Below, in pieces: positions 1-64,000 of a stretch of DNA of 64,000 bases. This DNA comes from Sphingomonas sp. 67-36 (lineage in GTDB: Bacteria > Pseudomonadota > Alphaproteobacteria > Sphingomonadales > Sphingomonadaceae): NCBI GenBank assembly GCA_001897375.1, contig MKSU01000004.1, positions 89,603 to 153,602 on the forward strand, written 5' to 3'. The first letter of the stretch is position 1. The number at the start of each line of letters is the position of its first letter. The notes beneath the pieces are model-generated. The model had not been told where the DNA came from and searched no databases. It was given only the letters and a program-made list of their open reading frames with translations. The position numbers and the translations under genes are program-made.

Positions 1-64
1 GCTGGTTCAGCCCCGCCGAGAGGCGCAAGGCGCGCAATTGCTGGCCGGCATAGAGTCTCGCCAT
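1..64 (-). CDS. HTH (XRE-family) transcriptional regulator, N-terminal fragment
   Basis: Only the first 21 codons lie in the window, reading [20 protein letters not shown] and then Gln. This resembles the start of XRE-type regulators of the short-chain fatty acyl-CoA regulator family (ScfR/PccR), which open with a RLYAGxxLRxLR stretch before the helix-turn-helix. It is divergent from pccB with a 108-base gap, the expected place for a PccR-like controller of propionyl-CoA assimilation. The family is known; the assignment rests on a short fragment plus context. Confidence 0.6.
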
Positions 65-80
65 GATGCACCGATCCTAG

Positions 81-123
81 TTCGCAAATCCTGCTTTCGC
101 AATTTCGCAAGTTCACATTTGCG
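81..123. promoter_or_regulatory. Putative operator array of TTCGCAA boxes (PccR/ScfR-like)
   Basis: The divergent intergenic region holds TTCGCAA at 81, 96 and 104 and the inverted form ATTTGCG at 117-123. CGCAAAT (83-89) and ATTTGCG form an inverted pair. PccR-type regulators are known to bind repeated TTTGCAAA-like motifs upstream of propionyl-CoA carboxylase genes; these boxes differ by one base (TTCGCAA). The site sits between the regulator start and pccB, so it could control both. Binding is inferred. Confidence 0.5.
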
Positions 124-172
124 CTTCGTCGCCGCGCGCGTCAGGGAGAAACTTCGTATTCCGGAGAAACGC

Positions 173-1699
173 ATGTCGTCGACGATCGAGGAACTGGAAC
201 GCAAGCGCGCCGCCGCGCGGCTTGGCGGCGGGCAGAAGCGCATCGACGCACAGCACGCCAAGGGCAAGCTGACCGCGCGCGAGCGCATCGACGTGCTGCT
301 CGACGAAGGCTCGTTCGAGGAACTCGACATGTTCGTCGAGCATAATTGCGTCGATTTCGGGATGCAGGATCAGATCTATCCCGGCGACGGCGTGGTGACG
401 GGATCGGGCACGATCAACGGCCGCCTCGTGTTCGTGTTCAGCCAGGACTTCACCGTCTTCGGCGGCTCGCTCTCCGAACGCCACGCGCAGAAGATCTGCA
501 AGGTGATGGACATGGCGATGAAGGTCGGCGCGCCGGTCATCGGCCTCAACGATTCGGGCGGCGCGCGCATCCAGGAGGGCGTGGCCTCGCTCGGCGGCTA
601 TGCGGAGGTGTTCCAGCGCAACGTGCTCGCGTCGGGCGTGGTGCCGCAGATCAGCGTCATCATGGGGCCATGCGCGGGCGGCGCGGTCTATTCCCCGGCG
701 ATGACCGACTTCATCTTCATGGTGAAGGATTCCAGCTACATGTTCGTCACCGGGCCGGACGTGGTGAAGACGGTGACGAACGAGGTGGTGACGCAGGAGG
801 CGCTGGGCGGCGCCGTCACCCACACCACCAAGACGAGCGTGGCCGACAATGCCTTCGAGGACGATATCGAGGCGCTGCTCGCGGTGCGCGATTTCGTCGA
901 CTATCTCCCCGAATCGAACCGTGCGGCGGTGCCGGAGCGCCCGACGGACGATCCGTGGGACCGGCTGGAGGCGAGCCTCGACACGCTGATCCCGCCCAGC
1001 GCCAACCAGCCTTACGACATGCACGAGCTGATCCGTAAGACGGTGGACGAGGGCGATTTCTTCGAGATCCAGCCCGGCCATGCCGGGAACATCATCTGCG
1101 GCTTCGGGCGGATCGAGGGCAGGACGGTCGGCTTCGTCGCCAACCAGCCGATGGTGCTGGCGGGCGTGCTGGATATCAATTCATCGAAGAAGGCGGCGCG
1201 CTTCGTGCGCTTCTGCGACGCGTTCGACATCCCGATCGTGACGTTCGTGGACGTGCCGGGCTTCCTCCCCGGCACCGCGCAGGAGCATAACGGCATCATC
1301 AAGCATGGCGCCAAGCTGCTGTTCGCTTATGCCGAGGCGACCGTGCCGAAGATCACCGTCATCACGCGCAAGGCCTATGGCGGGGCCTATGACGTGATGG
1401 CCTCGAAGCATCTGCGCGGCGACCTCAATTATGCCTGGCCGACCGCCGAGATCGCGGTGATGGGCGCGAAGGGCGCGGTGGAGATCATCTTCCGCGGGCT
1501 GAACGAGGAAGGCATCGCGGAAAAGACCCGCGAATATGAGGCGCGCTTCGCCAACCCGTTCGTGGCGGCGAGCAAGGGCTTCATCGACGAGGTGATCCAG
1601 CCGCATTCCACGCGGCGGCGGATCGCTTTGGGTTTGCGGAAGCTCCGGAGCAAGACGCTGGAGAATCCGTGGAAGAAGCATGACAATATTCCGTTGTGA
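173..1699 (+). CDS. pccB: Propionyl-CoA carboxylase, beta (carboxyltransferase) subunit
   Basis: Transfers the carboxyl group from carboxybiotin on PccA to propionyl-CoA, giving (S)-methylmalonyl-CoA; cytoplasmic. The 508-residue product is full length for acyl-CoA carboxyltransferases of about 510 residues. It shows the two glycine-rich crotonase-fold signatures, [12 protein letters not shown] in the N-terminal half and [12 protein letters not shown] after it, and the C-terminal half carries [14 protein letters not shown] and AYGGAYDVM. The ATG at 173 was chosen because the family starts with a short helix before [14 protein letters not shown]; an upstream in-frame ATG would add 45 unrelated residues. 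First gene of the propionate operon; its 3' end overlaps the TlpA-like gene by 20 bases. Confidence 0.96.
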
Positions 1700-2267
1700 G
1701 GCTGATATCGTGCGGTCGTCAGGGCGGCGGCGGGCGGCGGTGTGGACGATTATCGGCGTCTTTGCGCTGATTACGGTGCTTGTTGGGTGGCGCGTGCTTG
1801 TCGTGCGTTCGTTCGACAAAGGCCCGCTTCCACCTTCCTTGCCGACTCTTGCCAAGCTGCCGGTGACGCTTGCTGACGGGCGACGCTCATCTTTGGGAGA
1901 GCTTGTCAGGCCGGGCGTTCCGACCGTCATAAGTGTTTGGGCGAGTTGGTGTGGGCCTTGTCGGAGAGAAGCGCCTGTTCTTAACGACCTCAGGCGGCGT
2001 TATGGGCCAGAAAAGCTTAATTTTCTTTATCTTAATGGGCGTGAGTCGCTTGCTTCGAGACAGGACTTGAGTGCGTTTGTAAGGAACCTCGGTATGGCGG
2101 CGGACGGATATGCCATTCTGGATGATGCATCGTTGGCAAAGCTCACCAATGACACGCGGAATCTTATCCCTCGCACTTATGTGTTCGATCGCGCTGGCGC
2201 GCCGGTTGCAATGATCGTGGGCTATAAACCCCTTGCTCTGGCTCGTGTGGAAGGGCTTTTGAAGTGA
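1680..2267 (+). CDS. Membrane-anchored TlpA-like thioredoxin-fold protein
   Basis: A 195-residue protein with an N-terminal transmembrane anchor (about residues 20-42) and a periplasmic redoxin domain carrying the WCGPC active site at residues 90-94. Such proteins reduce or oxidise disulfides outside the membrane. The later segment [17 protein letters not shown] matches the cis-Pro-side strand pattern, although the usual P-T is R-T here. The gene is clearly less GC-rich than its neighbours, with TTT, CTT and AAT codons (for example AATTTTCTTTATCTTAAT), and it starts inside the pccB tail. No link to propionate metabolism is evident, so it looks like a later insertion into the operon. The family call is firm; the substrate is unknown. 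Confidence 0.85.
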
Positions 2268-2286
2268 GTGGAAAGGGTTCTGGCCA

Positions 2287-2706
2287 ATGAAACTGGGTCG
2301 TCTCAACCACGTCGGCGTCGCGACGCCGTCGATCGCGAAATCGGTCGAGACCTATCGGCTGCTGCTCGGCGCGGAGAAGATCGGGGAACCGTTCGACCTG
2401 CCGGCGCAGGGAGTGAAAGTGTGCTTCATCGATGCGCCCAACACGCAGATCGAGCTGATCGAGCCGTATGACGAAAGCTCGCCGATCGCCGGCTTTCTCA
2501 GGAAGAACCCGGCCGGCGGGCAGCATCACGTCTGCTTCGAGGTGCCCGAAATCCACGCGGCGGTCGCGCATATGAAAGCGAGCGGCGCCACCGTGCTGGG
2601 GGAGCCGCGCATCGGCGCGCATGGCACGCCGATCGTCTTCGTCCACCCGAAGGATTTCGGCGGGATGCTGGTGGAACTGATGGAAACGCCGAAGGGCGAT
2701 CATTGA
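2287..2706 (+). CDS. mce: Methylmalonyl-CoA epimerase
   Basis: Interconverts (S)- and (R)-methylmalonyl-CoA so that the mutase can use the product of PccAB. The 139 residues form the two vicinal-oxygen-chelate modules of this family. Metal-ligand positions are visible: His8 in LNHVGVA, His in QHHVCFEV, and the C-terminal Glu in GGMLVELME. The DAPNTQIELIEP segment is typical. The ATG lies 20 bases after the TlpA-like gene and is preceded by GGAAAGGG as ribosome-binding site. Its place between pccB and the mutase supports the call. Confidence 0.94.
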   Translation: MKLGRLNHVGVATPSIAKSVETYRLLLGAEKIGEPFDLPAQGVKVCFIDAPNTQIELIEPYDESSPIAGFLRKNPAGGQHHVCFEVPEIHAAVAHMKASGATVLGEPRIGAHGTPIVFVHPKDFGGMLVELMETPKGDH

Positions 2707-2713
2707 GGAGGGA

Positions 2714-3505
2714 ATGATGGCCGATTACGAAACGATCCTGACCGAGAAGAAGGGCGACGTCCTCGTCATCACGCTCAACCGGCCGGATCGGCTCAACGCC
2801 GCCTCGATCCAGATGGCGGAGGACCTTTCCGCCGCGCTTTATGACCTGCAAGGCGCGCGCGCGGTGCTGATCACCGGCGCGGGGCGGGCGTTCTGCTCGG
2901 GGGCCGACCTTCAGGCGCGCGGCGAGCGCAGCGCGGTGAGCGGCGGGGACGCCAGCCATCGCGCGCTGATGAACCATTACAATCCCGCGCTCAGCCAGAT
3001 CATCCGGCTCGACGTGCCGGTGGTGACGGCGGTCAACGGCGCGGCGGCGGGCGTCGGCTGCTCGATCGGGCTGGCGGGCGATTTCGTGTTCGCGGGCAAG
3101 TCGGCCTATTTCCTCCAGGCGTTCGTCAACATCGGGCTGGTGCCGGACGGCGGTTCGACCTGGCTGCTCGCCAAGGCGATCGGCCGGCCGCGCGCGACGC
3201 AGATGATGATGCTCGGCGAGCGGATCGGCGCGGAACAGGCGGCGGACTGGGGCCTGATCTACAAGGCGGTGGAGGATGCCGCGCTGATGGACGAGGCGCT
3301 GGCGCTCGCGACGCGGCTCGCCGCCGGGCCGACCGTCGCGCTGTCGGCGATGCGCCGCAATATCCTGACCGCGCTCGACGGCTCGTTCGAGCAGGTGCTG
3401 CGCGCCGAGGCCGAGGGTCAGCGGCTCGCCGGCGGCACGCAGGACGCGCGCGAGGGCGGGCTTGCCTTCCTCGAAAAGCGCAAGCCGGCATTCAAGGGGG
3501 CGTGA
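2714..3505 (+). CDS. Enoyl-CoA hydratase/isomerase (crotonase) family protein
   Basis: A 263-residue crotonase-fold protein. The oxyanion-hole segments are present: GAGRAFCSGADL (about residues 55-66) and VNGAAAGVGCSIGLAGD. The catalytic region reads VNIGLVPDGGSTWLL, so an Asp stands where hydratases carry the second Glu, and the first hydratase Glu is not apparent; this resembles PaaG-type isomerases more than classical hydratases. Two ATGs in tandem (2714 and 2717) follow a strong GAGGAGGG site; either could be used. It lies between mce and mcm, 7 bases after the former. The acyl-CoA substrate cannot be told from sequence; a role in an upstream acyl-CoA route feeding propionyl-CoA is possible. 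Confidence 0.85.
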   Translation: MMADYETILTEKKGDVLVITLNRPDRLNAASIQMAEDLSAALYDLQGARAVLITGAGRAFCSGADLQARGERSAVSGGDASHRALMNHYNPALSQIIRLDVPVVTAVNGAAAGVGCSIGLAGDFVFAGKSAYFLQAFVNIGLVPDGGSTWLLAKAIGRPRATQMMMLGERIGAEQAADWGLIYKAVEDAALMDEALALATRLAAGPTVALSAMRRNILTALDGSFEQVLRAEAEGQRLAGGTQDAREGGLAFLEKRKPAFKGA

Positions 3506-3525
3506 AGCCTTCGGAGTAGAGTGAC

Positions 3526-5667
3526 ATGACCGATAGCAAACCGACGCTCGACAACTGGTCCGCCGCCGCCGCGAAGGAGGTGAAGGGCAAGGATCTCACC
3601 TGGCACACGCCGGAGGGGATCGCGGTCAAGCCGCTCTATACCGCCGATGACGTGGCGGTGGACCCCGGCCTGCCCGGCTTCGCGCCGTTCACGCGCGGCG
3701 TGCGCGCGTCGATGTATGCCGGCCGCCCGTGGACGATCCGGCAATATGCGGGCTTCTCCACGGCGGAGGAATCGAACGCTTTCTACCGCCGCAACCTGGC
3801 GGCGGGGCAGAAGGGCCTGTCGGTCGCCTTCGACCTCGCGACGCATCGCGGCTATGACAGCGACCATCCGCGCGTGGTGGGCGACGTCGGCAAGGCGGGC
3901 GTGGCGATCGACAGCGTCGAGGATATGAAGATCCTGTTCGACGGCATCCCGCTCGATCAGATGAGCGTCTCGATGACGATGAACGGCGCGGTGATCCCCA
4001 TCCTCGCCTTCTTCATCGTCGCGGGCGAGGAGCAGGGCGTCGAGCGCAAATTGCTCGACGGGACCATCCAGAACGACATCCTCAAGGAGTTCATGGTCCG
4101 CAACACCTATATCTACCCGCCCGAGCCCTCGATGCGGATCATCTCGGATATCTTCGCCTATACCAGCCGCGAGATGCCGAAGTTCAACTCTATCTCGATC
4201 TCCGGCTATCACATGCAGGAAGCGGGCGCGACGCAGCTCCAGGAGCTGGCGTTCACCATCGCCGACGGCATGGAATATGTGAAATACGGCGTCGCCTCCG
4301 GCCTCGATATCGACAAGTTCGCCGGGCGGCTGTCGTTCTTCTTCGCAATCGGCATGAACTTCTTCATGGAGGTGGCGAAGCTGCGCGCGGCGCGCGTGCT
4401 GTGGCATCGCGTGATGACCAAGCTCGGCGCGAAGGACGAGCGCAGCAAGATGCTGCGCACGCACTGCCAGACCAGCGGCGTCTCGCTCACCGAGCAGGAC
4501 CCGTATAACAACGTCATCCGCACCACGATCGAAGCGATGGCGGCGATGCTGGGCGGCACCCAGTCGCTGCACACCAACGCGCTGGACGAGGCGATCGCGC
4601 TGCCGACCGATTTCTCCGCCCGGATCGCGCGCAACACGCAGATCGTGATCCAGGAGGAGACGGGGATGACCAAAGTGGTCGATCCCCTCGGCGGCTCCTA
4701 TTATATCGAAAGCCTGACCCAGCAACTCGTCGACGGCGCGTGGGAGATCATCGAGCGCGTCGAGCGCGAGGGCGGCATGGCCAAGGCGGTCGCCGCCGGA
4801 TGGCCCAAGGCGATGATCGAGGAAGCCTCCGCCGCGCGCGCCGCGCGGGTCGATCGCGGCGAGGACGTGATCGTCGGCGTCAACAAATACCGCCTCGCCA
4901 ACGAGGACGAGATCGAGATCCTCGACGTGGACAACCACGCCGTGCGCGAGGCGCAGATCCGCCGCATCAACAAGGTGAAGGCGGAACGCGACGAGGCGAA
5001 GTGCCGGGTCGCGCTCGATGCGCTGCGCGAGGGCGCGAAGGGCAAGGGCAATCTGCTCGAACTCGCCGTCGAGGCCGCCCGCGCGCGGGCGACGCTGGGC
5101 GAGATTTCCTCCGCGATGGAGGATGTGTTCGGCCGCTTCGGCACCTTCCCGACGCCGGTGAAGGGCATCTACGGCGGCGCGTACAAGGACGACGGGCGCT
5201 GGGAGCGGCTGCTCGGCGGCGTCGATGCGACCGGGCGTCGCCTCGGCCGCAAGCCCCGCATCTTCGTCGCCAAGATGGGGCAGGACGGGCACGATCGCGG
5301 CGCGAACCTCGTCTCCTCGATGTTCGGCGATCTCGGGTTCGAGGTGGTGGCCGGCCCGCTGTTCCAGACGCCGCAGGAGGCCGCCGCGCTGGCGCTGGAG
5401 AAGGACGTCGATGTCGTGGGCGCCTCCAGCCTCGCGGCGGGGCACAAGACGCTGATCCCCGAACTGATCGGCCATCTGAAGGATGCCGGGCGCGCCGATA
5501 TCAAGGTCGTCGCCGGCGGGGTGATCCCGGCGCAGGACTATCAGACGCTCTACGATGCCGGGGTGCAGGCAATCTTCGGCCCCGGCACCAACCTCATCAA
5601 GGCGGCGGAAGACGTGCTGCGATTGCTCGGCCATAATATGCCCCCCGAACAGGAGGCAGCCGAATGA
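3526..5667 (+). CDS. scpA: Methylmalonyl-CoA mutase, adenosylcobalamin-dependent
   Basis: Converts (R)-methylmalonyl-CoA to succinyl-CoA with adenosylcobalamin. The 713-residue protein has the substrate-binding TIM barrel first ([20 protein letters not shown], then TCQTSG-like [13 protein letters not shown] near the middle) and a C-terminal B12-binding domain with the base-off motif DGHDRG (residues 587-592) followed by GGVIPAQD. The length fits the single-chain catalytic subunit type. No meaB/argK GTPase chaperone gene lies in this window, although it often accompanies mutases. The stop overlaps the start of metY (ATGA), so the two are translationally coupled. Confidence 0.97.
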
Positions 5668-6932
5668 CTCAATCGATCGAGACGCTCACCGTCCACGCCG
5701 GGACGGCGCCGGACCCCACCACCAAGGCGCGGATCACGCCGATCTACCAGACCGCTTCCTATGTGTTCGACGACGTCGATCACGCGGCGAGCCTGTTCAA
5801 CCTCGATGCGTTCGGCAATATCTACACCCGCATCATGAACCCCACCAACGGGGCGGTCGAGGGGAAGGTGGCGGCGCTGGAGGGCGGCGCGGCGGCGCTC
5901 GCGGTGGCATCGGGCCATGCCGCGCAGTTCCTGACCTTCCACACGCTGATGGAGCCGGGCAAGCATATCGTCGCGTCGAAGCGGCTTTACGGCGGGTCGC
6001 TCAACCAGATCGGGTCGAGCTTCAGGAAGATGGCGTGGGATTCGACTTTCGTCGACGCCGACGATCCCGCCAATGTCGCCGCCGCGATCACCGAAGACAC
6101 GCGCGCGGTGTTCATCGAGAGCCTCGCCAACCCCGGCGGCGTGGTGCAGGATATCGAGGCGATCGCGAAGGTCGCGCATGACGCGGGCGTGCCGCTGATC
6201 GTCGACAATACGATGGCGACGCCGATCCTGTGCCGGCCGATCGAGCATGGCGCGGATATCGTCGTCCACTCGCTCACCAAGTTCCTCAACGGGCACGGCA
6301 ATTCGATCGGCGGCGTGATCGTGGACGCGGGCAGCTTCGACTGGGCGAAGGGCGGGAAATATCCCTATCTCAGCCAGCCGAACGATTCCTATCACGGCAA
6401 GGTGTTCACCGAGGCGTTCGGCAACCTCGCCTTCATCCTCGCCGCGCGCACGCTGGGCCTGCGCGATCTCGGGCCGGCGCTGGCGCCGATGAATGCCTTC
6501 CTCGCGCTGACCGGCATGGAGACGCTGGCGCTGCGCATGGAGCGGCATTGCGACAATGCGCTGAAGCTGGCGGAGTGGCTGTCGAACCATCCCAAGGTGG
6601 CATGGGTGTCCTATGCCGGGCTACCGGGGGACAAGTATCACGCGCTGGCGCAGCGCTATCTCGGCGGCAAGGGCGGGGCGGTGTTCACCTTCGGGCTGAA
6701 GGGCGGATATGACGCTGGGATCGCGCTCGTCTCGCGGGTGAAATTGTTCAGCCACCTCGCCAACCTCGGCGATACGCGCTCGCTCATCATCCACCCCGCC
6801 TCGACCACCCACCGCCAGTTGCCGGACGCCGAGCGCGCAGCGGCGGGCGCGGGGCCGGACGTGGTGCGCGTGTCGGTCGGGATCGAGAATATCGCCGACA
6901 TCATCGCTGATCTGGAGCAGGCACTGGCATGA
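5664..6932 (+). CDS. metY: O-acetylhomoserine sulfhydrylase (PLP-dependent)
   Basis: Forms homocysteine from O-acetylhomoserine and sulfide, a step in methionine synthesis. The 422-residue sequence is a complete Cys/Met-metabolism PLP enzyme: the start TLTVHAG, the phosphate-binding YTRIMNPTN, the aspartate VDNTMATP, the Schiff-base lysine K206 in [11 protein letters not shown], and the C-terminal [11 protein letters not shown]. The long insertion [12 protein letters not shown] is characteristic of the MetY group rather than of MetB/MetC. It overlaps mcm by four bases and bioB by four bases, so it is co-transcribed with the propionate genes. Methionine breakdown yields propionyl-CoA through 2-oxobutyrate, a possible but unproven link. 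Confidence 0.92.
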
Positions 6933-7933
6933 CTTCCCGCAACGACTGGACCCGCGCCGAGATCGCGGCCTTGTTCGACCTGCCGTTCGGCGAACTGATG
7001 TATCAGGCGCAGACCGTCCATCGCGCGCATCACGCCGCGAACGAGGTGCAGATGTGCACATTGCTGTCGATCAAGACGGGCGGCTGCCCGGAGGATTGCG
7101 GCTATTGCTCGCAATCCGCCCATGCCGAAACCGGCGTGAAGGCGACCAAGCTGATGGACGTGCGCGCCGTGCTCCAGATGGCGGCGCAGGCGAAGGATTC
7201 GGGCTCGCAGCGCTTCTGCATGGGCGCGGCGTGGCGCAATCCCAAGGAGCGCGACATGCCCGCCATCGTCGAGATGGTGAAGGGCGTGCGCGAGATGGGC
7301 ATGGAAACCTGCATGACTCTGGGGATGCTCACCCCCGATCAGGCACGCGCGCTCGCCGACGCCGGGCTCGATTACTACAACCACAATATCGACACCTCGC
7401 CGGAGCGCTACGGTGAGGTCATCACCACGCGCACCTTCGCCGAGCGGCTCGACACGCTGGAGCATGTGCGGGAGGCGGGAATCAACGTGTGCTGCGGCGG
7501 GATCGTCGGCATGGGCGAGACGCGCGAGGATCGCGTCGGCTTCATCCACGCGCTCGCCACCTTGCCGCGCCACCCGGAGAGCGTGCCGGTCAACGCGCTG
7601 GTGCCGGTGAAGGGCACGGTGCTGGGCGACATGCTCGCCGACACGCCGCTCGCCAAGATCGACGATATCGAGTTCGTGCGGACGGTGGCGGCGGCGCGCG
7701 TCACCATGCCGATGAGCATGGTGCGCCTCTCGGCGGGGCGCGAGAGCATGTCGGAGGCGACGCAGGCGCTGTGCTTCATGGCGGGCGCGAACTCGATCTT
7801 CACCGGCGACAAGCTGCTCACCACCGGCAATCGCGGCGACAGCGCGGACGCGGCGCTGTTCGCGAAGCTGGGCATGCGGCCGATGGAGGCGGAGGAGCCG
7901 ATGCGGCAAGCGGTGTGCGAGGCGGCGGAGTGA
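6929..7933 (+). CDS. bioB: Biotin synthase (radical SAM)
   Basis: Inserts sulfur into dethiobiotin to make biotin. The radical-SAM cluster motif CPEDCGYC gives Cys53, Cys57 and Cys60, and the family motifs [19 protein letters not shown] and [14 protein letters not shown] follow in order. At 334 residues it is full length. It starts within the metY stop (ATGA). No other bio genes are near; the gene sits inside the carboxylase operon, so production of the PccA cofactor would rise with its apo-enzyme. Confidence 0.97.
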
Positions 7934-7953
7934 GTGGTGGAAAGGCCATCGCG

Positions 7954-8139
7954 ATGTGCTGGCTGACGTTGTTCATTCTGCTGATTGCAGGTGGCGCGTG
8001 GACTTTCAGCACAATGGGCGATTGCCCGGCTGGGATGACTTGCACACGAGCATCTTGGCTTGATCCCGCAATTTTTCTTGCTGGCGCGTTTGTTTGGGCG
8101 GCTGGCGCTTGGATGATATTTCGGCGGAAAAGGTCTTAA
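7954..8139 (+). CDS. Small two-helix membrane protein, unknown function
   Basis: Sixty-one residues, MCWLTLFILLIAGGAWTF at the N-terminus and a second hydrophobic stretch near DPAIFLAGAFVWAAGAWMIF, ending in RRKRS: two membrane helices with positive residues at the C-terminus. GGAAAGG lies 8 bases before the chosen ATG; a GTG at 7930 overlapping the bioB stop would add eight residues. Base composition is lower in GC than the flanking genes, as for the TlpA-like gene of the same operon. It abuts pccA directly. I do not recognise a family. Confidence 0.6.
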   Translation: MCWLTLFILLIAGGAWTFSTMGDCPAGMTCTRASWLDPAIFLAGAFVWAAGAWMIFRRKRS

Positions 8140-10119
<1,980 letters not shown>

Positions 10120-10125
10120 GCGAGG

Positions 10126-10728
10126 TCAGCGCCCGCGCGCTTCCGGCGCGTGGACCAGCGCGCGGAGTTGCTCCAGCTCCTCGCGCGTGTCGACGTCGAT
10201 CAGTTCGTGCTCGTTCGTCACGACATGGACGCCCGCGCGGATCATGTCGCGCGCGTCGCCGTCGTCGCGGATCGCCAGCACCTCATCGAACCGCGCCGCG
10301 CCGAACAGCACGGGCGGGGAGGGGTGGCGCCCGTTGCTGGACGCGACCACCGCCGTCGGTCCGTCCGCCGCGTCGAGCATACGATAGATGTGCGTCGCCG
10401 TCACGCGCGGCATGTCCGCGAGCGCGACGATCACCGCCGCCGCGCCGTGCGCCCTGGCGGCTTCCACGCCGAGCCGGACAGCGGAGGCCATGTCGCGTTC
10501 CGGGTTTTCGTCGCGAATGATCGTGAAGTGATGCCGCGCGTAATCGATCTTCAGCCCGTCGACGATCGCGATCCGCTCCATGAACGGCATGTCCTCCAGC
10601 GTGACGGCGACATGCAGGCCGAGCGGGCGGGACAGGAACATCTCGTCCAGCTTGCTGCCGACGTCGCCGAACCGCCTGGATTTCCCGGCGGCGAGCAGCA
10701 CGAGGACGGTCTTCTCAACCGGGATCAT
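10126..10728 (-). CDS. MobA/MocA-like nucleotidyltransferase
   Basis: A 200-residue protein of the NTP_transf_3 group. It opens with VLLAAGKSRRFG (residues 10-21), the nucleotide-binding loop of molybdenum-cofactor cytidylyl- and guanylyltransferases, and has the metal-binding ALADMPRV and a C-terminal NEHELIDVDTREEL, in which D-x-D is typical of MocA/MobA-like enzymes. The exact nucleotide and acceptor cannot be settled; no molybdoenzyme gene is in the window. Convergent with pccA, divergent from the phosphodiesterase gene. Confidence 0.75.
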   Translation of the reverse strand: MIPVEKTVLVLLAAGKSRRFGDVGSKLDEMFLSRPLGLHVAVTLEDMPFMERIAIVDGLKIDYARHHFTIIRDENPERDMASAVRLGVEAARAHGAAAVIVALADMPRVTATHIYRMLDAADGPTAVVASSNGRHPSPPVLFGAARFDEVLAIRDDGDARDMIRAGVHVVTNEHELIDVDTREELEQLRALVHAPEARGR

Positions 10729-10851
10729 CGATGGCTCCGTCTGACATGGGGCGACGGGCCGTTCGCCCCGTATCGCGCCCCGTTGATCGTAAAATACATG
10801 GCTCGCTCTCCGTCTGCCGACAGGGTAACGCGGCTTGTCATGTTGGTGTCC

Positions 10852-11910
10852 ATGCGAACCATAGCAATCCCGCTGGCCTTGCTGGCGTCGGCGTGTGGAA
10901 CCGGGCAGGATCGGCGGATGCCCGAGTCGATCGCGCCGCTATCCGACCCTATCGTCATCGCCCATCGCGGCGCCAGCGGGGAGCGGCCGGAACATACGCT
11001 CGCCGCCTATGAACTGGCCATCGCGGAAGGGGCGGACTTCATCGAGCCGGATCTGGTGCCGACGAAGGACGATGTGCTCGTCGCGCGGCACGAGAACGAG
11101 ATTTCGGGGACGACCGACGTCGCCGACCATCCGGAATTCGCCGCGCGGCGGACGACCAGGACGATCGACAGGCAGAAGGTGAGCGGCTGGTTCGTCGAGG
11201 ATTTCACGCTGGCCGAGCTGAAGACGCTGCGCGCGAAGGAGCGCCTGCCGATCCTACGCCCCGACAACCGGCAATATGACGGCAGGTTCGAGATCCCGAC
11301 GCTGGCGGAGATCATCGCGCTGGCCAAGCGGCATCATGTCGGCATCTATCCCGAGACCAAGCATCCGACCTATTTCGCCTCGATCGGCCACCCCACCGAC
11401 GAATTGCTGGTGCGCCAGTTGCAGGCGGCGGGATGGAATACGCCGGACGCGCCGGTGTTCATCCAGTCGTTCGAGGTGAACAACCTGAAGCGCATCCACA
11501 AGCTGACCGCCATCCGGCTGATCCAACTCGTCGACAAGGAAGGCGGCCCGGCCGACGGCGCCGCGCCGAGCTATGCCGAGATGCTGACGCCGGACGGGAT
11601 GCGCGAGATCGCGACCTATGCCTTCGGCATCGGGCCGAACAAGGCGATGTTGTGGGACGGGAAAGTGCCGACCGGGCTGATCCGCGCCGCCCATGCGGCG
11701 GGGCTGCGCGTCCATCCATGGACCTATCGCGCGGAGAATTATTTCCTGCCGTCCGGCTATCGCGACGGGCTGAACCCGCGCGGGCATGGCGATCTGGACG
11801 GGGAGATTTCCGACGCGCTCTATCGCGGGCTGGACGGCTTCTTCACCGATTTCCCCGCGATCGGCGTCGCGGCGCGCAATCGCGTGCGGGCGGAGCGGAG
11901 CAAGAAATGA
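10852..11910 (+). CDS. Glycerophosphodiester phosphodiesterase, predicted lipoprotein
   Basis: Hydrolyses glycerophosphodiesters to an alcohol and glycerol 3-phosphate. The 352-residue product starts MRTIAIPLALLASACG, a lipoprotein signal with lipobox LASAC (Cys15), so it is probably anchored in the envelope. The GDPD signature is complete: IAHRGASGERPEHT with the catalytic His, followed by the metal ligands in FIEPDLV, then YPETKHPTYF and the C-terminal GLDGFFTDFP. The start at 10852 was preferred over an in-frame ATG 17 codons upstream because it gives a proper lipoprotein signal. The stop overlaps the next small lipoprotein gene. Confidence 0.9.
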   Translation: MRTIAIPLALLASACGTGQDRRMPESIAPLSDPIVIAHRGASGERPEHTLAAYELAIAEGADFIEPDLVPTKDDVLVARHENEISGTTDVADHPEFAARRTTRTIDRQKVSGWFVEDFTLAELKTLRAKERLPILRPDNRQYDGRFEIPTLAEIIALAKRHHVGIYPETKHPTYFASIGHPTDELLVRQLQAAGWNTPDAPVFIQSFEVNNLKRIHKLTAIRLIQLVDKEGGPADGAAPSYAEMLTPDGMREIATYAFGIGPNKAMLWDGKVPTGLIRAAHAAGLRVHPWTYRAENYFLPSGYRDGLNPRGHGDLDGEISDALYRGLDGFFTDFPAIGVAARNRVRAERSKK

Positions 11911-12161
11911 TGCGGCGTGTCGCGGGGATGGCGCTGGCGGCGGCCGCGCTGATGGCGGCGGCGGGCTGCGTGCGCACCGTCACCACGGTCGCCACCGCCC
12001 CGGTGAAGGCCGCCGGCAAGGTGGTCGACTGGAGCACCACCAGCCCGTCCGAGGCGGACCGGAAATATGCGCGCAAGATGCGCAAGCGGGAGGAATATTG
12101 CCGCAAGCACCCGGACGCGCCGGAGTGTGGACAGGGCGGCTATGCGGGGCCGCCGCGCTGA
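11907..12161 (+). CDS. Small predicted lipoprotein, unknown function
   Basis: Eighty-four residues starting MMRRVAGMALAAAALMAAAG, with lipobox AAGC placing the lipidated Cys near residue 21. The mature part is hydrophilic and rich in Lys, Arg and Glu (EADRKYARKMRKREEYCRKH) with two further cysteines, CRKHPDAPEC. The ATG overlaps the stop of the phosphodiesterase gene, so the two lipoproteins are likely co-translated. No family recognised. Confidence 0.7.
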   Translation: MMRRVAGMALAAAALMAAAGCVRTVTTVATAPVKAAGKVVDWSTTSPSEADRKYARKMRKREEYCRKHPDAPECGQGGYAGPPR

Positions 12162-12226
12162 ATCGGCGCACCTTTTTCCTCGGGGCGAACGGCGGGAGGG
12201 TGGCGAACTCGGCCCACCTGTCATTC

Positions 12227-12242
12227 CGGCCCTAGCGGGCCG
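12227..12242 (+). terminator. GC hairpin after the lipoprotein genes
   Basis: CGGCCC-TAGC-GGGCCG is a perfect 6-bp stem with a 4-base loop 65 bases after the lipoprotein stop. No T-run follows, so intrinsic termination is uncertain. Confidence 0.35.
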
Positions 12243-12302
12243 TGGCAGGTAGTCGTGATGTGAAGCGGATGCGACTTCAGTCCGTCACGGCGAAGCCGCG
12301 CC

Positions 12303-12373
12303 GTCGGACGGCGCTTTGGCGCCGCCGGGCGATCCGACCGCAGCGAAGCCGCGCCGCAGCCGGAGGCTGCGGC
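12303..12373. repeat. Tandem nested hairpins at the 3' end of lpdA
   Basis: Two strong inverted repeats stand side by side. GTCGGA (12303-12308) pairs with TCCGAC (12333-12338) around the inner perfect CGGCGC-TTTG-GCGCCG. GCCGCAGCC-GGA-GGCTGCGGC fills 12353-12373. The sequence GCGAAGCCGCGCCG occurs twice (from 12290 and from 12343). The region separates convergent genes and could be a bidirectional terminator or a REP-like mRNA stabiliser. Confidence 0.5.
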
Positions 12374-12382
12374 CTGGCGCGG

Positions 12383-13777
12383 TCAGATGTGGATGGGCTT
12401 GCCAGTCACCGCCATCGCGGCTTCCTTGATCGCCTCGCTGTGGGTGGGATGGGCGTGGCAGGTGTAGGCGATATCTTCGCTGGTCGCGCCGAATTCCATC
12501 GCCTGCGCGGCCTGCGCGATCATCGTGCCGGCGACGCTGGCGATGATCCACACGCCGAGCACGCGATCGGACTTCGCGTCGGCGATCACCTTCACGAAAC
12601 CGTCCGGCTCGTGGTTGGTCTTGGCGCGGCTGTTGGCGAGCATCGGGAACTTGCCGACCTTCACCTCGCCGCGCTCCTTCGCCGCTTCCTCGGTGAGGCC
12701 GACGCCAGCGATCTCCGGCCAAGTATAGACGACCGACGGGATCACGTCGTGGTTCACGATGCCGTGCTGGCCCGCGATATTCTCCGCGACCGCAATGCCT
12801 TCGTCCTCCGCCTTGTGCGCCAGCATCGGGCCGGGGATGACGTCGCCGATCGCCCACACGCCGGCGACGGAAGTGCGGAAATCGTGATCGGTCTCGATCT
12901 GGCCGCGCTGGTTGGTGGCGAGGCCGATCCTGTCCAGCCCGAGGCCATCGGTGTTCGGCTTGCGGCCGATCGACACCAGCACGCAATCCGCCTCCAGCGT
13001 CGTCGCCGCGCCGCCCGCGGCCGGCTCCAGCGTCAGCGTCGCCTTGCCGCCGTCGACCTTCACGCCGGTCACCTTGGTGCCGAGGCGGAATTCGATGCCC
13101 TGCTTCTTGAAGATCTTGTTGGCTTCCTTGCGCACTTCGCCGTCGAAGCCCGGCAGGATCTGATCGAGGAACTCGACACAGGTCACCTTCGCGCCGAGCC
13201 GCCGCCAGACCGAGCCAAGCTCCAGCCCGATCACGCCGCCGCCGATGACGACCATATGCTCCGGCACCTTCGGCAGCTCCAGCGCGCCGGTCGAATCGAC
13301 GACGACCTTCTGGTCGATCTCAACGCCCGGCAGCGGCGTGACCGACGAGCCGGTGGCGATGACGACGTTCTTCGCGGTGACGGTCTGGTCGCCGACCTTG
13401 ACGCGATGCGCGTCCTCAAAGCTCGCGCGACCCTTGAGCCACGTCACCTTGTTCTTCTTGAACAGGAATTCGATGCCGCCGGTGAGCTGCTTCACGGCGT
13501 CCTTGCGCTGGCCGTGCATCGTGTCGAGGTCCAGCTCGGGCTTCACCTTGATGCCGAGCTTGGCGAAAGCGCCATTGGCCGCCGCGTCATAATATTCCGA
13601 CGCATGGAGCATCGCCTTGGACGGGATGCAGCCGACATTGAGGCAGGTGCCGCCGAGCGTCTCGCGCGATTCGGCGCAGGCGGTCTTCAGCCCGAGCTGC
13701 GCAGCGCGGATCGCCGCGACATAGCCGCCGGGGCCGGCGCCGATCACCAGCACGTCAAAGTCGAATTCGTCAGCCAT
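12383..13777 (-). CDS. lpdA: Dihydrolipoyl dehydrogenase (E3)
   Basis: Reoxidises dihydrolipoyl groups of 2-oxoacid dehydrogenase complexes with NAD+. The 464-residue flavoprotein has the FAD site VIGAGPGGYVAA (residues 11-22), the redox disulfide CLNVGC (Cys45/Cys50), the second Rossmann VIGGGVIGLELG and the C-terminal His-Glu element HAHPTHSE. The start at 13777 gives the usual MADEFDFDVLVIG; an upstream start would add 22 unrelated residues. Downstream of gor in the same direction, 81 bases away; no E1/E2 genes are in the window. Confidence 0.95.
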   Translation of the reverse strand: MADEFDFDVLVIGAGPGGYVAAIRAAQLGLKTACAESRETLGGTCLNVGCIPSKAMLHASEYYDAAANGAFAKLGIKVKPELDLDTMHGQRKDAVKQLTGGIEFLFKKNKVTWLKGRASFEDAHRVKVGDQTVTAKNVVIATGSSVTPLPGVEIDQKVVVDSTGALELPKVPEHMVVIGGGVIGLELGSVWRRLGAKVTCVEFLDQILPGFDGEVRKEANKIFKKQGIEFRLGTKVTGVKVDGGKATLTLEPAAGGAATTLEADCVLVSIGRKPNTDGLGLDRIGLATNQRGQIETDHDFRTSVAGVWAIGDVIPGPMLAHKAEDEGIAVAENIAGQHGIVNHDVIPSVVYTWPEIAGVGLTEEAAKERGEVKVGKFPMLANSRAKTNHEPDGFVKVIADAKSDRVLGVWIIASVAGTMIAQAAQAMEFGATSEDIAYTCHAHPTHSEAIKEAAMAVTGKPIHI

Positions 13778-13858
13778 TGCTCGCTCGCTTCTCGCAATCG
13801 TCGGGGTTGCAGCGCGACATAGACCCTGGGGGCACGGAGGCAAGCCCCAGCACCGGGC

Positions 13859-15208
13859 CTATTTCAGCAGCACCAGCTCCTCCGCCATCGTCGGGTGGAG
13901 CGCGACGGTCGCGTCGAACTGCGCCTTGGTCAGCCCGGCCTTCACCGCCACCGCCGCCGTCTGGATGATCTCCGCCACGTCCGGCCCGATCATGTGGATG
14001 CCGACGACGCGGTCCGTCTCCGCCTCGCACACCATCTTGTAGAGCGCGCGCTCGTCGCGGCCGGCGAGGACGTTCTTCATCGGGCGGAAATCGGAGGAAT
14101 AGACCTTCACCGAGCCCAGCTTCTGCCGCGCCTCCGCCTCGGTCATGCCGACGCCGGCGATCGGCGGGTGGCTGAAGCAGGCGTTGGGGACGTTATCGTA
14201 TTCGACCGTCACGCGGCCGCCGCCGAACAGATTGTCGGCGAACGCCTGCCCCTCGCGGATCGCGACCGGCGTGAGCTGGATGCGGTTGGTGACGTCGCCC
14301 ACCGCGTAGATCGACGGGCAGGTGGTACGGTTGTCAGCATCGACCTTCACCGCGCCCTTGTCGTCCAGCTCGACGCCGGCATTCTCCAGCCCCAGCCCTT
14401 CGGTGTTGGGCAGGCGGCCGGTGGCGAACATCACGCAATCCACCGTAGCCGGCTCATGGCCGGACATGTGGACGGTCAGCGAGCCGTCGTCATTCTTCAC
14501 GATCTTCTCGAATTTCGCGTCGAAGCGGAATTCCATCCCCTTCATCAGGCTGATCTGGAGCAGCCGGTCGCGGATCTGCTGATCGTAGCCGCGCAGGATA
14601 TCCTTGCTGCGGTTCATCACGATCACATGCGCGCCGAACTGGTGGAAGATGCCGGCGAACTCGTTGGCGATATAGCCCGCGCCGGCGATCAGCACGCGCT
14701 TCGGGATCGCCTCCAGATGGAACGCCTCGTTGGAGGTGATGCCATGCTCATGGCCGGGACAGTCCGGCACATGCGGCCGCGCGCCGCTGGCGATCAGGAT
14801 CGTTCCGGCGGTCTTCTTCGTGCCGTCGGCCAGCGTCACCTCAGTGGGGCCGGTGACGGTGACGCGCTGGTGGACGATCTCCACGCCGTTGTTTTCGAGC
14901 GTGTCGGTATAGGCGCCGTTGATCCTGTCGACCTCGGCGAGGACGTTGGCCTGCAACGTCTGCCAGTCGAACGCGCAGTCGCCGGGCACCTGCCAGCCGA
15001 AGCGGCGCGCATCCTTCAGGTCCTCGGCGAAATGCGCGCCGTAGACGAGCAGCTTCTTCGGCACGCAGCCGCGGATGACGCAGGTGCCGCCGACGCGATA
15101 TTCCTCCGCCACCATCACCCGCGCGCCATACGCCGCCGCGACCCGGCTGGCGCGCGTGCCGCCGCTGCCGGCGCCGATGGTGATGAGGTCGTAGTCGTAA
15201 TCGGCCAT
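13859..15208 (-). CDS. gor: Glutathione-disulfide reductase
   Basis: Reduces oxidised glutathione with NADPH in the cytoplasm. The 449-residue flavoprotein has GAGSGGTRASR for FAD, the glutathione-reductase-type redox pair CVIRGC (Cys43/Cys48) followed by VPKK, and the C-terminal catalytic VALHPTMAEE. The VPKK version of the active-site helix separates it from the lipoamide dehydrogenase next door. Start chosen at MADYDYDLITIG. It forms a tandem of related flavoproteins with lpdA. Confidence 0.93.
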   Translation of the reverse strand: MADYDYDLITIGAGSGGTRASRVAAAYGARVMVAEEYRVGGTCVIRGCVPKKLLVYGAHFAEDLKDARRFGWQVPGDCAFDWQTLQANVLAEVDRINGAYTDTLENNGVEIVHQRVTVTGPTEVTLADGTKKTAGTILIASGARPHVPDCPGHEHGITSNEAFHLEAIPKRVLIAGAGYIANEFAGIFHQFGAHVIVMNRSKDILRGYDQQIRDRLLQISLMKGMEFRFDAKFEKIVKNDDGSLTVHMSGHEPATVDCVMFATGRLPNTEGLGLENAGVELDDKGAVKVDADNRTTCPSIYAVGDVTNRIQLTPVAIREGQAFADNLFGGGRVTVEYDNVPNACFSHPPIAGVGMTEAEARQKLGSVKVYSSDFRPMKNVLAGRDERALYKMVCEAETDRVVGIHMIGPDVAEIIQTAAVAVKAGLTKAQFDATVALHPTMAEELVLLK

Positions 15209-15302
15209 GTATCTCACTCCGCGCGATGCCTGCCGCCGCAATATGGGGGCGAGGCGCCGCGCGGAAGTGCGGAAATGCCGATTACAGTAAGCGCCCGGCC
15301 GT

Positions 15303-16796
15303 TCAGTCCAGCCCGGCGCGGCGGATCAGGTCGTCGGTGGAGGGATCGAACTCCCCGCCGCCCTTGGCCGCCGCCTTCGCCATTTCCTTGCCCAGCTCGA
15401 CGCCGAACTGGTCGAAGGAATTGATGTCGAGCAGCACGCCGTTCACGAACACGCGATGCTCGTAGAAGGCGATCAGCGCGCCGAGCGTCCGCGCGTCGAG
15501 CTGATCGAGCAGCAGGGTGGAGGACGGCCGGTCGCCGGGATAGGCGCGCGCCGGATCGTCCGGGTTCTCCTTGCCCTTCATCAGCGCCGCGCCCTGCGCG
15601 AAGGCGTTGAGCAGCAGCATCCGGTGGTGATCCTCCGGCAGGGTGTCGCCCTGCTCGATCACGCAAAGGAACTCAACCGGGACGAGATGCGTGCCCTGAT
15701 GCAATAGCTGGAATACCGCATGTTGCGCGTCGGTGCCGACCCCGCCCCAGGTGATCGCGGCGGTGGGATATGTCACCGGCTTGCCCTGGATCGTCACGCC
15801 CTTGCCGTTCGATTCCATCTCGAGCTGCTGGAGGTAGCTCGGCAGCAGCCGCAGCCGCTCGTCATAGGCGAAGGGCGCGCGCGTCTCGGCGCGGCGGACC
15901 TGCGTGTAGTAAAGATCGGCGAAGGCGGCGAGGGCGGGGGCGTTTTCGTGCAGCGCGGAAAGGCGGAAGTGGCGGTCCATCTCCGCCGCGCCCTCCAGCA
16001 ACTCCTCGAACTGGTCCCAGCCGAGCTTGATCGCCGCCGGAAAGCCGATCGACGACCACAGCGAGTAGCGCCCGCCGACGCCCTCGCTGAACGGCAGCAC
16101 GCGCGTCTCGTCCACGCCCCATTCGATCGCCTTGTCGGGGCTGGCGGTCAGCGCGACGACGCGGCCATAGGGGTCTTCCACGCCGTGCTCGGTCATCCAG
16201 CCGATCACGCTGTCGGCGTTCATCATCGTCTCGGTGGTGGTGAAGGTCTTGGAGGCGACCACCAGCAGGGTCGCGCCGGGATCGAAGCGGTTGAACACGT
16301 CCTCCAGCGCCATGCCGTCGACATTGGAGACGATCGCCACGTCGTAGCGGTCCGAATCGCGCCCCAGGGCATCGACCAGCAGATGCGGCCCGAGCGCCGA
16401 TCCGCCGATGCCGACGTGCAGGATATGCCGGATCGGGCCGAAGGCGTCGGCCTCGATCGCGTCGATCAGCGCCCGCATCCGCGCGTGATAGCCGCGTGCG
16501 CGGTTGACGCTATCCGGCGTGCCCTCGCCGCGCTCGGCGGTATGCTCGACAGGGCGATCCTCGGTGACGTTGATGTTGGCGCCGCCGAACATCGCCTCGC
16601 GCTTGCCGGCGAGGTCGCTCGCCTTCGCCAGCGCCTCGAACGCTTTCACCATCCCGGCCGTCAGGTGCGTCTTGGAGAAATCGAAATGGATGCCCGCCAC
16701 GTCGAGCGAGAAGCGCTTCAGCCGCCCGGCGTCGTCGGCGAACAACTGCATGAGCTTCGTCTGCGGCAATGCCTCGATCGTCGACCAGTCCGCCAT
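15303..16796 (-). CDS. pgi: Glucose-6-phosphate isomerase
   Basis: Interconverts glucose 6-phosphate and fructose 6-phosphate. The 497 residues include the sugar-phosphate SIS segments (HVGIGGSALGPHLLVDAL, VASKTFTTTETMMNA), the family signature around ITWGGVGTDAQHAVFQLLHQ and, near the C-terminus, SFDQFGVELGK with the active-site Lys. The gene is 94 bases upstream of gor on the same strand and divergent from lepB. Confidence 0.96.
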   Translation of the reverse strand: MADWSTIEALPQTKLMQLFADDAGRLKRFSLDVAGIHFDFSKTHLTAGMVKAFEALAKASDLAGKREAMFGGANINVTEDRPVEHTAERGEGTPDSVNRARGYHARMRALIDAIEADAFGPIRHILHVGIGGSALGPHLLVDALGRDSDRYDVAIVSNVDGMALEDVFNRFDPGATLLVVASKTFTTTETMMNADSVIGWMTEHGVEDPYGRVVALTASPDKAIEWGVDETRVLPFSEGVGGRYSLWSSIGFPAAIKLGWDQFEELLEGAAEMDRHFRLSALHENAPALAAFADLYYTQVRRAETRAPFAYDERLRLLPSYLQQLEMESNGKGVTIQGKPVTYPTAAITWGGVGTDAQHAVFQLLHQGTHLVPVEFLCVIEQGDTLPEDHHRMLLLNAFAQGAALMKGKENPDDPARAYPGDRPSSTLLLDQLDARTLGALIAFYEHRVFVNGVLLDINSFDQFGVELGKEMAKAAAKGGGEFDPSTDDLIRRAGLD

Positions 16797-16907
16797 GTTC
16801 CGTTTCCTGTGTGAGCGTTCCGAAAAGAAGCGAACAGCCGTTACCGCCCCCGTGTTCCGCGCGCCAGCGGCTTGACGTGGAGGCGGGCTTGGGCGACGCC
16901 GCGCTTC

Positions 16908-17762
16908 ATGGCCGAACAGGACACCCCGCCCGACGATATCCCGCAGCCGATCGGCAAGGCGTCAACCGCCCCGCCGACGAAGAAATCGGAGACGGGCGAC
17001 ACGCTCCGCTTCCTCGTCAAGCTGGCGATCGTCGTGTGGCTGTTCCGCAGCTTCCTGTTCGCGCCTTATTCGATCCCGTCGGAATCGATGCTGCCGCGTC
17101 TGCTGATTGGCGACTATCTGTTCGTCTCGAAATGGAATTACGGTTATTCGCGCTGGTCCTTCCCGTTCGGCTTCCCGCCGATTCCGGGCCGGGTGTTCGG
17201 CGGCACGCCGACGCGCGGCGACACGGTGGTGTTCCGCGGCCCGCCGGCCAACGATCATGACGTCATCAAGCGCGTGATCGGCCTGCCCGGCGACACGATC
17301 CAGATGAAGGGCGGCGTGCTGATCCTCAACGGCCGGGCGGTGCCCAAGCAGCGCATCGCCGATTTCGTCGTGCCGCTCACCCCCAATTACGGCGCGGACA
17401 AGTGCATGGCGCAGTTCCAGGACGCGGTGAACGGCCAGCAGGTGTGCCGCTACCCGCGCTTCCGCGAGACGCTGCCGGGCGGGCGCTCCTATGAGGTGCT
17501 CGACATGGGGCAGACGATCGCGGACGATACCGAGTTGTTCACCGTGCCCGCCGGCCATGTCTTCCTGATGGGCGACAATCGCGACAATTCGGAGGACAGC
17601 CGCTTCAGCCAGGCGTCGGGCGGCTTCGGCTATGTCCCGATGGAGAATATCGAGGGCAAGGCGGTGGTGATCTTCTGGTCGACCGACGGATCGGCCAACT
17701 GGTTCCTGCCGTGGACATGGGTGACGGCGGCGCGCTGGAGCCGGATCGGGGGCGGCTTCTGA
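16908..17762 (+). CDS. lepB: Signal peptidase I
   Basis: Removes signal peptides from exported proteins at the periplasmic face of the inner membrane. The 284-residue protein has one N-terminal membrane helix (about residues 35-52), the nucleophile Ser60 in PSESMLP, the general base Lys120 in DVIKRVIGLPGD, and the C-terminal MGDNRDNSEDSRF. Start at MAEQDTPPDD; an upstream start would add 12 residues. Followed by rnc and era in the usual alphaproteobacterial order. Confidence 0.96.
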   Translation: MAEQDTPPDDIPQPIGKASTAPPTKKSETGDTLRFLVKLAIVVWLFRSFLFAPYSIPSESMLPRLLIGDYLFVSKWNYGYSRWSFPFGFPPIPGRVFGGTPTRGDTVVFRGPPANDHDVIKRVIGLPGDTIQMKGGVLILNGRAVPKQRIADFVVPLTPNYGADKCMAQFQDAVNGQQVCRYPRFRETLPGGRSYEVLDMGQTIADDTELFTVPAGHVFLMGDNRDNSEDSRFSQASGGFGYVPMENIEGKAVVIFWSTDGSANWFLPWTWVTAARWSRIGGGF

Positions 17763-18436
17763 GCGGTTCTGACGATCTCGCCGGCTGGATCGCCGAGACG
17801 CTCGGCCATCGTCCCGCCGACCTTGCCGATTACGAGCGCGCGCTGACCCACGGCAGCCGCTCCGACGCCAATTACGAGCGGCTGGAGTTCCTCGGCGACC
17901 GCGTGCTGGGCCTGGTGATGGCGGAATGGCTCTACGAGCGCTTTCCGGGCGAGCCGGAAGGGGCGCTGTCGAAACGCTATAACGCGCTGGTCACCGGGGC
18001 GGTCTGCGCGGATGTGGCGCGCGGGCTGGGCGTGCCGGCGCGGCTCCGCCTCGGCAAGCAGGCGCGCGACGACGGCGCGAGCGACAGCGACAATGTGCTG
18101 GGCGACGTGATGGAGGCGTTGCTCGGCGCGCTCTATCGCGACGCCGGGCTGGAGGCGGCGCGCGCCGCGATCCGTCGGCTGTGGGCCGCGCGCCTCACCG
18201 CCGACGCCTCCGCGCCGCAGCATCCCAAATCGGCGTTGCAGGAATGGGCCGCCGCGCATCAGCGCAAACCGCCGCTCTATGAGATCGTCGACCGCTCCGG
18301 CCCCGGCCACGCGCCGCGCTTCACGGTGAAGGCGACGATCCCCAAGCTGGCGGAGGCGCTGGCCGAGGGGGGGAGCAAGCAGGAAGCGGAAACGGCGGCG
18401 GCGCGGGCGTTGCTGCAAATGGTGAGATCACGATGA
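17717..18436 (+). CDS. rnc: Ribonuclease III
   Basis: Double-strand-specific RNase for rRNA and mRNA processing. The catalytic domain carries the signature ERLEFLGDRVL and the second acidic set DVMEALLGALY; a C-terminal dsRNA-binding domain (HPKSALQEWAAAHQ to the end) follows. The start is unsettled: homologues begin close to DDLAGWI, but the only standard codons available are GTG 17711 and ATG 17717 inside lepB; CTG 17759, which overlaps the lepB stop, would fit homologues best. ATG 17717 is given here (239 residues). The stop overlaps the era start. Confidence 0.92.
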   Translation: MGDGGALEPDRGRLLSGSDDLAGWIAETLGHRPADLADYERALTHGSRSDANYERLEFLGDRVLGLVMAEWLYERFPGEPEGALSKRYNALVTGAVCADVARGLGVPARLRLGKQARDDGASDSDNVLGDVMEALLGALYRDAGLEAARAAIRRLWAARLTADASAPQHPKSALQEWAAAHQRKPPLYEIVDRSGPGHAPRFTVKATIPKLAEALAEGGSKQEAETAAARALLQMVRSR

Positions 18437-19326
18437 CCCAATCCTGCGGCCTGATCGCCGTGGTCGGCGCGCCCAATGCGGGTAAGTCGACGCTCGTCAA
18501 CGCGCTGGTCGGGCAGAAGGTGGCGATCGTCAGCCCCAAGGCGCAGACCACGCGCACGCGGCTGATGGGCGTCGCGATCGAAGGCGATACGCAGCTTCTG
18601 CTGGTCGACACCCCCGGCATCTTCGATCCCAAGCGCCGGCTCGACCGCGCGATGGTCGCGGCCGCATGGGGCGGGGCGGAGGGGGCGGACGTGCTCGCCT
18701 TCGTGGTGGACGCCAAGGGCGGCCTCGCGCCCAAGGTGGTCGAGATCGCGGAGCGGCTCGCCGAGCGGCGCGAGCCGAAGTTCCTGATCCTCAACAAGGT
18801 CGATCTGGCGGACAAGCCGCGCCTGCTCGCCCATGCGGAAAAGCTCAACGCGCTCGCCCCCTTCGCGGAGACCTTCTTCGTCAGCGCCACCACCGGCGAC
18901 GGCGTGCCCGAGCTGAAGCGCGCGCTCGCCCGCGCGATGCCGAAGGGGCCTTGGCATTATCCCGAGGATCAGGTCTCCGACGCGACCGAGCGCGCGCTGG
19001 CGGCGGAGGTGACGCGCGAGCAGCTCTATCTCCAGCTCCACGCCGAATTGCCCTATGCGAGCACGATCGAGACGGAGAAGTTCGTCGATCGCGAGGACGG
19101 CTCGGCCGAGATCCACCAGCAGATCCTCGTCGAGCGCGCCAGCCAGCGCGCGATCGTGCTGGGCAAGGGCGGCAGCCGCATCCGCGAGATCGGCGCGAGG
19201 GCGCGGCTGGAACTGGCGGCGCTGCTCGACCGGCCGGTGCACCTCTACCTGCATGTGAAGGTGAAGCCGGGCTGGGACGAGGATCGCGGCGTCTATCGCG
19301 ATATCGGGCTGGACTGGGTGGATTGA
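18433..19326 (+). CDS. era: GTPase Era
   Basis: 16S rRNA-binding GTPase needed for 30S assembly. The 297 residues show G1 GAPNAGKST (12-20), G3 DTPGIFD, G4 NKVDL and G5 SATTGDG, then a C-terminal KH domain with VLGKGGSRIREIGARAR. It is coupled to rnc by an ATGA overlap. Its last 34 bases overlap the convergent sirtuin gene. Confidence 0.97.
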   Translation: MTQSCGLIAVVGAPNAGKSTLVNALVGQKVAIVSPKAQTTRTRLMGVAIEGDTQLLLVDTPGIFDPKRRLDRAMVAAAWGGAEGADVLAFVVDAKGGLAPKVVEIAERLAERREPKFLILNKVDLADKPRLLAHAEKLNALAPFAETFFVSATTGDGVPELKRALARAMPKGPWHYPEDQVSDATERALAAEVTREQLYLQLHAELPYASTIETEKFVDREDGSAEIHQQILVERASQRAIVLGKGGSRIREIGARARLELAALLDRPVHLYLHVKVKPGWDEDRGVYRDIGLDWVD

Positions 19327-20054
19327 GCAAGCGCCTCGTCCACCCACGCCGGCACCAGTTCTGAAGCCGGCCCGAGCCGCGTTTCGCCGAACCACGCGCT
19401 GCCGGCGGAGCGTTCGAGGTTAAGCTCCAGCGTCGCCGCGCCGTGATAGCGCGCGGTCTGCACGAACCCCGCCGCCGGATAGACCGCGCCGGAGGTGCCG
19501 ATCGAGACGAACAGGTCGCATGTCGCCAGCGCGCGTTCGATCGCGCCCATGTGATAGGGCATCTCGCCGAAGAATACGATGTCCGGCCGCAGCGCGGGCG
19601 CGGCGCAATCCGCGCATGCCGTCCCCGGCGGCAGGCTGCCTTCCCATGCCCGCCGCGCGCCGCATGAGGCGCATAGCGCCGAGTTCAGCGCGCCGTGCAT
19701 GTGCAGCATCCGCCGCGCGCCGGCGCGCTCATGCAGGTCGTCGACATTCTGGGTGACGATCAGCAACTCGCCCCGCCATTCGCGATCGAGACGGGCCAGT
19801 GCCGCGTGCGCCGGGTTGGGCGCTACCCGCCCCAGCGCGGCCCGGCGCCCGTCGTAGAAACGGTGCACCAGCGCCGCATCGCGCGCCAGCGCCTCGGGCG
19901 TGCAGACATCCTCGACGCGATGATATTTCGGAACAAGGTCGTCTTCGTAGACTTCCCAATAGGTTGTACCGCTTTTTGTGCGGAAGGTTGGCACACCGGA
20001 CTCGGCGGAAATACCCGCGCCGGTGAGGATCACGATGTTTCGGGTGTCGACCAT
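19293..20054 (-). CDS. cobB: NAD-dependent protein deacylase (sirtuin, CobB type) with a foreign-looking 5' end
   Basis: Removes acyl groups from lysine using NAD+. The 253 residues contain GAGISAESG (12-20), TQNVDDLH (101-108), catalytic His120 in MHG, and zinc cysteines C128, C131, C147 and C150. Tyr67 and Arg70 form the YxxR pair of class III desuccinylases. Residues 24-44 (RTKSGTTYWEVYEDDLVPKY) are AT-rich in DNA and unlike the GPGGLWEGH normally found before HRVED; from HRVED onward the sequence is GC-rich and typical. A second, typical sirtuin start lies stranded 350 bases upstream (20404-20514). The current gene therefore looks like a hybrid with an acquired N-terminus, still open and probably functional. 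Confidence 0.9.
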   Translation of the reverse strand: MVDTRNIVILTGAGISAESGVPTFRTKSGTTYWEVYEDDLVPKYHRVEDVCTPEALARDAALVHRFYDGRRAALGRVAPNPAHAALARLDREWRGELLIVTQNVDDLHERAGARRMLHMHGALNSALCASCGARRAWEGSLPPGTACADCAAPALRPDIVFFGEMPYHMGAIERALATCDLFVSIGTSGAVYPAAGFVQTARYHGAATLELNLERSAGSAWFGETRLGPASELVPAWVDEALAQSTQSSPISR

Positions 20055-20058
20055 CGGG

Positions 20059-20349
20059 TCAGACGCCGCCGCCCCACACCATCAAATATGGCATGAGTCC
20101 AAACAGAGATGCAGCAGACAGAAGGAGCAAAGCGGGTGCTGCTCGCCGAAACTTATTAGCTACCACGATGGTGAGGAGCAGCAGCAAGAAGATACTTATC
20201 GGCATCACGAGATAGAGCTTAATCTGCCCAGCGTTTGGATATCCCGCAACATGTTGCGACGCTATGCTGCGGTAGGCTTCCACCCCGGCAATGACGAGCA
20301 AACCCCAGAGGCTAAGCGCGGCTGCGGCGATGGAGTTGATTGCTGTCAT
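20059..20349 (-). CDS. Small membrane protein, unknown, inside inserted segment
   Basis: Ninety-six residues with three hydrophobic segments (about IAAAALSLWGLLVIAGV, LYLVMPISIFLLLLLTIVVA, ALLLLSAASLFGLMPYL). It begins MTAINSIAAAALSLWGL and ends MVWGGGV. The DNA is lower in GC than the surroundings. It lies four bases before the hybrid sirtuin and between that gene and the stranded native sirtuin start, so it appears to have arrived together with the new sirtuin 5' end. Family not recognised. Confidence 0.6.
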   Translation of the reverse strand: MTAINSIAAAALSLWGLLVIAGVEAYRSIASQHVAGYPNAGQIKLYLVMPISIFLLLLLTIVVANKFRRAAPALLLLSAASLFGLMPYLMVWGGGV

Positions 20350-20403
20350 GCCAGAAACATAGTTTGGCGGTGGCTTACGCGGCAATGATGCGGCGATAAA
20401 CGA

Positions 20404-20514
20404 TTATCGGCTGCGCACCCGATGGCCCTCCCACAATCCGCCCGGCCCGCGAAAGGTGGCAAGCCCGCTCTCCGCCGAAATGCCCGCGCCGGTGAGGATG
20501 ACGATGCTGTCCAT
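20404..20514 (-). pseudogene. Stranded 5' fragment of the native sirtuin gene
   Basis: Thirty-six codons starting [18 protein letters not shown] and continuing [15 protein letters not shown], then RSR and a TAA stop. This is a textbook CobB N-terminus (the GLWEGHRV box is intact) in host-like GC-rich codons, but it breaks off exactly at HRV. The same HRV is where typical sequence resumes in the intact gene downstream on the same strand. It is best read as the remains of the original gene after an insertion of about 0.49 kb. Confidence 0.8.
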
Positions 20515-20550
20515 CGCGCCGGCTTATCCGATCGCTCGGCATGTAGATAC

Positions 20551-20583
20551 GAAAAGGGCGGCCCGTCGCCGGAGCCGCCCTTT
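20551..20583 (-). terminator. Intrinsic terminator of rpsD
   Basis: On the minus strand GGGCGGC pairs with GCCGCCC (stem 20556-20562 with 20574-20580) and is followed by TTTTC. It lies 23 bases beyond the rpsD stop. Confidence 0.8.
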
Positions 20584-20605
20584 CGCTTGCCCGTGGGCCG
20601 ATCGG

Positions 20606-21220
20606 TCAGCGCGAGTAGAACTCGACGACCAGGTTCGGCTCCATCTTCACCGGATAGGGCACCTCGTCCAGCGTCGGCACGCGAATGAAGGTCACCTTGG
20701 CGTTGCCGTCCTGCGCGACGTAATCGGGCACCTCGCGCTCGGCGAGGCCCTGCGCCTCCATCACCAGCGCCATTTCCTGCGCCTTCTTGCCCAGGGTGAT
20801 CTCGTCGTTGAGCGACACGCGGCGCGACGCGATGTTGCACTTCACGCCGTTGACGTAGATGTGACCGTGGCTGACGAGCTGGCGCGCGGCGAAGATCGTC
20901 GGCGCGAACTTGGCGCGATAGACGATCATGTCCAGCCGGCGCTCGAGCAGGCCGATCAGGTTCTGCGAGGTGTCGCCCTTCATGCGGGCGGCCTCGTCAT
21001 AGGCGTGGCGGAACTGCTTTTCCGTCACGTCGCCGTAATAGCCCTTAAGCTTCTGCTTGGCGCGGAGCTGGATGCCGTAGTCGGACATCTTCCCCTTGCG
21101 GCGCTGGCCGTGCTGGCCGGGGCCGTATTCGCGCTTGTTGACCGGGCTCTTCGGGCGACCCCAGATGTTCTCGCCCATCCGGCGGTCGAGTTTGTACTTG
21201 GCGCTGCTGCGCTTCGACAT
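20606..21220 (-). CDS. rpsD: 30S ribosomal protein S4
   Basis: Primary 16S rRNA-binding protein of the small subunit. The 204 residues begin [20 protein letters not shown] and contain the S4 RNA-binding domain ([32 protein letters not shown], positions about 93-124), ending VVEFYSR. Length is usual. Start chosen at MSKR after the GGAAAGA site; a longer frame would add 28 residues without homology. Monocistronic, with its own terminator. Confidence 0.98.
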
Positions 21221-21371
21221 GATCTTTCCTTCAATCTGCGAACGACGTTCATCCCGGTATCGCTCTGACGCTTCGCTCATGGAAACGCAGGGCCACCGCT
21301 TCACCGGGGATACGGGGCCGATTGCGAAGGCGCGCGCCTAGCGGGCGACGCATGGAGAGTCAAGATGTGGG

Positions 21372-21599
21372 CTATTTGCCGGCTGGCTGGGCGCTGGTCT
21401 GCTGGATCTTGTCTATCATCTGCTGGGTATCGCGCTCCTGTTCCTTCCATTGCGCACCGGTCAGGCATACCCGCCTGGAGGCGATGAGACTCCCTGTTAC
21501 CTGATAGCTACGGCAGACGACCTTCTCCCGCTCCGGCTTCTCGGATGCAGGAGGCGGAGCCGGAGTGGCTTGCAGCAGTAGCAGCATGGTGAAGATCAT
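21372..21599 (-). CDS. Small secreted protein with conserved Cys-TGS motif
   Basis: Seventy-five residues: a short hydrophobic start (MIFTMLLLLQATPAPPP), a Pro-rich linker, then VVCRSYQVTGSLIASRRVCL-TGAQWKEQ, which follows the C-x6-TGS-x6-R-x-C-x-T-x3-W pattern of small periplasmic proteins common in sphingomonads. The two cysteines may form a disulfide. A very strong GAGGGGGAAAC ribosome site precedes the ATG. Function unknown; divergent from the chorismate mutase gene. Confidence 0.75.
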   Translation of the reverse strand: MIFTMLLLLQATPAPPPASEKPEREKVVCRSYQVTGSLIASRRVCLTGAQWKEQERDTQQMIDKIQQTSAQPAGK

Positions 21600-21705
21600 A
21601 GTTTCCCCCTCGATCTCTCTATGGTCGCCAGTGTGTTGCTTTGGTATATGGCCGTCAAGACACGGCGGCTGGACAGGAGCGTCCGTCCCCGCCACAGCGC
21701 GCGCC

Positions 21706-22005
21706 ATGACGATCCTTCCCGGACAGCAATGCAAGACGATGGCCGAAGTGCGCGCGGGTGTCGATCAGGTCGATCGCGAACTTGTCGCGCTGCTGCGTCG
21801 CCGTTTCGACTATATGGACGCCGCCGCGCGAATAAAGCCGGCGCGCGGCGCGGTGCGCGACGAGCCGCGCAAGGCGCAGGTGATCGCCAACGCCCGCGCC
21901 GCCGCCGTGGCCGCCGGGATGCCGGGCGACGCGATCGCGGCGTTGTGGGATGCACTGGTCGAGGCGTCGATCGCCTATGAACTGGAGGCGTTCGACCGGC
22001 GGTGA
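21706..22005 (+). CDS. Chorismate mutase, AroQ type, monofunctional
   Basis: Converts chorismate to prephenate. The 99 residues form the all-helical AroQ fold: AEVRAGVDQVDRELVALLRRRFDYMDAAARIK, with the catalytic Arg/Lys pattern of PchB-like short mutases, and a last helix ending LVEASIAYELEAFDRR. The start is at MTILPGQQC; an upstream start would add 47 residues overlapping the divergent gene. It sits 101 bases before the fusion gene in the same orientation; no functional link is evident. Confidence 0.85.
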   Translation: MTILPGQQCKTMAEVRAGVDQVDRELVALLRRRFDYMDAAARIKPARGAVRDEPRKAQVIANARAAAVAAGMPGDAIAALWDALVEASIAYELEAFDRR

Positions 22006-22106
22006 AAAGCTCCGGCGCGGATGCGAATGATCGCGAAATGAACTTCCGCTAACCGCTCCTTAGGACGGATCGTTGCATCAGCGGGGCGAAAGGATTCGCC
22101 CGACCG

Positions 22107-24569
22107 ATGCAGCGCCTACCCCTGATCGTGCCCAATCCGCCGCGCCTCGCGGACTACAAGACCGCGCTCGAGCGGATCGAGGTTTCGGGCATCTATAGCA
22201 ATTTCGGCCCCGAGGCGCGCCGTTTCGAGCAGGAAGCGGCGGCGCGGCTGTTCGGCGGGGAGGGCGCATGCCTCACCGTCGCCAACGCGACGTTGGGGCT
22301 GATGCTGGCGCTCAAGGACGCGGTGGGGGAGGCGGATGGCCGCTATGCGGTGATGCCCGCGCTCACCTTCGCCGCCACCGCGCAGGCGGCGTGGTGGGCG
22401 GGACTGACGCCGCTGGTATGCGATATCGACCCGGATGACTGGACCGCCTGCCCGGCGGCGGAGGAGCGGCTGCTCCACCAGCATGGCGATCGGATCGCGG
22501 CGCTGGTGCCCTATGCCGCGTTCGGCCATGCGATAGACCTCGATCGCTATGCCTGGCTGGCGAAGCGGCATGAGGTGAAGGTGGTGATCGACGCCGCCGC
22601 CTCGCTCGGCACGAGCGACGCGCAGGGGCGGTCGTTCGGCGCGGGCGCTCCCTTCCCGGTGGTATTTTCGATGCACGCCACCAAGCCCTTCGCGGTGGCC
22701 GAGGGCGGGCTGATCCATTGCGGCGACCGTGACACGATCGAGCGACTGCGCGCGATGGCCAATTTCGGCTTCGCCGGCGCGCGCAGCGCAAGCGTTCCCG
22801 GCCTCAATGCCAAGCTGCCCGAAGTGCTCGCCGCGATCGCCAACGCCAAGCTGGAGACGTTCGGGGCGACCTGCGCCGCGCGCGAGCGGGTCACGGCCGC
22901 CTATCGCGCCGCGATCGGCGGGCGCTATGCGACCCAGCCAGCGCCGGCCGGGCGGCAGGCGCTGGGCTTCTTCCAGCTCCTGTTGCCGCGCGGCGCGGAT
23001 CGCGCGCGCGTCGCGGCGGCGCTGGAGGCGGAGGGGATCGGCACCGGGCAATATTTCAGCCCGCATATCGGGCAGCAGCCGTGGGTGCGGCAGGTGGCGA
23101 CGATCGAGCCGACCCCCGTCGCCGACGATGTCGCGGGACGCATCCTCTCGCTGCCGCTCCACGATGCGATGACGGCTGCGGATGCGGAGCGGGTGATCGC
23201 GGCGCTCGATCGCGCCTGCGCCGCGCCGCATGTCGTTTCCGTCTCCGAGCCACCGCGCATCGCCGAGACTCTGGTGGTCGGCGGCGGACCGGCCGGCACC
23301 GCCCTGCTCACCGCCGCCAGCAAGCAGGGCCTGCTCGCCGCGCTTGCGCCCGGGCTGGTGCTGATCGAGCGCGACCGGGCGATCGGCGGCGGCCAGCTCG
23401 GCCGTTATGCCATCACCTCGGATTCGACCGCGCAGACCTTCCTCAGCGCGGTGGTCGACAATCCCTATCCCGAGATCGCCGCGCTCGCCGGCCATCCGGC
23501 GGCGCGCACCGTGGACAGCTATCGCGACGCGCTCGGCGTGCCGCTGGCGGAGGTCGGCCCGCTGCTCCGCGCGACGGGGGACCGGTTGCACCGGCTTCTC
23601 ACCGAGAATGGCGGGAAGGTGCTGACCGGGCATGAGGTGATCGCGATCCGGCGCGACGGCGACGGGCTGTGGCGCGCGCGCGTTCGCGACATGGCAAGCG
23701 GCGCGGAGCATGAGCGGGTCGCGCGCAACGTCGTGATTGCCACCGGCGGGCATCAGCCGCTCGACCGGCTGGTGGCGCAGCGCGTCGCCGGCGCACCATT
23801 GCCGGAGCTGGCGCGGCACCGCCTCGTCCAGTCCGACGACGTGCTGTCGACCGGCGGGTTCGAGAAGGTCGCGGATCTCATCGGCAACGTCCGCGCGCCG
23901 CGCATCGCGGTGATCGGCGGATCGACCAGCGCGCTCGCCACGGTCGCGCTGCTGCTCAAGAAGCAACCGGCGCTGCCACTCGGCGCCGGCGCGATCACCT
24001 TGCTGCACCGGCGGCCGCTGCGCCCCTTCTATCATTCGGTCGAGGCGGCGGCGGCGGAGAATTTCACCGATTTCGGGCCGAACGACATCTGCCCCGTCTC
24101 CGGCTTCGTCTATCGTCTCGGCGGCTTCCGGCTGGAGGCGCGCGACCTGGTGCTGCGGATGCTGGGCGTGGACGGGCGCGAGCCGGACCCGCGCGTCACG
24201 CTCCACCGCATCGGCGACGACGAGGCGCGCGCGCGGGAGATTGTCGCCGGCGCGGACCTCGCGATCGCCGCGCTCGGCTATCGCCCGCGCGCGCTGCCGG
24301 TCGAGCGGTTCGACGGCACGCCGCTGGCGCTGGCGGCGGACGAGGGGCGGGCGATGGTCGATCGCCACTGCCGCGTCCTCGATGCCGGCGGCGCGGCGGT
24401 TCCCGGCCTCTACGGCATCGGACTGGCGGCTGGCTTCGTGCCGTGGGGCAAGCTGGGCGGGGAGGCGAGCTTCGTCGGCCAGGCCAACGGCCTGTGGCTA
24501 TGGCAGAACGACGTCGGCATGATGATCGTCGATCAGCTCCTCGCCGGTCGCGGGCGGCGCGCGGCGTGA
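22107..24569 (+). CDS. Fusion: DegT-type PLP aminotransferase + FAD/NAD(P) oxidoreductase
   Basis: An 820-residue two-enzyme protein. Residues 1-375 are a DegT/DnrJ/EryC1/StrS aminotransferase: SNFGPEARRFE, NATLGL (60-65), PALTFAAT (84-91), PLP-binding Asp162 in VVIDAAAS, and Schiff-base Lys193 in SMHATKPFAVAEGG. Residues 386-815 are a two-Rossmann flavoprotein: LVVGGGPAG (389-397) for FAD, VVIATGGH (542-549), a second nucleotide site VIGGSTSA (602-609) and IAALGYRP (720-727), with a conserved-looking end PWGKLGGEASFVGQANG. The layout recalls class B flavin monooxygenases such as N-hydroxylases. DegT enzymes usually aminate keto-sugars. The product could thus be an aminated and oxidised sugar or amine; this is inference. 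The stop overlaps a glycosyltransferase start. Confidence 0.85.
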   Translation: MQRLPLIVPNPPRLADYKTALERIEVSGIYSNFGPEARRFEQEAAARLFGGEGACLTVANATLGLMLALKDAVGEADGRYAVMPALTFAATAQAAWWAGLTPLVCDIDPDDWTACPAAEERLLHQHGDRIAALVPYAAFGHAIDLDRYAWLAKRHEVKVVIDAAASLGTSDAQGRSFGAGAPFPVVFSMHATKPFAVAEGGLIHCGDRDTIERLRAMANFGFAGARSASVPGLNAKLPEVLAAIANAKLETFGATCAARERVTAAYRAAIGGRYATQPAPAGRQALGFFQLLLPRGADRARVAAALEAEGIGTGQYFSPHIGQQPWVRQVATIEPTPVADDVAGRILSLPLHDAMTAADAERVIAALDRACAAPHVVSVSEPPRIAETLVVGGGPAGTALLTAASKQGLLAALAPGLVLIERDRAIGGGQLGRYAITSDSTAQTFLSAVVDNPYPEIAALAGHPAARTVDSYRDALGVPLAEVGPLLRATGDRLHRLLTENGGKVLTGHEVIAIRRDGDGLWRARVRDMASGAEHERVARNVVIATGGHQPLDRLVAQRVAGAPLPELARHRLVQSDDVLSTGGFEKVADLIGNVRAPRIAVIGGSTSALATVALLLKKQPALPLGAGAITLLHRRPLRPFYHSVEAAAAENFTDFGPNDICPVSGFVYRLGGFRLEARDLVLRMLGVDGREPDPRVTLHRIGDDEARAREIVAGADLAIAALGYRPRALPVERFDGTPLALAADEGRAMVDRHCRVLDAGGAAVPGLYGIGLAAGFVPWGKLGGEASFVGQANGLWLWQNDVGMMIVDQLLAGRGRRAA

Positions 24570-25621
24570 ACGCACCCGCCGTCAGCGTCATCATGGCCGC
24601 CTATAATGGCGCCGCGCTGATCGGCGAGACGCTGGAGAGCCTCGCCACGCAGACCCTCGGCGATTTCGAGGCGATTGTGGTCGATGACCGCTCGACCGAC
24701 GATACGCTGGCGGTGCTGCGCGGCTGGCCCGACGCGCGCGTCCGCGTCATCGCGCTGGAGGAGAACGGAGGGCCGGTCCGCGCGCGCAACCGCGCCTTCG
24801 CGGAGGCGCGCGGACGCTACGTCGCCGGGCTGGACCAGGATGATCTGTGTCGCCCCGAGCGGTTCGCGCGGCAGGTCGCGTATCTTGAGGCCAATCCCGA
24901 TGTCGCGCTGGTCGGCAGCGATACGGCGGTGCTGGCGGATGGCGCGATCCGGCCGCCGCGCCACCCCGCCAACACCACGCCGCGCCTCACCGAATGGCTG
25001 CTGAGGATCGAGAATCCCCTGGTCTGGTCGTCGGTGATGATCCGCGCGGAGGTGGCACGGCGACTGGAGCCGTTCACCCGGCCCGAATTGCTCTACGCGG
25101 AGGATTTCGATCTCTATCACCGCATCGCCCGGCTCGGGCGCGTCGCGCGGGTCGATGCGGACCTGCTGATCTACCGCCAGCACGGCGGGGGCGCCTCGCA
25201 GCGGTTCGTCGAGACGATGCAGGCGAGCGCGACGCAGGTGCTGGCCGGCGCCTATGCCGGCGTGTTCGGAGGCGACGCGGAGGACGCCGCCGCGCTGGTG
25301 GTGCGCAACCTGATGGGCCGCGTCGCGCCGCCCGACCGCGCGACGCTGCGCCGATTGGGCGAGGTGCTGGCCGCGCTGCAACAGGATTATCTCGCGCGGC
25401 ACGAATGCGGCGCGTCCGACGTGCGGCTGATCCGCTGGGAGACGGCCCGGCGCTGGGCCGGCGTGGCGCGCGCGGGGTTGCGCGCGGGGACGCTCACGCT
25501 GGGCGACGCGCTCGCCGTCCGCCCGCCGCACATGGGGCTGGGCTATGCCGGGTTCGAGGAACTGATCGTCTCGCGCCTCGTCGGCGGGGCGCGGAAGCTG
25601 CGTCAGACCTTCGCGGCGTAG
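24566..25621 (+). CDS. Glycosyltransferase family 2 protein
   Basis: A 351-residue GT-A glycosyltransferase. It has VSVIMAAYNGAALIGETLES at the start, the nucleotide-binding IVVDDRSTDD, the DxD-like GLDQDDLCRPE and the later acidic AEDFDLYHRIA; no membrane segment is evident. GTG start overlaps the stop of the fusion gene (GTGA), so the two are almost certainly one functional unit, possibly attaching the fusion enzyme's product to a glycan. Convergent with the L,D-transpeptidase gene, overlapping it by 19 bases. Confidence 0.88.
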   Translation: MNAPAVSVIMAAYNGAALIGETLESLATQTLGDFEAIVVDDRSTDDTLAVLRGWPDARVRVIALEENGGPVRARNRAFAEARGRYVAGLDQDDLCRPERFARQVAYLEANPDVALVGSDTAVLADGAIRPPRHPANTTPRLTEWLLRIENPLVWSSVMIRAEVARRLEPFTRPELLYAEDFDLYHRIARLGRVARVDADLLIYRQHGGGASQRFVETMQASATQVLAGAYAGVFGGDAEDAAALVVRNLMGRVAPPDRATLRRLGEVLAALQQDYLARHECGASDVRLIRWETARRWAGVARAGLRAGTLTLGDALAVRPPHMGLGYAGFEELIVSRLVGGARKLRQTFAA

Positions 25622-26244
25622 ATCATCCGCCCCGGCCCGAGCCGCTCGAACACCTCGGCCAGTTCATGCTCGCCGACCGCGAAACAGCCCTGGCTGCGCC
25701 CGAGCATCCCGCGCGTGCGGATCATGTCGGCATTGGCATACCACGCGCCATGGACGACGATCGCGCGGGCGAGGGCATTGTCGTTGGTGGGGTCCAGCCC
25801 GATCAGCCGCTGCGACCGGCCGTGCTTGCCGACATAATAATCCGCCGCGAGGAAGGCGCCCTCCGACGAGGCGTTCGAGCCGCCCGCGTTCGAGAAGCGG
25901 TGCAGGAAGCCGGTATGCGCCGGGTCCGATCCGCTGCCATGCGCGACGAGCTTGGCGCTGCTGGCTCCGTTGGCGAGATCGATGAAATGGAAGCGCGGCT
26001 GCGCGGAGGGCGCGGCGAAATCCACGATCGCCATCCGGTCGCGTTGCAGGCGGCCGCCGTGACGCTCCAGCGCGGCGAGCGCGCGGCGCAGCAACTCCGG
26101 CCGCACGACGCGCGGCGAGGTGGCCGGCGTCGCCGGCACCGTCGCGGCGGTGAGAGCCCTGGGCAACATGGTGCCGACAACCATCAGGCCGCCGGCTTTC
26201 AGCAATCCGCGACGCGTCCGCGCCGCGCGGTCGATAACGCTCAT
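25603..26244 (-). CDS. Murein L,D-transpeptidase catalytic-domain protein, Tat-type signal
   Basis: A 213-residue periplasmic protein. The N-terminus TRRGLLKAGGLMVVGTMLP carries a twin-arginine and a hydrophobic core, suggesting Tat export. The catalytic domain includes FHFIDLANG, AIVVHGAWYA with the active-site His, and GMLGRSQGCFAV with the catalytic Cys, matching the YkuD_2 type of L,D-transpeptidase that cross-links or trims peptidoglycan. ATG 26244 is chosen; another in-frame start ten codons upstream exists. Confidence 0.85.
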   Translation of the reverse strand: MSVIDRAARTRRGLLKAGGLMVVGTMLPRALTAATVPATPATSPRVVRPELLRRALAALERHGGRLQRDRMAIVDFAAPSAQPRFHFIDLANGASSAKLVAHGSGSDPAHTGFLHRFSNAGGSNASSEGAFLAADYYVGKHGRSQRLIGLDPTNDNALARAIVVHGAWYANADMIRTRGMLGRSQGCFAVGEHELAEVFERLGPGRMIYAAKV

Positions 26245-26428
26245 CGGTCGGTCATACCCCATACCCGCTTTCACGGATTATAGGGCGGCCGTGTTGCGAT
26301 TTCATCATCCGCGTGCACGATCTGGCCCGTTATTTGCTTGATCCGTCGCGCGAACGAGGGGCGCGAAGTCCTTTCCTTTTACGACCGCCGCCGCGAGAGT
26401 GGCGGCAAATCACAGGAGAGGAATCGCG

Positions 26429-27562
26429 ATGCGCTCACCGATCTGCGCGATGCTGGGGATCGAATTTCCGCTGCTCGCCTTCAGCCATTGCCGTGACGTG
26501 GTGGCCGCCGTCAGCCGCGCGGGCGGGTTCGGCGTGCTGGGCGCGACCGCGCATACGCTGGAGAGCCTGGAGGCTGAACTGGCGTGGATCGACGCGCATG
26601 TCGATGGCAAGCCTTATGGCCTCGACGTGCTGATCCCGGAAAACCTCGTCACCGGCGGGGCGAAGGGCATCACCCGCGCTTCGCTCGCCGAGAAGGTGCC
26701 GGAGCGGCATCGCGCGTTCGTCCGCGATCTGGCGGAGCGCCATCATGTCGCGCTGCCGGAGGAGCGGCGCGACGATAACGCGCCCGCGCCGTTCGACCCC
26801 AATGTCGCGCTGGAGATGCTGGAGGTCGCCTTCCGCCACCCGATCCGCCTGATCGCCAATGCGCTCGGCGTGCCGCCCAAGGCGATGATCGAACTGGGGC
26901 GGGCGCACGGCGTGCCGGTCGCCGCGCTGGTCGGCGCGAAGGAACATGCGCTGCGGCAGGTGGAGGCCGGGGTCGATATCGTCGTCGCGCAGGGCGGCGA
27001 GGCGGGCGGCCATTGCGGCGAGGTCTCGACGATGGTGCTGATCCCCGAGGTGGTGCGTGCGCTCGACCGCGCCGGCTACGGCCACGTCCCGGTGCTCGCG
27101 GCGGGCGGGATCATGACCGGCGCGCAGATGGCGGCGGCGATGGCGATGGGCGCGGCGGGCGCGTGGACCGGATCGGTGTGGCTGGCGACGCCGGAGAGCG
27201 AATGTTCCGACGTGTTCCGCGAGAAGATGGTCGCCGCCACCTCGCGCGACACGGTTCGGTCGAAGGGGCGCACCGGCAAGCCCTCGCGCCAGCTCCGTTC
27301 GGCCTGGACCGATGCGTGGGAGGGGCCGGATTCGCCCGGCGCGCTGCCGATGCCGTTCCAGTCGCTGATCAGCGAGCCGGCGATCCGCGCCGCCGACCGC
27401 GCCGCCGAAAAGGGCGATGCGGCGGCGCGCGAGATGGTGACCTATTTCGTCGGGCAGGGCGTCGGCCTCATCGATCAGGTGCGTGGCGCGGGGCAGGTGG
27501 TGCAGGATTTCAAGATGGAGTTCGCGGAGGCGCTGGAGCGGATGACCGGGCTGGTGGAATAA
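26429..27562 (+). CDS. Nitronate monooxygenase-like FMN oxidoreductase
   Basis: A 377-residue NAD(P)H-dependent flavin oxidoreductase of the 2-nitropropane dioxygenase family. Visible family features are SRAGGFGVLGA near the start, VAQGGEAGGHCGEVSTMVLIP in the middle and PVLAAGGIMTGAQMAAAMAMGA for FMN phosphate binding. Start chosen at the ATG following CAGGAGAGGAA. Physiological substrate unknown. It has its own upstream region of about 180 bases after the divergent transpeptidase gene. Confidence 0.85.
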   Translation: MRSPICAMLGIEFPLLAFSHCRDVVAAVSRAGGFGVLGATAHTLESLEAELAWIDAHVDGKPYGLDVLIPENLVTGGAKGITRASLAEKVPERHRAFVRDLAERHHVALPEERRDDNAPAPFDPNVALEMLEVAFRHPIRLIANALGVPPKAMIELGRAHGVPVAALVGAKEHALRQVEAGVDIVVAQGGEAGGHCGEVSTMVLIPEVVRALDRAGYGHVPVLAAGGIMTGAQMAAAMAMGAAGAWTGSVWLATPESECSDVFREKMVAATSRDTVRSKGRTGKPSRQLRSAWTDAWEGPDSPGALPMPFQSLISEPAIRAADRAAEKGDAAAREMVTYFVGQGVGLIDQVRGAGQVVQDFKMEFAEALERMTGLVE

Positions 27563-27640
27563 GGCCGGCATCCTTCCCAAAAAGATGGAAAGAAACTGCC
27601 GCTTCGTGCATTCCGTTCCTTGAACGAAACGGGAGGAACG

Positions 27641-28756
27641 ATGGCCGCAGACGACACCGCCGGGCCGCCGGGCGCCGCATCGGCCGAGGGCATCGGCCTG
27701 CCGTGGTGGTCGATCGCCTTCCCGCTGCTGGCGCTGGCCGCGGTGCTGGTCGGGCTGGCGAAGATGGGCACGATCGGGGTGATCGCTGCGGCGGTGATGC
27801 TGGTCGGCAGCGTGCTGGCTGCGGTGCATCATGCGGAGGTGGTGGCGCACAAGGTGGGCGAGCCGTTCGGCACGCTCGTCCTCGCCGTCGCGGTGACGGT
27901 GATCGAGGTGTCGCTGATCGTCAGCCTGATGCTGTCCGACGCCGGGGACGCATCGACGCTGGCGCGCGACACGGTGTTCGCGGCGATCATGATCATCCTC
28001 AACGGCATCGTCGGCATCTGTCTGCTGGCGGGCGGGGTGGAATTCCGCGAGCAGAGCTTCACGCAGACCGGGGTGTCGGCCGCGCTCAACGTGCTGGTGG
28101 CGATGTCGGTGCTGACGCTGGTGCTGCCCAATTTCGTCGAGAGCGCGCCCGGCCCGGTCTATGCGCCGTCGCAACTGGTGTTCGTCGCGATCGTCTCGCT
28201 GATCCTCTACGGCACGTTCGTGCTGGTGCAGACGGTGCGGCATCGCAGCTATTTCCTGCCGGAGGACGGCGGGGAGGACGAGCATGCCGACGCGCCGACC
28301 GCGCGCACGACATGGGTGGCGCTGGCGATCCTGCTCGTCGCGCTGATCGGCGTGGTGCTGCTCGCCAAGGGGCTGGCGGCGACGGTCGAGCGCGCGGTGC
28401 TCGGCGCCGGGCTGCCGCTCGCGGTGGTGGGCGTGGTGATCGCCGCGCTGGTGCTGGCGCCTGAGAGCGTCGCGGCGTTCCGCGCGGCGCGTCGCGACCG
28501 GTTGCAGACGAGCCTCAACCTCGCGCTGGGATCGGCGCTGGCCTCGATCGGGCTGACGATCCCGAGCGTCGCGGTGGTCTCGCTGCTACTCGGCCTGCCG
28601 CTCGCGCTGGGGATAGGTGCCAAGAGCCTGACGCTGCTGATCCTGTCGCTGTTCTCGATCACGCTGTCGCTCGGCACCGGGCGGACGACGATCCTGGGCG
28701 GCGTGGTGCATCTGGTGATCTTCGCGGTCTATCTGTTCGTGACTGTCGTGCCGTGA
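27641..28756 (+). CDS. Calcium/proton antiporter (ChaA-type, CaCA superfamily)
   Basis: A 371-residue inner-membrane protein with about eleven hydrophobic segments. The two alpha-repeat signatures contain acidic residues in a helix: AEVVAHKVGEPFGTLVLAVAVTVIEVSLI in the first half and a second repeat with APESVAAFRAARRDRLQTSLNLALGSALASIGLTIP. A histidine/acidic cytoplasmic loop (EDGGEDEHAD) separates the halves. GGGAGGAACG precedes the start. The stop overlaps the GNAT gene. Confidence 0.88.
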   Translation: MAADDTAGPPGAASAEGIGLPWWSIAFPLLALAAVLVGLAKMGTIGVIAAAVMLVGSVLAAVHHAEVVAHKVGEPFGTLVLAVAVTVIEVSLIVSLMLSDAGDASTLARDTVFAAIMIILNGIVGICLLAGGVEFREQSFTQTGVSAALNVLVAMSVLTLVLPNFVESAPGPVYAPSQLVFVAIVSLILYGTFVLVQTVRHRSYFLPEDGGEDEHADAPTARTTWVALAILLVALIGVVLLAKGLAATVERAVLGAGLPLAVVGVVIAALVLAPESVAAFRAARRDRLQTSLNLALGSALASIGLTIPSVAVVSLLLGLPLALGIGAKSLTLLILSLFSITLSLGTGRTTILGGVVHLVIFAVYLFVTVVP

Positions 28757-29340
28757 CGGCGCGGCGGGCGACGGAGGCGGATCGCGACGCCGTGGCGACG
28801 ATGCTGGCGCGCGCGTTCCAGGACGATCCGGCGACCTCCTATATCCTTCCCGACCCCGCCGACCGGGCGCGGCGACTGCCAAGATTATTCCGGCTGCTCT
28901 ACGAGAGCGACGGCGGGGGAATGCGGCTGGTGACGCCGGGCGGCGAGGCGGCGACGCTGTGGCGCGCGCCGGGGAACGCGCATGTCTCGACATGGGAGAT
29001 CGTCCGGCGCGCGCCGGCGCTGCTCCATGCGCTCGGCGGTGGTGTCGGGCGCGCGCTGCGTGTGTCGGATGCGATCGCCGCGCATCATCCGGCGGGCGAA
29101 TATTGGTATCTGCACATCGCCGGCTGCGATCCGGCGGCGCAGGGCAGGGGGCTGGGTGGCGCGGCGGTGCGCGCCGGCCTTGCGCATATCCCGCCGCGCT
29201 TCCCCGCCTATCTGGAGACGGCGACCGAGCGGAACCTCGGCTTCTATCGCGGGCTGGGATTCAAGGTGGTGGACGAGTGGCATGTGCCGAAGGGCGGCCC
29301 GCGCTTCTGGTCGATGATGCGGCCGGCGGCTCGCGAGTGA
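28753..29340 (+). CDS. GNAT-family N-acetyltransferase
   Basis: A 195-residue acyltransferase. The acetyl-CoA motif is visible as IAGCDPAAQGRGLGGAAVRAGL (Q/R-x-x-G-x-G/A type) and the C-terminal strand pair as PAYLETATERNLGFYRGLGFKVVDEW. GTG start overlaps the antiporter stop (GTGA). The acceptor is unknown. Confidence 0.88.
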   Translation: MTARRATEADRDAVATMLARAFQDDPATSYILPDPADRARRLPRLFRLLYESDGGGMRLVTPGGEAATLWRAPGNAHVSTWEIVRRAPALLHALGGGVGRALRVSDAIAAHHPAGEYWYLHIAGCDPAAQGRGLGGAAVRAGLAHIPPRFPAYLETATERNLGFYRGLGFKVVDEWHVPKGGPRFWSMMRPAARE

Positions 29341-29365
29341 AGGCGCTTCCCTGGAAGGGCGCGCG

Positions 29366-31051
29366 TCACGGCTGCGGCTGGCGATAGCGCCACGCCTGAT
29401 ATTGCTCCACCGCGATCGAGCGCCGCAGCACGCGCGCCATCGGGTCGATCACGACATGCGCGGCGGCGGGAACGGCCAGCGTGGCGTGCCCGTCCGGCAG
29501 ATCGACGCGCCGCACCGCGCCGTCCACCGACAATTCGATCGGCATCGGGAAGGGGCCGCCGGCCTTCCACTCCAGCGTCAGCGTGTCGCCGGTGCGGGTC
29601 TCGACCAGTTCGGGCAGCGCGGCGCGGCGCAGATAGGCGTCGAAGAACCAGCCGAGATCGCGCCCGCTCGCCAGCTTCACGTCGCGCTCGAAATCGGCGG
29701 TCGAGCCGTAGCGGGGGGCGAAATTGCCCGGCTTCGGATCGGGCCGGCCATAGACCAGCCGCCGCGTCGTGTCGAAGAAGGCGTTGTCCCCGATCAGCCA
29801 GCGCAGGGTGTGGAGCATCCACGACGCCTTGTAATAGATGTCGGTCGCCGGGCCGCCTTTGGCCGGCTCATAGACCTCCTCCTCGGTGCGCGACTGGCCG
29901 GACACGACCGGGGCGCGGTTGAGGATCAGGTTACGCTGCTGATCGAGCATGACGATGTAGCGCGCCTCGCCCTCGCGCCAGCGGCCGTAGAGCGGCTGCA
30001 TGTAGCTCGCGAATCCCTCGTGCAGCCAGTAATCGTCCCAGTCGGCGGCGGTCATCTGGTTGCCGAACCATTCGTGCGAGAATTCGTGGTGGAACAGCCA
30101 GTCGAACCCCTCGGGCGCCTTGGCATAGCCGTTGCCGTAGGCGTTGATCGTCTGGTGCTCCATGCCCTTGTGCGGCGTCTCGACCACGCCGACTTTCTCG
30201 TCGCCGAATGGGTAGGGGCCGATCGTGCTTTCGAGGAAATCCAGCGTCGGCGCGAATTCGGCGAACAGTGCGCGGGCCTGCTGCTCCTCGCCGGGCAGAT
30301 ACCAGTAATGCAGCGCGATCGTGTTGCCGAAGCGGCTGTGGTAGCTGCCGGAAATCTCCTCATAAGGGGCGATGTTGAGCGCGATCGCATAGGTGTTCGG
30401 CTGGCGCGCGCGCCAGTTCCAGCGGGTGCGGCCGTCGGAAAGCGTGTCGACCCCGAGCAGCACGCCGTTGGCAGGGGCCTTCAACCCCCTGGGCACGGTG
30501 ATATGCAGATCGACCAGCGCCGGCTCGCCGGTGGGGAAATCGAGGCATGGCCAGAGCAGGTCGCAGCCATAGCCCTCGTCGGTGGAAGCGATCCACGGGC
30601 GCTTATCGGGCGTCTGCGACCAGACCATGCCGTCATCCCACGGCGCATTGGCGGCGACATGCGGGGTGCCGCCATAAGTGATCGCCACGCGGACCTTCCC
30701 GCCGGTCGCGACGATATGGGGCAGGGCGATCGTCAGCCGCCCCTCCGGGTTGCGCCACCCCTCCTTCGCCAGCGGCGCGCCATCCACCGCGATCGCCGAG
30801 ACGGGCAGGTTGCGGTCGAGGTCCAGCACGATCCGCTCCAGCGGCGCGCGGGCGGTGAAGTCCAGCACCGCGATGCCGCCCAGCGTGTGCCTTTCGGGAT
30901 AGATCTCGAACGACAGATCGGCGTGATCGAAGCCGAGCTTCGCCTGATCGGGGTCGATCGGCCCGCCCGAGCGCTGGGTCTGCGCGGTCAGCGGCGGCAT
31001 CCCCTTGGCAGGAAGATCGGCGGCCAGCGCCAGCGCCAGCAACATCGTCAC
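29366..31051 (-). CDS. M1-family metallopeptidase, exported
   Basis: A 561-residue zinc aminopeptidase-like protein. A short signal peptide (MLLALALAADLPAKG) suggests the periplasm. Zinc ligands and catalytic Glu are in HHEFSHEWFGN and WLHEGFASYMQ; the usual exopeptidase GxMEN reads GMEHQTINAYG, a variant also found in a subgroup of M1 enzymes. The start could be GTG 31051 or ATG 31045. Divergent from lon by 93 bases. Confidence 0.9.
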   Translation of the reverse strand: MTMLLALALAADLPAKGMPPLTAQTQRSGGPIDPDQAKLGFDHADLSFEIYPERHTLGGIAVLDFTARAPLERIVLDLDRNLPVSAIAVDGAPLAKEGWRNPEGRLTIALPHIVATGGKVRVAITYGGTPHVAANAPWDDGMVWSQTPDKRPWIASTDEGYGCDLLWPCLDFPTGEPALVDLHITVPRGLKAPANGVLLGVDTLSDGRTRWNWRARQPNTYAIALNIAPYEEISGSYHSRFGNTIALHYWYLPGEEQQARALFAEFAPTLDFLESTIGPYPFGDEKVGVVETPHKGMEHQTINAYGNGYAKAPEGFDWLFHHEFSHEWFGNQMTAADWDDYWLHEGFASYMQPLYGRWREGEARYIVMLDQQRNLILNRAPVVSGQSRTEEEVYEPAKGGPATDIYYKASWMLHTLRWLIGDNAFFDTTRRLVYGRPDPKPGNFAPRYGSTADFERDVKLASGRDLGWFFDAYLRRAALPELVETRTGDTLTLEWKAGGPFPMPIELSVDGAVRRVDLPDGHATLAVPAAAHVVIDPMARVLRRSIAVEQYQAWRYRQPQP

Positions 31052-31144
31052 CGCGGCGTTGACCCAAAGCGGTGATTGATGCGGCGGGCCGCCTCACCAT
31101 ATAAGCCGCGTTCGCCGCTCTGTCCGGGCGGCTGTGGAGTATCC

Positions 31145-33541
31145 ATGACCCAGACCTTTCCCGTTCTTCCGCTGCGTGACATCGTCGTATTTCCGCAAAT
31201 GATCGTGCCGCTGTTCGTCGGCCGCGACAAGTCGGTCGCGGCGCTGGAAGCCGCGATGGCCGGCGACAAGGAGATTTTCCTCGTTGCCCAGCTCGATCCG
31301 GCGCAGGACGACCCGAAGGAAGACGACCTCTACGACATCGGCGTCACCGCCACCGTGCTGCAATTGCTTAAGCTGCCGGACGGCACCGTGCGCGTGCTGG
31401 TGGAGGGCAAGGCGCGCGGCCGGCTCGGCGGGCTGATTGAGGCCGACGGCTATCTGTCGACCCAGCCGACCCCGGTCGAGGAGCAGGCTGCCGACGGCCC
31501 GGAAACCAGCGCGTTGATGCGTTCGGTGGTCGAGCAGTTCGAGAATTACGCCAAGCTCAACCGCAAGCTGCCGGCGGAAACCTCCGTCCAGCTCGCGGAG
31601 ATCGAGGAGGCCGCGCGGCTTGCCGACGCGGTGGCCGGCAATATCGCGATCAAGGTGGCCGACAAGCAGTCGCTGCTGGTGGAGACCGATCCGACCAAGC
31701 GGCTTGAGATGGTCTATGCCTTCATGGAGGGCGAGCTTGGCGTCCTTCAGGTCGAGCGCAAGATCAAGAGCCGCGTCAAGCGCCAGATGGAGAAGACGCA
31801 GCGCGAATATTATCTCAACGAGCAGCTCAAGGCGATCCAGCGCGAACTGGGCAATGAGGGCGAGGACGGCGAGGGCGACGAGATCGCCGAGCTGACCCAG
31901 AAGATCGCCACGCTCAAGCTCTCCAAGGAGGCGCGCACCAAGGCGACCGCCGAGCTGAAGAAGCTCAAGACGATGGCGCCGATGTCCGCCGAGGCGACGG
32001 TGGTGCGCAATTACCTCGACGTGCTGCTGGGCCTGCCGTGGGGCAAGAAGTCCAAGCTCAAGAAGGACATCGCCGCCGCGCAGGCGATCCTCGACGAGGA
32101 TCATTACGCGCTGGAGAAGGTGAAGGACCGCATCGTCGAATATCTCGCGGTGCAGGCGCGGACCAACAAATTGAAAGGCCCGATCCTGTGCCTCGTCGGC
32201 CCGCCGGGCGTGGGCAAGACCTCGTTGGGCAAGTCGATCGCCAAGGCGACCGGGCGCGAATTCATCCGCCAGTCGCTTGGCGGCGTGCGTGACGAGGCGG
32301 AGATTCGCGGCCACCGGCGCACCTATATCGGCTCGTTGCCGGGCAAGATCGTGACCAACCTGCGCAAGGCCGGCACGTCGAACCCGCTGTTCCTGCTCGA
32401 TGAGATCGACAAGCTGGGTCAGGATTTCCGGGGCGATCCGGCGTCGGCGCTGCTCGAGGTGCTCGATCCGGAGCAGAACAACAAGTTCAACGATCACTAT
32501 CTGGAGATCGACATCGATCTGTCGGACGTGATGTTCGTCACCACGGCGAACACGCTGAACCTGCCGCAGCCGCTGCTGGACCGCATGGAGATCATCCGTC
32601 TGGAAGGCTATACCGAGGACGAGAAGGTCGAGATCGCCGAGCGGCACCTGATCGCCAAGCAGGTCGAGGCGCACGGCCTCAAGGAAGGCGAGTTCACGCT
32701 CACCAACGAGGGGCTGCGCGCGCTGATCCAGCGTTACACCCGCGAGGCGGGCGTGCGCACGCTGGAACGCGAGATCGCCAAGCTGGTCCGCAAGGCGCTG
32801 CGCCGCATCCTTGAGGGGAAGGCCGAATCGGTGACGATCACGCCGGAGAACCTCCACGAGTTCGCCGGCGTGCAGAAGTTCCGCCACGGCCTGTCGGAGC
32901 AGGAGAACCAGATCGGCGCCGTCACCGGCCTCGCCTGGACCGAGGTGGGCGGCGAGCTGCTGACGATCGAGAGCGTGACGGTGCCGGGCAAGGGCGCGGT
33001 CAAGACCACCGGAAAGCTCGGCGACGTGATGAAGGAATCGGTGCAGGCCGCCTTCAGCTTCGTGCAGGCGCGCGCGCCGTCGTTCGGGATCAAGCCGAGC
33101 CTGTTCAACCGCAAGGATATCCACATCCATTTGCCCGAGGGCGCGGTGCCCAAGGACGGCCCATCGGCCGGCATCGGCATCGTCACCTCGATCGTCTCGA
33201 CGCTGACCGGCGTGCCGGTGCGGCGCGAGGTGGCGATGACCGGCGAGGTCACGCTGCGCGGGCGCGTGCTGCCGATCGGCGGGCTGAAGGAGAAGCTGCT
33301 CGCCGCGCTGCGCGGCGGGATCGAGACGGTGCTGATCCCGCAGGAGAATGAGAAGGATCTCGCCGAAATCCCGCAGAACATCCGCGAGGGGCTGAAGATC
33401 GTGCCGGTCGCGCATGTCGACGAGGTGCTGCGGCTCGCGCTGACCGAGCCGCTGGAGGCGATCGACTGGACCGACGCGGACGAACTGGCGGCCTTGCCGC
33501 CGGCGCCTATTGCGCCGGCCGGCGGCGAGTTGCATCATTGA
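31145..33541 (+). CDS. lon: ATP-dependent protease Lon
   Basis: Cytoplasmic AAA+ protease for misfolded and regulatory proteins. The 798 residues contain the N-terminal substrate domain ([20 protein letters not shown]), Walker [10 protein letters not shown] near residue 353, Walker [12 protein letters not shown], and the proteolytic domain with Ser674 in PKDGPSAG and the Lys of [10 protein letters not shown]. Start at MTQTFPVLP. It precedes hupB as in many alphaproteobacteria. Confidence 0.98.
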
Positions 33542-33570
33542 TTCGAATCAGTCGCGGCGAACCGTGATGG

Positions 33571-33606
33571 TCCGCCACGGATACGCTTTGTCGTGTTCGT
33601 GGCGGA
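33571..33606 (+). terminator. Inverted repeat after lon
   Basis: TCCGCCACG pairs perfectly with CGTGGCGGA over 9 bp with an 18-base loop, 30 bases after the lon stop, followed by TTCGTTT. Probable lon terminator immediately before the hupB promoter. Confidence 0.55.
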
Positions 33607-33611
33607 TTCGT

Positions 33612-33640
33612 TTGACAGCCGCGACGCCACGCGCCTTACT
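33612..33640 (+). promoter_or_regulatory. Putative hupB promoter
   Basis: A perfect TTGACA (33612-33617) with CTTACT 17 bases downstream (33635-33640), 71 bases before the hupB start. The -35 is strong; the -10 is weak, as is common in this group. Confidence 0.4.
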
Positions 33641-33710
33641 GTCGTGATCGGCTGGAAAGCCGCGAATCCATTCTTTTATCCCACTATCCAGCATTTGGGG
33701 GTCACTGGAC

Positions 33711-33983
33711 ATGAACAAGCAGGAACTGATCGCGGCGGTGGCGAATGCCTCCGGTCTCGGCAAGGGCGATGCCAGCCGGGCCGTCGAAGCGGTGTTCGAC
33801 ACCATCTCGGCCAGCCTGAAAAAGGGCGACGAGGTGCGTCTGGTCGGTTTCGGCACCTTCGCGGTGTCGAAGCGCAAGGCGTCGACCGGGCGCAACCCGC
33901 GCACCGGCGAGCCGATGACGATCAAGGCCTCCAGCCAGCCCAAGTTCAAGGCGGGCAAGGTCCTCAAGGATTCGCTCAACTGA
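33711..33983 (+). CDS. hupB: HU-family DNA-binding protein
   Basis: Nucleoid protein that bends DNA non-specifically. The 90 residues begin MNKQELIAAVANASGLGKGD and include the family signature VGFGTFAVSKRKASTGRNPRTGEPM and the C-terminal KFKAGKVLKDSLN. Length is standard for HU. Own promoter-like element and terminator flank it. Confidence 0.97.
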   Translation: MNKQELIAAVANASGLGKGDASRAVEAVFDTISASLKKGDEVRLVGFGTFAVSKRKASTGRNPRTGEPMTIKASSQPKFKAGKVLKDSLN

Positions 33984-33990
33984 AGTGAAT

Positions 33991-34041
33991 AGCGGGCTGG
34001 ACAGGCGCGATTCGCGCGCCTAAAGGCCCGCTTCCGGTTTT
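33991..34041 (+). terminator. hupB terminator
   Basis: AGCGGGC (33991-33997) pairs with GCCCGCT (34026-34032), enclosing a second hairpin AGGCGCG-ATTC-GCGCGCCT; TCCGGTTTT follows. Confidence 0.6.
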
Positions 34042-34056
34042 GCCCAAGGGGCAATC

Positions 34057-34131
34057 GGGCGCGTAGCTCAGCGGTAGAGCACACCCTTCACACGGGTGGG
34101 GTCACAGGTTCAATCCCTGTCGCGCCCACCA
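34057..34131 (+). tRNA. tRNA-Val (anticodon CAC)
   Basis: The acceptor stem GGGCGCG pairs with CGCGCCC. The anticodon stem-loop is CACCC-TTCACAC-GGGTG with anticodon CAC, and the T-loop reads GGTTCAATCC. The 3' CCA is encoded. It reads codon GUG. Confidence 0.96.
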
Positions 34132-34228
34132 TGTTTTCAACGGCCTGCGTTGGAGCATGGTCGCTTTTCAGGAAAGCGATGAAATGCGCGCGTTGAGGTC
34201 TCACGGGTGCTGATCACGAGCTTGCGCG

Positions 34229-34545
34229 GCCTGCCTGAAGGGGAACGGGTGGCCAATTCTGCCCGATATTTCGCGCGTGAACGCCAATCTGGTTCACTGC
34301 AGGATCGCGGCATGGGCCGATTGGCGTGACTGGCGCAACCCGATCAAGGTCGAGGAATATGGCGCGCCGCTCAGCACCGGTCCCAAGATCAAGATAACGC
34401 CGCGCTCCGGCTCACTTACCAGCCGCTAAATCGCCTGGAATTGGGAACGGGTGTCCGCAACCTGTTCGACCGGAACGATCAACTGGTGGCCGGCTGTCCT
34501 GAGCCGGGCGCAGCTATTCATCAGCGTACGCATGCGTTATTATCG
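34229..34545 (+). pseudogene. Decayed TonB-dependent receptor C-terminal fragment
   Basis: Between the tRNA and the next gene there is no intact frame, but broken frames read like the end of a TonB-dependent siderophore receptor: LPDISRVNANL, then LTYQPLNRLELGTGVRNLFD followed by RNDQ, and QLFISVRMRYY at the end. The pieces lie in different frames with at least one frameshift and a stop. The rest of 34132-34663 shows nothing else I can name. Confidence 0.55.
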
Positions 34546-34663
34546 ATCCGTGGTTTGCAGCGATCGCATCGCGGAAATTCCTGAACAAGGGCTGCATGGC
34601 GTGTTCAGCATCCGTCATCTGTAGAGCGGTCACTATCCCCGATCATCACAGGAGGCTCGATTC

Positions 34664-34966
34664 ATGCGCAAGACCCTGATCATGTCCACGGTAATGGCAT
34701 CGCTGATGGCGCCGGTCGCCGTCCCTTCGGCGGCGGATGCCCAGAGCAGCTATAACCGGGGTACACATCGTCATTATCATCACCGGTGCAAACGCAGCAG
34801 CGGCACGACCGGCCTTCTGGCGGGCGGGGCGGGCGGCGCGCTTGTCGGCCATGCGGTGGGCGGCGGCGTGCTCGGGACCGTCGCGGGCGGCGTCGGCGGC
34901 GCGTTGCTGGGGCGTCACCTCGACAAGAAGCATGACGCCGCGCAAAATCGCCGCAACGGTTGCTGA
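34664..34966 (+). CDS. Secreted glycine-zipper protein
   Basis: One hundred residues: a signal peptide (MRKTLIMSTVMASLMAPVAV, cleavage near SAADAQ), a His-rich segment (THRHYHHRC), and a glycine zipper GLLAGGAGGALVGHAVGGG followed by VLGTVAGGVGGALLGRHL, typical of Gly-zipper 2TM surface or outer-membrane proteins. ACAGGAGG precedes the start. A strong terminator follows. Function unknown. Confidence 0.8.
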   Translation: MRKTLIMSTVMASLMAPVAVPSAADAQSSYNRGTHRHYHHRCKRSSGTTGLLAGGAGGALVGHAVGGGVLGTVAGGVGGALLGRHLDKKHDAAQNRRNGC

Positions 34967-34987
34967 TCGGCAAGACCCAACCTTTTC

Positions 34988-35023
34988 GGGCCCGTCGACC
35001 CATGCGGTCGGCGGGCTTTTTTT
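34988..35023 (+). terminator. Intrinsic terminator of the glycine-zipper gene
   Basis: GCCCGTCGACC pairs with GGTCGGCGGGC (one mismatch, CATGC loop), followed by seven T. The best canonical terminator in the window. Confidence 0.85.
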
Positions 35024-35159
35024 GTCGCGCTGCGCCCGATGGCGGTGAACGGTGGCGCGCCGTCGCCGGATGCGGCGCAAGAGCGCGAGAAAAATTACAC
35101 AAGCGCGCGATCTCGGGTTAGGGTCGCTCCGCGCCGGTCGCGGGGTATGGTTACGCTAC

Positions 35160-35999
35160 ATGAAACTGACGTTCGACGCTCGCGCGCGGGCGATCCTGAA
35201 ACGGCTGCCGGCCGTGAACGCCTATTCGGTGCTGGAAATCATGTTGCTCGCCGGCCTGGCGGTGCAGGTGGCGCGGCTCGCCTGGGTGGTGGTGACGCCC
35301 GTCGCGCCGCTGGGCGAATGGCGGCCGGCCGGCCCGACGATCCCGATGGCGCCGGCCGATGTGCTGCGCGGCGCCGATCCCTTCTATCGCGGCGGCGACC
35401 CGGACGGCGCTCCGGCGGTGGTCACTTCGTTGCATCTCACCTTGTACGGAACGCGGATCAATGAGGCGACCGGGCGTGGCTCGGCGATCCTCGCCGGGCC
35501 GGACGGCGTGCAGAAAAGCGTCGCGGTGGGCGAGGAGGTCGCGCCCGGCGTGGTGCTGAAGGAAGTGGCGTTCGATCATGTGACGCTCGATCGCGGCGGC
35601 GCGCGCGAGGATCTTTTCCTCGATCAGTCGAACGGCGGCGGCGCCGGCGCGGGCGCGGTGCCGGTATCCGCTCCGGCTGCCGCGACAGCGCCGCAAGCGC
35701 TCGCCGCCGGCGAGCCGATAGCGCTCAACAGGTTTCAGGCCGATATCGGCTTCGTGCCGCGAATCGACGGCGGGCGGATCATCGGCCTCGTCGTGCGGCC
35801 GCAGGGCTCGGCGGCGGCATTCCGCGCCGCCGGGCTGATGGAGGGTGACATCGTTACCGCAATTGGAGGCCGGCCAGTGAACAGCCCGGCCGATTTCGAC
35901 GCTATCCTCGGGGGATTGAAGAACGGCGGCACCCTGTCGCTGACGGTGCTGCGTGGCGGGCAATCCGTGCCGCTGTCCGTGCCAGTGGCGCCGCGATGA
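35160..35999 (+). CDS. gspC: Type II secretion protein GspC
   Basis: Inner-membrane clamp linking the assembly platform to the secretin. The 279 residues have one membrane helix (about 23-45, VLEIMLLAGLAVQVARLAWVVV), a homology region (VVTSLHLTLYGTRINEATGRGSAILA) and a C-terminal PDZ domain (GLVVRPQGSAAAFRAAGLMEGDIVTAIGG). First gene of the gsp operon; an upstream in-frame start would add 36 residues before MKLTFDARAR. Overlaps gspD by four bases. Confidence 0.92.
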   Translation: MKLTFDARARAILKRLPAVNAYSVLEIMLLAGLAVQVARLAWVVVTPVAPLGEWRPAGPTIPMAPADVLRGADPFYRGGDPDGAPAVVTSLHLTLYGTRINEATGRGSAILAGPDGVQKSVAVGEEVAPGVVLKEVAFDHVTLDRGGAREDLFLDQSNGGGAGAGAVPVSAPAAATAPQALAAGEPIALNRFQADIGFVPRIDGGRIIGLVVRPQGSAAAFRAAGLMEGDIVTAIGGRPVNSPADFDAILGGLKNGGTLSLTVLRGGQSVPLSVPVAPR

Positions 36000-38194
36000 G
36001 GCTGCTTCCGCTCGCGACCGGAATCGCGCTGGCGCTGGCCGCGCCGGCATTCGCGCAGACGACGCTCAACGTGCGCGACGCCGATATCCGCGCCTTCATC
36101 GCCGACGCGGCGAAGGTGACGGGGCGCGTCTTCATCATCGACGGGCGGGTGCAGGGGAAGGTGACCGTCGTCACCGACCGGCCGCTCAGCAAGTCCGAAT
36201 ATTTCGAGGTGTTCCTCTCCACGCTGCGCGCCAACGGCCTTGTCGCGGTGCCGACGAGCAACGGCGCGCTGCGCGTCCAGCCGATGGACAACGCCGCCGC
36301 CCAGCCGGGCCGCGTCGGGCTGGCGGGGGCGGCGCGCAACCAGTTCGTGACGGAGATCGTCCGCCTGCGCTCGATCGACGCGCAAAGCGCGGTCGATACG
36401 GTGCGCCCGCTGGTCAGCCCGCAAGGATCGGTGACGGCGAATCGCGGCGGCAATTCGATCGTCGTCGCGGATTTCGCCGACAATATCCGCCGCGTGCGCG
36501 AGGTGTTGCAACGGATCGACACCGACAGCGCCTCGACCCGCGTGATCGCCCTGAAGAATGCCGGCGCGCGCGACATCGCCACCGCGCTGCAGGGGCTGAT
36601 CGGCACGCCGACGCAGGGCGGCGGGCAGACGACAAGTGTGGTCGCGGTGGAGGGCGCCAATTCGGTCGCGCTGCGCGGCGACCCGACGACGGTGGCGCGG
36701 CTGGCGCAGATCGCGCTCGACCTGGACCAGAAGGCCAAGAGTGGCACCGAAATCCGCGTCATCTTCCTCGAACACGCCGATGCCGCGCAATTGCTGCCGG
36801 TGCTGCAGCAACTCGTCGGGCAGACGCCGGACCAGATTCCGCAGAACACGCTGACGCAGTCGAACTTCGGCGCTTCTTCCTCGCCCGGGGGGAGCACGGG
36901 ACGCACCGGCGGCAACTCGCTGTCGGCGATGGTCGCTTCCCAGACGCAGGCGCAGGCCGCGCCCGGCAGCGGCAATGCCGGGCAGGCGGCGATCACCGCG
37001 CAGGGCGGCCGCGCGCCTGCGGTGGTGACGCGCTTCGTCGGCGCGAACGCGATCGTCATCGCCGCGCCCGCCGATATCCAGCGGCAGCTTTCGGAGGTCG
37101 TCCGCCAGCTCGACACGCGGCGCGAGCAGGTGCTGGTGGAGGCGATCGTCGCCGAGGTTTCTGATGCGACCGCCAACAAGCTCGGCTTCCAGTTCCTGCT
37201 CGGCAGCTTGAAGGGCGGGGCGTTCGGCGCGACCAGCTTCGCCAGTTCCGCGCCGAATTTGCTGACCATCGCGGGCGCGATCGGCGCGCGGAAGCTGGCG
37301 ACGACGACCACCACGGTCAACGGCACCACCACCGTCACCAGCACCGACAGCAGCATCAGCGACGCGCTGGCGCAGCAGGCGGTGAACTCGATCCTGGGAT
37401 CGAGCGGCGCGCTGGCGGGCTATGGCGGCCAGATCGGCGACACGATCTTCGGCTCGATCATCAACGCGGTGAAATCCGACACCACGTCGAACCTGTTGCA
37501 GGCGCCCAGCCTCATCACGCTCGACAATCAGGAGGCGCGCATCCTCGTCGGGCAGGAAATCCCGATCACCACCGGCCAGGCGCTGAGCCAGAATTTCGAC
37601 AACGCCTTCCGCACCGTGCAGCGCGAGAATGTCGGCATCCAGCTTGAGGTCAGGCCGCAGGTCAATTCCTCCGGCTCGATCAAATTGTTCCTGCACCAGC
37701 AGGTCAGCTCGATCGCCGGGCCGGTCTCCAGCGACAATTCGGACCTGATCCTCAACAAGCGCGAAGTGGAGACGACGCTGACCGTCGACGACGGGCAGAT
37801 CGCAATCATCGGCGGCCTGCTCGACGACAATGAGCGGCGCACGATCGAGAAGATCCCGCTGCTCGGCGACATTCCGGCGCTGGGCCAGCTTTTCCGGTCG
37901 AAGGCCAAGACGCGGACCAAGACCAACCTGATGGTGTTCATCCGCCCGACCATCCTGCGCTCGCCGGAAGACAATCGCCGCGTCACCGAGCAGCGCTACG
38001 GCTACCTGCGGCTCCAGCAGGGGACGCAGGACCCGACGCGCGAGCCGTCGATCGACGAGCTGGTGCGCGACTATATGGGCGCCGCGCCGCCGATCCCCTC
38101 CGCGCCGGTGCCCGGCAATATCGAGGACCCGCGCATCAGCGTGCCGGTGCAGCGCAATTCGACGGTGACGATCAAGCGCGGGAAGACGAAGTGA
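35996..38194 (+). CDS. gspD: Type II secretion secretin GspD
   Basis: Outer-membrane channel of the type II system. The 732 residues begin with a signal peptide (MRLLPLATGIALALAAPAFA), then the N0 domain (LNVRDADIRAFIADAAKVTG), repeated N1-N3 modules, and the secretin core (VEAIVAEVSDATANKLGFQF, LLQAPSLITLDNQEARILVG, LFRSKAKTRTKTNLMVFIRPTIL). No separate pilotin gene is nearby. Confidence 0.96.
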   Translation: MRLLPLATGIALALAAPAFAQTTLNVRDADIRAFIADAAKVTGRVFIIDGRVQGKVTVVTDRPLSKSEYFEVFLSTLRANGLVAVPTSNGALRVQPMDNAAAQPGRVGLAGAARNQFVTEIVRLRSIDAQSAVDTVRPLVSPQGSVTANRGGNSIVVADFADNIRRVREVLQRIDTDSASTRVIALKNAGARDIATALQGLIGTPTQGGGQTTSVVAVEGANSVALRGDPTTVARLAQIALDLDQKAKSGTEIRVIFLEHADAAQLLPVLQQLVGQTPDQIPQNTLTQSNFGASSSPGGSTGRTGGNSLSAMVASQTQAQAAPGSGNAGQAAITAQGGRAPAVVTRFVGANAIVIAAPADIQRQLSEVVRQLDTRREQVLVEAIVAEVSDATANKLGFQFLLGSLKGGAFGATSFASSAPNLLTIAGAIGARKLATTTTTVNGTTTVTSTDSSISDALAQQAVNSILGSSGALAGYGGQIGDTIFGSIINAVKSDTTSNLLQAPSLITLDNQEARILVGQEIPITTGQALSQNFDNAFRTVQRENVGIQLEVRPQVNSSGSIKLFLHQQVSSIAGPVSSDNSDLILNKREVETTLTVDDGQIAIIGGLLDDNERRTIEKIPLLGDIPALGQLFRSKAKTRTKTNLMVFIRPTILRSPEDNRRVTEQRYGYLRLQQGTQDPTREPSIDELVRDYMGAAPPIPSAPVPGNIEDPRISVPVQRNSTVTIKRGKTK

Positions 38195-39708
38195 ACGCGC
38201 CGGCGGAGGACGGGGAGGGCGCGGCCGCCATCGCGGCGGCGGTGCAGCTTCCCTATGCCTTCGCGCGGCGCTTCGGCGTGATCTTCGACGGCGAGCGGGT
38301 CGCGTTGCGCGCCGGGGCCGATCCCAGGGCGCTGATCGAGGTGCGCCGCGTCGTCGGCCATCCGTTCCCGGTCGAACTGGTCGAGCCGGCGGCGTTCGAC
38401 CGGCTGCTGAGCGACAATTACGCGATGGACGGGCAGGCTACCGCGCTGGCGGCGGTCGGCATGGGCGACGAACTCGATCTGCTGGCGGACGGCATCCCCA
38501 CCGCCGAGGACCTGCTCGACACCGCCGACGATGCCCCCGCGATCCGGCTGATCAACGGCGTGATCGCCGATGCGGCGCGGCACGGCGTCAGCGACATCCA
38601 TATCGAGCCGTATGAGACTGGTCTCGTCGTCAGGATGCGGATCGACGGCGTGCTGCGCGAGACGCTGAGGATGCCGCCGCATGTCGCGCCGGTGGTGGTG
38701 AGCCGCATCAAGGTGATGGCGCGGCTCGACATCGCCGAGCGGCGCGTGCCGCAGGACGGGCGCATGGGGCTGACGCTCGGCGGGAAGCTGCTCGACGTGC
38801 GCGTCTCCACCCTGCCGAGCCGCGCGGGCGAGCGCGTGGTGCTGCGCATCCTCGACAAGGACAATGCCGGGATCGACCTCGACGCGCTCGGCATGACGCG
38901 GCGGATGCACGCGCTGATCGATTCGGCGATCCACGAGCCGAACGGGATCGTCCTCGTCACCGGGCCGACCGGCAGCGGCAAGACGACCACGCTCTACGCC
39001 GCGCTGCGCCTGCTCAATGACGGCAGCCGCAATATCCTGACGGTGGAGGACCCGGTCGAATATGCCGTCGACGGGGTGGGACAGACGCAGGTCAATCCGA
39101 AGGTCGGCCTGACCTTCGCCGCCGGGCTGCGCGCGATCCTGCGGCAGGACCCGGACGTGGTGATGGTCGGCGAAATCCGCGACCGCGAGACGGCGGAGAT
39201 CGCGGTGCAGGCGTCGCTGACCGGCCATCTCGTGCTGTCCACCGTTCACACCAACGACGCGGTGGGCGCGATCACCCGGATGCGCGACATGAAGGTGGAG
39301 CCGTTCCTGCTCGCCTCCACGCTGCGCGCGGTGGTGGCGCAGCGGCTGGTGCGGCGGCTGTGCCCGTCGTGCCGGCGGCCGGTGAAGGCGGGCGAGACGG
39401 TCGCCACCCTGCTCGGCATCGCGCCCGATGCGATCGTCTATGAGCCGGGCGGCTGCGCCACGTGCTCGCATACCGGCTACAAGGGCCGCGTCGGCGTGTT
39501 CGAGGCGGTGCGCGTCGACGAGACGGTCCGCCGCCTGATCAACGAGGGCGGCGACGAGGCGGCGATCGCCCGCCACGCCTTCGCCTCCGGCGACACGCTC
39601 GCCACCGCCGCGCGCCGGCTGGTGGAGCAGGGCGTGACCACGCCCGAGGAAGCGGTGCGCGTCTCCCGCCGTGACGCGGTCGACGAGGAGGTGGCGGTCG
39701 ATGCGTGA
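38191..39708 (+). CDS. gspE: Type II secretion ATPase GspE
   Basis: Cytoplasmic ATPase that powers pseudopilus assembly. The 505 residues contain Walker A GPTGSGKTTTLYA, the Asp box EDPVEY, Walker B VMVGEIRDRETAE, the His box LSTVHTNDA, and a zinc-binding tetracysteine (CPSC...CATC). GTG start overlaps the gspD stop (GTGA). Confidence 0.96.
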   Translation: MNAPAEDGEGAAAIAAAVQLPYAFARRFGVIFDGERVALRAGADPRALIEVRRVVGHPFPVELVEPAAFDRLLSDNYAMDGQATALAAVGMGDELDLLADGIPTAEDLLDTADDAPAIRLINGVIADAARHGVSDIHIEPYETGLVVRMRIDGVLRETLRMPPHVAPVVVSRIKVMARLDIAERRVPQDGRMGLTLGGKLLDVRVSTLPSRAGERVVLRILDKDNAGIDLDALGMTRRMHALIDSAIHEPNGIVLVTGPTGSGKTTTLYAALRLLNDGSRNILTVEDPVEYAVDGVGQTQVNPKVGLTFAAGLRAILRQDPDVVMVGEIRDRETAEIAVQASLTGHLVLSTVHTNDAVGAITRMRDMKVEPFLLASTLRAVVAQRLVRRLCPSCRRPVKAGETVATLLGIAPDAIVYEPGGCATCSHTGYKGRVGVFEAVRVDETVRRLINEGGDEAAIARHAFASGDTLATAARRLVEQGVTTPEEAVRVSRRDAVDEEVAVDA

Positions 39709-40946
39709 CGCCGCCGGCCGCCGTGGCTGACTTCGACTATCTCGCGATCGACACGCGCGGCAACGAGACGCGCGGCCATGTCGCGGCCGCCGACGCGGAT
39801 GCGGCGCGGGCGGCGCTTGACCGGCGGCGGCTCTATGTCGTGAAGATCGAGCCGGGCGCGGCGCGGCCGGCGCGGGGCAAGCCGCTGTTCGGGCTGCAAT
39901 TGCTTGCCGGGCGCATGTCGGCGAAACAGCTTACCCTGTTCACCCGGCAGCTCGCGACGCTCAACCGGGTCTCGCCGCTGGAGGAATCGCTGCGCACGAT
40001 CACGCGGCAGACCGAGCAGGAGGGCACGCGCGCGATCGTCGCCACCGTCCACGCCGGCGTGGTCGAGGGGCGGCGGCTGGCCGACGCGATGGGGCGGGAG
40101 CCGCGCAGCTTCCCGACGCTCTATCGCGCGATGGTGTCGGCCGGCGAAAGCTCCGGCACCTTGCCGACGATCCTCGACCGGCTTGCCGTGCTGCTCGAGC
40201 GGCAGGCGGAGATTCGCGGCAAGATGCTGACCGCGCTCACCTATCCCGCGATCCTCGCCGTCGTGGCGATGGGCGTGGTGCTGGCGCTGATGGCCTTCGT
40301 CGTGCCGCAGGTGGTGGAGCAGTTCGATACGGTCGGGCAGCAACTGCCGCTGCTGACGCGCGTCGTGATCGGCCTGTCGCACCTGCTGGTCCATTGGTGG
40401 TGGGCGATCCTGCTGCTGCTCGCCGCCTGCGTGGGCGCGGCGTGGCTGGCGCTGCGCCAGCCGCCGATCCGCCTGCGCTTCGACACCTGGCTGCTGCGCG
40501 TGCCGTTCCTCGGCCGGCTGCTGCGCGACCTGCATGCGGCGCGGATGGCGCGGACGCTGGCGACGATGGTGGCGAGCCGCCTGCCGCTGCTGGAGGGGCT
40601 GGCGCTGACCGCAGGCACGATCCACAACCGCCGCCTGCGCCTCGCCTCAGACGAGATCACCGAATCGATCCGTGGCGGTGGCAGCCTGTCCGGCGCGATG
40701 CGGCGGACGGGGGTGTTCCCGCCCCTGCTCACCTATCTCGCCGCGTCGGGCGAGGCGGCGGGGCGGCTCGACGAGATGCTGGAGCGCGCCGCCGATTATC
40801 TGGAGCGCGAGTTCGATCGCTTCACCGCCACCGTCCTGTCGCTGCTGGAGCCGGCGATCATCGTCGTGATGGGCGGCGTGGTGGCGACGATCGTGCTGTC
40901 GATCCTGCTCCCGATTCTCCAGCTCAACACGCTTGCCGGCCAATGA
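39705..40946 (+). CDS. gspF: Type II secretion inner-membrane protein GspF
   Basis: Platform protein that couples GspE to pseudopilin extraction. The 413 residues hold two cytoplasmic helical repeats (FTRQLATLNRVSPLEESL and ARTLATMVASRLPLLEGLAL) and three membrane segments, the last near the C-terminus (IIVVMGGVVATIVLSILLPIL). GTG start overlaps gspE. Confidence 0.95.
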   Translation: MTPPAAVADFDYLAIDTRGNETRGHVAAADADAARAALDRRRLYVVKIEPGAARPARGKPLFGLQLLAGRMSAKQLTLFTRQLATLNRVSPLEESLRTITRQTEQEGTRAIVATVHAGVVEGRRLADAMGREPRSFPTLYRAMVSAGESSGTLPTILDRLAVLLERQAEIRGKMLTALTYPAILAVVAMGVVLALMAFVVPQVVEQFDTVGQQLPLLTRVVIGLSHLLVHWWWAILLLLAACVGAAWLALRQPPIRLRFDTWLLRVPFLGRLLRDLHAARMARTLATMVASRLPLLEGLALTAGTIHNRRLRLASDEITESIRGGGSLSGAMRRTGVFPPLLTYLAASGEAAGRLDEMLERAADYLEREFDRFTATVLSLLEPAIIVVMGGVVATIVLSILLPILQLNTLAGQ

Positions 40947-41413
40947 GGATGATGATGCGTACCGAGGAACAGAAGCGCCGCCCCGGAGTCCGCCGGCGTC
41001 GCCACGAGGAGGGGTTCACCCTTGTCGAACTGATGGTGGTGATCGTCATCATCGGCCTGCTCGCCACGATCGTAGCGCTGAACGTGCTGCCGTCCGGCGA
41101 CACCGCGCGCATCCAGAAGGCGAAGGCCGATATCGCCAACATCGAACAGGCGCTGGAACTCTACAAGCTCCAGATCGGCAGCTATCCGACGACGACGCAG
41201 GGGCTGGGCGCGCTGGTGACGGCGCCGCAGGGCGTGGATGCGGCGCGCTATCAGGCGGGCGGCTATCTCAAGAAACTGCCGGACGATCCGTGGGGGCGGC
41301 CGTATCTCTATGCCGCGCCGGGGAAGCACTCCGCCGCCGACGTATGGAGCCTCGGCGCGGACGGCAAGGAAGGCGGCGAGGGCGTCGATGGCGATATCGG
41401 CTCCTGGCAATAG
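40943..41413 (+). CDS. gspG: Major pseudopilin GspG
   Basis: Main subunit of the periplasmic pseudopilus. Prepilin leader ends HEEG, followed by the mature FTLVELMVVIVIIGLLATIV; the C-terminal calcium-binding region DPWGRPYLY...DVWSLGADGKEGGEGVDGDIGSW is intact. The first ATG overlaps the gspF stop; four Met in MRMMMR offer alternative starts (156 residues from the first). Unlike gspH-J, its leader lacks the RSAEHGF repeat. Confidence 0.96.
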   Translation: MRMMMRTEEQKRRPGVRRRRHEEGFTLVELMVVIVIIGLLATIVALNVLPSGDTARIQKAKADIANIEQALELYKLQIGSYPTTTQGLGALVTAPQGVDAARYQAGGYLKKLPDDPWGRPYLYAAPGKHSAADVWSLGADGKEGGEGVDGDIGSWQ

Positions 41414-41930
41414 GCGGCTGATTGGAAATGCACCCGAAAGTGCGTTTCGCGAGCCGGTGCCGCTCACCGAACGCGGCTTCGATTCTTTTGGGCGTTCCGC
41501 CGAACACGGCTTCACGCTGATCGAGTTGATGGTCGTCATGCTGGTGATCGCGCTGGCGGCGACGGCGGCGGTGCTGGCGATGCCCGATCCGCACGGGCGC
41601 GTGATCGACGAGGCGGCGCGCTTCGCCCTGCGCGTCCGCGCCGCGCGTGACGGCGCGATCGTCGATGCGCGGCCGGTGAGCGTGTGGGTGACGCCCGGCG
41701 GCTATGGCTTCGATCGCTGGGAGAGCGGGCGCTGGGTGGCGATGGACGAGAAGCCGCTGACGGTCGCGCAATGGGGACGGGGCACCACCGCGACGATCGG
41801 CGACCGGTTGCGCGTCACCTTCGACGCGACCGGCATGGCGGATCGCCCGGCGGCGGTCCCGCTGCTGCGGGAGCGGGCGCGGGCGACGGTGACGATCGAC
41901 CCGACCGGCGCGGTGCGCGTCGATGGCTGA
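41388..41930 (+). CDS. gspH: Minor pseudopilin GspH
   Basis: Pseudopilin with the cleavage context RSAEHG/FTLIELMVVMLVIALAA and a mature domain ending in GspH-type strands (FDRWESGRWVAMDEKPLTVA). The start at 41388 is the only ATG before the helix and lies inside gspG, giving an unusually long leader of about 43 residues; a weak non-ATG start further down is possible. The leader contains two 11-residue repeat units. Confidence 0.85.
   Translation: MAISAPGNRRLIGNAPESAFREPVPLTERGFDSFGRSAEHGFTLIELMVVMLVIALAATAAVLAMPDPHGRVIDEAARFALRVRAARDGAIVDARPVSVWVTPGGYGFDRWESGRWVAMDEKPLTVAQWGRGTTATIGDRLRVTFDATGMADRPAAVPLLRERARATVTIDPTGAVRVDG
41460..41525 (+). repeat. 11-residue leader repeat, two units, in gspH
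   Basis: Unit 1 reads PLTERGFDSFG, unit 2 RSAEHGFTLIE; each is 33 bases. Unit 2 opens with CGTTCCGCCGAACACGGCTT at 41493, identical in gspI and gspJ. Confidence 0.8.
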
Positions 41931-42360
41931 CGGGCGCGGCCTCGATCCTCTTTGGCGCGCCGCCGGACCCGGCTTCACGCCCCATCAGCGTTCCGCCGAA
42001 CACGGCTTCACGTTGATCGAGATCATGGTCGCGCTCGCGGTGTTCAGCCTTGCCGCGCTGGCGCTGATCCGGCTGGAAGGCGCAACGATCCGCTCGACCG
42101 GTGCGCTGGATTCGACACTTCTCGCGCAGACCGTTGCGCGCAACGTCGCGATCGAGGCGATCACCGACGCCCGCCCGCCCGCCGCCGGCCGTACAGAGGG
42201 CAATGAGCGCAACGGCGGCCGCGATTGGCATTGGACGCGCGAGGCGCGCGCGATCGGCGACGGGCAGGTCATGCGGATCGACGTCACCGTCGCCGGGCCG
42301 GACGGCCGCGAACTCGGGCGGATGACGATGGTCCGCCCCCAGGCGGAACAGGCGCAATGA
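41923..42360 (+). CDS. gspI: Minor pseudopilin GspI
   Basis: A 145-residue pseudopilin with cleavage context RSAEHG/FTLIEIMVALAVFSLAALAL and the GspI-type mature domain (LLAQTVARNVAIEAITDARP, MRIDVTVAGPDGRELGRMTM). ATG overlaps the gspH stop by eight bases. The 26-residue leader holds RAAGPGFTPHQ then RSAEHGF, preceded by a degenerate third unit ending GLDPLW. Confidence 0.9.
   Translation: MADGRGLDPLWRAAGPGFTPHQRSAEHGFTLIEIMVALAVFSLAALALIRLEGATIRSTGALDSTLLAQTVARNVAIEAITDARPPAAGRTEGNERNGGRDWHWTREARAIGDGQVMRIDVTVAGPDGRELGRMTMVRPQAEQAQ
41956..42021 (+). repeat. 11-residue leader repeat, two clear units, in gspI
   Basis: RAAGPGFTPHQ (41956-41988) followed by RSAEHGFTLIE (41989-42021), exact 33-base spacing. 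The preceding GLDPLW matches the tail of the first unit of gspJ (GFSPLA). Confidence 0.8.
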
Positions 42361-43043
42361 GCGCGCACCGTTCCGCCGAACACGGTTTCAGTCCTTTGGC
42401 GCGTTCCGCCGAGCACGGTTTCACGCCCCGTGAGCGTTCCGCCGAACACGGCTTCACGCTGGTCGAGGTGATGATCGCGCTGCTGATCTTCGGCATGATC
42501 GCGGCGGCGGGCGTGGCGATGCTGTCGTTCAGCATCAGGGCGCAGAGCGCGACAGGCGCGCGGCTCGACGATATCGGCGCGGTGCAGCGGCTCGCGTCGA
42601 TCCTCGGCGCCGATCTGGCGCAGGCGGTCGACCGGCCGGCGCGTGACGAGCGCGGCACGCTGCTCCCGGCCTTCGTCGGCACCGCCACCACGCTGCGGCT
42701 GGTGCGCGGCGGCTGGGGCAATATCGACGATGCGCCGCGCGCCTCGTTGCAGAAGGTCGAATACCGGCTCGGCGAGGAGGCGATCGAGCGCATCGGCTAT
42801 CCGATGCTCGATGGCGCCGAGCCTTATCCGCCCGGCGCGATGCTGGACGGGGTGAGGGCGATCAAGCTGCGTTACCGCTTCCAGGGCGCGTGGAGCGATC
42901 ATTGGGACGGAACGCAGGGCGCGCCGCTGCCAGCAGTGGTCGAACTGACGATCACGCGGCGGGACGGCACGACGCTGCGCGAGATGTTCCTCGTCGGCAC
43001 CGGCTATGCGCCGCTCGGGACGGGCAGGAACAATGTCCTCTGA
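42357..43043 (+). CDS. gspJ: Minor pseudopilin GspJ
   Basis: A 228-residue pseudopilin. The leader is MSAH plus three repeat units; cleavage is expected at the last, RSAEHG/FTLVEVMIALLIFGMIAAAG. The mature part has the GspJ-type VQRLASILGADLAQAVDRPARDERG and a long beta domain. ATG overlaps the gspI stop (ATGA). Confidence 0.92.
   Translation: MSAHRSAEHGFSPLARSAEHGFTPRERSAEHGFTLVEVMIALLIFGMIAAAGVAMLSFSIRAQSATGARLDDIGAVQRLASILGADLAQAVDRPARDERGTLLPAFVGTATTLRLVRGGWGNIDDAPRASLQKVEYRLGEEAIERIGYPMLDGAEPYPPGAMLDGVRAIKLRYRFQGAWSDHWDGTQGAPLPAVVELTITRRDGTTLREMFLVGTGYAPLGTGRNNVL
42369..42467 (+). repeat. 11-residue leader repeat, three units, in gspJ
   Basis: RSAEHGFSPLA (42369), RSAEHGFTPRE (42402) and RSAEHGFTLVE (42435), each 33 bases, with near-identical CGTTCCGCCGAACACGG openings (the second has GAGCACGG). 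Confidence 0.9.
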
Positions 43044-44004
43044 GCGCGAGCGCGGCGCGGCGCTGCTCACCGTGCTGCTGCTCGTCGCGGTGATCGCGGT
43101 GATGGCAGCGGCCGGGCTGGAGAAATTGCGGCTCGCGACGCGGCTCGGCGGCAATGCCGTCGCGCTCGAACAGGCGCGCGCCTATGCGCAGGCGGCGGAG
43201 ACGCTGGCGACGACCCACATCACCGCGCTGCTGCGGCAGGACGCGAGCCGCGTCACGCTGGCCGGCGGATGGAGCGGCCGCCCGATCGCGCTGCCGCTGC
43301 CGGAGGGAACGGCGGTCGCGCGCGTCACCGATGGCGGGAATTGCTTCAATCTCAACAGTCTCGTCACGCATGGGCCGGACGGTCGCTATACCGCTTACAC
43401 GCCGGCGGTCGACCAGTTCGCGCGGCTGATGCGGCTGATCGGGGTCAGCAACGGCGAGAGCATCGCGGCGGCGGCCGCCGACTGGATCGACAGCGACGAC
43501 ACGCCGTTGCCGGGCGGCGCGGAGGATGCGGCCTATCTCGGCGGCCAGCCCGGCTATCGCACGGCCGGCACGCTGATGGCCGATCCCAGCGAGTTGCGCG
43601 CGGTCGCCGGGGTGACGGCCGAAAGCTATGCGAAGCTGCGGCCGTGGATCTGCGCCCTGCCGCGCGCCGAGCGATCGCGGATCAACGTCAACACGCTCAC
43701 GCCCGAACAGGCCCCGCTGCTCGCGATGCTGCTGCCGGACGGGAGCGGGATGGCCGGCGCGCGCGCGATCCTGATGCGCCGCCCGCCCGGCGGCTATGCG
43801 AATCGCGACGCCATCTGGAAGCCGGCGGCCCAGGCCGGGATCAGCGCCGATCCGCTCGCGGCCGATCAGGCGGACGTAACCTCGCGCTGGTTCGCGCTGC
43901 GCGTCGAGGTTACAGTGCGCGGCACGACGATGCAGGAACGCGGGCTGATCGACGCGAGCGCACTTCCCGCGAGGCTCGTCTCGCGGCAATGGGGGGAATT
44001 GTGA
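43033..44004 (+). CDS. gspK: Minor pseudopilin GspK
   Basis: Large pseudopilin that caps the pseudopilus tip. The 323 residues start MSSERERG/AALLTVLLLVAVIAVMAAAG, lacking Glu5 as is normal for GspK, and have the alpha-domain segments FNLNSLV, WIDSDDTPLPGGAEDAAY and the helix-hairpin-like INVNTLTPEQAPLLAMLLP. The chosen ATG overlaps gspJ by 11 bases. Confidence 0.94.
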   Translation: MSSERERGAALLTVLLLVAVIAVMAAAGLEKLRLATRLGGNAVALEQARAYAQAAETLATTHITALLRQDASRVTLAGGWSGRPIALPLPEGTAVARVTDGGNCFNLNSLVTHGPDGRYTAYTPAVDQFARLMRLIGVSNGESIAAAAADWIDSDDTPLPGGAEDAAYLGGQPGYRTAGTLMADPSELRAVAGVTAESYAKLRPWICALPRAERSRINVNTLTPEQAPLLAMLLPDGSGMAGARAILMRRPPGGYANRDAIWKPAAQAGISADPLAADQADVTSRWFALRVEVTVRGTTMQERGLIDASALPARLVSRQWGEL

Positions 44005-45086
44005 CGACCGCGACGTTGCTCTTTCTCCCGCCCCGTATCGGCGATCCGTGGCGTTGGCTGCGGATCGAGGGCGATGCCGTCGCCGCGCGCGGCGAGGGCG
44101 TGCCGGAGGCGGACGGCGCGCCGGTCGTGGCGGTGGCGCCCGCCGACGCGGTGACGCTGCACTGGGCGGCCCTGCCCGCGCGATCGACCGCGCAGGCCGC
44201 CGCCGCCGCCCGCATCGTGGTGAGCGACGCCAGCGCGACGCCGCAGGAGCAACTCCACGTCGCGGTCGGCGAGGTGGAGGGAGAGGATCGCCCGATCGGC
44301 GTGGTCTCCGCCGTTCGGATGCGTGAGTGGCTCGATTCGCTGCTGGCGATCGGGCTTGACCCCGCGACGGTGATTCCCGCCCCGCTGCTGCTACCGGCGA
44401 CGGAAGGCTTCGTCCGCGCCGATCTCGGCGGACAGGCGGTGGTGCGCGGGCAAGCCAGCGGGTTCGCCGACGAACACGGCCTCACCGAACTCATCACCGG
44501 CGGCGTCGCGCCCCAGACCCTGGCGCGCGCGGCGCTGGAACAGGCGCTGGCGAGTGCCGTCGCCGCGCCGCCGCTCAACCTGCGGCAAGGGGCGTTCCTG
44601 CGCCGTCGCCGCCGTGCGATCGACTGGGCGCTGGTGCGGCGGCTGGCGCTGCTGCTCGCGCTGGTGCTGCTCGCGACGCTGGCGATCGATCTGGCCACGA
44701 TCGCGCGCTATGCGCTCGCCGCCGATCACCTGGAGGCGCAGGCCGATACGATCGCGCGCCGGGCGCTGCCGCGCGACGCCGGCGCGGTGGCGGATCCGAG
44801 CCGCGCGCTCGACGAGCGGCTCGCGCGGCTGCGCGGGCCGGGGCAGGGCTTCACGCGGACGGCCGCCGCCGCGCTGTCCGCGATCCGCCCGGTGCAGGGC
44901 GCGGAGGTCGAGGCGCTCGATTTCCAGCCTAACGGCGATCTCGGCATCACCGTGACGGTGGACGGCGACGCTCAGGCCAATGCGCTCCAGGCCCGCCTGC
45001 GCGACGCCGGCTTCGCGGTGACGGGCGGCGCGTTCGAATCGACCGGCGGGCGATTGAAGGGGCAGCTTACGGTGAGTTCGCGATGA
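44001..45086 (+). CDS. gspL: Type II secretion protein GspL
   Basis: Recruits GspE to the membrane. The 361 residues comprise a cytoplasmic actin-like domain, one membrane helix (RRLALLLALVLLATLAIDLATI, about 213-235) and a periplasmic ferredoxin-like tail. GTG 44001 is preferred because GGGGGGA lies just upstream; ATG 43989 is an alternative. GTGA overlap with gspK. Confidence 0.9.
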   Translation: MTTATLLFLPPRIGDPWRWLRIEGDAVAARGEGVPEADGAPVVAVAPADAVTLHWAALPARSTAQAAAAARIVVSDASATPQEQLHVAVGEVEGEDRPIGVVSAVRMREWLDSLLAIGLDPATVIPAPLLLPATEGFVRADLGGQAVVRGQASGFADEHGLTELITGGVAPQTLARAALEQALASAVAAPPLNLRQGAFLRRRRRAIDWALVRRLALLLALVLLATLAIDLATIARYALAADHLEAQADTIARRALPRDAGAVADPSRALDERLARLRGPGQGFTRTAAAALSAIRPVQGAEVEALDFQPNGDLGITVTVDGDAQANALQARLRDAGFAVTGGAFESTGGRLKGQLTVSSR

Positions 45087-45556
45087 GCGCGCTCCGCACA
45101 TGGTTCGATTCGCGCTCGCTGCGGGAGCGGCGGCTGATCCTCGTGATGCTCGCGCTGCTGGCGGTGACGCTGGTGTGGGCCGGGGTGATCCGCCCGGTGC
45201 GCGACGGGCTGTCCGCCACCCGCGAGCGTTACAATGACGCGGTGGTCCGGCTCGGCGAGACGCAGGTGCGCGCCAATGCCGTCCACGCGATCCTGCGCGG
45301 ACGTCCCGCGCCGCTGGAGGCGCCGCTGCCCGACGCGGTGCGCGAGCGCGCCGATGCCGCCGGCTTCACGCTCGCCAGCCTCGATCCCGATGGCGACGGC
45401 GTGCGCGTCTCGATCGGCAGCGCCAAGGCCACGCCGCTGCTCGGCTGGATCGCCGGGCTGGAGGGCGACGGCATATTGGTCGATGCCGGCACGATCACCC
45501 GCAACGGCGACGGCACGGTCGCCGCGCAACTGACGTTGAAGGCGCGGCGCCCGTGA
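45083..45556 (+). CDS. gspM: Type II secretion protein GspM
   Basis: Partner of GspL. The 157 residues have one N-terminal membrane helix (RLILVMLALLAVTLVWAGVI, about 18-37) and a small periplasmic domain. ATGA overlap with gspL and GTGA overlap with gspN. Confidence 0.88.
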   Translation: MSALRTWFDSRSLRERRLILVMLALLAVTLVWAGVIRPVRDGLSATRERYNDAVVRLGETQVRANAVHAILRGRPAPLEAPLPDAVRERADAAGFTLASLDPDGDGVRVSIGSAKATPLLGWIAGLEGDGILVDAGTITRNGDGTVAAQLTLKARRP

Positions 45557-46269
45557 TCCGCCTCGCGACCGGGCGCGGCACCTTGTTCGTGGCGATGCTG
45601 GTCGCCGCGCTGATCCTGTTCCTGCCGATGCGGTTGGCGCTGGCGTGGTTCGGGCTGGCAGAGGCGGGGATGACCGCGCGCGAGGTGCGCGGCAGCATCT
45701 GGTCCGGCTCGCTGGCGGAGGCGCGGTTCGGCGATATCGCGCTGGGCGACCTTTCGGCGCGCGTCTCGCCGCTGCAATTGCTGCTTGGCCGCGCGCGCGT
45801 CGCGCTCGCCGCGCCCGAAGGGGCGACGGGGCCTCGCCTTGCCGGCGCGGTGGAGGTGACGCGGCATACGGTCGGTCTGCGCGGCGTCACCGCCAGCCTG
45901 CCGGTCGGCAGCGCCTTCAACCCCGTGCCGGTGACGACGCTGGAACTGGAGGGCGTCGACGTCCGCTTCGCCGACGATCATTGCGACCGCGCGGAGGGCC
46001 ATGTGCGCGCGGTGCTGACCGGGGACGTCGCGGGGCAGGCGATCCCCACTTCGATGAGCGGCACGCCGCGTTGCGATTCCGGCGCGCTGCTGCTGCCGCT
46101 GACCAGCCCGGCGGGCGAGGGATCGACGATCCGTATCTGGCCGGACGGGCGCTATCGCGCTGACCTTACGCTGGCCGCCGCCGATCCGGCGCAGGCGGCG
46201 CGTTTGCAGGGATTCGGCTTCGTCCAGACGCAGCAGGGGATGCAGCTGGCGATCGAGGGGCGTTTCTGA
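45553..46269 (+). CDS. gspN: Type II secretion protein GspN
   Basis: Bitopic accessory protein of 238 residues: one helix (LFVAMLVAALILFLPMRLAL) and a periplasmic part with the GspN-like EAGMTAREVRGSIWSGSLAEARFGDIALGDL. GTG start. Last gene of the operon, before tRNA-His. Confidence 0.85.
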   Translation: MIRLATGRGTLFVAMLVAALILFLPMRLALAWFGLAEAGMTAREVRGSIWSGSLAEARFGDIALGDLSARVSPLQLLLGRARVALAAPEGATGPRLAGAVEVTRHTVGLRGVTASLPVGSAFNPVPVTTLELEGVDVRFADDHCDRAEGHVRAVLTGDVAGQAIPTSMSGTPRCDSGALLLPLTSPAGEGSTIRIWPDGRYRADLTLAAADPAQAARLQGFGFVQTQQGMQLAIEGRF

Positions 46270-46353
46270 GCTTTCTGCGGTGCCGGCCGCTTCCGAACGG
46301 ACTGATAGCTTGACCAGATGCCCGCACCCCCGCTAGGGGCGCGCATCCCATGC

Positions 46354-46431
46354 GGCGATCGTAGCTCAGTTGGTTAGAGCATCGGTTTGTGGTACCGAGG
46401 GTCGCGGGTTCAAGTCCCGTCGATCGCCCCA
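46354..46431 (+). tRNA. tRNA-His (anticodon GTG)
   Basis: The acceptor stem GCGATCG pairs with CGATCGC, with the extra G(-1) opposite C73 that marks tRNA-His. The anticodon arm is TCGGT-TTGTGGT-ACCGA. CCA is encoded. Confidence 0.96.
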
Positions 46432-46477
46432 TTTCCTCCATCATCAGCAAATAGGCTGGCATTCGGCCGGCTATAAC

Positions 46478-46507
46478 TTTATTACGTCTCTGAGTGTTTT
46501 TATTACG
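46478..46507. promoter_or_regulatory. Direct repeat TTTATTACG x2, 21 bases apart
   Basis: TTTATTACG occurs at 46478-46486 and 46499-46507, exactly two helical turns apart, in an AT-rich patch ending 17 bases before the dehydrogenase start. It could be a regulator site or overlap the promoter. Confidence 0.45.
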
Positions 46508-46524
46508 CAAGAGGCGGAGCAGCG

Positions 46525-47577
46525 ATGACGATGGACTGGGGTTTCCCCGATTTCGACGCCCATGAGGGCGTTCATCTGTTCACCGATCAGGTGTCGGGGC
46601 TGCACGCGGTCATCGCGATTCACTCCACGGTGCTCGGCCCGGCGATGGGCGGGGCGCGCTTCTGGCATTATGCCGACGGCCGCGACGCGATCACCGATGC
46701 GCTGCGCCTGTCGCGCGGCATGAGCTACAAGAACGCGATGGCCGGGCTGGCATTGGGCGGAGGCAAGGGCGTGGTGCTCGCCCCCGCGCCCGGCGCGACG
46801 ATCGGCGAAGCGCAGCTCAAGGCGTTCGGCCGCGCTGTCGAATCGCTCGGCGGGCGCTACGTCACCGCCGAGGATGTCGGCATGTCCGTGGAGCGGATGA
46901 AGGTGATCGCGGGCGAGACGCGCTACGTCTCCGGGCTGCCGGTCGCGAGCGGCGCGGCCGGGGGCGATCCGGGGCCGTTCACCGCGCTGGGCGTCTATCT
47001 CAGCGTCAAGGCTGCGGCAAAGCGCGGGCTGGGCGCGGGCGACATGAAGGGCGTGCGAATCGCGGTGCAGGGCGTCGGCTCGGTCGGCGGCGGCGTCGCG
47101 CGGCTGCTGGCGAGGGACGGCGCAGTGCTGACGCTCGCCGACGTCGATCGCAGCCGCGCGGAGGCGCTGGCGGCGGAGATCGGCGCGAACGTGGCCGCGA
47201 CCGAGGACATCCTGTCGCTCGATGTCGATCTGGTGAGCCCCAACGCGCTGGGAGCGGTGCTGAACGAGCGCTCGATCGCCGCGCTGAAGGCGAAGGTGGT
47301 CGCGGGCGGCGCGAACAACCAGCTTGCGACCGGCGAGGACGGCCGCCGCATCCACGAGCGCGGCATCCTCTACACGCCCGATTATGTCGCCAACGCCGGC
47401 GGTATCATCAACGTCGGGCTGGAATATCTCGGGCAGGGCGACGAGGCGGAGGTGCGCGCGCGCATCGCCCGCATCCCGGAGCGGCTCGATCAGGTGTGGA
47501 ACGAGAGCGAAGCGAGCGGCGACCCCGTCTCAGCTGTCGCCGATCGCATCGCGCAGCGGCTGATCGGGCGGGGCTGA
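46525..47577 (+). CDS. Leucine/phenylalanine/valine-type amino acid dehydrogenase
   Basis: NAD-dependent oxidative deamination of a hydrophobic amino acid to its 2-oxo acid. The 350 residues have the active-site Lys in LALGGGKGVVLAP, the GlyMet-x-LysN segment (MSYKNAMAG), the Asp of TAEDVGMS, and the Rossmann site AVQGVGSVGGGVA. Leucine dehydrogenases of this length are typical. Chain specificity (Leu versus Phe) cannot be told here. Branched-chain amino acid breakdown would feed propionyl-CoA. Confidence 0.9.
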   Translation: MTMDWGFPDFDAHEGVHLFTDQVSGLHAVIAIHSTVLGPAMGGARFWHYADGRDAITDALRLSRGMSYKNAMAGLALGGGKGVVLAPAPGATIGEAQLKAFGRAVESLGGRYVTAEDVGMSVERMKVIAGETRYVSGLPVASGAAGGDPGPFTALGVYLSVKAAAKRGLGAGDMKGVRIAVQGVGSVGGGVARLLARDGAVLTLADVDRSRAEALAAEIGANVAATEDILSLDVDLVSPNALGAVLNERSIAALKAKVVAGGANNQLATGEDGRRIHERGILYTPDYVANAGGIINVGLEYLGQGDEAEVRARIARIPERLDQVWNESEASGDPVSAVADRIAQRLIGRG

Positions 47578-47617
47578 GCGGAGCCCGCGCGCCGGTCGTC
47601 CCGGTGAAGGAGGGCGT

Positions 47618-48100
47618 TCAGGGCTGGACCGATCCCTGGCCGCCGGTCCGGCGCGCCCGGCCGGCGGCCAGCGCGGCGTCGCTCGCCAGCTTGTCGGCGC
47701 GCTCGTTCTCCGGGTGGCCGGCGTGGCCCTTCACCCACTCCCATTCGATGCGGTGGCGCTTCGTCGCCGCGAGCAGCGCCTGCCATAGCTCCGCGTTCTT
47801 CACCGGCTTCTTGTCGGCGGTGCGCCAGCCGTTGCGTAGCCAGCCGTGAATCCATTTGGTGAGGCCATCCATCACGTAGCGGCTGTCGGTCGAAAGCCGG
47901 ACATGGCACGGCCGTGTGAGCGCGTTGAGCGCCTCGATCGCTGCGGTCAGCTCCATGCGGTTGTTGGTGGTGGCGGGGTCGCCGCCCGATAATTCCTTCT
48001 CGCGCGCGCCCATGCGTAGCACCACGCCCCAGCCGCCGGGGCCGGGATTGCCCTTGCATGCGCCGTCGGTGAACGCCTCGACGCTCGGCAATTCGCTCAT
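47618..48100 (-). CDS. rnhA: Ribonuclease HI
   Basis: Cleaves RNA in RNA-DNA hybrids. The 160 residues have the DEDD catalytic set in [40 protein letters not shown] and [12 protein letters not shown]. Start at MSELPS; overlaps thrB by four bases and closes the ispH-thrB-rnhA operon. Confidence 0.96.
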
Positions 48101-49059
48101 GCCGCGACGCGCGCCGCCAGCGCCGGGTCGTAGTGGCGAAGGCGGCGCATATAGGCGAGCGGGTCCTTGCGCATCACCAGCGCGTCGGGCGGCGTATTGA
48201 GCCAGTCCCACGCGCGCGACAGGACGAAGCGGATGCACGCGCCGCTGGCGAGCGTGGTGAATTGCGCGCGCTCCACCCCGGAGAGCGGGAAATGCCGTTC
48301 ATAGCCGGCGATCAGCGCATCGCCCACCGCCGCGTCATAATCGCGACCCGCGCCGTCGAACGACCAGGCGCTGTGCATGACCGCCAGATCATAGACGCGA
48401 ATGTCGGTGCAGGCGAAATAGAAGTCGATCAGGCTGGTGACCTTGTCGCCCAGCATCAGCACATTGTCGGGGAACAGGTCCGCATGGATCGCGATGCGAT
48501 CGAACCCCTCGCGCGGCCATGCCGCCTCCACCTTGTCGAGCGCCTCGGCGAGATCGTCGTGCAGGCCGGCGGCGATCCCGTCCAGGCTGCGGCCGCAGCG
48601 CTCGAACAGCGGACGCCACGTATAGATCCCCATCGAATTGTCGCGCGTCGGGGCGAAATCGGCGACTGCGCGGTGCATCTCGCCCATCGCGTCGCCGGCA
48701 GCGAGCGCCTGTGCGGGCGTGGGATGCGACAGCGACACGCCGGGCATGAAGCGGATCAGGCAGGCGGGGCGGCCCTCCAGCTCCTGGATCTCGACGCCCG
48801 CGCGGTCCTTGATCGCGGGCGGCACCGGCAGGCCTTTCGCGTCGAGATGATCGAGCAGCGCCATGAAGAATGGCAGGTCCGCCGCCGCGACGCGCTTTTC
48901 ATAGAGCGTCAGGATGAAGCGGTCGCGCGTCGTCTCGACGAGGAAATTGGAATTCTCCACCCCCTCGGCGATGCCCTTGGCGGAGACGAGATCGCCGACG
49001 TCGTAACGCGTCAGGAACGCCGCCAGCACCTCGGCCGACACCTGCGTGTAAACCGCCAT
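48097..49059 (-). CDS. thrB: Homoserine kinase (APH-fold type)
   Basis: Phosphorylates homoserine in threonine synthesis. The 320 residues start [16 protein letters not shown] and show the choline-kinase/APH fold: [15 protein letters not shown], the catalytic loop [11 protein letters not shown], and the metal-binding [11 protein letters not shown]. This is the ThrB type found in pseudomonads and alphaproteobacteria, not the GHMP type. Ten bases after ispH. Confidence 0.95.
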
Positions 49060-49069
49060 CGCCCGCGCC

Positions 49070-50017
49070 TCAGGCCGCTTCCAGCCCGCGCGGCAGCTTG
49101 AAGGCGATCGATTCGCGCGTCGTCTCCTCCTCGCGCTCGTTGATCGTGAAGCGCGTGGCGAGGCGATCGACCAGCTCGCGCACCAGCAGCTCCGGCGCGG
49201 AGGCGCCGGCGGTGATGCCCAGCGTCCGCACCCCGTCAAGGAACGCCCAGTCGAGATCGGCGGCGCGCTGCACCAGCGCGGCGCGGACGCCTTCGCGCTC
49301 GGCCACCTCGACCAGCCGCATCGAATTGGACGAATTGGGCGCGCCGATCACCAGCATCGCGTCGCACGCCGCCGCGATCGCCTTTACCGCCGCCTGACGG
49401 TTCGAGGTGGCGTAGCAGATATCCTCGCCGCGCGGACCCTGGATCGCCGGGAAGCGGCGCTGGAGCGCGCGCACCATCTCCGCCGTGTCGTCCACCGACA
49501 AGGTGGTCTGGGTGAGGAAGGCAAGGTTGGCGGGATCGGCTGGCTCCAGCGCCTCGACATCCTGCACGTTCTCGACCAGCGTCATCGCGCCTTCCGGCAC
49601 CTGCCCGAACGTGCCGATCACCTCGGGGTGGCCGGCGTGGCCGATGAAGACGATGTGGCGGCCCGCCTCGACCAGCCGCTCCGCCTGCCGGTGGACCTTG
49701 CTGACCAGCGGGCAGGTGGCGTCGAGATAGTCGAGGCCGCGCTCCACCGCGTTGGCGGGCACCGACTTGGGCACGCCATGCGCGGAGAACACCACCGGCG
49801 CGCCGTCCGGCACCTCGTCCAGCTCCTCGACGAAGATCGCGCCGCGCGCCTTCAGGCGATCCACGACGAATTTGTTGTGGACGATCTCGTGGCGGACATA
49901 GACCGGGGCGCCGTGTTTCTCGATCGCGAGCTCAACGATGCGGATCGCGCGATCCACGCCGGCGCAGAAGCCGCGCGGGGCGGCGATCAGCAGGTCGAGC
50001 ACGGGCTTGTCGGACAT
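49070..50017 (-). CDS. ispH: 4-hydroxy-3-methylbut-2-enyl diphosphate reductase
   Basis: Last step of the non-mevalonate isoprenoid pathway; 4Fe-4S enzyme. The 315 residues contain the three cluster cysteines in [23 protein letters not shown] and [10 protein letters not shown], plus VVFSAHGVP, the [10 protein letters not shown] active-site stretch and GAPNSSNS. Start at [10 protein letters not shown]. First of the ispH-thrB-rnhA operon; divergent from proA. Confidence 0.97.
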
Positions 50018-50115
50018 GAAGCGGCCTTTACGTGGCGGGGCGGCGATCGGCAATGGGAAGCGAATGGGGGGAACCGACTCGGCAGGACTGCGCGGGCGTG
50101 ATAGGCGCCTTCATC

Positions 50116-51378
50116 ATGCTGGACAGCCAATCCCCCTCCGCGATGATCGCGACCATGGCGGCCGAAGCGCGCACCGCCGCCCGTACGCTGGCGCTGCTTC
50201 CCACCGGGCGGCGCCGTGCGGGTCTTGCCGCCGCCGCCGAGGCGTTGCGCGCGGCGACGCCGGAAATCCTTGCCGCCAATGCGATCGACACGGCGCGCGG
50301 CGCGGCGGGCGGGCTGACTCCGGCGATGCTCGACCGGCTGCGGCTGGACGAGGCGCGCGTCGCGGCGATGGCGGACGGCGTGGCGACGGTGGCGACGCTG
50401 ACCGATCCGCTCGGCGCGTTGATCGACGAGGCGACGCGGCCCAACGGCCTCGTGCTGCGCCGGGTGCGGGTGCCGATCGGTGTGATCGGCATCATCTACG
50501 AAAGCCGCCCCAACGTGACGGCGGATGCGGCGGCGCTGTGCGTCATGTCGGGCAATGCGGTGGTGCTGCGCGGCGGATCGGAGGCGGTGGAGAGCAACGC
50601 CGCGATCCATCGCGCCTTCGTCGCCGGGCTGGCCGAGGCCGGGCTGCCGGCGGGCGCGGTGCAGCGCGTCGCGATCACCGATCGCGCGGCGGTCGGCGCG
50701 ATGCTGGCGGCGGACGGCCTGATCGACCTGATCGTGCCGCGCGGCGGCAAGAGCCTCGTCGCGCGCGTGCAGGCGGAGGCGCGGGTGCCGGTGCTCGCGC
50801 ATCTCGACGGGATCAACCATGTCTTCGTCCACGCCTCCGCCGATCCGGCGATGGCCGAGCGGATCGTGCTCGACGCCAAGATGCGGCGTACGGGCATCTG
50901 CGGCGCGATGGAGACCTTGCTGATCGACACTGCCTATCCCGCCGCGCCCGCGCTGATCGCGGCGCTGGCCGCGACGGGATGCGAGGTGCGCGGCGACGGG
51001 CGCGCGTGCTCCATCGCGCCGGGAATCGCGGCGGCGGGCGATGAGGACTGGGACACCGAATATCTCGACGCGGTCGCCTCGGTGGCGATGGTCGATGGGC
51101 TGGACGGCGCGCTGGCGCATATTGCGCGCCACGGATCGCACCATACCGATGCGATCGTCGCGGCCGACGAGGATGCCGCGCGGCGCTTCCTCGCTGAGGT
51201 CGATTCGGCGATCGTGCTTTGGAACGCCTCCACCCAGTTCGCCGACGGCGGCGAGTTCGGCTTGGGCGCGGAGATCGGCATCGCCACCGGCCGGCTCCAC
51301 GCGCGCGGCCCGGTCGCGCTGGAGGGGCTGACCACCTACAAGTGGATTGGGCTCGGCACGGGGCAAGTGCGCGGCTGA
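50116..51378 (+). CDS. proA: Gamma-glutamyl phosphate reductase
   Basis: Second step of proline synthesis: NADPH-dependent reduction of glutamyl 5-phosphate to the semialdehyde. The 420 residues show VPIGVIGIIYESRPNVT, GNAVVLRGGSEA and the catalytic Cys in MRRTGICGAMETLL, ending LTTYKWIGLGTGQVRG. Start at MLDSQSPS gives the standard length. No proB gene is in the window. Confidence 0.97.
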   Translation: MLDSQSPSAMIATMAAEARTAARTLALLPTGRRRAGLAAAAEALRAATPEILAANAIDTARGAAGGLTPAMLDRLRLDEARVAAMADGVATVATLTDPLGALIDEATRPNGLVLRRVRVPIGVIGIIYESRPNVTADAAALCVMSGNAVVLRGGSEAVESNAAIHRAFVAGLAEAGLPAGAVQRVAITDRAAVGAMLAADGLIDLIVPRGGKSLVARVQAEARVPVLAHLDGINHVFVHASADPAMAERIVLDAKMRRTGICGAMETLLIDTAYPAAPALIAALAATGCEVRGDGRACSIAPGIAAAGDEDWDTEYLDAVASVAMVDGLDGALAHIARHGSHHTDAIVAADEDAARRFLAEVDSAIVLWNASTQFADGGEFGLGAEIGIATGRLHARGPVALEGLTTYKWIGLGTGQVRG

Positions 51379-51519
51379 GACGATGGTCCCTGTCGCCCCG
51401 ACAGACCCGATAAAGCAGCGTTAACATCCGCTTGCCAGCCGGCGCGTTCCCGCATTATCTTCCGTTACGCCATAGAAATAGAAATACGGGATTTTGCTAT
51501 CGCACGGAGGAACGGGGAT

Positions 51520-52254
51520 ATGGTGCCAATTCACAAGCGTTGCGTCGCGGAAGCATTCGGAACCTTCTGGCTGGTGTTCGGGGGGTGCGGCAGCGCCGTC
51601 CTCGCCGCCAAATTCCCCGAAGTCGGCATCGGGCTGGCGGGCGTCGCGCTCGCTTTCGGCCTGACCGTCCTCACCATGGCCTATTCGATCGGCCACATCT
51701 CCGGCTGCCACCTCAACCCGGCGATCACCATCGGCCTTTGGGCGGGCAAGCGCTTCCCGGCGAAGGACATCATCCCCTATATCGTCGCGCAGCTTGCCGG
51801 CGCGATCTTCGCGGCGGCGCTGCTCTATTGCATCGCCAGCGGCAAGGCGGGCTTCACGCTCGCGCCGAACGGGCTGGCGGTGAACGGCTATGGCGAGCAG
51901 TCGCCGGGCGGCTACAGCCTCTACGCCGGGTTCATCATGGAAGTGGTGATGACCTTCGGCTTCCTCACCATCATCATGGGCGCGACCGACACGCGCGCGC
52001 CGAGCGGCTTCGCGCCGATCGCGATCGGGCTGGGGCTGACGCTGATCCACCTGATCAGCATCCCCGTCACCAATACCTCGGTGAACCCGGCGCGCAGCAC
52101 CGGCCCGGCGCTGATCGTGGGCGGGCTGGCCTTGCAGCAGCTCTGGCTGTTCTGGGTCGCGCCGATCCTCGGCGGGGTGCTGGCCGGATTCGGCTATCGC
52201 CTGCTCGCCGGCGATCCGCCGCCCGCGCCGCCGATCGTCGGCGAACCGCTCTGA
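51520..52254 (+). CDS. aqpZ: Aquaporin Z
   Basis: Inner-membrane water channel. The 244 residues have six helices and both NPA boxes, [11 protein letters not shown] and [12 protein letters not shown]; His at [10 protein letters not shown] and the Arg after the second NPA build a water-type selectivity filter. CGGAGGAACGGGG lies before the start. The 141-base upstream region is AT-richer and may hold the promoter. Confidence 0.95.
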
Positions 52255-52275
52255 TATGAAGAACGACCCGTCGCG

Positions 52276-52917
52276 GTGCGGCAACTGATCCGCACCGGCC
52301 TTCTCGGCGGGTCGTTCAACCCGGCGCATCGCGGGCATCGCGGGATCAGTCTCGCCGCGATTCGCGCGCTGGGGCTGGACGAGATGTGGTGGCTCGTCTC
52401 GCCGGGCAATCCGTTGAAGCCGGAGGAGGGCATGGCGCCCCTGCCGGCCCGGCTCGCCTCGGCGCGGGCGATGGCGCGCCATGCGCCGATCCGGCCGACC
52501 GATGTCGAGGCTCGGCTCGGCACGCGCTATACCGTCGACACGCTCGCCGCGCTCACCCGGCGCTATCCGCAACGGCGCTTCATCTGGGTGATGGGGGCGG
52601 ACAATCTCGCCCAGTTCCACCGCTGGCGCGACTGGCGGAGGATCGCGCGCACGGTTCCGATTGCGGTGATCGCCCGGCCGGGATATGATGGCGCCGCCCA
52701 CGCGGCACCCGCGATGGGCTGGCTGCGGCGCTTCCAGAGGCCCGCGCGCCAGGCGAGGAACTGGACCGAGTGGAGTGTGCCGGCACTGGTGCTGTTGCGT
52801 TTCCGACCCGATTCTACTTCCGCGACGCGGCTTCGCGCCGCCGACCCGTCCTGGTATCGCCGATTTTCGGGAAACCGAAGTTCAGGCGCCGCCGCCAAAC
52901 CTTTTGCCCAGGAGTAA
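52276..52917 (+). CDS. nadD: Nicotinate-nucleotide adenylyltransferase
   Basis: Makes deamido-NAD from nicotinate mononucleotide and ATP. The 213 residues open RTGLLGGSFNPAHRGHRGIS with the HxGH-type motif (HRGH), have MGADNLAQFHRWRDW, and end in an alphaproteobacterial SATRLRAADPSW version of the ISSTxIR motif. GTG start 22 bases after aqpZ. Confidence 0.94.
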   Translation: MRQLIRTGLLGGSFNPAHRGHRGISLAAIRALGLDEMWWLVSPGNPLKPEEGMAPLPARLASARAMARHAPIRPTDVEARLGTRYTVDTLAALTRRYPQRRFIWVMGADNLAQFHRWRDWRRIARTVPIAVIARPGYDGAAHAAPAMGWLRRFQRPARQARNWTEWSVPALVLLRFRPDSTSATRLRAADPSWYRRFSGNRSSGAAAKPFAQE

Positions 52918-52919
52918 CC

Positions 52920-53306
52920 TTGCCCGCATCCGCCAACGCCTATCGATCGCCCGACGCAGACAGCGTCGCGGCGCTCCATAAGCTCGTGCTCGACAGCCTC
53001 GACGACGATCAGGCCGTCGATATGATCTCGATCCCGCTCGCCGGGAAATCCTCGATCGCCGATCACATGGTGATCGCGTCGGGTCGGTCGACCCGGCAGG
53101 TCGCCTCGATGGCGTCGAAGCTCGCCGAGAAGATCAAGGGGAAGACCGGGCAGACGCCCCGGATCGAGGGCCTGCCCACCGCCGACTGGGTGCTGATCGA
53201 CGCGGGCGACGTGATCGTCCATCTGTTCCGCCCGGAGGTGCGCACCTTCTACAATCTCGAGCGGATGTGGTCGTTCGGGGATGCGCCGCCGGCCGGGAAC
53301 GCCTGA
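52920..53306 (+). CDS. rsfS: Ribosomal silencing factor RsfS
   Basis: Binds ribosomal protein L14 and blocks subunit joining in starvation. The 128 residues contain the family core DDDQAVDMISIPLAGKSSIADHMVIASG and ADWVLIDAGDVIVHLFRPEVRTFYNLERMW. TTG at 52920 is chosen: AGGAG lies five bases upstream and no ATG or GTG fits, and an upstream frame would run through nadD. Directly after the nadD stop. Confidence 0.92.
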   Translation: MPASANAYRSPDADSVAALHKLVLDSLDDDQAVDMISIPLAGKSSIADHMVIASGRSTRQVASMASKLAEKIKGKTGQTPRIEGLPTADWVLIDAGDVIVHLFRPEVRTFYNLERMWSFGDAPPAGNA

Positions 53307-53730
53307 GCTGCTGCTACACGTCGTCGCGCGCGGCCGGATCGGCCGCTCGCCGGAAGCCGAACTGGTCGACCGCTATCTGAAGCGGATCGTCTGGCCGACG
53401 AAGGTCACCGAACTGCCCGATACCGGCGGCCGCATCCCCGATGCGCCGCCGCAGACCCGCCGCGTGTTGCTCGACGAGCGCGGCGAGGTGATGGGCTCGC
53501 TTGCCTTCGCGCAACTCATCGGCCGCTGGCGCGACGACGGCGTGCGCGAGGCGCGGTTCATGATCGGCGCGGCGGACGGCTTCGACGATGCCGCGCGGGC
53601 GGAGGCGGACCTGCTGTTCTCCTTCGGTCGCGCGACCTGGCCGCATCTTCTGGCGCGCGCGATGCTGGCGGAGCAATTGTTCCGCGCCACCTCTATCCTT
53701 GCCAACCACCCCTATCATCGCGAAGGTTGA
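53281..53730 (+). CDS. rlmH: 23S rRNA pseudouridine(1915)-N3 methyltransferase
   Basis: SPOUT methyltransferase acting on 70S ribosomes. The 149 residues include RRVLLDERGEVMGSLAFA, the knot MIGAADGF and the C-terminal EQLFRATSILANHPYHR. The ATG overlaps rsfS by 26 bases; homologues begin nearer LLLHVVARG, where only CTG codons (53308, 53311) are available. Confidence 0.95.
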   Translation: MRRRPGTPELLLHVVARGRIGRSPEAELVDRYLKRIVWPTKVTELPDTGGRIPDAPPQTRRVLLDERGEVMGSLAFAQLIGRWRDDGVREARFMIGAADGFDDAARAEADLLFSFGRATWPHLLARAMLAEQLFRATSILANHPYHREG

Positions 53731-53734
53731 GCCG

Positions 53735-54889
53735 ATGAGGGGCAAGGGGGCGATGCTGGTCGGGCTGGCGGCGATGCTGCTCGCCGCGCCGGCGCCGGCG
53801 GAGGTCGATCCGCTGGCGGCGGCGCGCGTTCGCCTGAAGCATGCCCGCGCCGCCGCCGACGAGGCATCGCGCAATGCCGCCGAACTGGAGCGGCAAGCGG
53901 GAGCGGAGCGCGACGCCTCCGCCCGCTTCCGCGTCGAGGAGCAGGCGCTCGCCGCGCGCATCCGCCGCGCCGAGGCCGATCTCGCCGCCGCCGAGGCGCG
54001 CGTCGCGATCGTCGCCGGATTGCGGGAGCGCCAGCGCGAGGAGCTTGCCCGGCGACAGGAGCCGGTCGCGCGGCTGCTCGCCGGGCTGGCCTCGCTCGCC
54101 GGGCGTCCGGCGATCGTCGCGGTAGCGCAGCCGGGGTCGATCACCGACATGGTGCACCTCCGCGCCGCGCTTGCCGCCACGCGCCCTGCGATCGACGCGC
54201 GCACCGCTGATGTCCGCGCTGAACTGGCCGAATCGCGGCGGCTGGCGGGGGCTTCGGCACAGGCGGCGAAGGAATTGCGCGACGGCCGCGCCAATCTCGT
54301 CGCGGAGCGCGGGCGGCTGGCCGCGCTCCGCGACCGCCACGACATCGCCGCCGCGCGCCTCGACCGCGATGCGCGCACCGCCACCGACCGTGCGATCGCG
54401 ATGGGCGAGGAGGCGCGCGATCTGGTCGACCGGATGGCGGCGATCGGCGACGAGCGGCAGACGCTCGCCGCGCTTGCACGGCTTCCTGGTCCGCCGGCCA
54501 TCGATCCCGCTGCCGCCGGAGCACCGGCCGTCTATCGCCTGCCGGTCGCGGGTCGGCTGGTTACGGGGCTGGGCGAGGTATCCGACAACGGCGTGCGCGC
54601 GCGTGGCCTGACGCTGGCGGTCGCGCCGGGCACGGCGATCGCGGCCCCGGCGGGCGGAACGGTGGTTTTCGCGCGGCCGTTCCGCGTGTGGGGCGGCACG
54701 GTGATCATCGATCATGGCGCGGGATGGAGCACGCTCGTCACCGGCCTTGGCGCGATATCGGTGAAGCGCGGACAGGCGGTCGCGGCCGGCCAGTTGCTCG
54801 GCAGCGCGCCCGGCGCCGATGAGCCGCGCATCACGATCGAACTGCGCCGCCGCGACCAGCCGGTCGATATCACGGCGCTGATCGGTTGA
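53735..54889 (+). CDS. EnvC-like murein hydrolase activator (degenerate M23)
   Basis: A 384-residue periplasmic protein: signal peptide (MLVGLAAMLLAAPAPAE), a long Ala/Arg/Glu coiled coil (about residues 25-255) and a C-terminal LytM fold. The zinc-binding His and Asp are all replaced: GLTLAVAPGTAIAAP where active enzymes have HxGxDI, LVTGL for the HxH-type AHL, and ITIEL for HLHFE. This matches EnvC, which activates amidases rather than cutting murein itself. Followed by ctpA. Confidence 0.85.
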   Translation: MRGKGAMLVGLAAMLLAAPAPAEVDPLAAARVRLKHARAAADEASRNAAELERQAGAERDASARFRVEEQALAARIRRAEADLAAAEARVAIVAGLRERQREELARRQEPVARLLAGLASLAGRPAIVAVAQPGSITDMVHLRAALAATRPAIDARTADVRAELAESRRLAGASAQAAKELRDGRANLVAERGRLAALRDRHDIAAARLDRDARTATDRAIAMGEEARDLVDRMAAIGDERQTLAALARLPGPPAIDPAAAGAPAVYRLPVAGRLVTGLGEVSDNGVRARGLTLAVAPGTAIAAPAGGTVVFARPFRVWGGTVIIDHGAGWSTLVTGLGAISVKRGQAVAAGQLLGSAPGADEPRITIELRRRDQPVDITALIG

Positions 54890-54986
54890 TCCGGTGTCGC
54901 TCAGCCTCCGTTCAGTCGTGCTGGCGCTTTGCTGGCGCGGCGATATGGGGCTAAGACCGAAACGCCCCTCTCGTCAGGACGTCCAG

Positions 54987-56354
54987 ATGAAGTTCAAGCT
55001 GCTCCAGGCCACTGCCCTTGTCGCGACGATCGCGCTCGTGCCCGTCGCGACCGGCGCGATGGCGGCGGTGGATACCGACACCTATCGGCAGATGGACAAG
55101 TTCCTCGACGTCTATAACCGCGTGAAGGCGGACTACGTCGACAAGGTAACCGACGCGCAGCTCATCCGCGGCGCGATCGACGGGATGCTGGCCTCGCTCG
55201 ATCCGCATTCCTCTTATGTCGACGGCCGCGATTTCGACAATCTGAAGATCCAGACCGAAGGCAATTACGGCGGCCTCGGCCTTTCCGTCACGATGGAGGA
55301 CGGCGCGGTCAAGGTGATCGCGCCGCAGGAGGATACGCCGGCGCAGAAGGCAGGAATCAAGCCGGGCGACTATATCACCCATATCGACGGCAAATTGCTC
55401 TACGGCAGCACGCTGGACGAGGCGGTGGCGCAGATGCGCGGCAAGCCGGGCACCAAGCTGACGCTGACGATTGTCCGCCCCGGCCGCGACAAGCCGCTCG
55501 ACGTGGCGCTGACCCGCGAGGTGATCGTCACCCGCCCGGTGAAGTGGCAGGTGAAGGGCGACGTCGGCTATATCGACATCAACACCTTCTCCGAGACGAC
55601 CGGCGCCGATACGCGCGCCGCGCTGCTGGCGATCGACAAGTCGCTGGGGCATCGGCCGCTCGGCTATGTCATCGACCTGCGCTCGAACGGCGGCGGGCTG
55701 CTGACGCAGGCGATCGAGGTTTCGGACGCATTCCTCGACCATGGCGAGATCGTCTCGCAGCGTGGCCGCGACCCGCGCGAGAACCAGCGCTATTTCGCCA
55801 AGCCGGGCGACGACGCGCATGGCCTGCCGGTCATCGTCCTCACCGATTCGGGCACGGCCAGCGCGAGCGAGATCGTCGCCGGCGCGCTCCAGGATCACCA
55901 CCGCGCGCTCATCATGGGCGAGCGCACCTTCGGCAAGGGATCGGTGCAGACGCTGCTGCCGCTCGGCCCGACCACCGCGCTGCGCCTCACCACCGCGCGT
56001 TACTTCACGCCGTCGGGCCGCTCGGTGCAGGAAGGCGGGATCGAGCCGGACATCGCCGTGCCGCAGCTTTCCGACCCCGATTACAAGGCGCGCCCGGTGT
56101 TCCGCGAGGCCGACCTGCGCCGCCACCTCATCAACGAGGTGAAGTCCGACAACAAGGTGCTGGAGGAGGACACCAAGGAAGACCCGCGCTTCTCCGCCAC
56201 GCCGGACCAGCTCAAGAAGGAAGGCATCGACGACTTCCAGCTCTGGTATGCGTTGAAGACGGTCGCGCGGCTCGGCGGCCCGGTGCAGGTCGCCGCCGTC
56301 TCCGCCGCGATGCAGAAGGACGCGAAGGACAACAAGGACGTGGTGCCCAAGTGA
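54987..56354 (+). CDS. ctpA: C-terminal processing protease, S41 family
   Basis: Periplasmic serine protease. The 455 residues carry a signal peptide (MKFKLLQATALVATIALVPV), a PDZ domain (NYGGLGLSVTMEDGAVKVIAP), and the S41 core with nucleophile in DSGTASASEIVAGAL and base Lys in GERTFGKGSVQT. Downstream of the EnvC-like gene, a common arrangement in which the pair controls cell-wall hydrolases. Confidence 0.95.
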   Translation: MKFKLLQATALVATIALVPVATGAMAAVDTDTYRQMDKFLDVYNRVKADYVDKVTDAQLIRGAIDGMLASLDPHSSYVDGRDFDNLKIQTEGNYGGLGLSVTMEDGAVKVIAPQEDTPAQKAGIKPGDYITHIDGKLLYGSTLDEAVAQMRGKPGTKLTLTIVRPGRDKPLDVALTREVIVTRPVKWQVKGDVGYIDINTFSETTGADTRAALLAIDKSLGHRPLGYVIDLRSNGGGLLTQAIEVSDAFLDHGEIVSQRGRDPRENQRYFAKPGDDAHGLPVIVLTDSGTASASEIVAGALQDHHRALIMGERTFGKGSVQTLLPLGPTTALRLTTARYFTPSGRSVQEGGIEPDIAVPQLSDPDYKARPVFREADLRRHLINEVKSDNKVLEEDTKEDPRFSATPDQLKKEGIDDFQLWYALKTVARLGGPVQVAAVSAAMQKDAKDNKDVVPK

Positions 56355-56833
56355 ACCGTTCGCAAAGGCTCGCGCGCGTCATCGCGCTGCTGCTGCCCGC
56401 CGCGTTGCTGGCGGGGGCATGGGGATCGCAACTGATCGGCGGCCTCCATCCGTGCGAGATGTGCCACTGGCAACGCTGGCCGCATTATGCGGCGGTGGTC
56501 GCGGCGGCGCTCGCCTTCGTCGTGCCGGGGCGGTCGGTGCGGCTGACGCTGATCGCAGGCGCGGCGGCGCTGATCGCGGTTTCCGGCATGATCGGGATAT
56601 TCCACGCCGGCGTCGAATATCATTGGTGGCAGGGGATCACCGCCTGCTCGACCAGCGTGACCGGCGAAGGAATCAGCACCGACGAGATGCTGCGCCGCAT
56701 CCTCGCCGCGCCGGTGGTGCGCTGCGACGCGGCGCAATGGAGGCTGTTCGGCATCTCGCTCGCCGGCTTCAACGCGATCTTCTCGCTCGGCGGGGCCGGC
56801 GTGATCGCATGGCTGCTGCGGGGGCGCGGATGA
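56351..56833 (+). CDS. dsbB: Disulfide bond formation protein DsbB
   Basis: Inner-membrane protein that reoxidises DsbA and passes electrons to quinone. The 160 residues have four hydrophobic helices, the CEMC pair near residue 36, and the second cysteine pair in TACSTS and VVRCDAAQW. GTG start overlaps the ctpA stop. It precedes coq7, whose quinone product is its electron acceptor. Confidence 0.92.
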   Translation: MNRSQRLARVIALLLPAALLAGAWGSQLIGGLHPCEMCHWQRWPHYAAVVAAALAFVVPGRSVRLTLIAGAAALIAVSGMIGIFHAGVEYHWWQGITACSTSVTGEGISTDEMLRRILAAPVVRCDAAQWRLFGISLAGFNAIFSLGGAGVIAWLLRGRG

Positions 56834-57363
56834 GCTGGAAGCCGGGCGATCGCCGCAAGGCGGTGGAGTCGATGATCCGCGTCGACCAGGCGGGCGAATA
56901 TGGCGCGACGCGCATCTATGCCGGGCAGCTCGCGATCATGGGGCATCGCTCGCCCGCCGCGCGCAAGATCAGCGGCATGGCGATGCAAGAGGAGAGACAC
57001 CGCGCCTTCTTCGATCGGCTGATCGCGGAGCGCGGCGTGCGCCCGACGCTGCTCCAGCCGTTCTGGAACGTCGCCGGCTTCGCGCTGGGGGCGGTGACGG
57101 CGGCGATCGGACCCGAAGCCGCGATGGCCTGCACGGCGGCGGTCGAAACCGAGATCGACCGGCATTATGACGAGCAGCTCGCCGCGCTCGGCGAGGACGA
57201 TCCCGAACTGGCCGACGCCGTCCGCGAGTTTCAGGCGGAGGAGGTCGAGCACAGGGAAACCGCGCTCGCCAGCGGGGCGGAGGATGCGCCGGCCTATCCC
57301 CTGCTGTCGGCCGCGATCCGGCTTGGCTGCCGCGTCGCCATCGCTACCGCGAAACGCATCTGA
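56830..57363 (+). CDS. coq7: Demethoxyubiquinone hydroxylase (Coq7)
   Basis: Di-iron hydroxylase of ubiquinone synthesis. The 177 residues show RVDQAGEYGATRIYAGQ, the iron-binding MQEERHRAFF, AAVETEIDRHYDEQL and EAEEVEHRE-like AEEVEHRETAL. Coupled to dsbB by an ATGA overlap. Confidence 0.95.
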   Translation: MSWKPGDRRKAVESMIRVDQAGEYGATRIYAGQLAIMGHRSPAARKISGMAMQEERHRAFFDRLIAERGVRPTLLQPFWNVAGFALGAVTAAIGPEAAMACTAAVETEIDRHYDEQLAALGEDDPELADAVREFQAEEVEHRETALASGAEDAPAYPLLSAAIRLGCRVAIATAKRI

Positions 57364-57375
57364 CGGGAGAGAAAG

Positions 57376-57906
57376 ATGCCTGTGCGTACCCTCATCATCG
57401 CCGCGCTCGCGCTGGCCCCCACGGCGCTCGCCGCGCAGACCGCGCCGGCTCCCGCCGCCTCCGCCAAGGAAGCGCCGCCGCCGCTGATCATCCCGCCGCC
57501 CTCCGCGAAGGAAGTGGCGCTGCCCGGCGCGCCGCACCTCAGTCGTCAGAGCGTCTCCACGGCGGTCTCGCGCAACGCGCCGGTGAACGGCGTGCTGACG
57601 CTCTACGGCAATGAGCGCTGCCCGACCAACAAGGAGGGCGAAGAAGTGGTGGTGTGCGTTCGCCGCTCGGCGGAGGAGCAGTTCCGCATCCCCAAGGAGT
57701 TGCGCAATTTCGAGGTGACGCCCGAGAATGCCGCCTGGGCGGTGCGCGAGAAGGGCAATGCCGATGTCGGCGCGGTCGGCGTCGGGAGCTGTTCGACCGT
57801 CGGCGCGGCCGGCGCGACCGGCTGCTTCGTTCAGCAGGCCACGCGCGCCAAGGCCGAGGCGAAGGCGCGCGAGAAGGAAGCCAATCCCGACCTGCCGAAA
57901 TATTGA
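57376..57906 (+). CDS. Secreted protein, unknown function
   Basis: 176 residues: signal peptide (MPVRTLIIAALALAPTALA), a Pro/Ala-rich linker (PPPLIIPPPSAKE), then a domain with four cysteines (NERCPTNKEGEEVVVCVRRS, GSCSTVGAAGATGCFVQQ) that may pair, ending Lys/Glu-rich. GGGAGAG precedes the start. Looks like a sphingomonad-specific periplasmic protein; no family named. Confidence 0.75.
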   Translation: MPVRTLIIAALALAPTALAAQTAPAPAASAKEAPPPLIIPPPSAKEVALPGAPHLSRQSVSTAVSRNAPVNGVLTLYGNERCPTNKEGEEVVVCVRRSAEEQFRIPKELRNFEVTPENAAWAVREKGNADVGAVGVGSCSTVGAAGATGCFVQQATRAKAEAKAREKEANPDLPKY

Positions 57907-57944
57907 CCGGCTGGCGCCGCGCGGCGGCTTGCGTTAGGCTGCGC

Positions 57945-58018
57945 GCCGTCGCGTGACTGGCGCAACGGTGGAGCACCACGGGGAAGCGCGACAGGTTCGA
58001 CGCCGCGCGCCTGGGCAC
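57945..58018 (+). promoter_or_regulatory. ZTP (pfl) riboswitch
   Basis: The 5' subdomain has P1 GTCGCG (57948-57953) pairing with CGCGAC (57987-57992), enclosing the conserved TGACTGGCGCA, a P2 hairpin GGTGG-AGCA-CCAC and GGGGAAGCG. The 3' subdomain GCCGCGCGCCTGGGCA (58002-58017) follows after a short linker. This is the consensus of the ZMP/ZTP-sensing pfl RNA. It ends 30 bases before the DJ-1/PfpI start; AGGAG at 58033-58037 could be its expression platform. No terminator is seen, so translational control is likely. Confidence 0.85.
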
Positions 58019-58047
58019 CCTTCGCGAGACGAGAGGAGCCTCACGCC

Positions 58048-58731
58048 ATGCGCATCGCCTTCCTGCTGTTCCCCAATGTCACCCAGCTCGATCTGACCGG
58101 CCCCGCGCAGGTGCTGTCGCGGCTGGGGGAGGGGACGCGGCTCGACCTTGTCGCCGCGACGCCCGATCCGGTGCCGACCGATGCCGGCTTCGCGATCCTG
58201 CCCACCGCCACCTTCGACGAGATGACAGCGGCGGACATATTGTGCGTGCCGGGCGGCTTCGGCACCAACGGCGCGATCGCCGACGACCGGACGATCGGCT
58301 GGGTGCGCGCCATTGGCGGCCAGGCGCAATGGGTGACGAGCGTGTGCACGGGATCGCTCGTGCTCGGCGCGGCGGGGTTGCTCGAGGGCTATCGCGCGAC
58401 CTGCCATTGGGGGCAGCGCCACATGCTTCCGTTGTTCGGCGCGACGCCGGTGGATGCACGCGTGGTGATCGACCGCAACCGCGTGACCGGCGGCGGCGTC
58501 ACCGCCGGCATCGATTTCGCCTTTCGCCTGACGGCGCTGATCCGGGGCGAGGCGCACGCGCGCTTCGTGCAACTCGGCCTGGAATATGATCCCGATCCGC
58601 CGTTCGATTCCGGCTCGCCCGATCGTGCCGATGCGGCGCTCGTCACCGCCTATGAACGTCGCGTCGCAGCGCTGGCGCCGGGGAGGGACGAGGAATTGCG
58701 CCGGCTGGCGGCGCTGCGTGGTTATTCCTGA
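58048..58731 (+). CDS. DJ-1/PfpI-family protein (isonitrile-hydratase-like)
   Basis: A 227-residue glutamine-amidotransferase-fold protein. It begins MRIAFLLFPNVTQLDLTGPA, has the nucleophile elbow SVCTGSLVLGAAGLLEG with the active Cys, and VTGGGVTAGIDFAFRL. The LFPNVTQLDLTGP start is typical of InhA-type isonitrile hydratases and AraC-associated DJ-1 proteins, but no HTH is present. It lies directly under a ZTP-type riboswitch, suggesting a role in one-carbon or purine-precursor stress. Overlaps dedA at the 3' end by ten bases. Confidence 0.85.
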   Translation: MRIAFLLFPNVTQLDLTGPAQVLSRLGEGTRLDLVAATPDPVPTDAGFAILPTATFDEMTAADILCVPGGFGTNGAIADDRTIGWVRAIGGQAQWVTSVCTGSLVLGAAGLLEGYRATCHWGQRHMLPLFGATPVDARVVIDRNRVTGGGVTAGIDFAFRLTALIRGEAHARFVQLGLEYDPDPPFDSGSPDRADAALVTAYERRVAALAPGRDEELRRLAALRGYS

Positions 58732-59360
58732 CGGCGCTTCTTCAGCCCGTGCAGGCGATGCCACAGGTAGAAGCCGCCCGCCGCGACGATCACCAGCCCG
58801 ATCGCGAGGTCGGCCTGGTGGAAGAACGCCTTCAGCCGCGGATCGCTGTTCCATGCCGTGCCCAGCTTCATCCCCACCCAGGCGAGCAGGAAGCAGAACG
58901 GCCACGAGCCGATGAAGGTGTAGAGGTGGAACGGGATCAGCTTCATCCGCGCCACCCCGGCGGGGAAGGCGATGAAGGTGCGGATGATCGGCAGCATCCG
59001 CCCCACCAGGATCGCAGCGCCGCCCCAGCGGTTGAAGAAACGGTCGGCGAGGTCGAGCTCGCCCGGCCCGATCAGCACGTATCTGCCGAATTTCTCCACC
59101 ATCGGCCGCCCGCCGCGCTTGCCGATCTCATAGGCGACGATCGATCCCAGGTTGCAGCCGATCGCCCCCGCCGTCGCGGCAAGGACCAGATCGAACCGCC
59201 CGGTCGAGACGAGATAGCCCGCGAACGGCATGATGATCTCCGACGGCAGCGGGATGCAGGCGCTCTCGATCGCCATCAGGAGAGCGATCCCCCAATAACC
59301 CCCGGCGGAAATGACGGTGACGGCAAAGGTCGCGAGCGCGGCCAGCAGCTTTTCGATCAT
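58722..59360 (-). CDS. DedA-family membrane protein
   Basis: A 212-residue inner-membrane protein with the DedA/SNARE-associated signature: ESACIPLPSEIIMPFAGYL, then GAIGCNLGSIVAYEIGKRGG and RFFNRWGGAAILVGRMLPIIRTFIAFPAGVARM. The family are transporters or flippases tied to membrane lipid recycling. Convergent with the DJ-1 gene. Confidence 0.92.
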   Translation of the reverse strand: MIEKLLAALATFAVTVISAGGYWGIALLMAIESACIPLPSEIIMPFAGYLVSTGRFDLVLAATAGAIGCNLGSIVAYEIGKRGGRPMVEKFGRYVLIGPGELDLADRFFNRWGGAAILVGRMLPIIRTFIAFPAGVARMKLIPFHLYTFIGSWPFCFLLAWVGMKLGTAWNSDPRLKAFFHQADLAIGLVIVAAGGFYLWHRLHGLKKRRQE

Positions 59361-59610
59361 GGGCCGGGTGCATGGGCGAAGGGCGCGTGGCGGTCAATCG
59401 CCGGCCGGGCCCGGAAACCAGCGGTTACAAACGAAAATGTGAGCGCAACGGGCGGATTGCGGCTCGGTATATCGTCATTTGTGGACCGTTTGTCCCGAAT
59501 TGAGTGGTTGGTCGCGGAATTTTGACGATGGTGCATCAAACCGATGCGACCGAAGATGCGATTGTTCGTTATAGGCGGTTGACGATCCTGTCGAAGTGAG
59601 CGGGGAAGCC

Positions 59611-60390
59611 ATGGGGGCTGTTCGCAAGGCGTTGTTCTGGGCGGCATTGTCGCTCGCGGTGACTTTGGGCCCGATGTACGCGTTGTCGTATATTCCGGGG
59701 CTGGAGGTGCCGCTGCCCTACTGGCTTTTCGCGGTGCTCACGTCGGGCGGGGTATCGTTCCTCGTCGCATGGCGGCTGGTGGCGCAGAGCGAGCAGCTTC
59801 GCCGCGTCAACAAGGAATTGCAGGCGGCGCAGGTGCGGCTGCGCCACGCCGCCGAATCCGATCAGCTTACCAACGTACTCAACCGCACCGCGTTCCTGAA
59901 GCGGGCGGAGGCGCATAACCTCGACATGGGCGGCTGGATGCTGCTGCTGGACATCGATCATTTCAAGGCGATCAACGATCGCTTCGGTCATGACATCGGC
60001 GATCGCGCGTTGCAGCATGTCGCGCGCGTGCTGCGGGAATCGCTTCGTTCGGGCGATGTCGTCGGCCGGCTCGGCGGCGAGGAGTTCGGCGTCTATCTGC
60101 CGGGTGCGGGTTCCGACACCGCCACGCAGATCGCGGAGCGGATGCGCGGCACCATCGAGACGGCGGCCGAATTCGCGGCTCTGGGCATCGCGCTGACGGT
60201 CAGCATCGGGCTGGCGGAGGCCGGGCGCGGCGTCTCGATCAAGGAGAGCCTGCGCAGGGCCGATTTCGCGATGTACGGCGCGAAGCACGGCGGCAGGAAC
60301 CGCATCAGCCACACTGCCCGGACGGTCGGTGCGGAATCGATCGGCCCGATGCTGGTTCATTCCGCCGCGAGCAGGGTCTCCGCGGCCTGA
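59611..60390 (+). CDS. GGDEF-domain protein, membrane-anchored diguanylate cyclase
   Basis: Synthesises cyclic di-GMP. The 259 residues have two N-terminal membrane helices (about residues 5-27 and 37-57), a short coiled coil, and an intact GGDEF domain with LLDIDHFKAINDRFGH and GGEEF in the A-site (RLGGEEFGVYLPG). No RxxD I-site is seen at the expected position (GDVVGRLGGEE). ATG chosen over GTG 59596. The 250 bases upstream contain no gene. Its end overlaps smc by 34 bases, convergent. Confidence 0.9.
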   Translation: MGAVRKALFWAALSLAVTLGPMYALSYIPGLEVPLPYWLFAVLTSGGVSFLVAWRLVAQSEQLRRVNKELQAAQVRLRHAAESDQLTNVLNRTAFLKRAEAHNLDMGGWMLLLDIDHFKAINDRFGHDIGDRALQHVARVLRESLRSGDVVGRLGGEEFGVYLPGAGSDTATQIAERMRGTIETAAEFAALGIALTVSIGLAEAGRGVSIKESLRRADFAMYGAKHGGRNRISHTARTVGAESIGPMLVHSAASRVSAA

Positions 60391-63300
60391 AGATCGACCG
60401 AGACGAGCCGGCTGACCCCGCGCTCGATCATCGTCACGCCGAACAGCCGGTGCATCCGGCTCATCGTCACGGCATTGTGGGTGACGATCAGATAGCGGGT
60501 CCGAGTCTCCTGCGTCATCCGGTCGAGCAGGTCGCAGAAACGCTCGATATTCGCATCGTCCAGCGGCGCGTCGACCTCGTCCAGCACGCAGATCGGCGCG
60601 GGGTTGGTGAGGAACAGGCCGAAGATCAGCGCCACCGCCGTCAGCGCCTGCTCCCCGCCGGAGAGCAGGGTGAGCGACTGGAGCCTTTTGCCGGGCGGCT
60701 GGGCCATGATCTCCAGCCCGGCCTCCAGCGGATCGTCCGAATCGATCAGTTCCAGATGCGCCTGCCCGCCGTTGAACAGGGTGGTGAACAGCCGCTTGAA
60801 ATGCCCGTTGACCGCCTCGAACGCGGCGAGCAGCCGCTGCCGCCCCTCGCGATTGAGCGTGCCGATCGAGCCGCGTAGCTGGTTGACCGCCAGCCCCAGT
60901 TCCTCGCGCTCCGCCGCATTGCCGATCGCGCCGGCCTCCAGCTCGGCCAGTTCCTGCTCGGCGACGAGGTTGACCGGGCCGATCCGCTCGCGATCGAGCG
61001 TCAGCTTGTCGTGGGCGGCCGATTCCTCCTGCGGCGCGCGTACCGTCGCGCTGTCGAATCCGGCCTTGGTGGGAAGGACGGGGGCAGGGCATTCGAAACG
61101 CTCGCCGGACAGCCGCCCCAGTTCGATGCGGCGCAATTCCTGATTCTCGGCACGCGCCTGCGCGCCTGCACGCGCCTCGCGCATTGCGCCGAGCGCCTCC
61201 CCGGCGATGCGCCCGGCTTCCTCGCAGCGGCGCAGCGCGCTTTCGGCCTCGCGCTCGGCGGCGGCGAGGGTTTCGGCGGAGGCGCGGGCGGCGTCATGCT
61301 CGGCGGCGACGGTGGCGATCTCCTCCGCGAGCGCGGCCGGGCGCGGGGCGAGCGTCTCGCGGTCCTGCGCGATCTCCGCCTCGCGCTTCGCCATGTCGGC
61401 GATGCGGCGGGCGGCGTCGCCGGCGCGGTTCTTCCAACTTTTCGTCTCGGTCTGCGATGCGGCGAGCCGTTCGCGCGCCACCGCGCCGGCACGTTCGCGC
61501 GCGGCACGATCGGCGCGACTCTGCGCAACGGCGGCGCGGCGCGCTTCGGCCTCGCGCTGAAGCGATGCGACCTCGCCGGCGGTGGCGCTGGTATCGGGCA
61601 GCGCGACGATTGCCGCCTCGGCCTGTGTCACCTCGGCGGTGGCTGCGTCGCGTTCGGCGGCGGTCTGCGCGGCGCGTGCGGTGAGGTCGGTACGCTGCCC
61701 GGCGAGCCGCTCGATCTGCGTGACGGCGCGATCGATGCGCTGCTGGGCGTCGCGGGCTGCGGTTTCGGCGTGCGACAGGGAAGTGCGGGCGTTGCCGGCG
61801 GCGGCGCGTGCGGCGGCGATGCGCTGTTCGATCGCGGCGAGCGCGGCGTCGGCGGCGTCGGTCGCCGCGCGCGCCTCGGGCAGCGCTGCCTCGATCGTGG
61901 CGAGCCGGTTGAGCCGTTCCAGCCGTTCCGCCGCCGCCGCACCGCCGCTGCGCGCGACGAAACCGTCCCAGCGGCGAAGCTGGCCGGAAAGTGTGACGAG
62001 CCGCTGGCCAACCGCGAGCGGGCGAGCGTCATCCGTCGGGGTAGCGATGACCTGCGCGAGCCGACGCGCCAGCTGGGGCGGGGCGGTGACGTGCGCGGCG
62101 AGCGTCTCCGCAAGGACCGGATCGCCCGCCAGTACCTCCGCCCCCGCCCAATGCGCCTCCGCGCTGGCATCCAGGCCGATCTCCAGATCGTCGCCCAGCG
62201 CCGCCGCCAGCGCGCGCTCATAGCCCGGCGCGGCGCGGACGTGATCGAGCAGCCGGTCGCCCCCGGATCGCTGCGTCGCGCGGGTGAGCGTCGTTGCCTC
62301 GCTCTCCAGCGCGGCGAGTTCGGCGCGAGCGGCGGCGCGGCGGCCCTGCGCCTCGTCGCGCGCGGCGAGCGCGGTTTTCTCCTCCTCATCGGCGCGGGTG
62401 AGATCGTCGCGCGCCCGTGTCGCCTCACCATGCGCGGCGGCCAGCGCCTGTTCCGCCTCGACACGGCCGGCTTCGAGCGGCGCCGCGTCGGGCAAGGCGG
62501 CGAGCGTATCGGCAGCGGTTCGCGCCTCGCGATCGGCGCGATCGGCGCGCGCGCGGGCGGCGGCGAGTGCGGCATGGGCGACGCGCGTTTCGGCCGCCTC
62601 GCTCGCCTGCCGTGCGAGCGCTTGCGCCAGCGCCACCTCGGCATCGCGCACCTCGCGTTCCGCTTCGGCCTGCGCCTGATCGAGCGCGGGAAGATCGGCG
62701 GCGACGGCGGTGACCTCGGTCTCCAGCGCCTTGCCCTCCGCCCCGAGCCGCGCCAGCGCCTCCGCCGCGTCATTGGCGAGCTGTCCCTCGCGCTCGCGGT
62801 CGGCGAGGATGCGGGTCGCCGCGTCGCTCAGTTCGGCGAGGCGGCGCTCGACCCCGGCCTTCTCGGCATTGAGCGCGGCGAGCCGGTGCGCGGCATCGGT
62901 CGCGCGGTCGCGGGCGGCGAGTGCGGCGGCGCGCGCTTCGGCCAGCGTCTCCGTCGCCTGCGTCTGATAAGCGGCGGCGGCCCGCTGCGTCTCCGCCGCC
63001 GTGGCGACGCGGGTTTCGGCTTCCGCCGCTTCCGCCTTGGCGGCGTCGGCGGCCTGCGCCGCATCGCGCCAGCGGCTGAAGATCAGTCGCGCCTCGGCGA
63101 CGCGGATCTGGTCCGAGAGCGTGCGATAGCGTTCCGCCTGCCGCGCCTGCCGCCGGAGCGCCGCCGCGCGCGCTTCCTGATCGGCGATCACCTCGTCGAG
63201 CCGCTGAAGATTCGCTTCGGTCGCGCGCAATTTCTGCTCGGCGTCCTTGCGACGGACATGGAGGCCGGCGATCCCCGCCGCTTCCTCCAGCATCGCGCGG

Positions 63301-63749
63301 CGCTCGGCCGGCTTGGCGGCGATCACCGCGCTGATCCGCCCCTGGCTGACCAGGGCGGGAGAATGTGCGCCCGTCGCCGCGTCGGCGAACAGCAGCGCCA
63401 CGTCCTTCGCCCGCACGTCGCGCCCGTCGATGCGATAGGCGGAGCCGGCACCGCGCTCGATGCGGCGGACGACTTCCTTCTCTTCGCCGTCAAGTTCGGC
63501 GAGGATCGACACTTCGGCGAAGTCGCGCGCCGGGCGGGTCGCGGTGCCGGCGAAGATCACGTCCTCCATGCCCGCGCCGCGCATCGACTTTGGCGAGTTC
63601 TCGCCCATCGTCCAGCGCAGCGCCTCCAGTAGATTGGACTTGCCGCAGCCGTTCGGCCCGACCACGCCCGTCAGCCCCGGCTCGATGCGCAGATCGGCCG
63701 GGTCGACGAAGCTCTTGAAGCCGGACAGCCTCAGCCGCTTGATCTGCAT
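60357..63749 (-). CDS. smc: Chromosome segregation protein SMC
   Basis: Condensin ATPase. The 1130 residues have Walker A GPNGCGKSNLLEALRW near residue 32, long Ala/Arg/Glu-rich coiled coils on both sides of a hinge (about residues 495-620), the signature LLSGGEQALTAVAL and Walker B PICVLDEVDAPLDDAN. At 1130 residues it is slightly shorter than typical SMCs. Downstream of the dsbA-like gene. Confidence 0.97.
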   Translation of the reverse strand: MQIKRLRLSGFKSFVDPADLRIEPGLTGVVGPNGCGKSNLLEALRWTMGENSPKSMRGAGMEDVIFAGTATRPARDFAEVSILAELDGEEKEVVRRIERGAGSAYRIDGRDVRAKDVALLFADAATGAHSPALVSQGRISAVIAAKPAERRAMLEEAAGIAGLHVRRKDAEQKLRATEANLQRLDEVIADQEARAAALRRQARQAERYRTLSDQIRVAEARLIFSRWRDAAQAADAAKAEAAEAETRVATAAETQRAAAAYQTQATETLAEARAAALAARDRATDAAHRLAALNAEKAGVERRLAELSDAATRILADREREGQLANDAAEALARLGAEGKALETEVTAVAADLPALDQAQAEAEREVRDAEVALAQALARQASEAAETRVAHAALAAARARADRADREARTAADTLAALPDAAPLEAGRVEAEQALAAAHGEATRARDDLTRADEEEKTALAARDEAQGRRAAARAELAALESEATTLTRATQRSGGDRLLDHVRAAPGYERALAAALGDDLEIGLDASAEAHWAGAEVLAGDPVLAETLAAHVTAPPQLARRLAQVIATPTDDARPLAVGQRLVTLSGQLRRWDGFVARSGGAAAAERLERLNRLATIEAALPEARAATDAADAALAAIEQRIAAARAAAGNARTSLSHAETAARDAQQRIDRAVTQIERLAGQRTDLTARAAQTAAERDAATAEVTQAEAAIVALPDTSATAGEVASLQREAEARRAAVAQSRADRAARERAGAVARERLAASQTETKSWKNRAGDAARRIADMAKREAEIAQDRETLAPRPAALAEEIATVAAEHDAARASAETLAAAEREAESALRRCEEAGRIAGEALGAMREARAGAQARAENQELRRIELGRLSGERFECPAPVLPTKAGFDSATVRAPQEESAAHDKLTLDRERIGPVNLVAEQELAELEAGAIGNAAEREELGLAVNQLRGSIGTLNREGRQRLLAAFEAVNGHFKRLFTTLFNGGQAHLELIDSDDPLEAGLEIMAQPPGKRLQSLTLLSGGEQALTAVALIFGLFLTNPAPICVLDEVDAPLDDANIERFCDLLDRMTQETRTRYLIVTHNAVTMSRMHRLFGVTMIERGVSRLVSVDLQAAETLLAAE

Positions 63750-63787
63750 CGCGCGCGTCTCCCCCTATGGACGCCGCCGCGCCGCCG

Positions 63788-64000
63788 TCAGGCTCCGGCG
63801 TTCTTCAGCGCGGCCTCGATCTGCGGCCACGTCACCGATCCCTCGAGCTGCTTGCCGTTGAGGATGAAGGTCGGCGTGCCAGTGACGTTGTGCTGCTGCA
63901 TCCCGGCCTCGGTGATCTTGGCGATCGCCTCCAGCTTCTTGCCGTCGGCGAGGCAGGCGCGCGCCTGCTGCTCGGTGACGCCGCGCTGCTTGACGAAATC
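63788..64000 (-). CDS. DsbA-family thioredoxin-like protein, C-terminal part
   Basis: The last 70 codons before the window edge: a helical segment (KQRGVTEQQARACL) and the C-terminal thioredoxin strand with cis-Pro loop TGTPTFILNGKQLEG, ending AALKNAGA. This is the DsbA/DsbG-like periplasmic thiol oxidoreductase usually found upstream of smc in sphingomonads. The CxxC site is outside the window. Confidence 0.85.
   Translation of the reverse strand, partial: DFVKQRGVTEQQARACLADGKKLEAIAKITEAGMQQHNVTGTPTFILNGKQLEGSVTWPQIEAALKNAGA

Follow-up and report, generated by a model that had tools for sequence, protein, structure and literature searches.

A 33-nucleotide in-frame repeat in the leaders of type II secretion pseudopilin genes of Sphingomonas and its relatives

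In the window (the whole 64,000-nucleotide stretch of Sphingomonas sp. 67-36 DNA that was analysed), the leaders of three minor pseudopilin genes of a type II secretion system (T2SS), gspH, gspI and gspJ, carry a 33-nt unit, composed of a ‘core’ CGTTCCGCCGAACACGGCTTC (encoding RSAEHGF) and a 12-nt ‘tail’, that lies in register with the prepilin cleavage site. The same repeat is present in many Sphingomonadaceae T2SS clusters, GspG included. The explanation that we favour, at about even confidence, is that the repeat is a coding minisatellite, able to form a hairpin and peculiar to pseudopilin leaders, swapped among sibling genes and tolerated there because prepilin peptidase removes the leader.

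A first-pass annotation of this DNA had described a 33-base repeat in the three leaders, and its presence is borne out by a search with a 22-mer at up to three mismatches, which gave five matches in the window versus 0.01 expected (five being reached in none of 100 shuffles). The cores start at 41493 (gspH), 41989 (gspI), and 42369, 42402 and 42435 (gspJ), with 0, 0, 1, 2 and 0 mismatches, respectively; among window 21-mers ending in GGYTTY, eight sites lie at a core distance of 0 to 6 and every remaining site at 8 or more. The copy numbers originally proposed (two in GspH, two to three in GspI and three in GspJ) stand for gspJ, with its three clear units; gspH and gspI each have one clear and one degenerate unit, and the third copy suggested for GspI is at most a relic. 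The accompanying description of the leaders as long and repetitive is supported. GspG, GspH, GspI and GspJ were identified with Pfam and NCBIfam (GspH scoring above the Pfam cut-off and below the NCBIfam one), and each displays the prepilin N-terminal motif together with its family domain; gspG of the window's genome is without units. The corresponding features are these:

40952..41413, + strand: gspG, major pseudopilin; ordinary leader (..RRRRHEEGFTLVE), unit-free here, with units in a number of relatives
41388..41930, + strand: gspH, minor pseudopilin; probable ATG at 41388 within the gspG 3' end; N_methyl and GspH Pfam matches
41460..41492, + strand: gspH degenerate upstream unit PLTERGFDSFG; 6 of 21 core positions mismatched
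41493..41525, + strand: gspH terminal unit RSAEHGFTLIE; exact core; cleavage expected after the G of GF
41923..42360, + strand: gspI, minor pseudopilin; no further in-frame ATG, GTG or TTG from its ATG to the cleavage site
41923..41955, + strand: gspI possible relic unit MADGRGLDPLW; 10 of 21 core positions mismatched; at most a relic and not counted as a unit
41956..41988, + strand: gspI degenerate unit RAAGPGFTPHQ; four core mismatches; inner stem GCCG/CGGC retained, loop altered; covariance-model E 2.2e-4, the unit being itself part of that model's alignment
41989..42021, + strand: gspI terminal unit RSAEHGFTLIE; exact core
42357..43043, + strand: gspJ, minor pseudopilin; start ATG overlapping the gspI stop; in-frame TTG at 42396 between units 1 and 2
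42369..42401, + strand: gspJ unit 1, RSAEHGFSPLA
42402..42434, + strand: gspJ unit 2, RSAEHGFTPRE
42435..42467, + strand: gspJ terminal unit RSAEHGFTLVE; exact core

The repeat is confined to a single kind of site. A scan of 84,980 species, covering contigs of at least 3,000 bases, returned 150 matches to an exact 23-mer on 69 stretches, and every one of the 150 falls within a pseudopilin leader, in frame and in register (142 recognised by pattern and eight in one array at the end of a contig, L241). The titles of these records name Sphingomonas, Sphingobium, Hephaestia, Sphingorhabdus, Sphingomonadales or Sphingomonadaceae assemblies, together with two entries labelled ‘Proteobacteria bacterium’, one ‘uncultured bacterium’ and one ‘Microvirga sp.’, the last of which was taken as a mislabel. 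In the window's own 4.0-Mb genome, the genome-wide search that had been proposed as a check was carried out with a covariance model for which 150 examples of the unit were used, two being from the genome searched, and gave six matches at E values of 2.2e-4 or less, all at this locus, with the next best at E 0.05. A 16-mer allowing up to two mismatches matched 11 times on the forward and four times on the reverse strand, versus four and one for the reversed pattern, and its best five matches are at this locus; by neither search was a convincing copy of the unit found outside gsp in this genome.

Although the feature had been proposed for three pseudopilins of one strain, and stands for those three, it extends to many genera and to GspG. 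Genome searches with a back-translated RSAEHGF pattern (third positions open, Arg as CGN and Ser as TCN), using one genome per species, found matches in 24 of the 151 genus genomes and, at family level, in 24 of 298 genomes representing 14 of 96 genera, the window's genome being counted in both; with the pattern reversed as a control, none of the listed rows had a match. One of the genus matches lies on a contig other than that of its gspG, with no pilin motif after it (G046). A corresponding pattern for a ‘QQ’ form of the peptide matched one of 151 genus and four of 296 family genomes, two of the family matches using different codons. A GspG match was found in 145 genus genomes, and in 54 of these only a distant one (42-50% identity), which suggests a second type of T2SS; in the 13 distant-type loci that were read (L181-L193), where only one or two pseudopilins were recognised per locus, no units were found in any. 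Ninety of the other 91 genomes were examined (23 pattern-positives and 67 of 68 pattern-negatives): a terminal unit within three mismatches is present in 40, of which 17 are pattern-negative, and absent from 50. The highest unit count, 31 pattern matches in one genome, belongs to Sphingomonas laterariae, whose gsp leaders lie at the ends of two contigs (L108 and L241), probably reflecting an assembly break within the arrays.

Copy number and presence are variable, and the reading frame is not. Across the 46 pattern-positive loci the number of copies per gene ranges from 0 to 7 in GspG, 0 to 5 in GspH, 0 to 4 in GspI and 0 to 6 in GspJ (low counts include chance occurrences, because units with up to seven core mismatches were counted), and it differs among close relatives. 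Successive units, in 75 arrays that have two or more of them and one or more near-exact cores, are 33 nt apart in 139 of 141 steps, 36 in one and 30 in one, all multiples of three, in a search that would also have accepted shifts of 1-2 nt. These are tandem units, variable in number and in frame, as expected of an in-frame minisatellite. Exact cores make up 48 of 75 terminal, 37 of 66 middle and 18 of 75 first units.

Some close relatives differ by the presence of a clean 33-nt in-frame unit and can be placed side by side. The GspI leaders of three loci (L130, L131 and L134) read MRAERGFTLIEIM, versus MRAERGFT-LRRRYAEHGFT-LIEIM in three others (L132, L143 and L144), such that the unit falls exactly between the native GF-T and L-x-E; variants occur in L135 and L139. 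A tree of mature GspG-J, made from 101 of 126 loci (the 25 left out being without four genes classifiable by the rules used), shows at least 13, 19, 15 and 20 changes of unit presence in G, H, I and J (67 summed), compared with shuffled means of 18.1, 28.6, 24.9 and 26.3 over 60 shuffles. Because the observed values all fall below the lowest shuffle, unit presence is inherited, with frequent gain or loss, between which the change count does not separate. A missing unit may never have been gained or may have been lost: the sister of the window locus (L114) is unit-free, and its gspJ leader resembles a unit minus six bases, a sequence likeness that points to a decayed unit and thus to loss. All five other genera with at least two loci form clades in the gsp tree, as does the window's genus except for one locus (L073) on a very long branch that is placed outside it, which speaks against frequent wholesale transfer of gsp clusters.

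Exchange between neighbouring genes, which the first-pass annotation had raised, is supported by the tails. Their likeness is 0.759 within arrays, 0.629 between genes of one genome and 0.51-0.53 between genomes; permutation of genomes gives 0.516 and reached 0.629 in only two of 2,000 trials. Units therefore seem to pass between sibling genes of one genome.

The letters of the core are conserved well beyond what its peptide would need. Among 147 in-frame RSAEHGF units in any codons (46 loci), 110 have the identical 21 letters, 31 are one letter off, five are two off and one is three off, and the exact 21-letter core occurs in 41 of the 46 loci and 13 of 14 genera; since the loci were picked for RSAEHGF, by a pattern open at third positions (two-fold for E, H and F, with the first letters of Ser and Arg fixed), this count bears on the DNA letters and not on the peptide. 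Codon identity at the same amino acid is 0.91-1.0 in RSAEH versus 0.49-0.68 in TLVE and mature stretches, a comparison in which selection for near-exact cores favours the core. Core identity across 617 locus pairs, for units at no more than four mismatches, is 0.955 within and 0.944 between genera, and it hardly declines with gspE/gspF divergence, still being 0.917 in the most divergent bin. At four-fold sites the core gives 0.898 within and 0.914 between genera, versus 0.601 and 0.552 for gspE/F. Three of the codons, CGT, TCC and GAA, make up 3%, 19% and 23% of their codon sets in seven window genes, mostly gsp. Changes in RSAEH number 33 synonymous to 56 non-synonymous, where the possible single changes are 11 to 34, so that 63% alter the amino acid versus 76% expected under uniform change. 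Protein constraint on RSAEH is thus weak, conservation acts mainly on the DNA or RNA level, and persistence of the DNA across genera is clear. An apparent several-fold excess of variability in the tail over the core (0.20 versus 0.07 per site between adjacent units at first look) was dropped: at third positions of adjacent units with clearly homologous tails, the difference is insignificant (13 of 259 in the core versus 36 of 444 in the tail, p 0.13).

The core likely forms a hairpin, with the predicted consensus fold GCGT-tcc-GCCG-aaca-CGGC-ttc-ACGC. The closing pair 10-15 is the most strongly coupled pair of the core (APC 0.243, next 0.066; 392 rows), is paired in 375 of 392 rows and has a score reached in none of 2,000 shuffles; in the RSAQQGF variant (CGTTCCGCCCAACAGGGCTTC) both letters of this pair, and both amino acids, are changed. 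Inner-stem covariation is 0.173 versus 0.067 shuffled (reached in 0 of 500) in 150 of 322 distinct rows, an alignment that retains all 29 rows nearer the QQ form, which is therefore over-represented, and the shuffles used for covariation do not preserve relatedness. The inner-stem double changes, 26 in all, are one and the same pair in several lineages, and may amount to one event. In a first set of 208 distinct near-EH rows, with two C-G closing pairs, pairing was about that of independence; the signal arose once more RSAQQGF variants were included. For the outer stem the excess is weak (2 of 500 shuffles), and a slide of +2 scores higher (0.214 versus 0.187). Given the 150-row alignment, RNAalifold predicted no structure. 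Ranked for stability among all synonymous encodings in four contexts, the native ones fall in the best 0.5-5%, or 3-35% when weighted by host codon use. Mutations common to at least two units of a genome are 2 of 27 in the inner stem and 25 of 99 elsewhere (Fisher p 0.06). The coding palindromic element suggested from the window alone therefore survives only in altered form: the palindrome originally named, GTTC-CGCC-GAAC, has no covariation (its score was reached by 235 of 500 shuffles), and it is the other hairpin that shows some.

Under the minisatellite explanation, the core would fold into this imperfect hairpin, and the short direct repeat GGYTTY borne by the units (usually followed by AC) would allow arrays to lengthen or shorten in 33-nt steps by slippage; that GGYTTYAC occurs in only 83 of 141 internal units counts against it. 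Units of 33 nt would move among gspG, gspH, gspI and gspJ, which have GF-T-L-x-E at an equal position, and host selection would keep the frame, avoid stops and hold internal copies uncleavable, leaving a discarded leader peptide otherwise nearly free. Concerted evolution alone leaves the substitution rate unslowed, and for that reason slippage alone does not explain the identity across genera. Constancy of the core would be held at the DNA or RNA level, most likely because copying or retention is limited to units whose hairpin is intact; what fixes it may be the copying mechanism, an RNA function or short-range transfer.

A bolder proposal, possible though doubtful, is that the repeat represents a family-specific micro-element, about 24 nt long, every letter of which is preserved by sequence-specific copying or RNA recognition, and which inserts or amplifies solely at pseudopilin GF codons; if true, signal peptides would here harbour a selfish or regulatory DNA element restricted to one kind of site.

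The conserved letters might instead serve the message. If the core worked as an mRNA hairpin adjusting the translation or stability of pseudopilin messages, selection on the RNA would preserve them, as would fit the conserved synonymous positions, the covariation of the closing pair, the location in early coding sequence, and the better-than-shuffled folding of a consensus two-unit array (z -2.7) and the gspH leader (z -2.2). Against this, the window's gspI and gspJ leaders fold no better than shuffles (z -0.5 and +0.3), presence and copy number vary among close relatives, and no terminal unit within three mismatches was found in 50 of 90 Sphingomonas clusters of the window's type; we regard an mRNA role as unlikely.

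Somewhat less likely again is a dedicated short-sequence mobility or templated copying system that inserts the unit at pseudopilin GF sites and moves it between species. Such a system would account for identical DNA in many genera while the flanking TLVE codons have diverged (codon identity 0.49-0.62), for core identity that is no lower with host divergence, and for the patchy distribution among genus and family genomes; furthermore, a gsp cluster can ride on a sphingomonad plasmid. No template copy is found elsewhere in the window's genome, however, and the clades formed by the five other genera also count against it. A phage or viral origin was rejected, as the exact core is absent from viral contigs and the gspJ leader has no match in phages. 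Mobility of the REP/RAYT kind was likewise rejected: Y1/IS200-type transposases are limited to 13 of the 151 genus genomes, the window's not being among them (E 1e-5). A plasmid search with the gspJ leader gave six records, with partial matches covering 23-31% of the query, one of them from a sphingomonad. The plasmid-borne cluster (NZ_CP155753.1, with gspE to gspN seen) lies on a 385-kb Sphingomonas parapaucimobilis plasmid, a possible transfer vehicle, and is without the unit, the nearest terminal 21-mer having seven mismatches. Three further candidates were dropped because exact copies occur only in gsp leaders, namely a LexA box, a DNA uptake sequence and an sRNA target, of which the last would also have its pairing broken by the double change.

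That the repeated RSAEHGF peptide is itself functional, aiding prepilin sorting, SRP targeting or regulated cleavage, is improbable, and no evidence was found for the sorting or cleavage role that had been suggested. In its favour, 134 of 141 internal units retain GF and each unit adds basic residues; opposed to it are RSAEH changes that are near random in kind, codon conservation that exceeds the need of the peptide, and unrelated leaders in many relatives. The consensus for prepilin cleavage calls for a hydrophobic residue at +3 and E or D at +5. None of the 141 internal units combines the two (E is at +5 in seven and P at +3 in 70), and internal copies are therefore not consensus cleavage sites; the earlier suggestion that only the last GF fits cleavage agrees with this. 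Other repeats seem to be translated in frame in the leaders of L078, L130, L135, L143 (GspH), L104, L172, L173, L158 (GspG), L152, L160, L268 (GspH), with peptides such as WIPAYAGMT, HSRAGGNP, LSLSKH..PSTSSGRT and STSLRLN..VRTERSRS, which we take to be translated REP-like repeats; short repeats of various kinds may thus tend to land in pseudopilin leaders.

Translation through the repeats in the window is well supported, because gspI has no in-frame ATG, GTG or TTG past its start at 41923 up to the cleavage site. The ATGs of gspI and gspJ overlap the preceding stops, and the same ATGs are present in the unit-free sister locus. The gspH start is probably ATG 41388 (MAISAPGN...), inside the gspG 3' end, a position common to many relatives; the sole other in-frame start upstream of the cleavage site is GTG 41457, and in the near-identical sister locus no further in-frame gspH start is visible downstream of the ATG. 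Annotation of gspH from GTG 41457 would give a shortened leader (the overlap with gspG is 41388-41413). The converse, that the arrays are untranslated and true starts lie directly before the mature helix, is scarcely credible: an in-frame ATG or GTG lies inside 33 of 75 arrays (43 counting TTG), and three arrays lack a start before their first unit (one of them beginning at a contig end, the other two having an internal ATG or GTG), but 32 of the 75 contain no ATG, GTG or TTG whatever, every spacing is a multiple of three, and the start positions exist in the unit-free sister locus (L114) as well.

Several known systems resemble the repeat in part, the nearest in kind being Rickettsia palindromic elements (RPE) and REP elements. 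Like RPE and other coding MITEs, it is DNA tolerated in frame within protein genes and may be palindromic, its 33-nt in-frame presence and absence being clear and support for the palindrome moderate. RPE are about 105-150 bp and occur in unrelated genes and intergenic DNA, in the portions of the literature drawn on here (PMC2229807, PMC10969869); relative to that description our unit differs in being 33 nt long and tandem, with an exact core found only in pseudopilin leaders. It likely shares with REP elements (GTAG and CGTC families; RAYT transposases) the form of a 20-40 bp hairpin, and CGTC families are reported from sphingomonads in the part of the source consulted (PMC3733652). REPs are mostly extragenic and numerous, whereas the window's genome has no copies outside gsp and no RAYT or other Y1 transposase, which CGTC families do not require. 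Because the spread over unrelated genes or intergenic DNA that defines them is not seen, the unit was not filed as a member of either group.

The likeness to intragenic minisatellites consists of tandem in-frame units, variable number and likeness within arrays. Unlike them, this repeat has core DNA that is near-identical across genera at synonymous sites, and it sits in a cleaved class III leader common to four adjacent paralogous genes. GspG, GspH, GspI and GspJ have the N_methyl motif, GF cleavage site and family domains of T2SS pseudopilins, but leaders with several 11-residue repeats set them apart from ordinary ones. A literature search found no publication on RSAEHGF and, among titles and abstract openings, no published description of repeated pseudopilin leaders.

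Signal peptides are usually regarded as free to vary in DNA. In this case the synonymous sites of a leader segment stay alike from genus to genus, in several genes belonging to a single secretion machine, yet close relatives differ in how many copies of it they have, or in having it at all. The repeat thereby offers a natural test case for the origin, spread among paralogues and persistence of short coding repeats where the peptide is discarded, and it bears on the annotation of T2SS gene start sites in Sphingomonas and Sphingobium.
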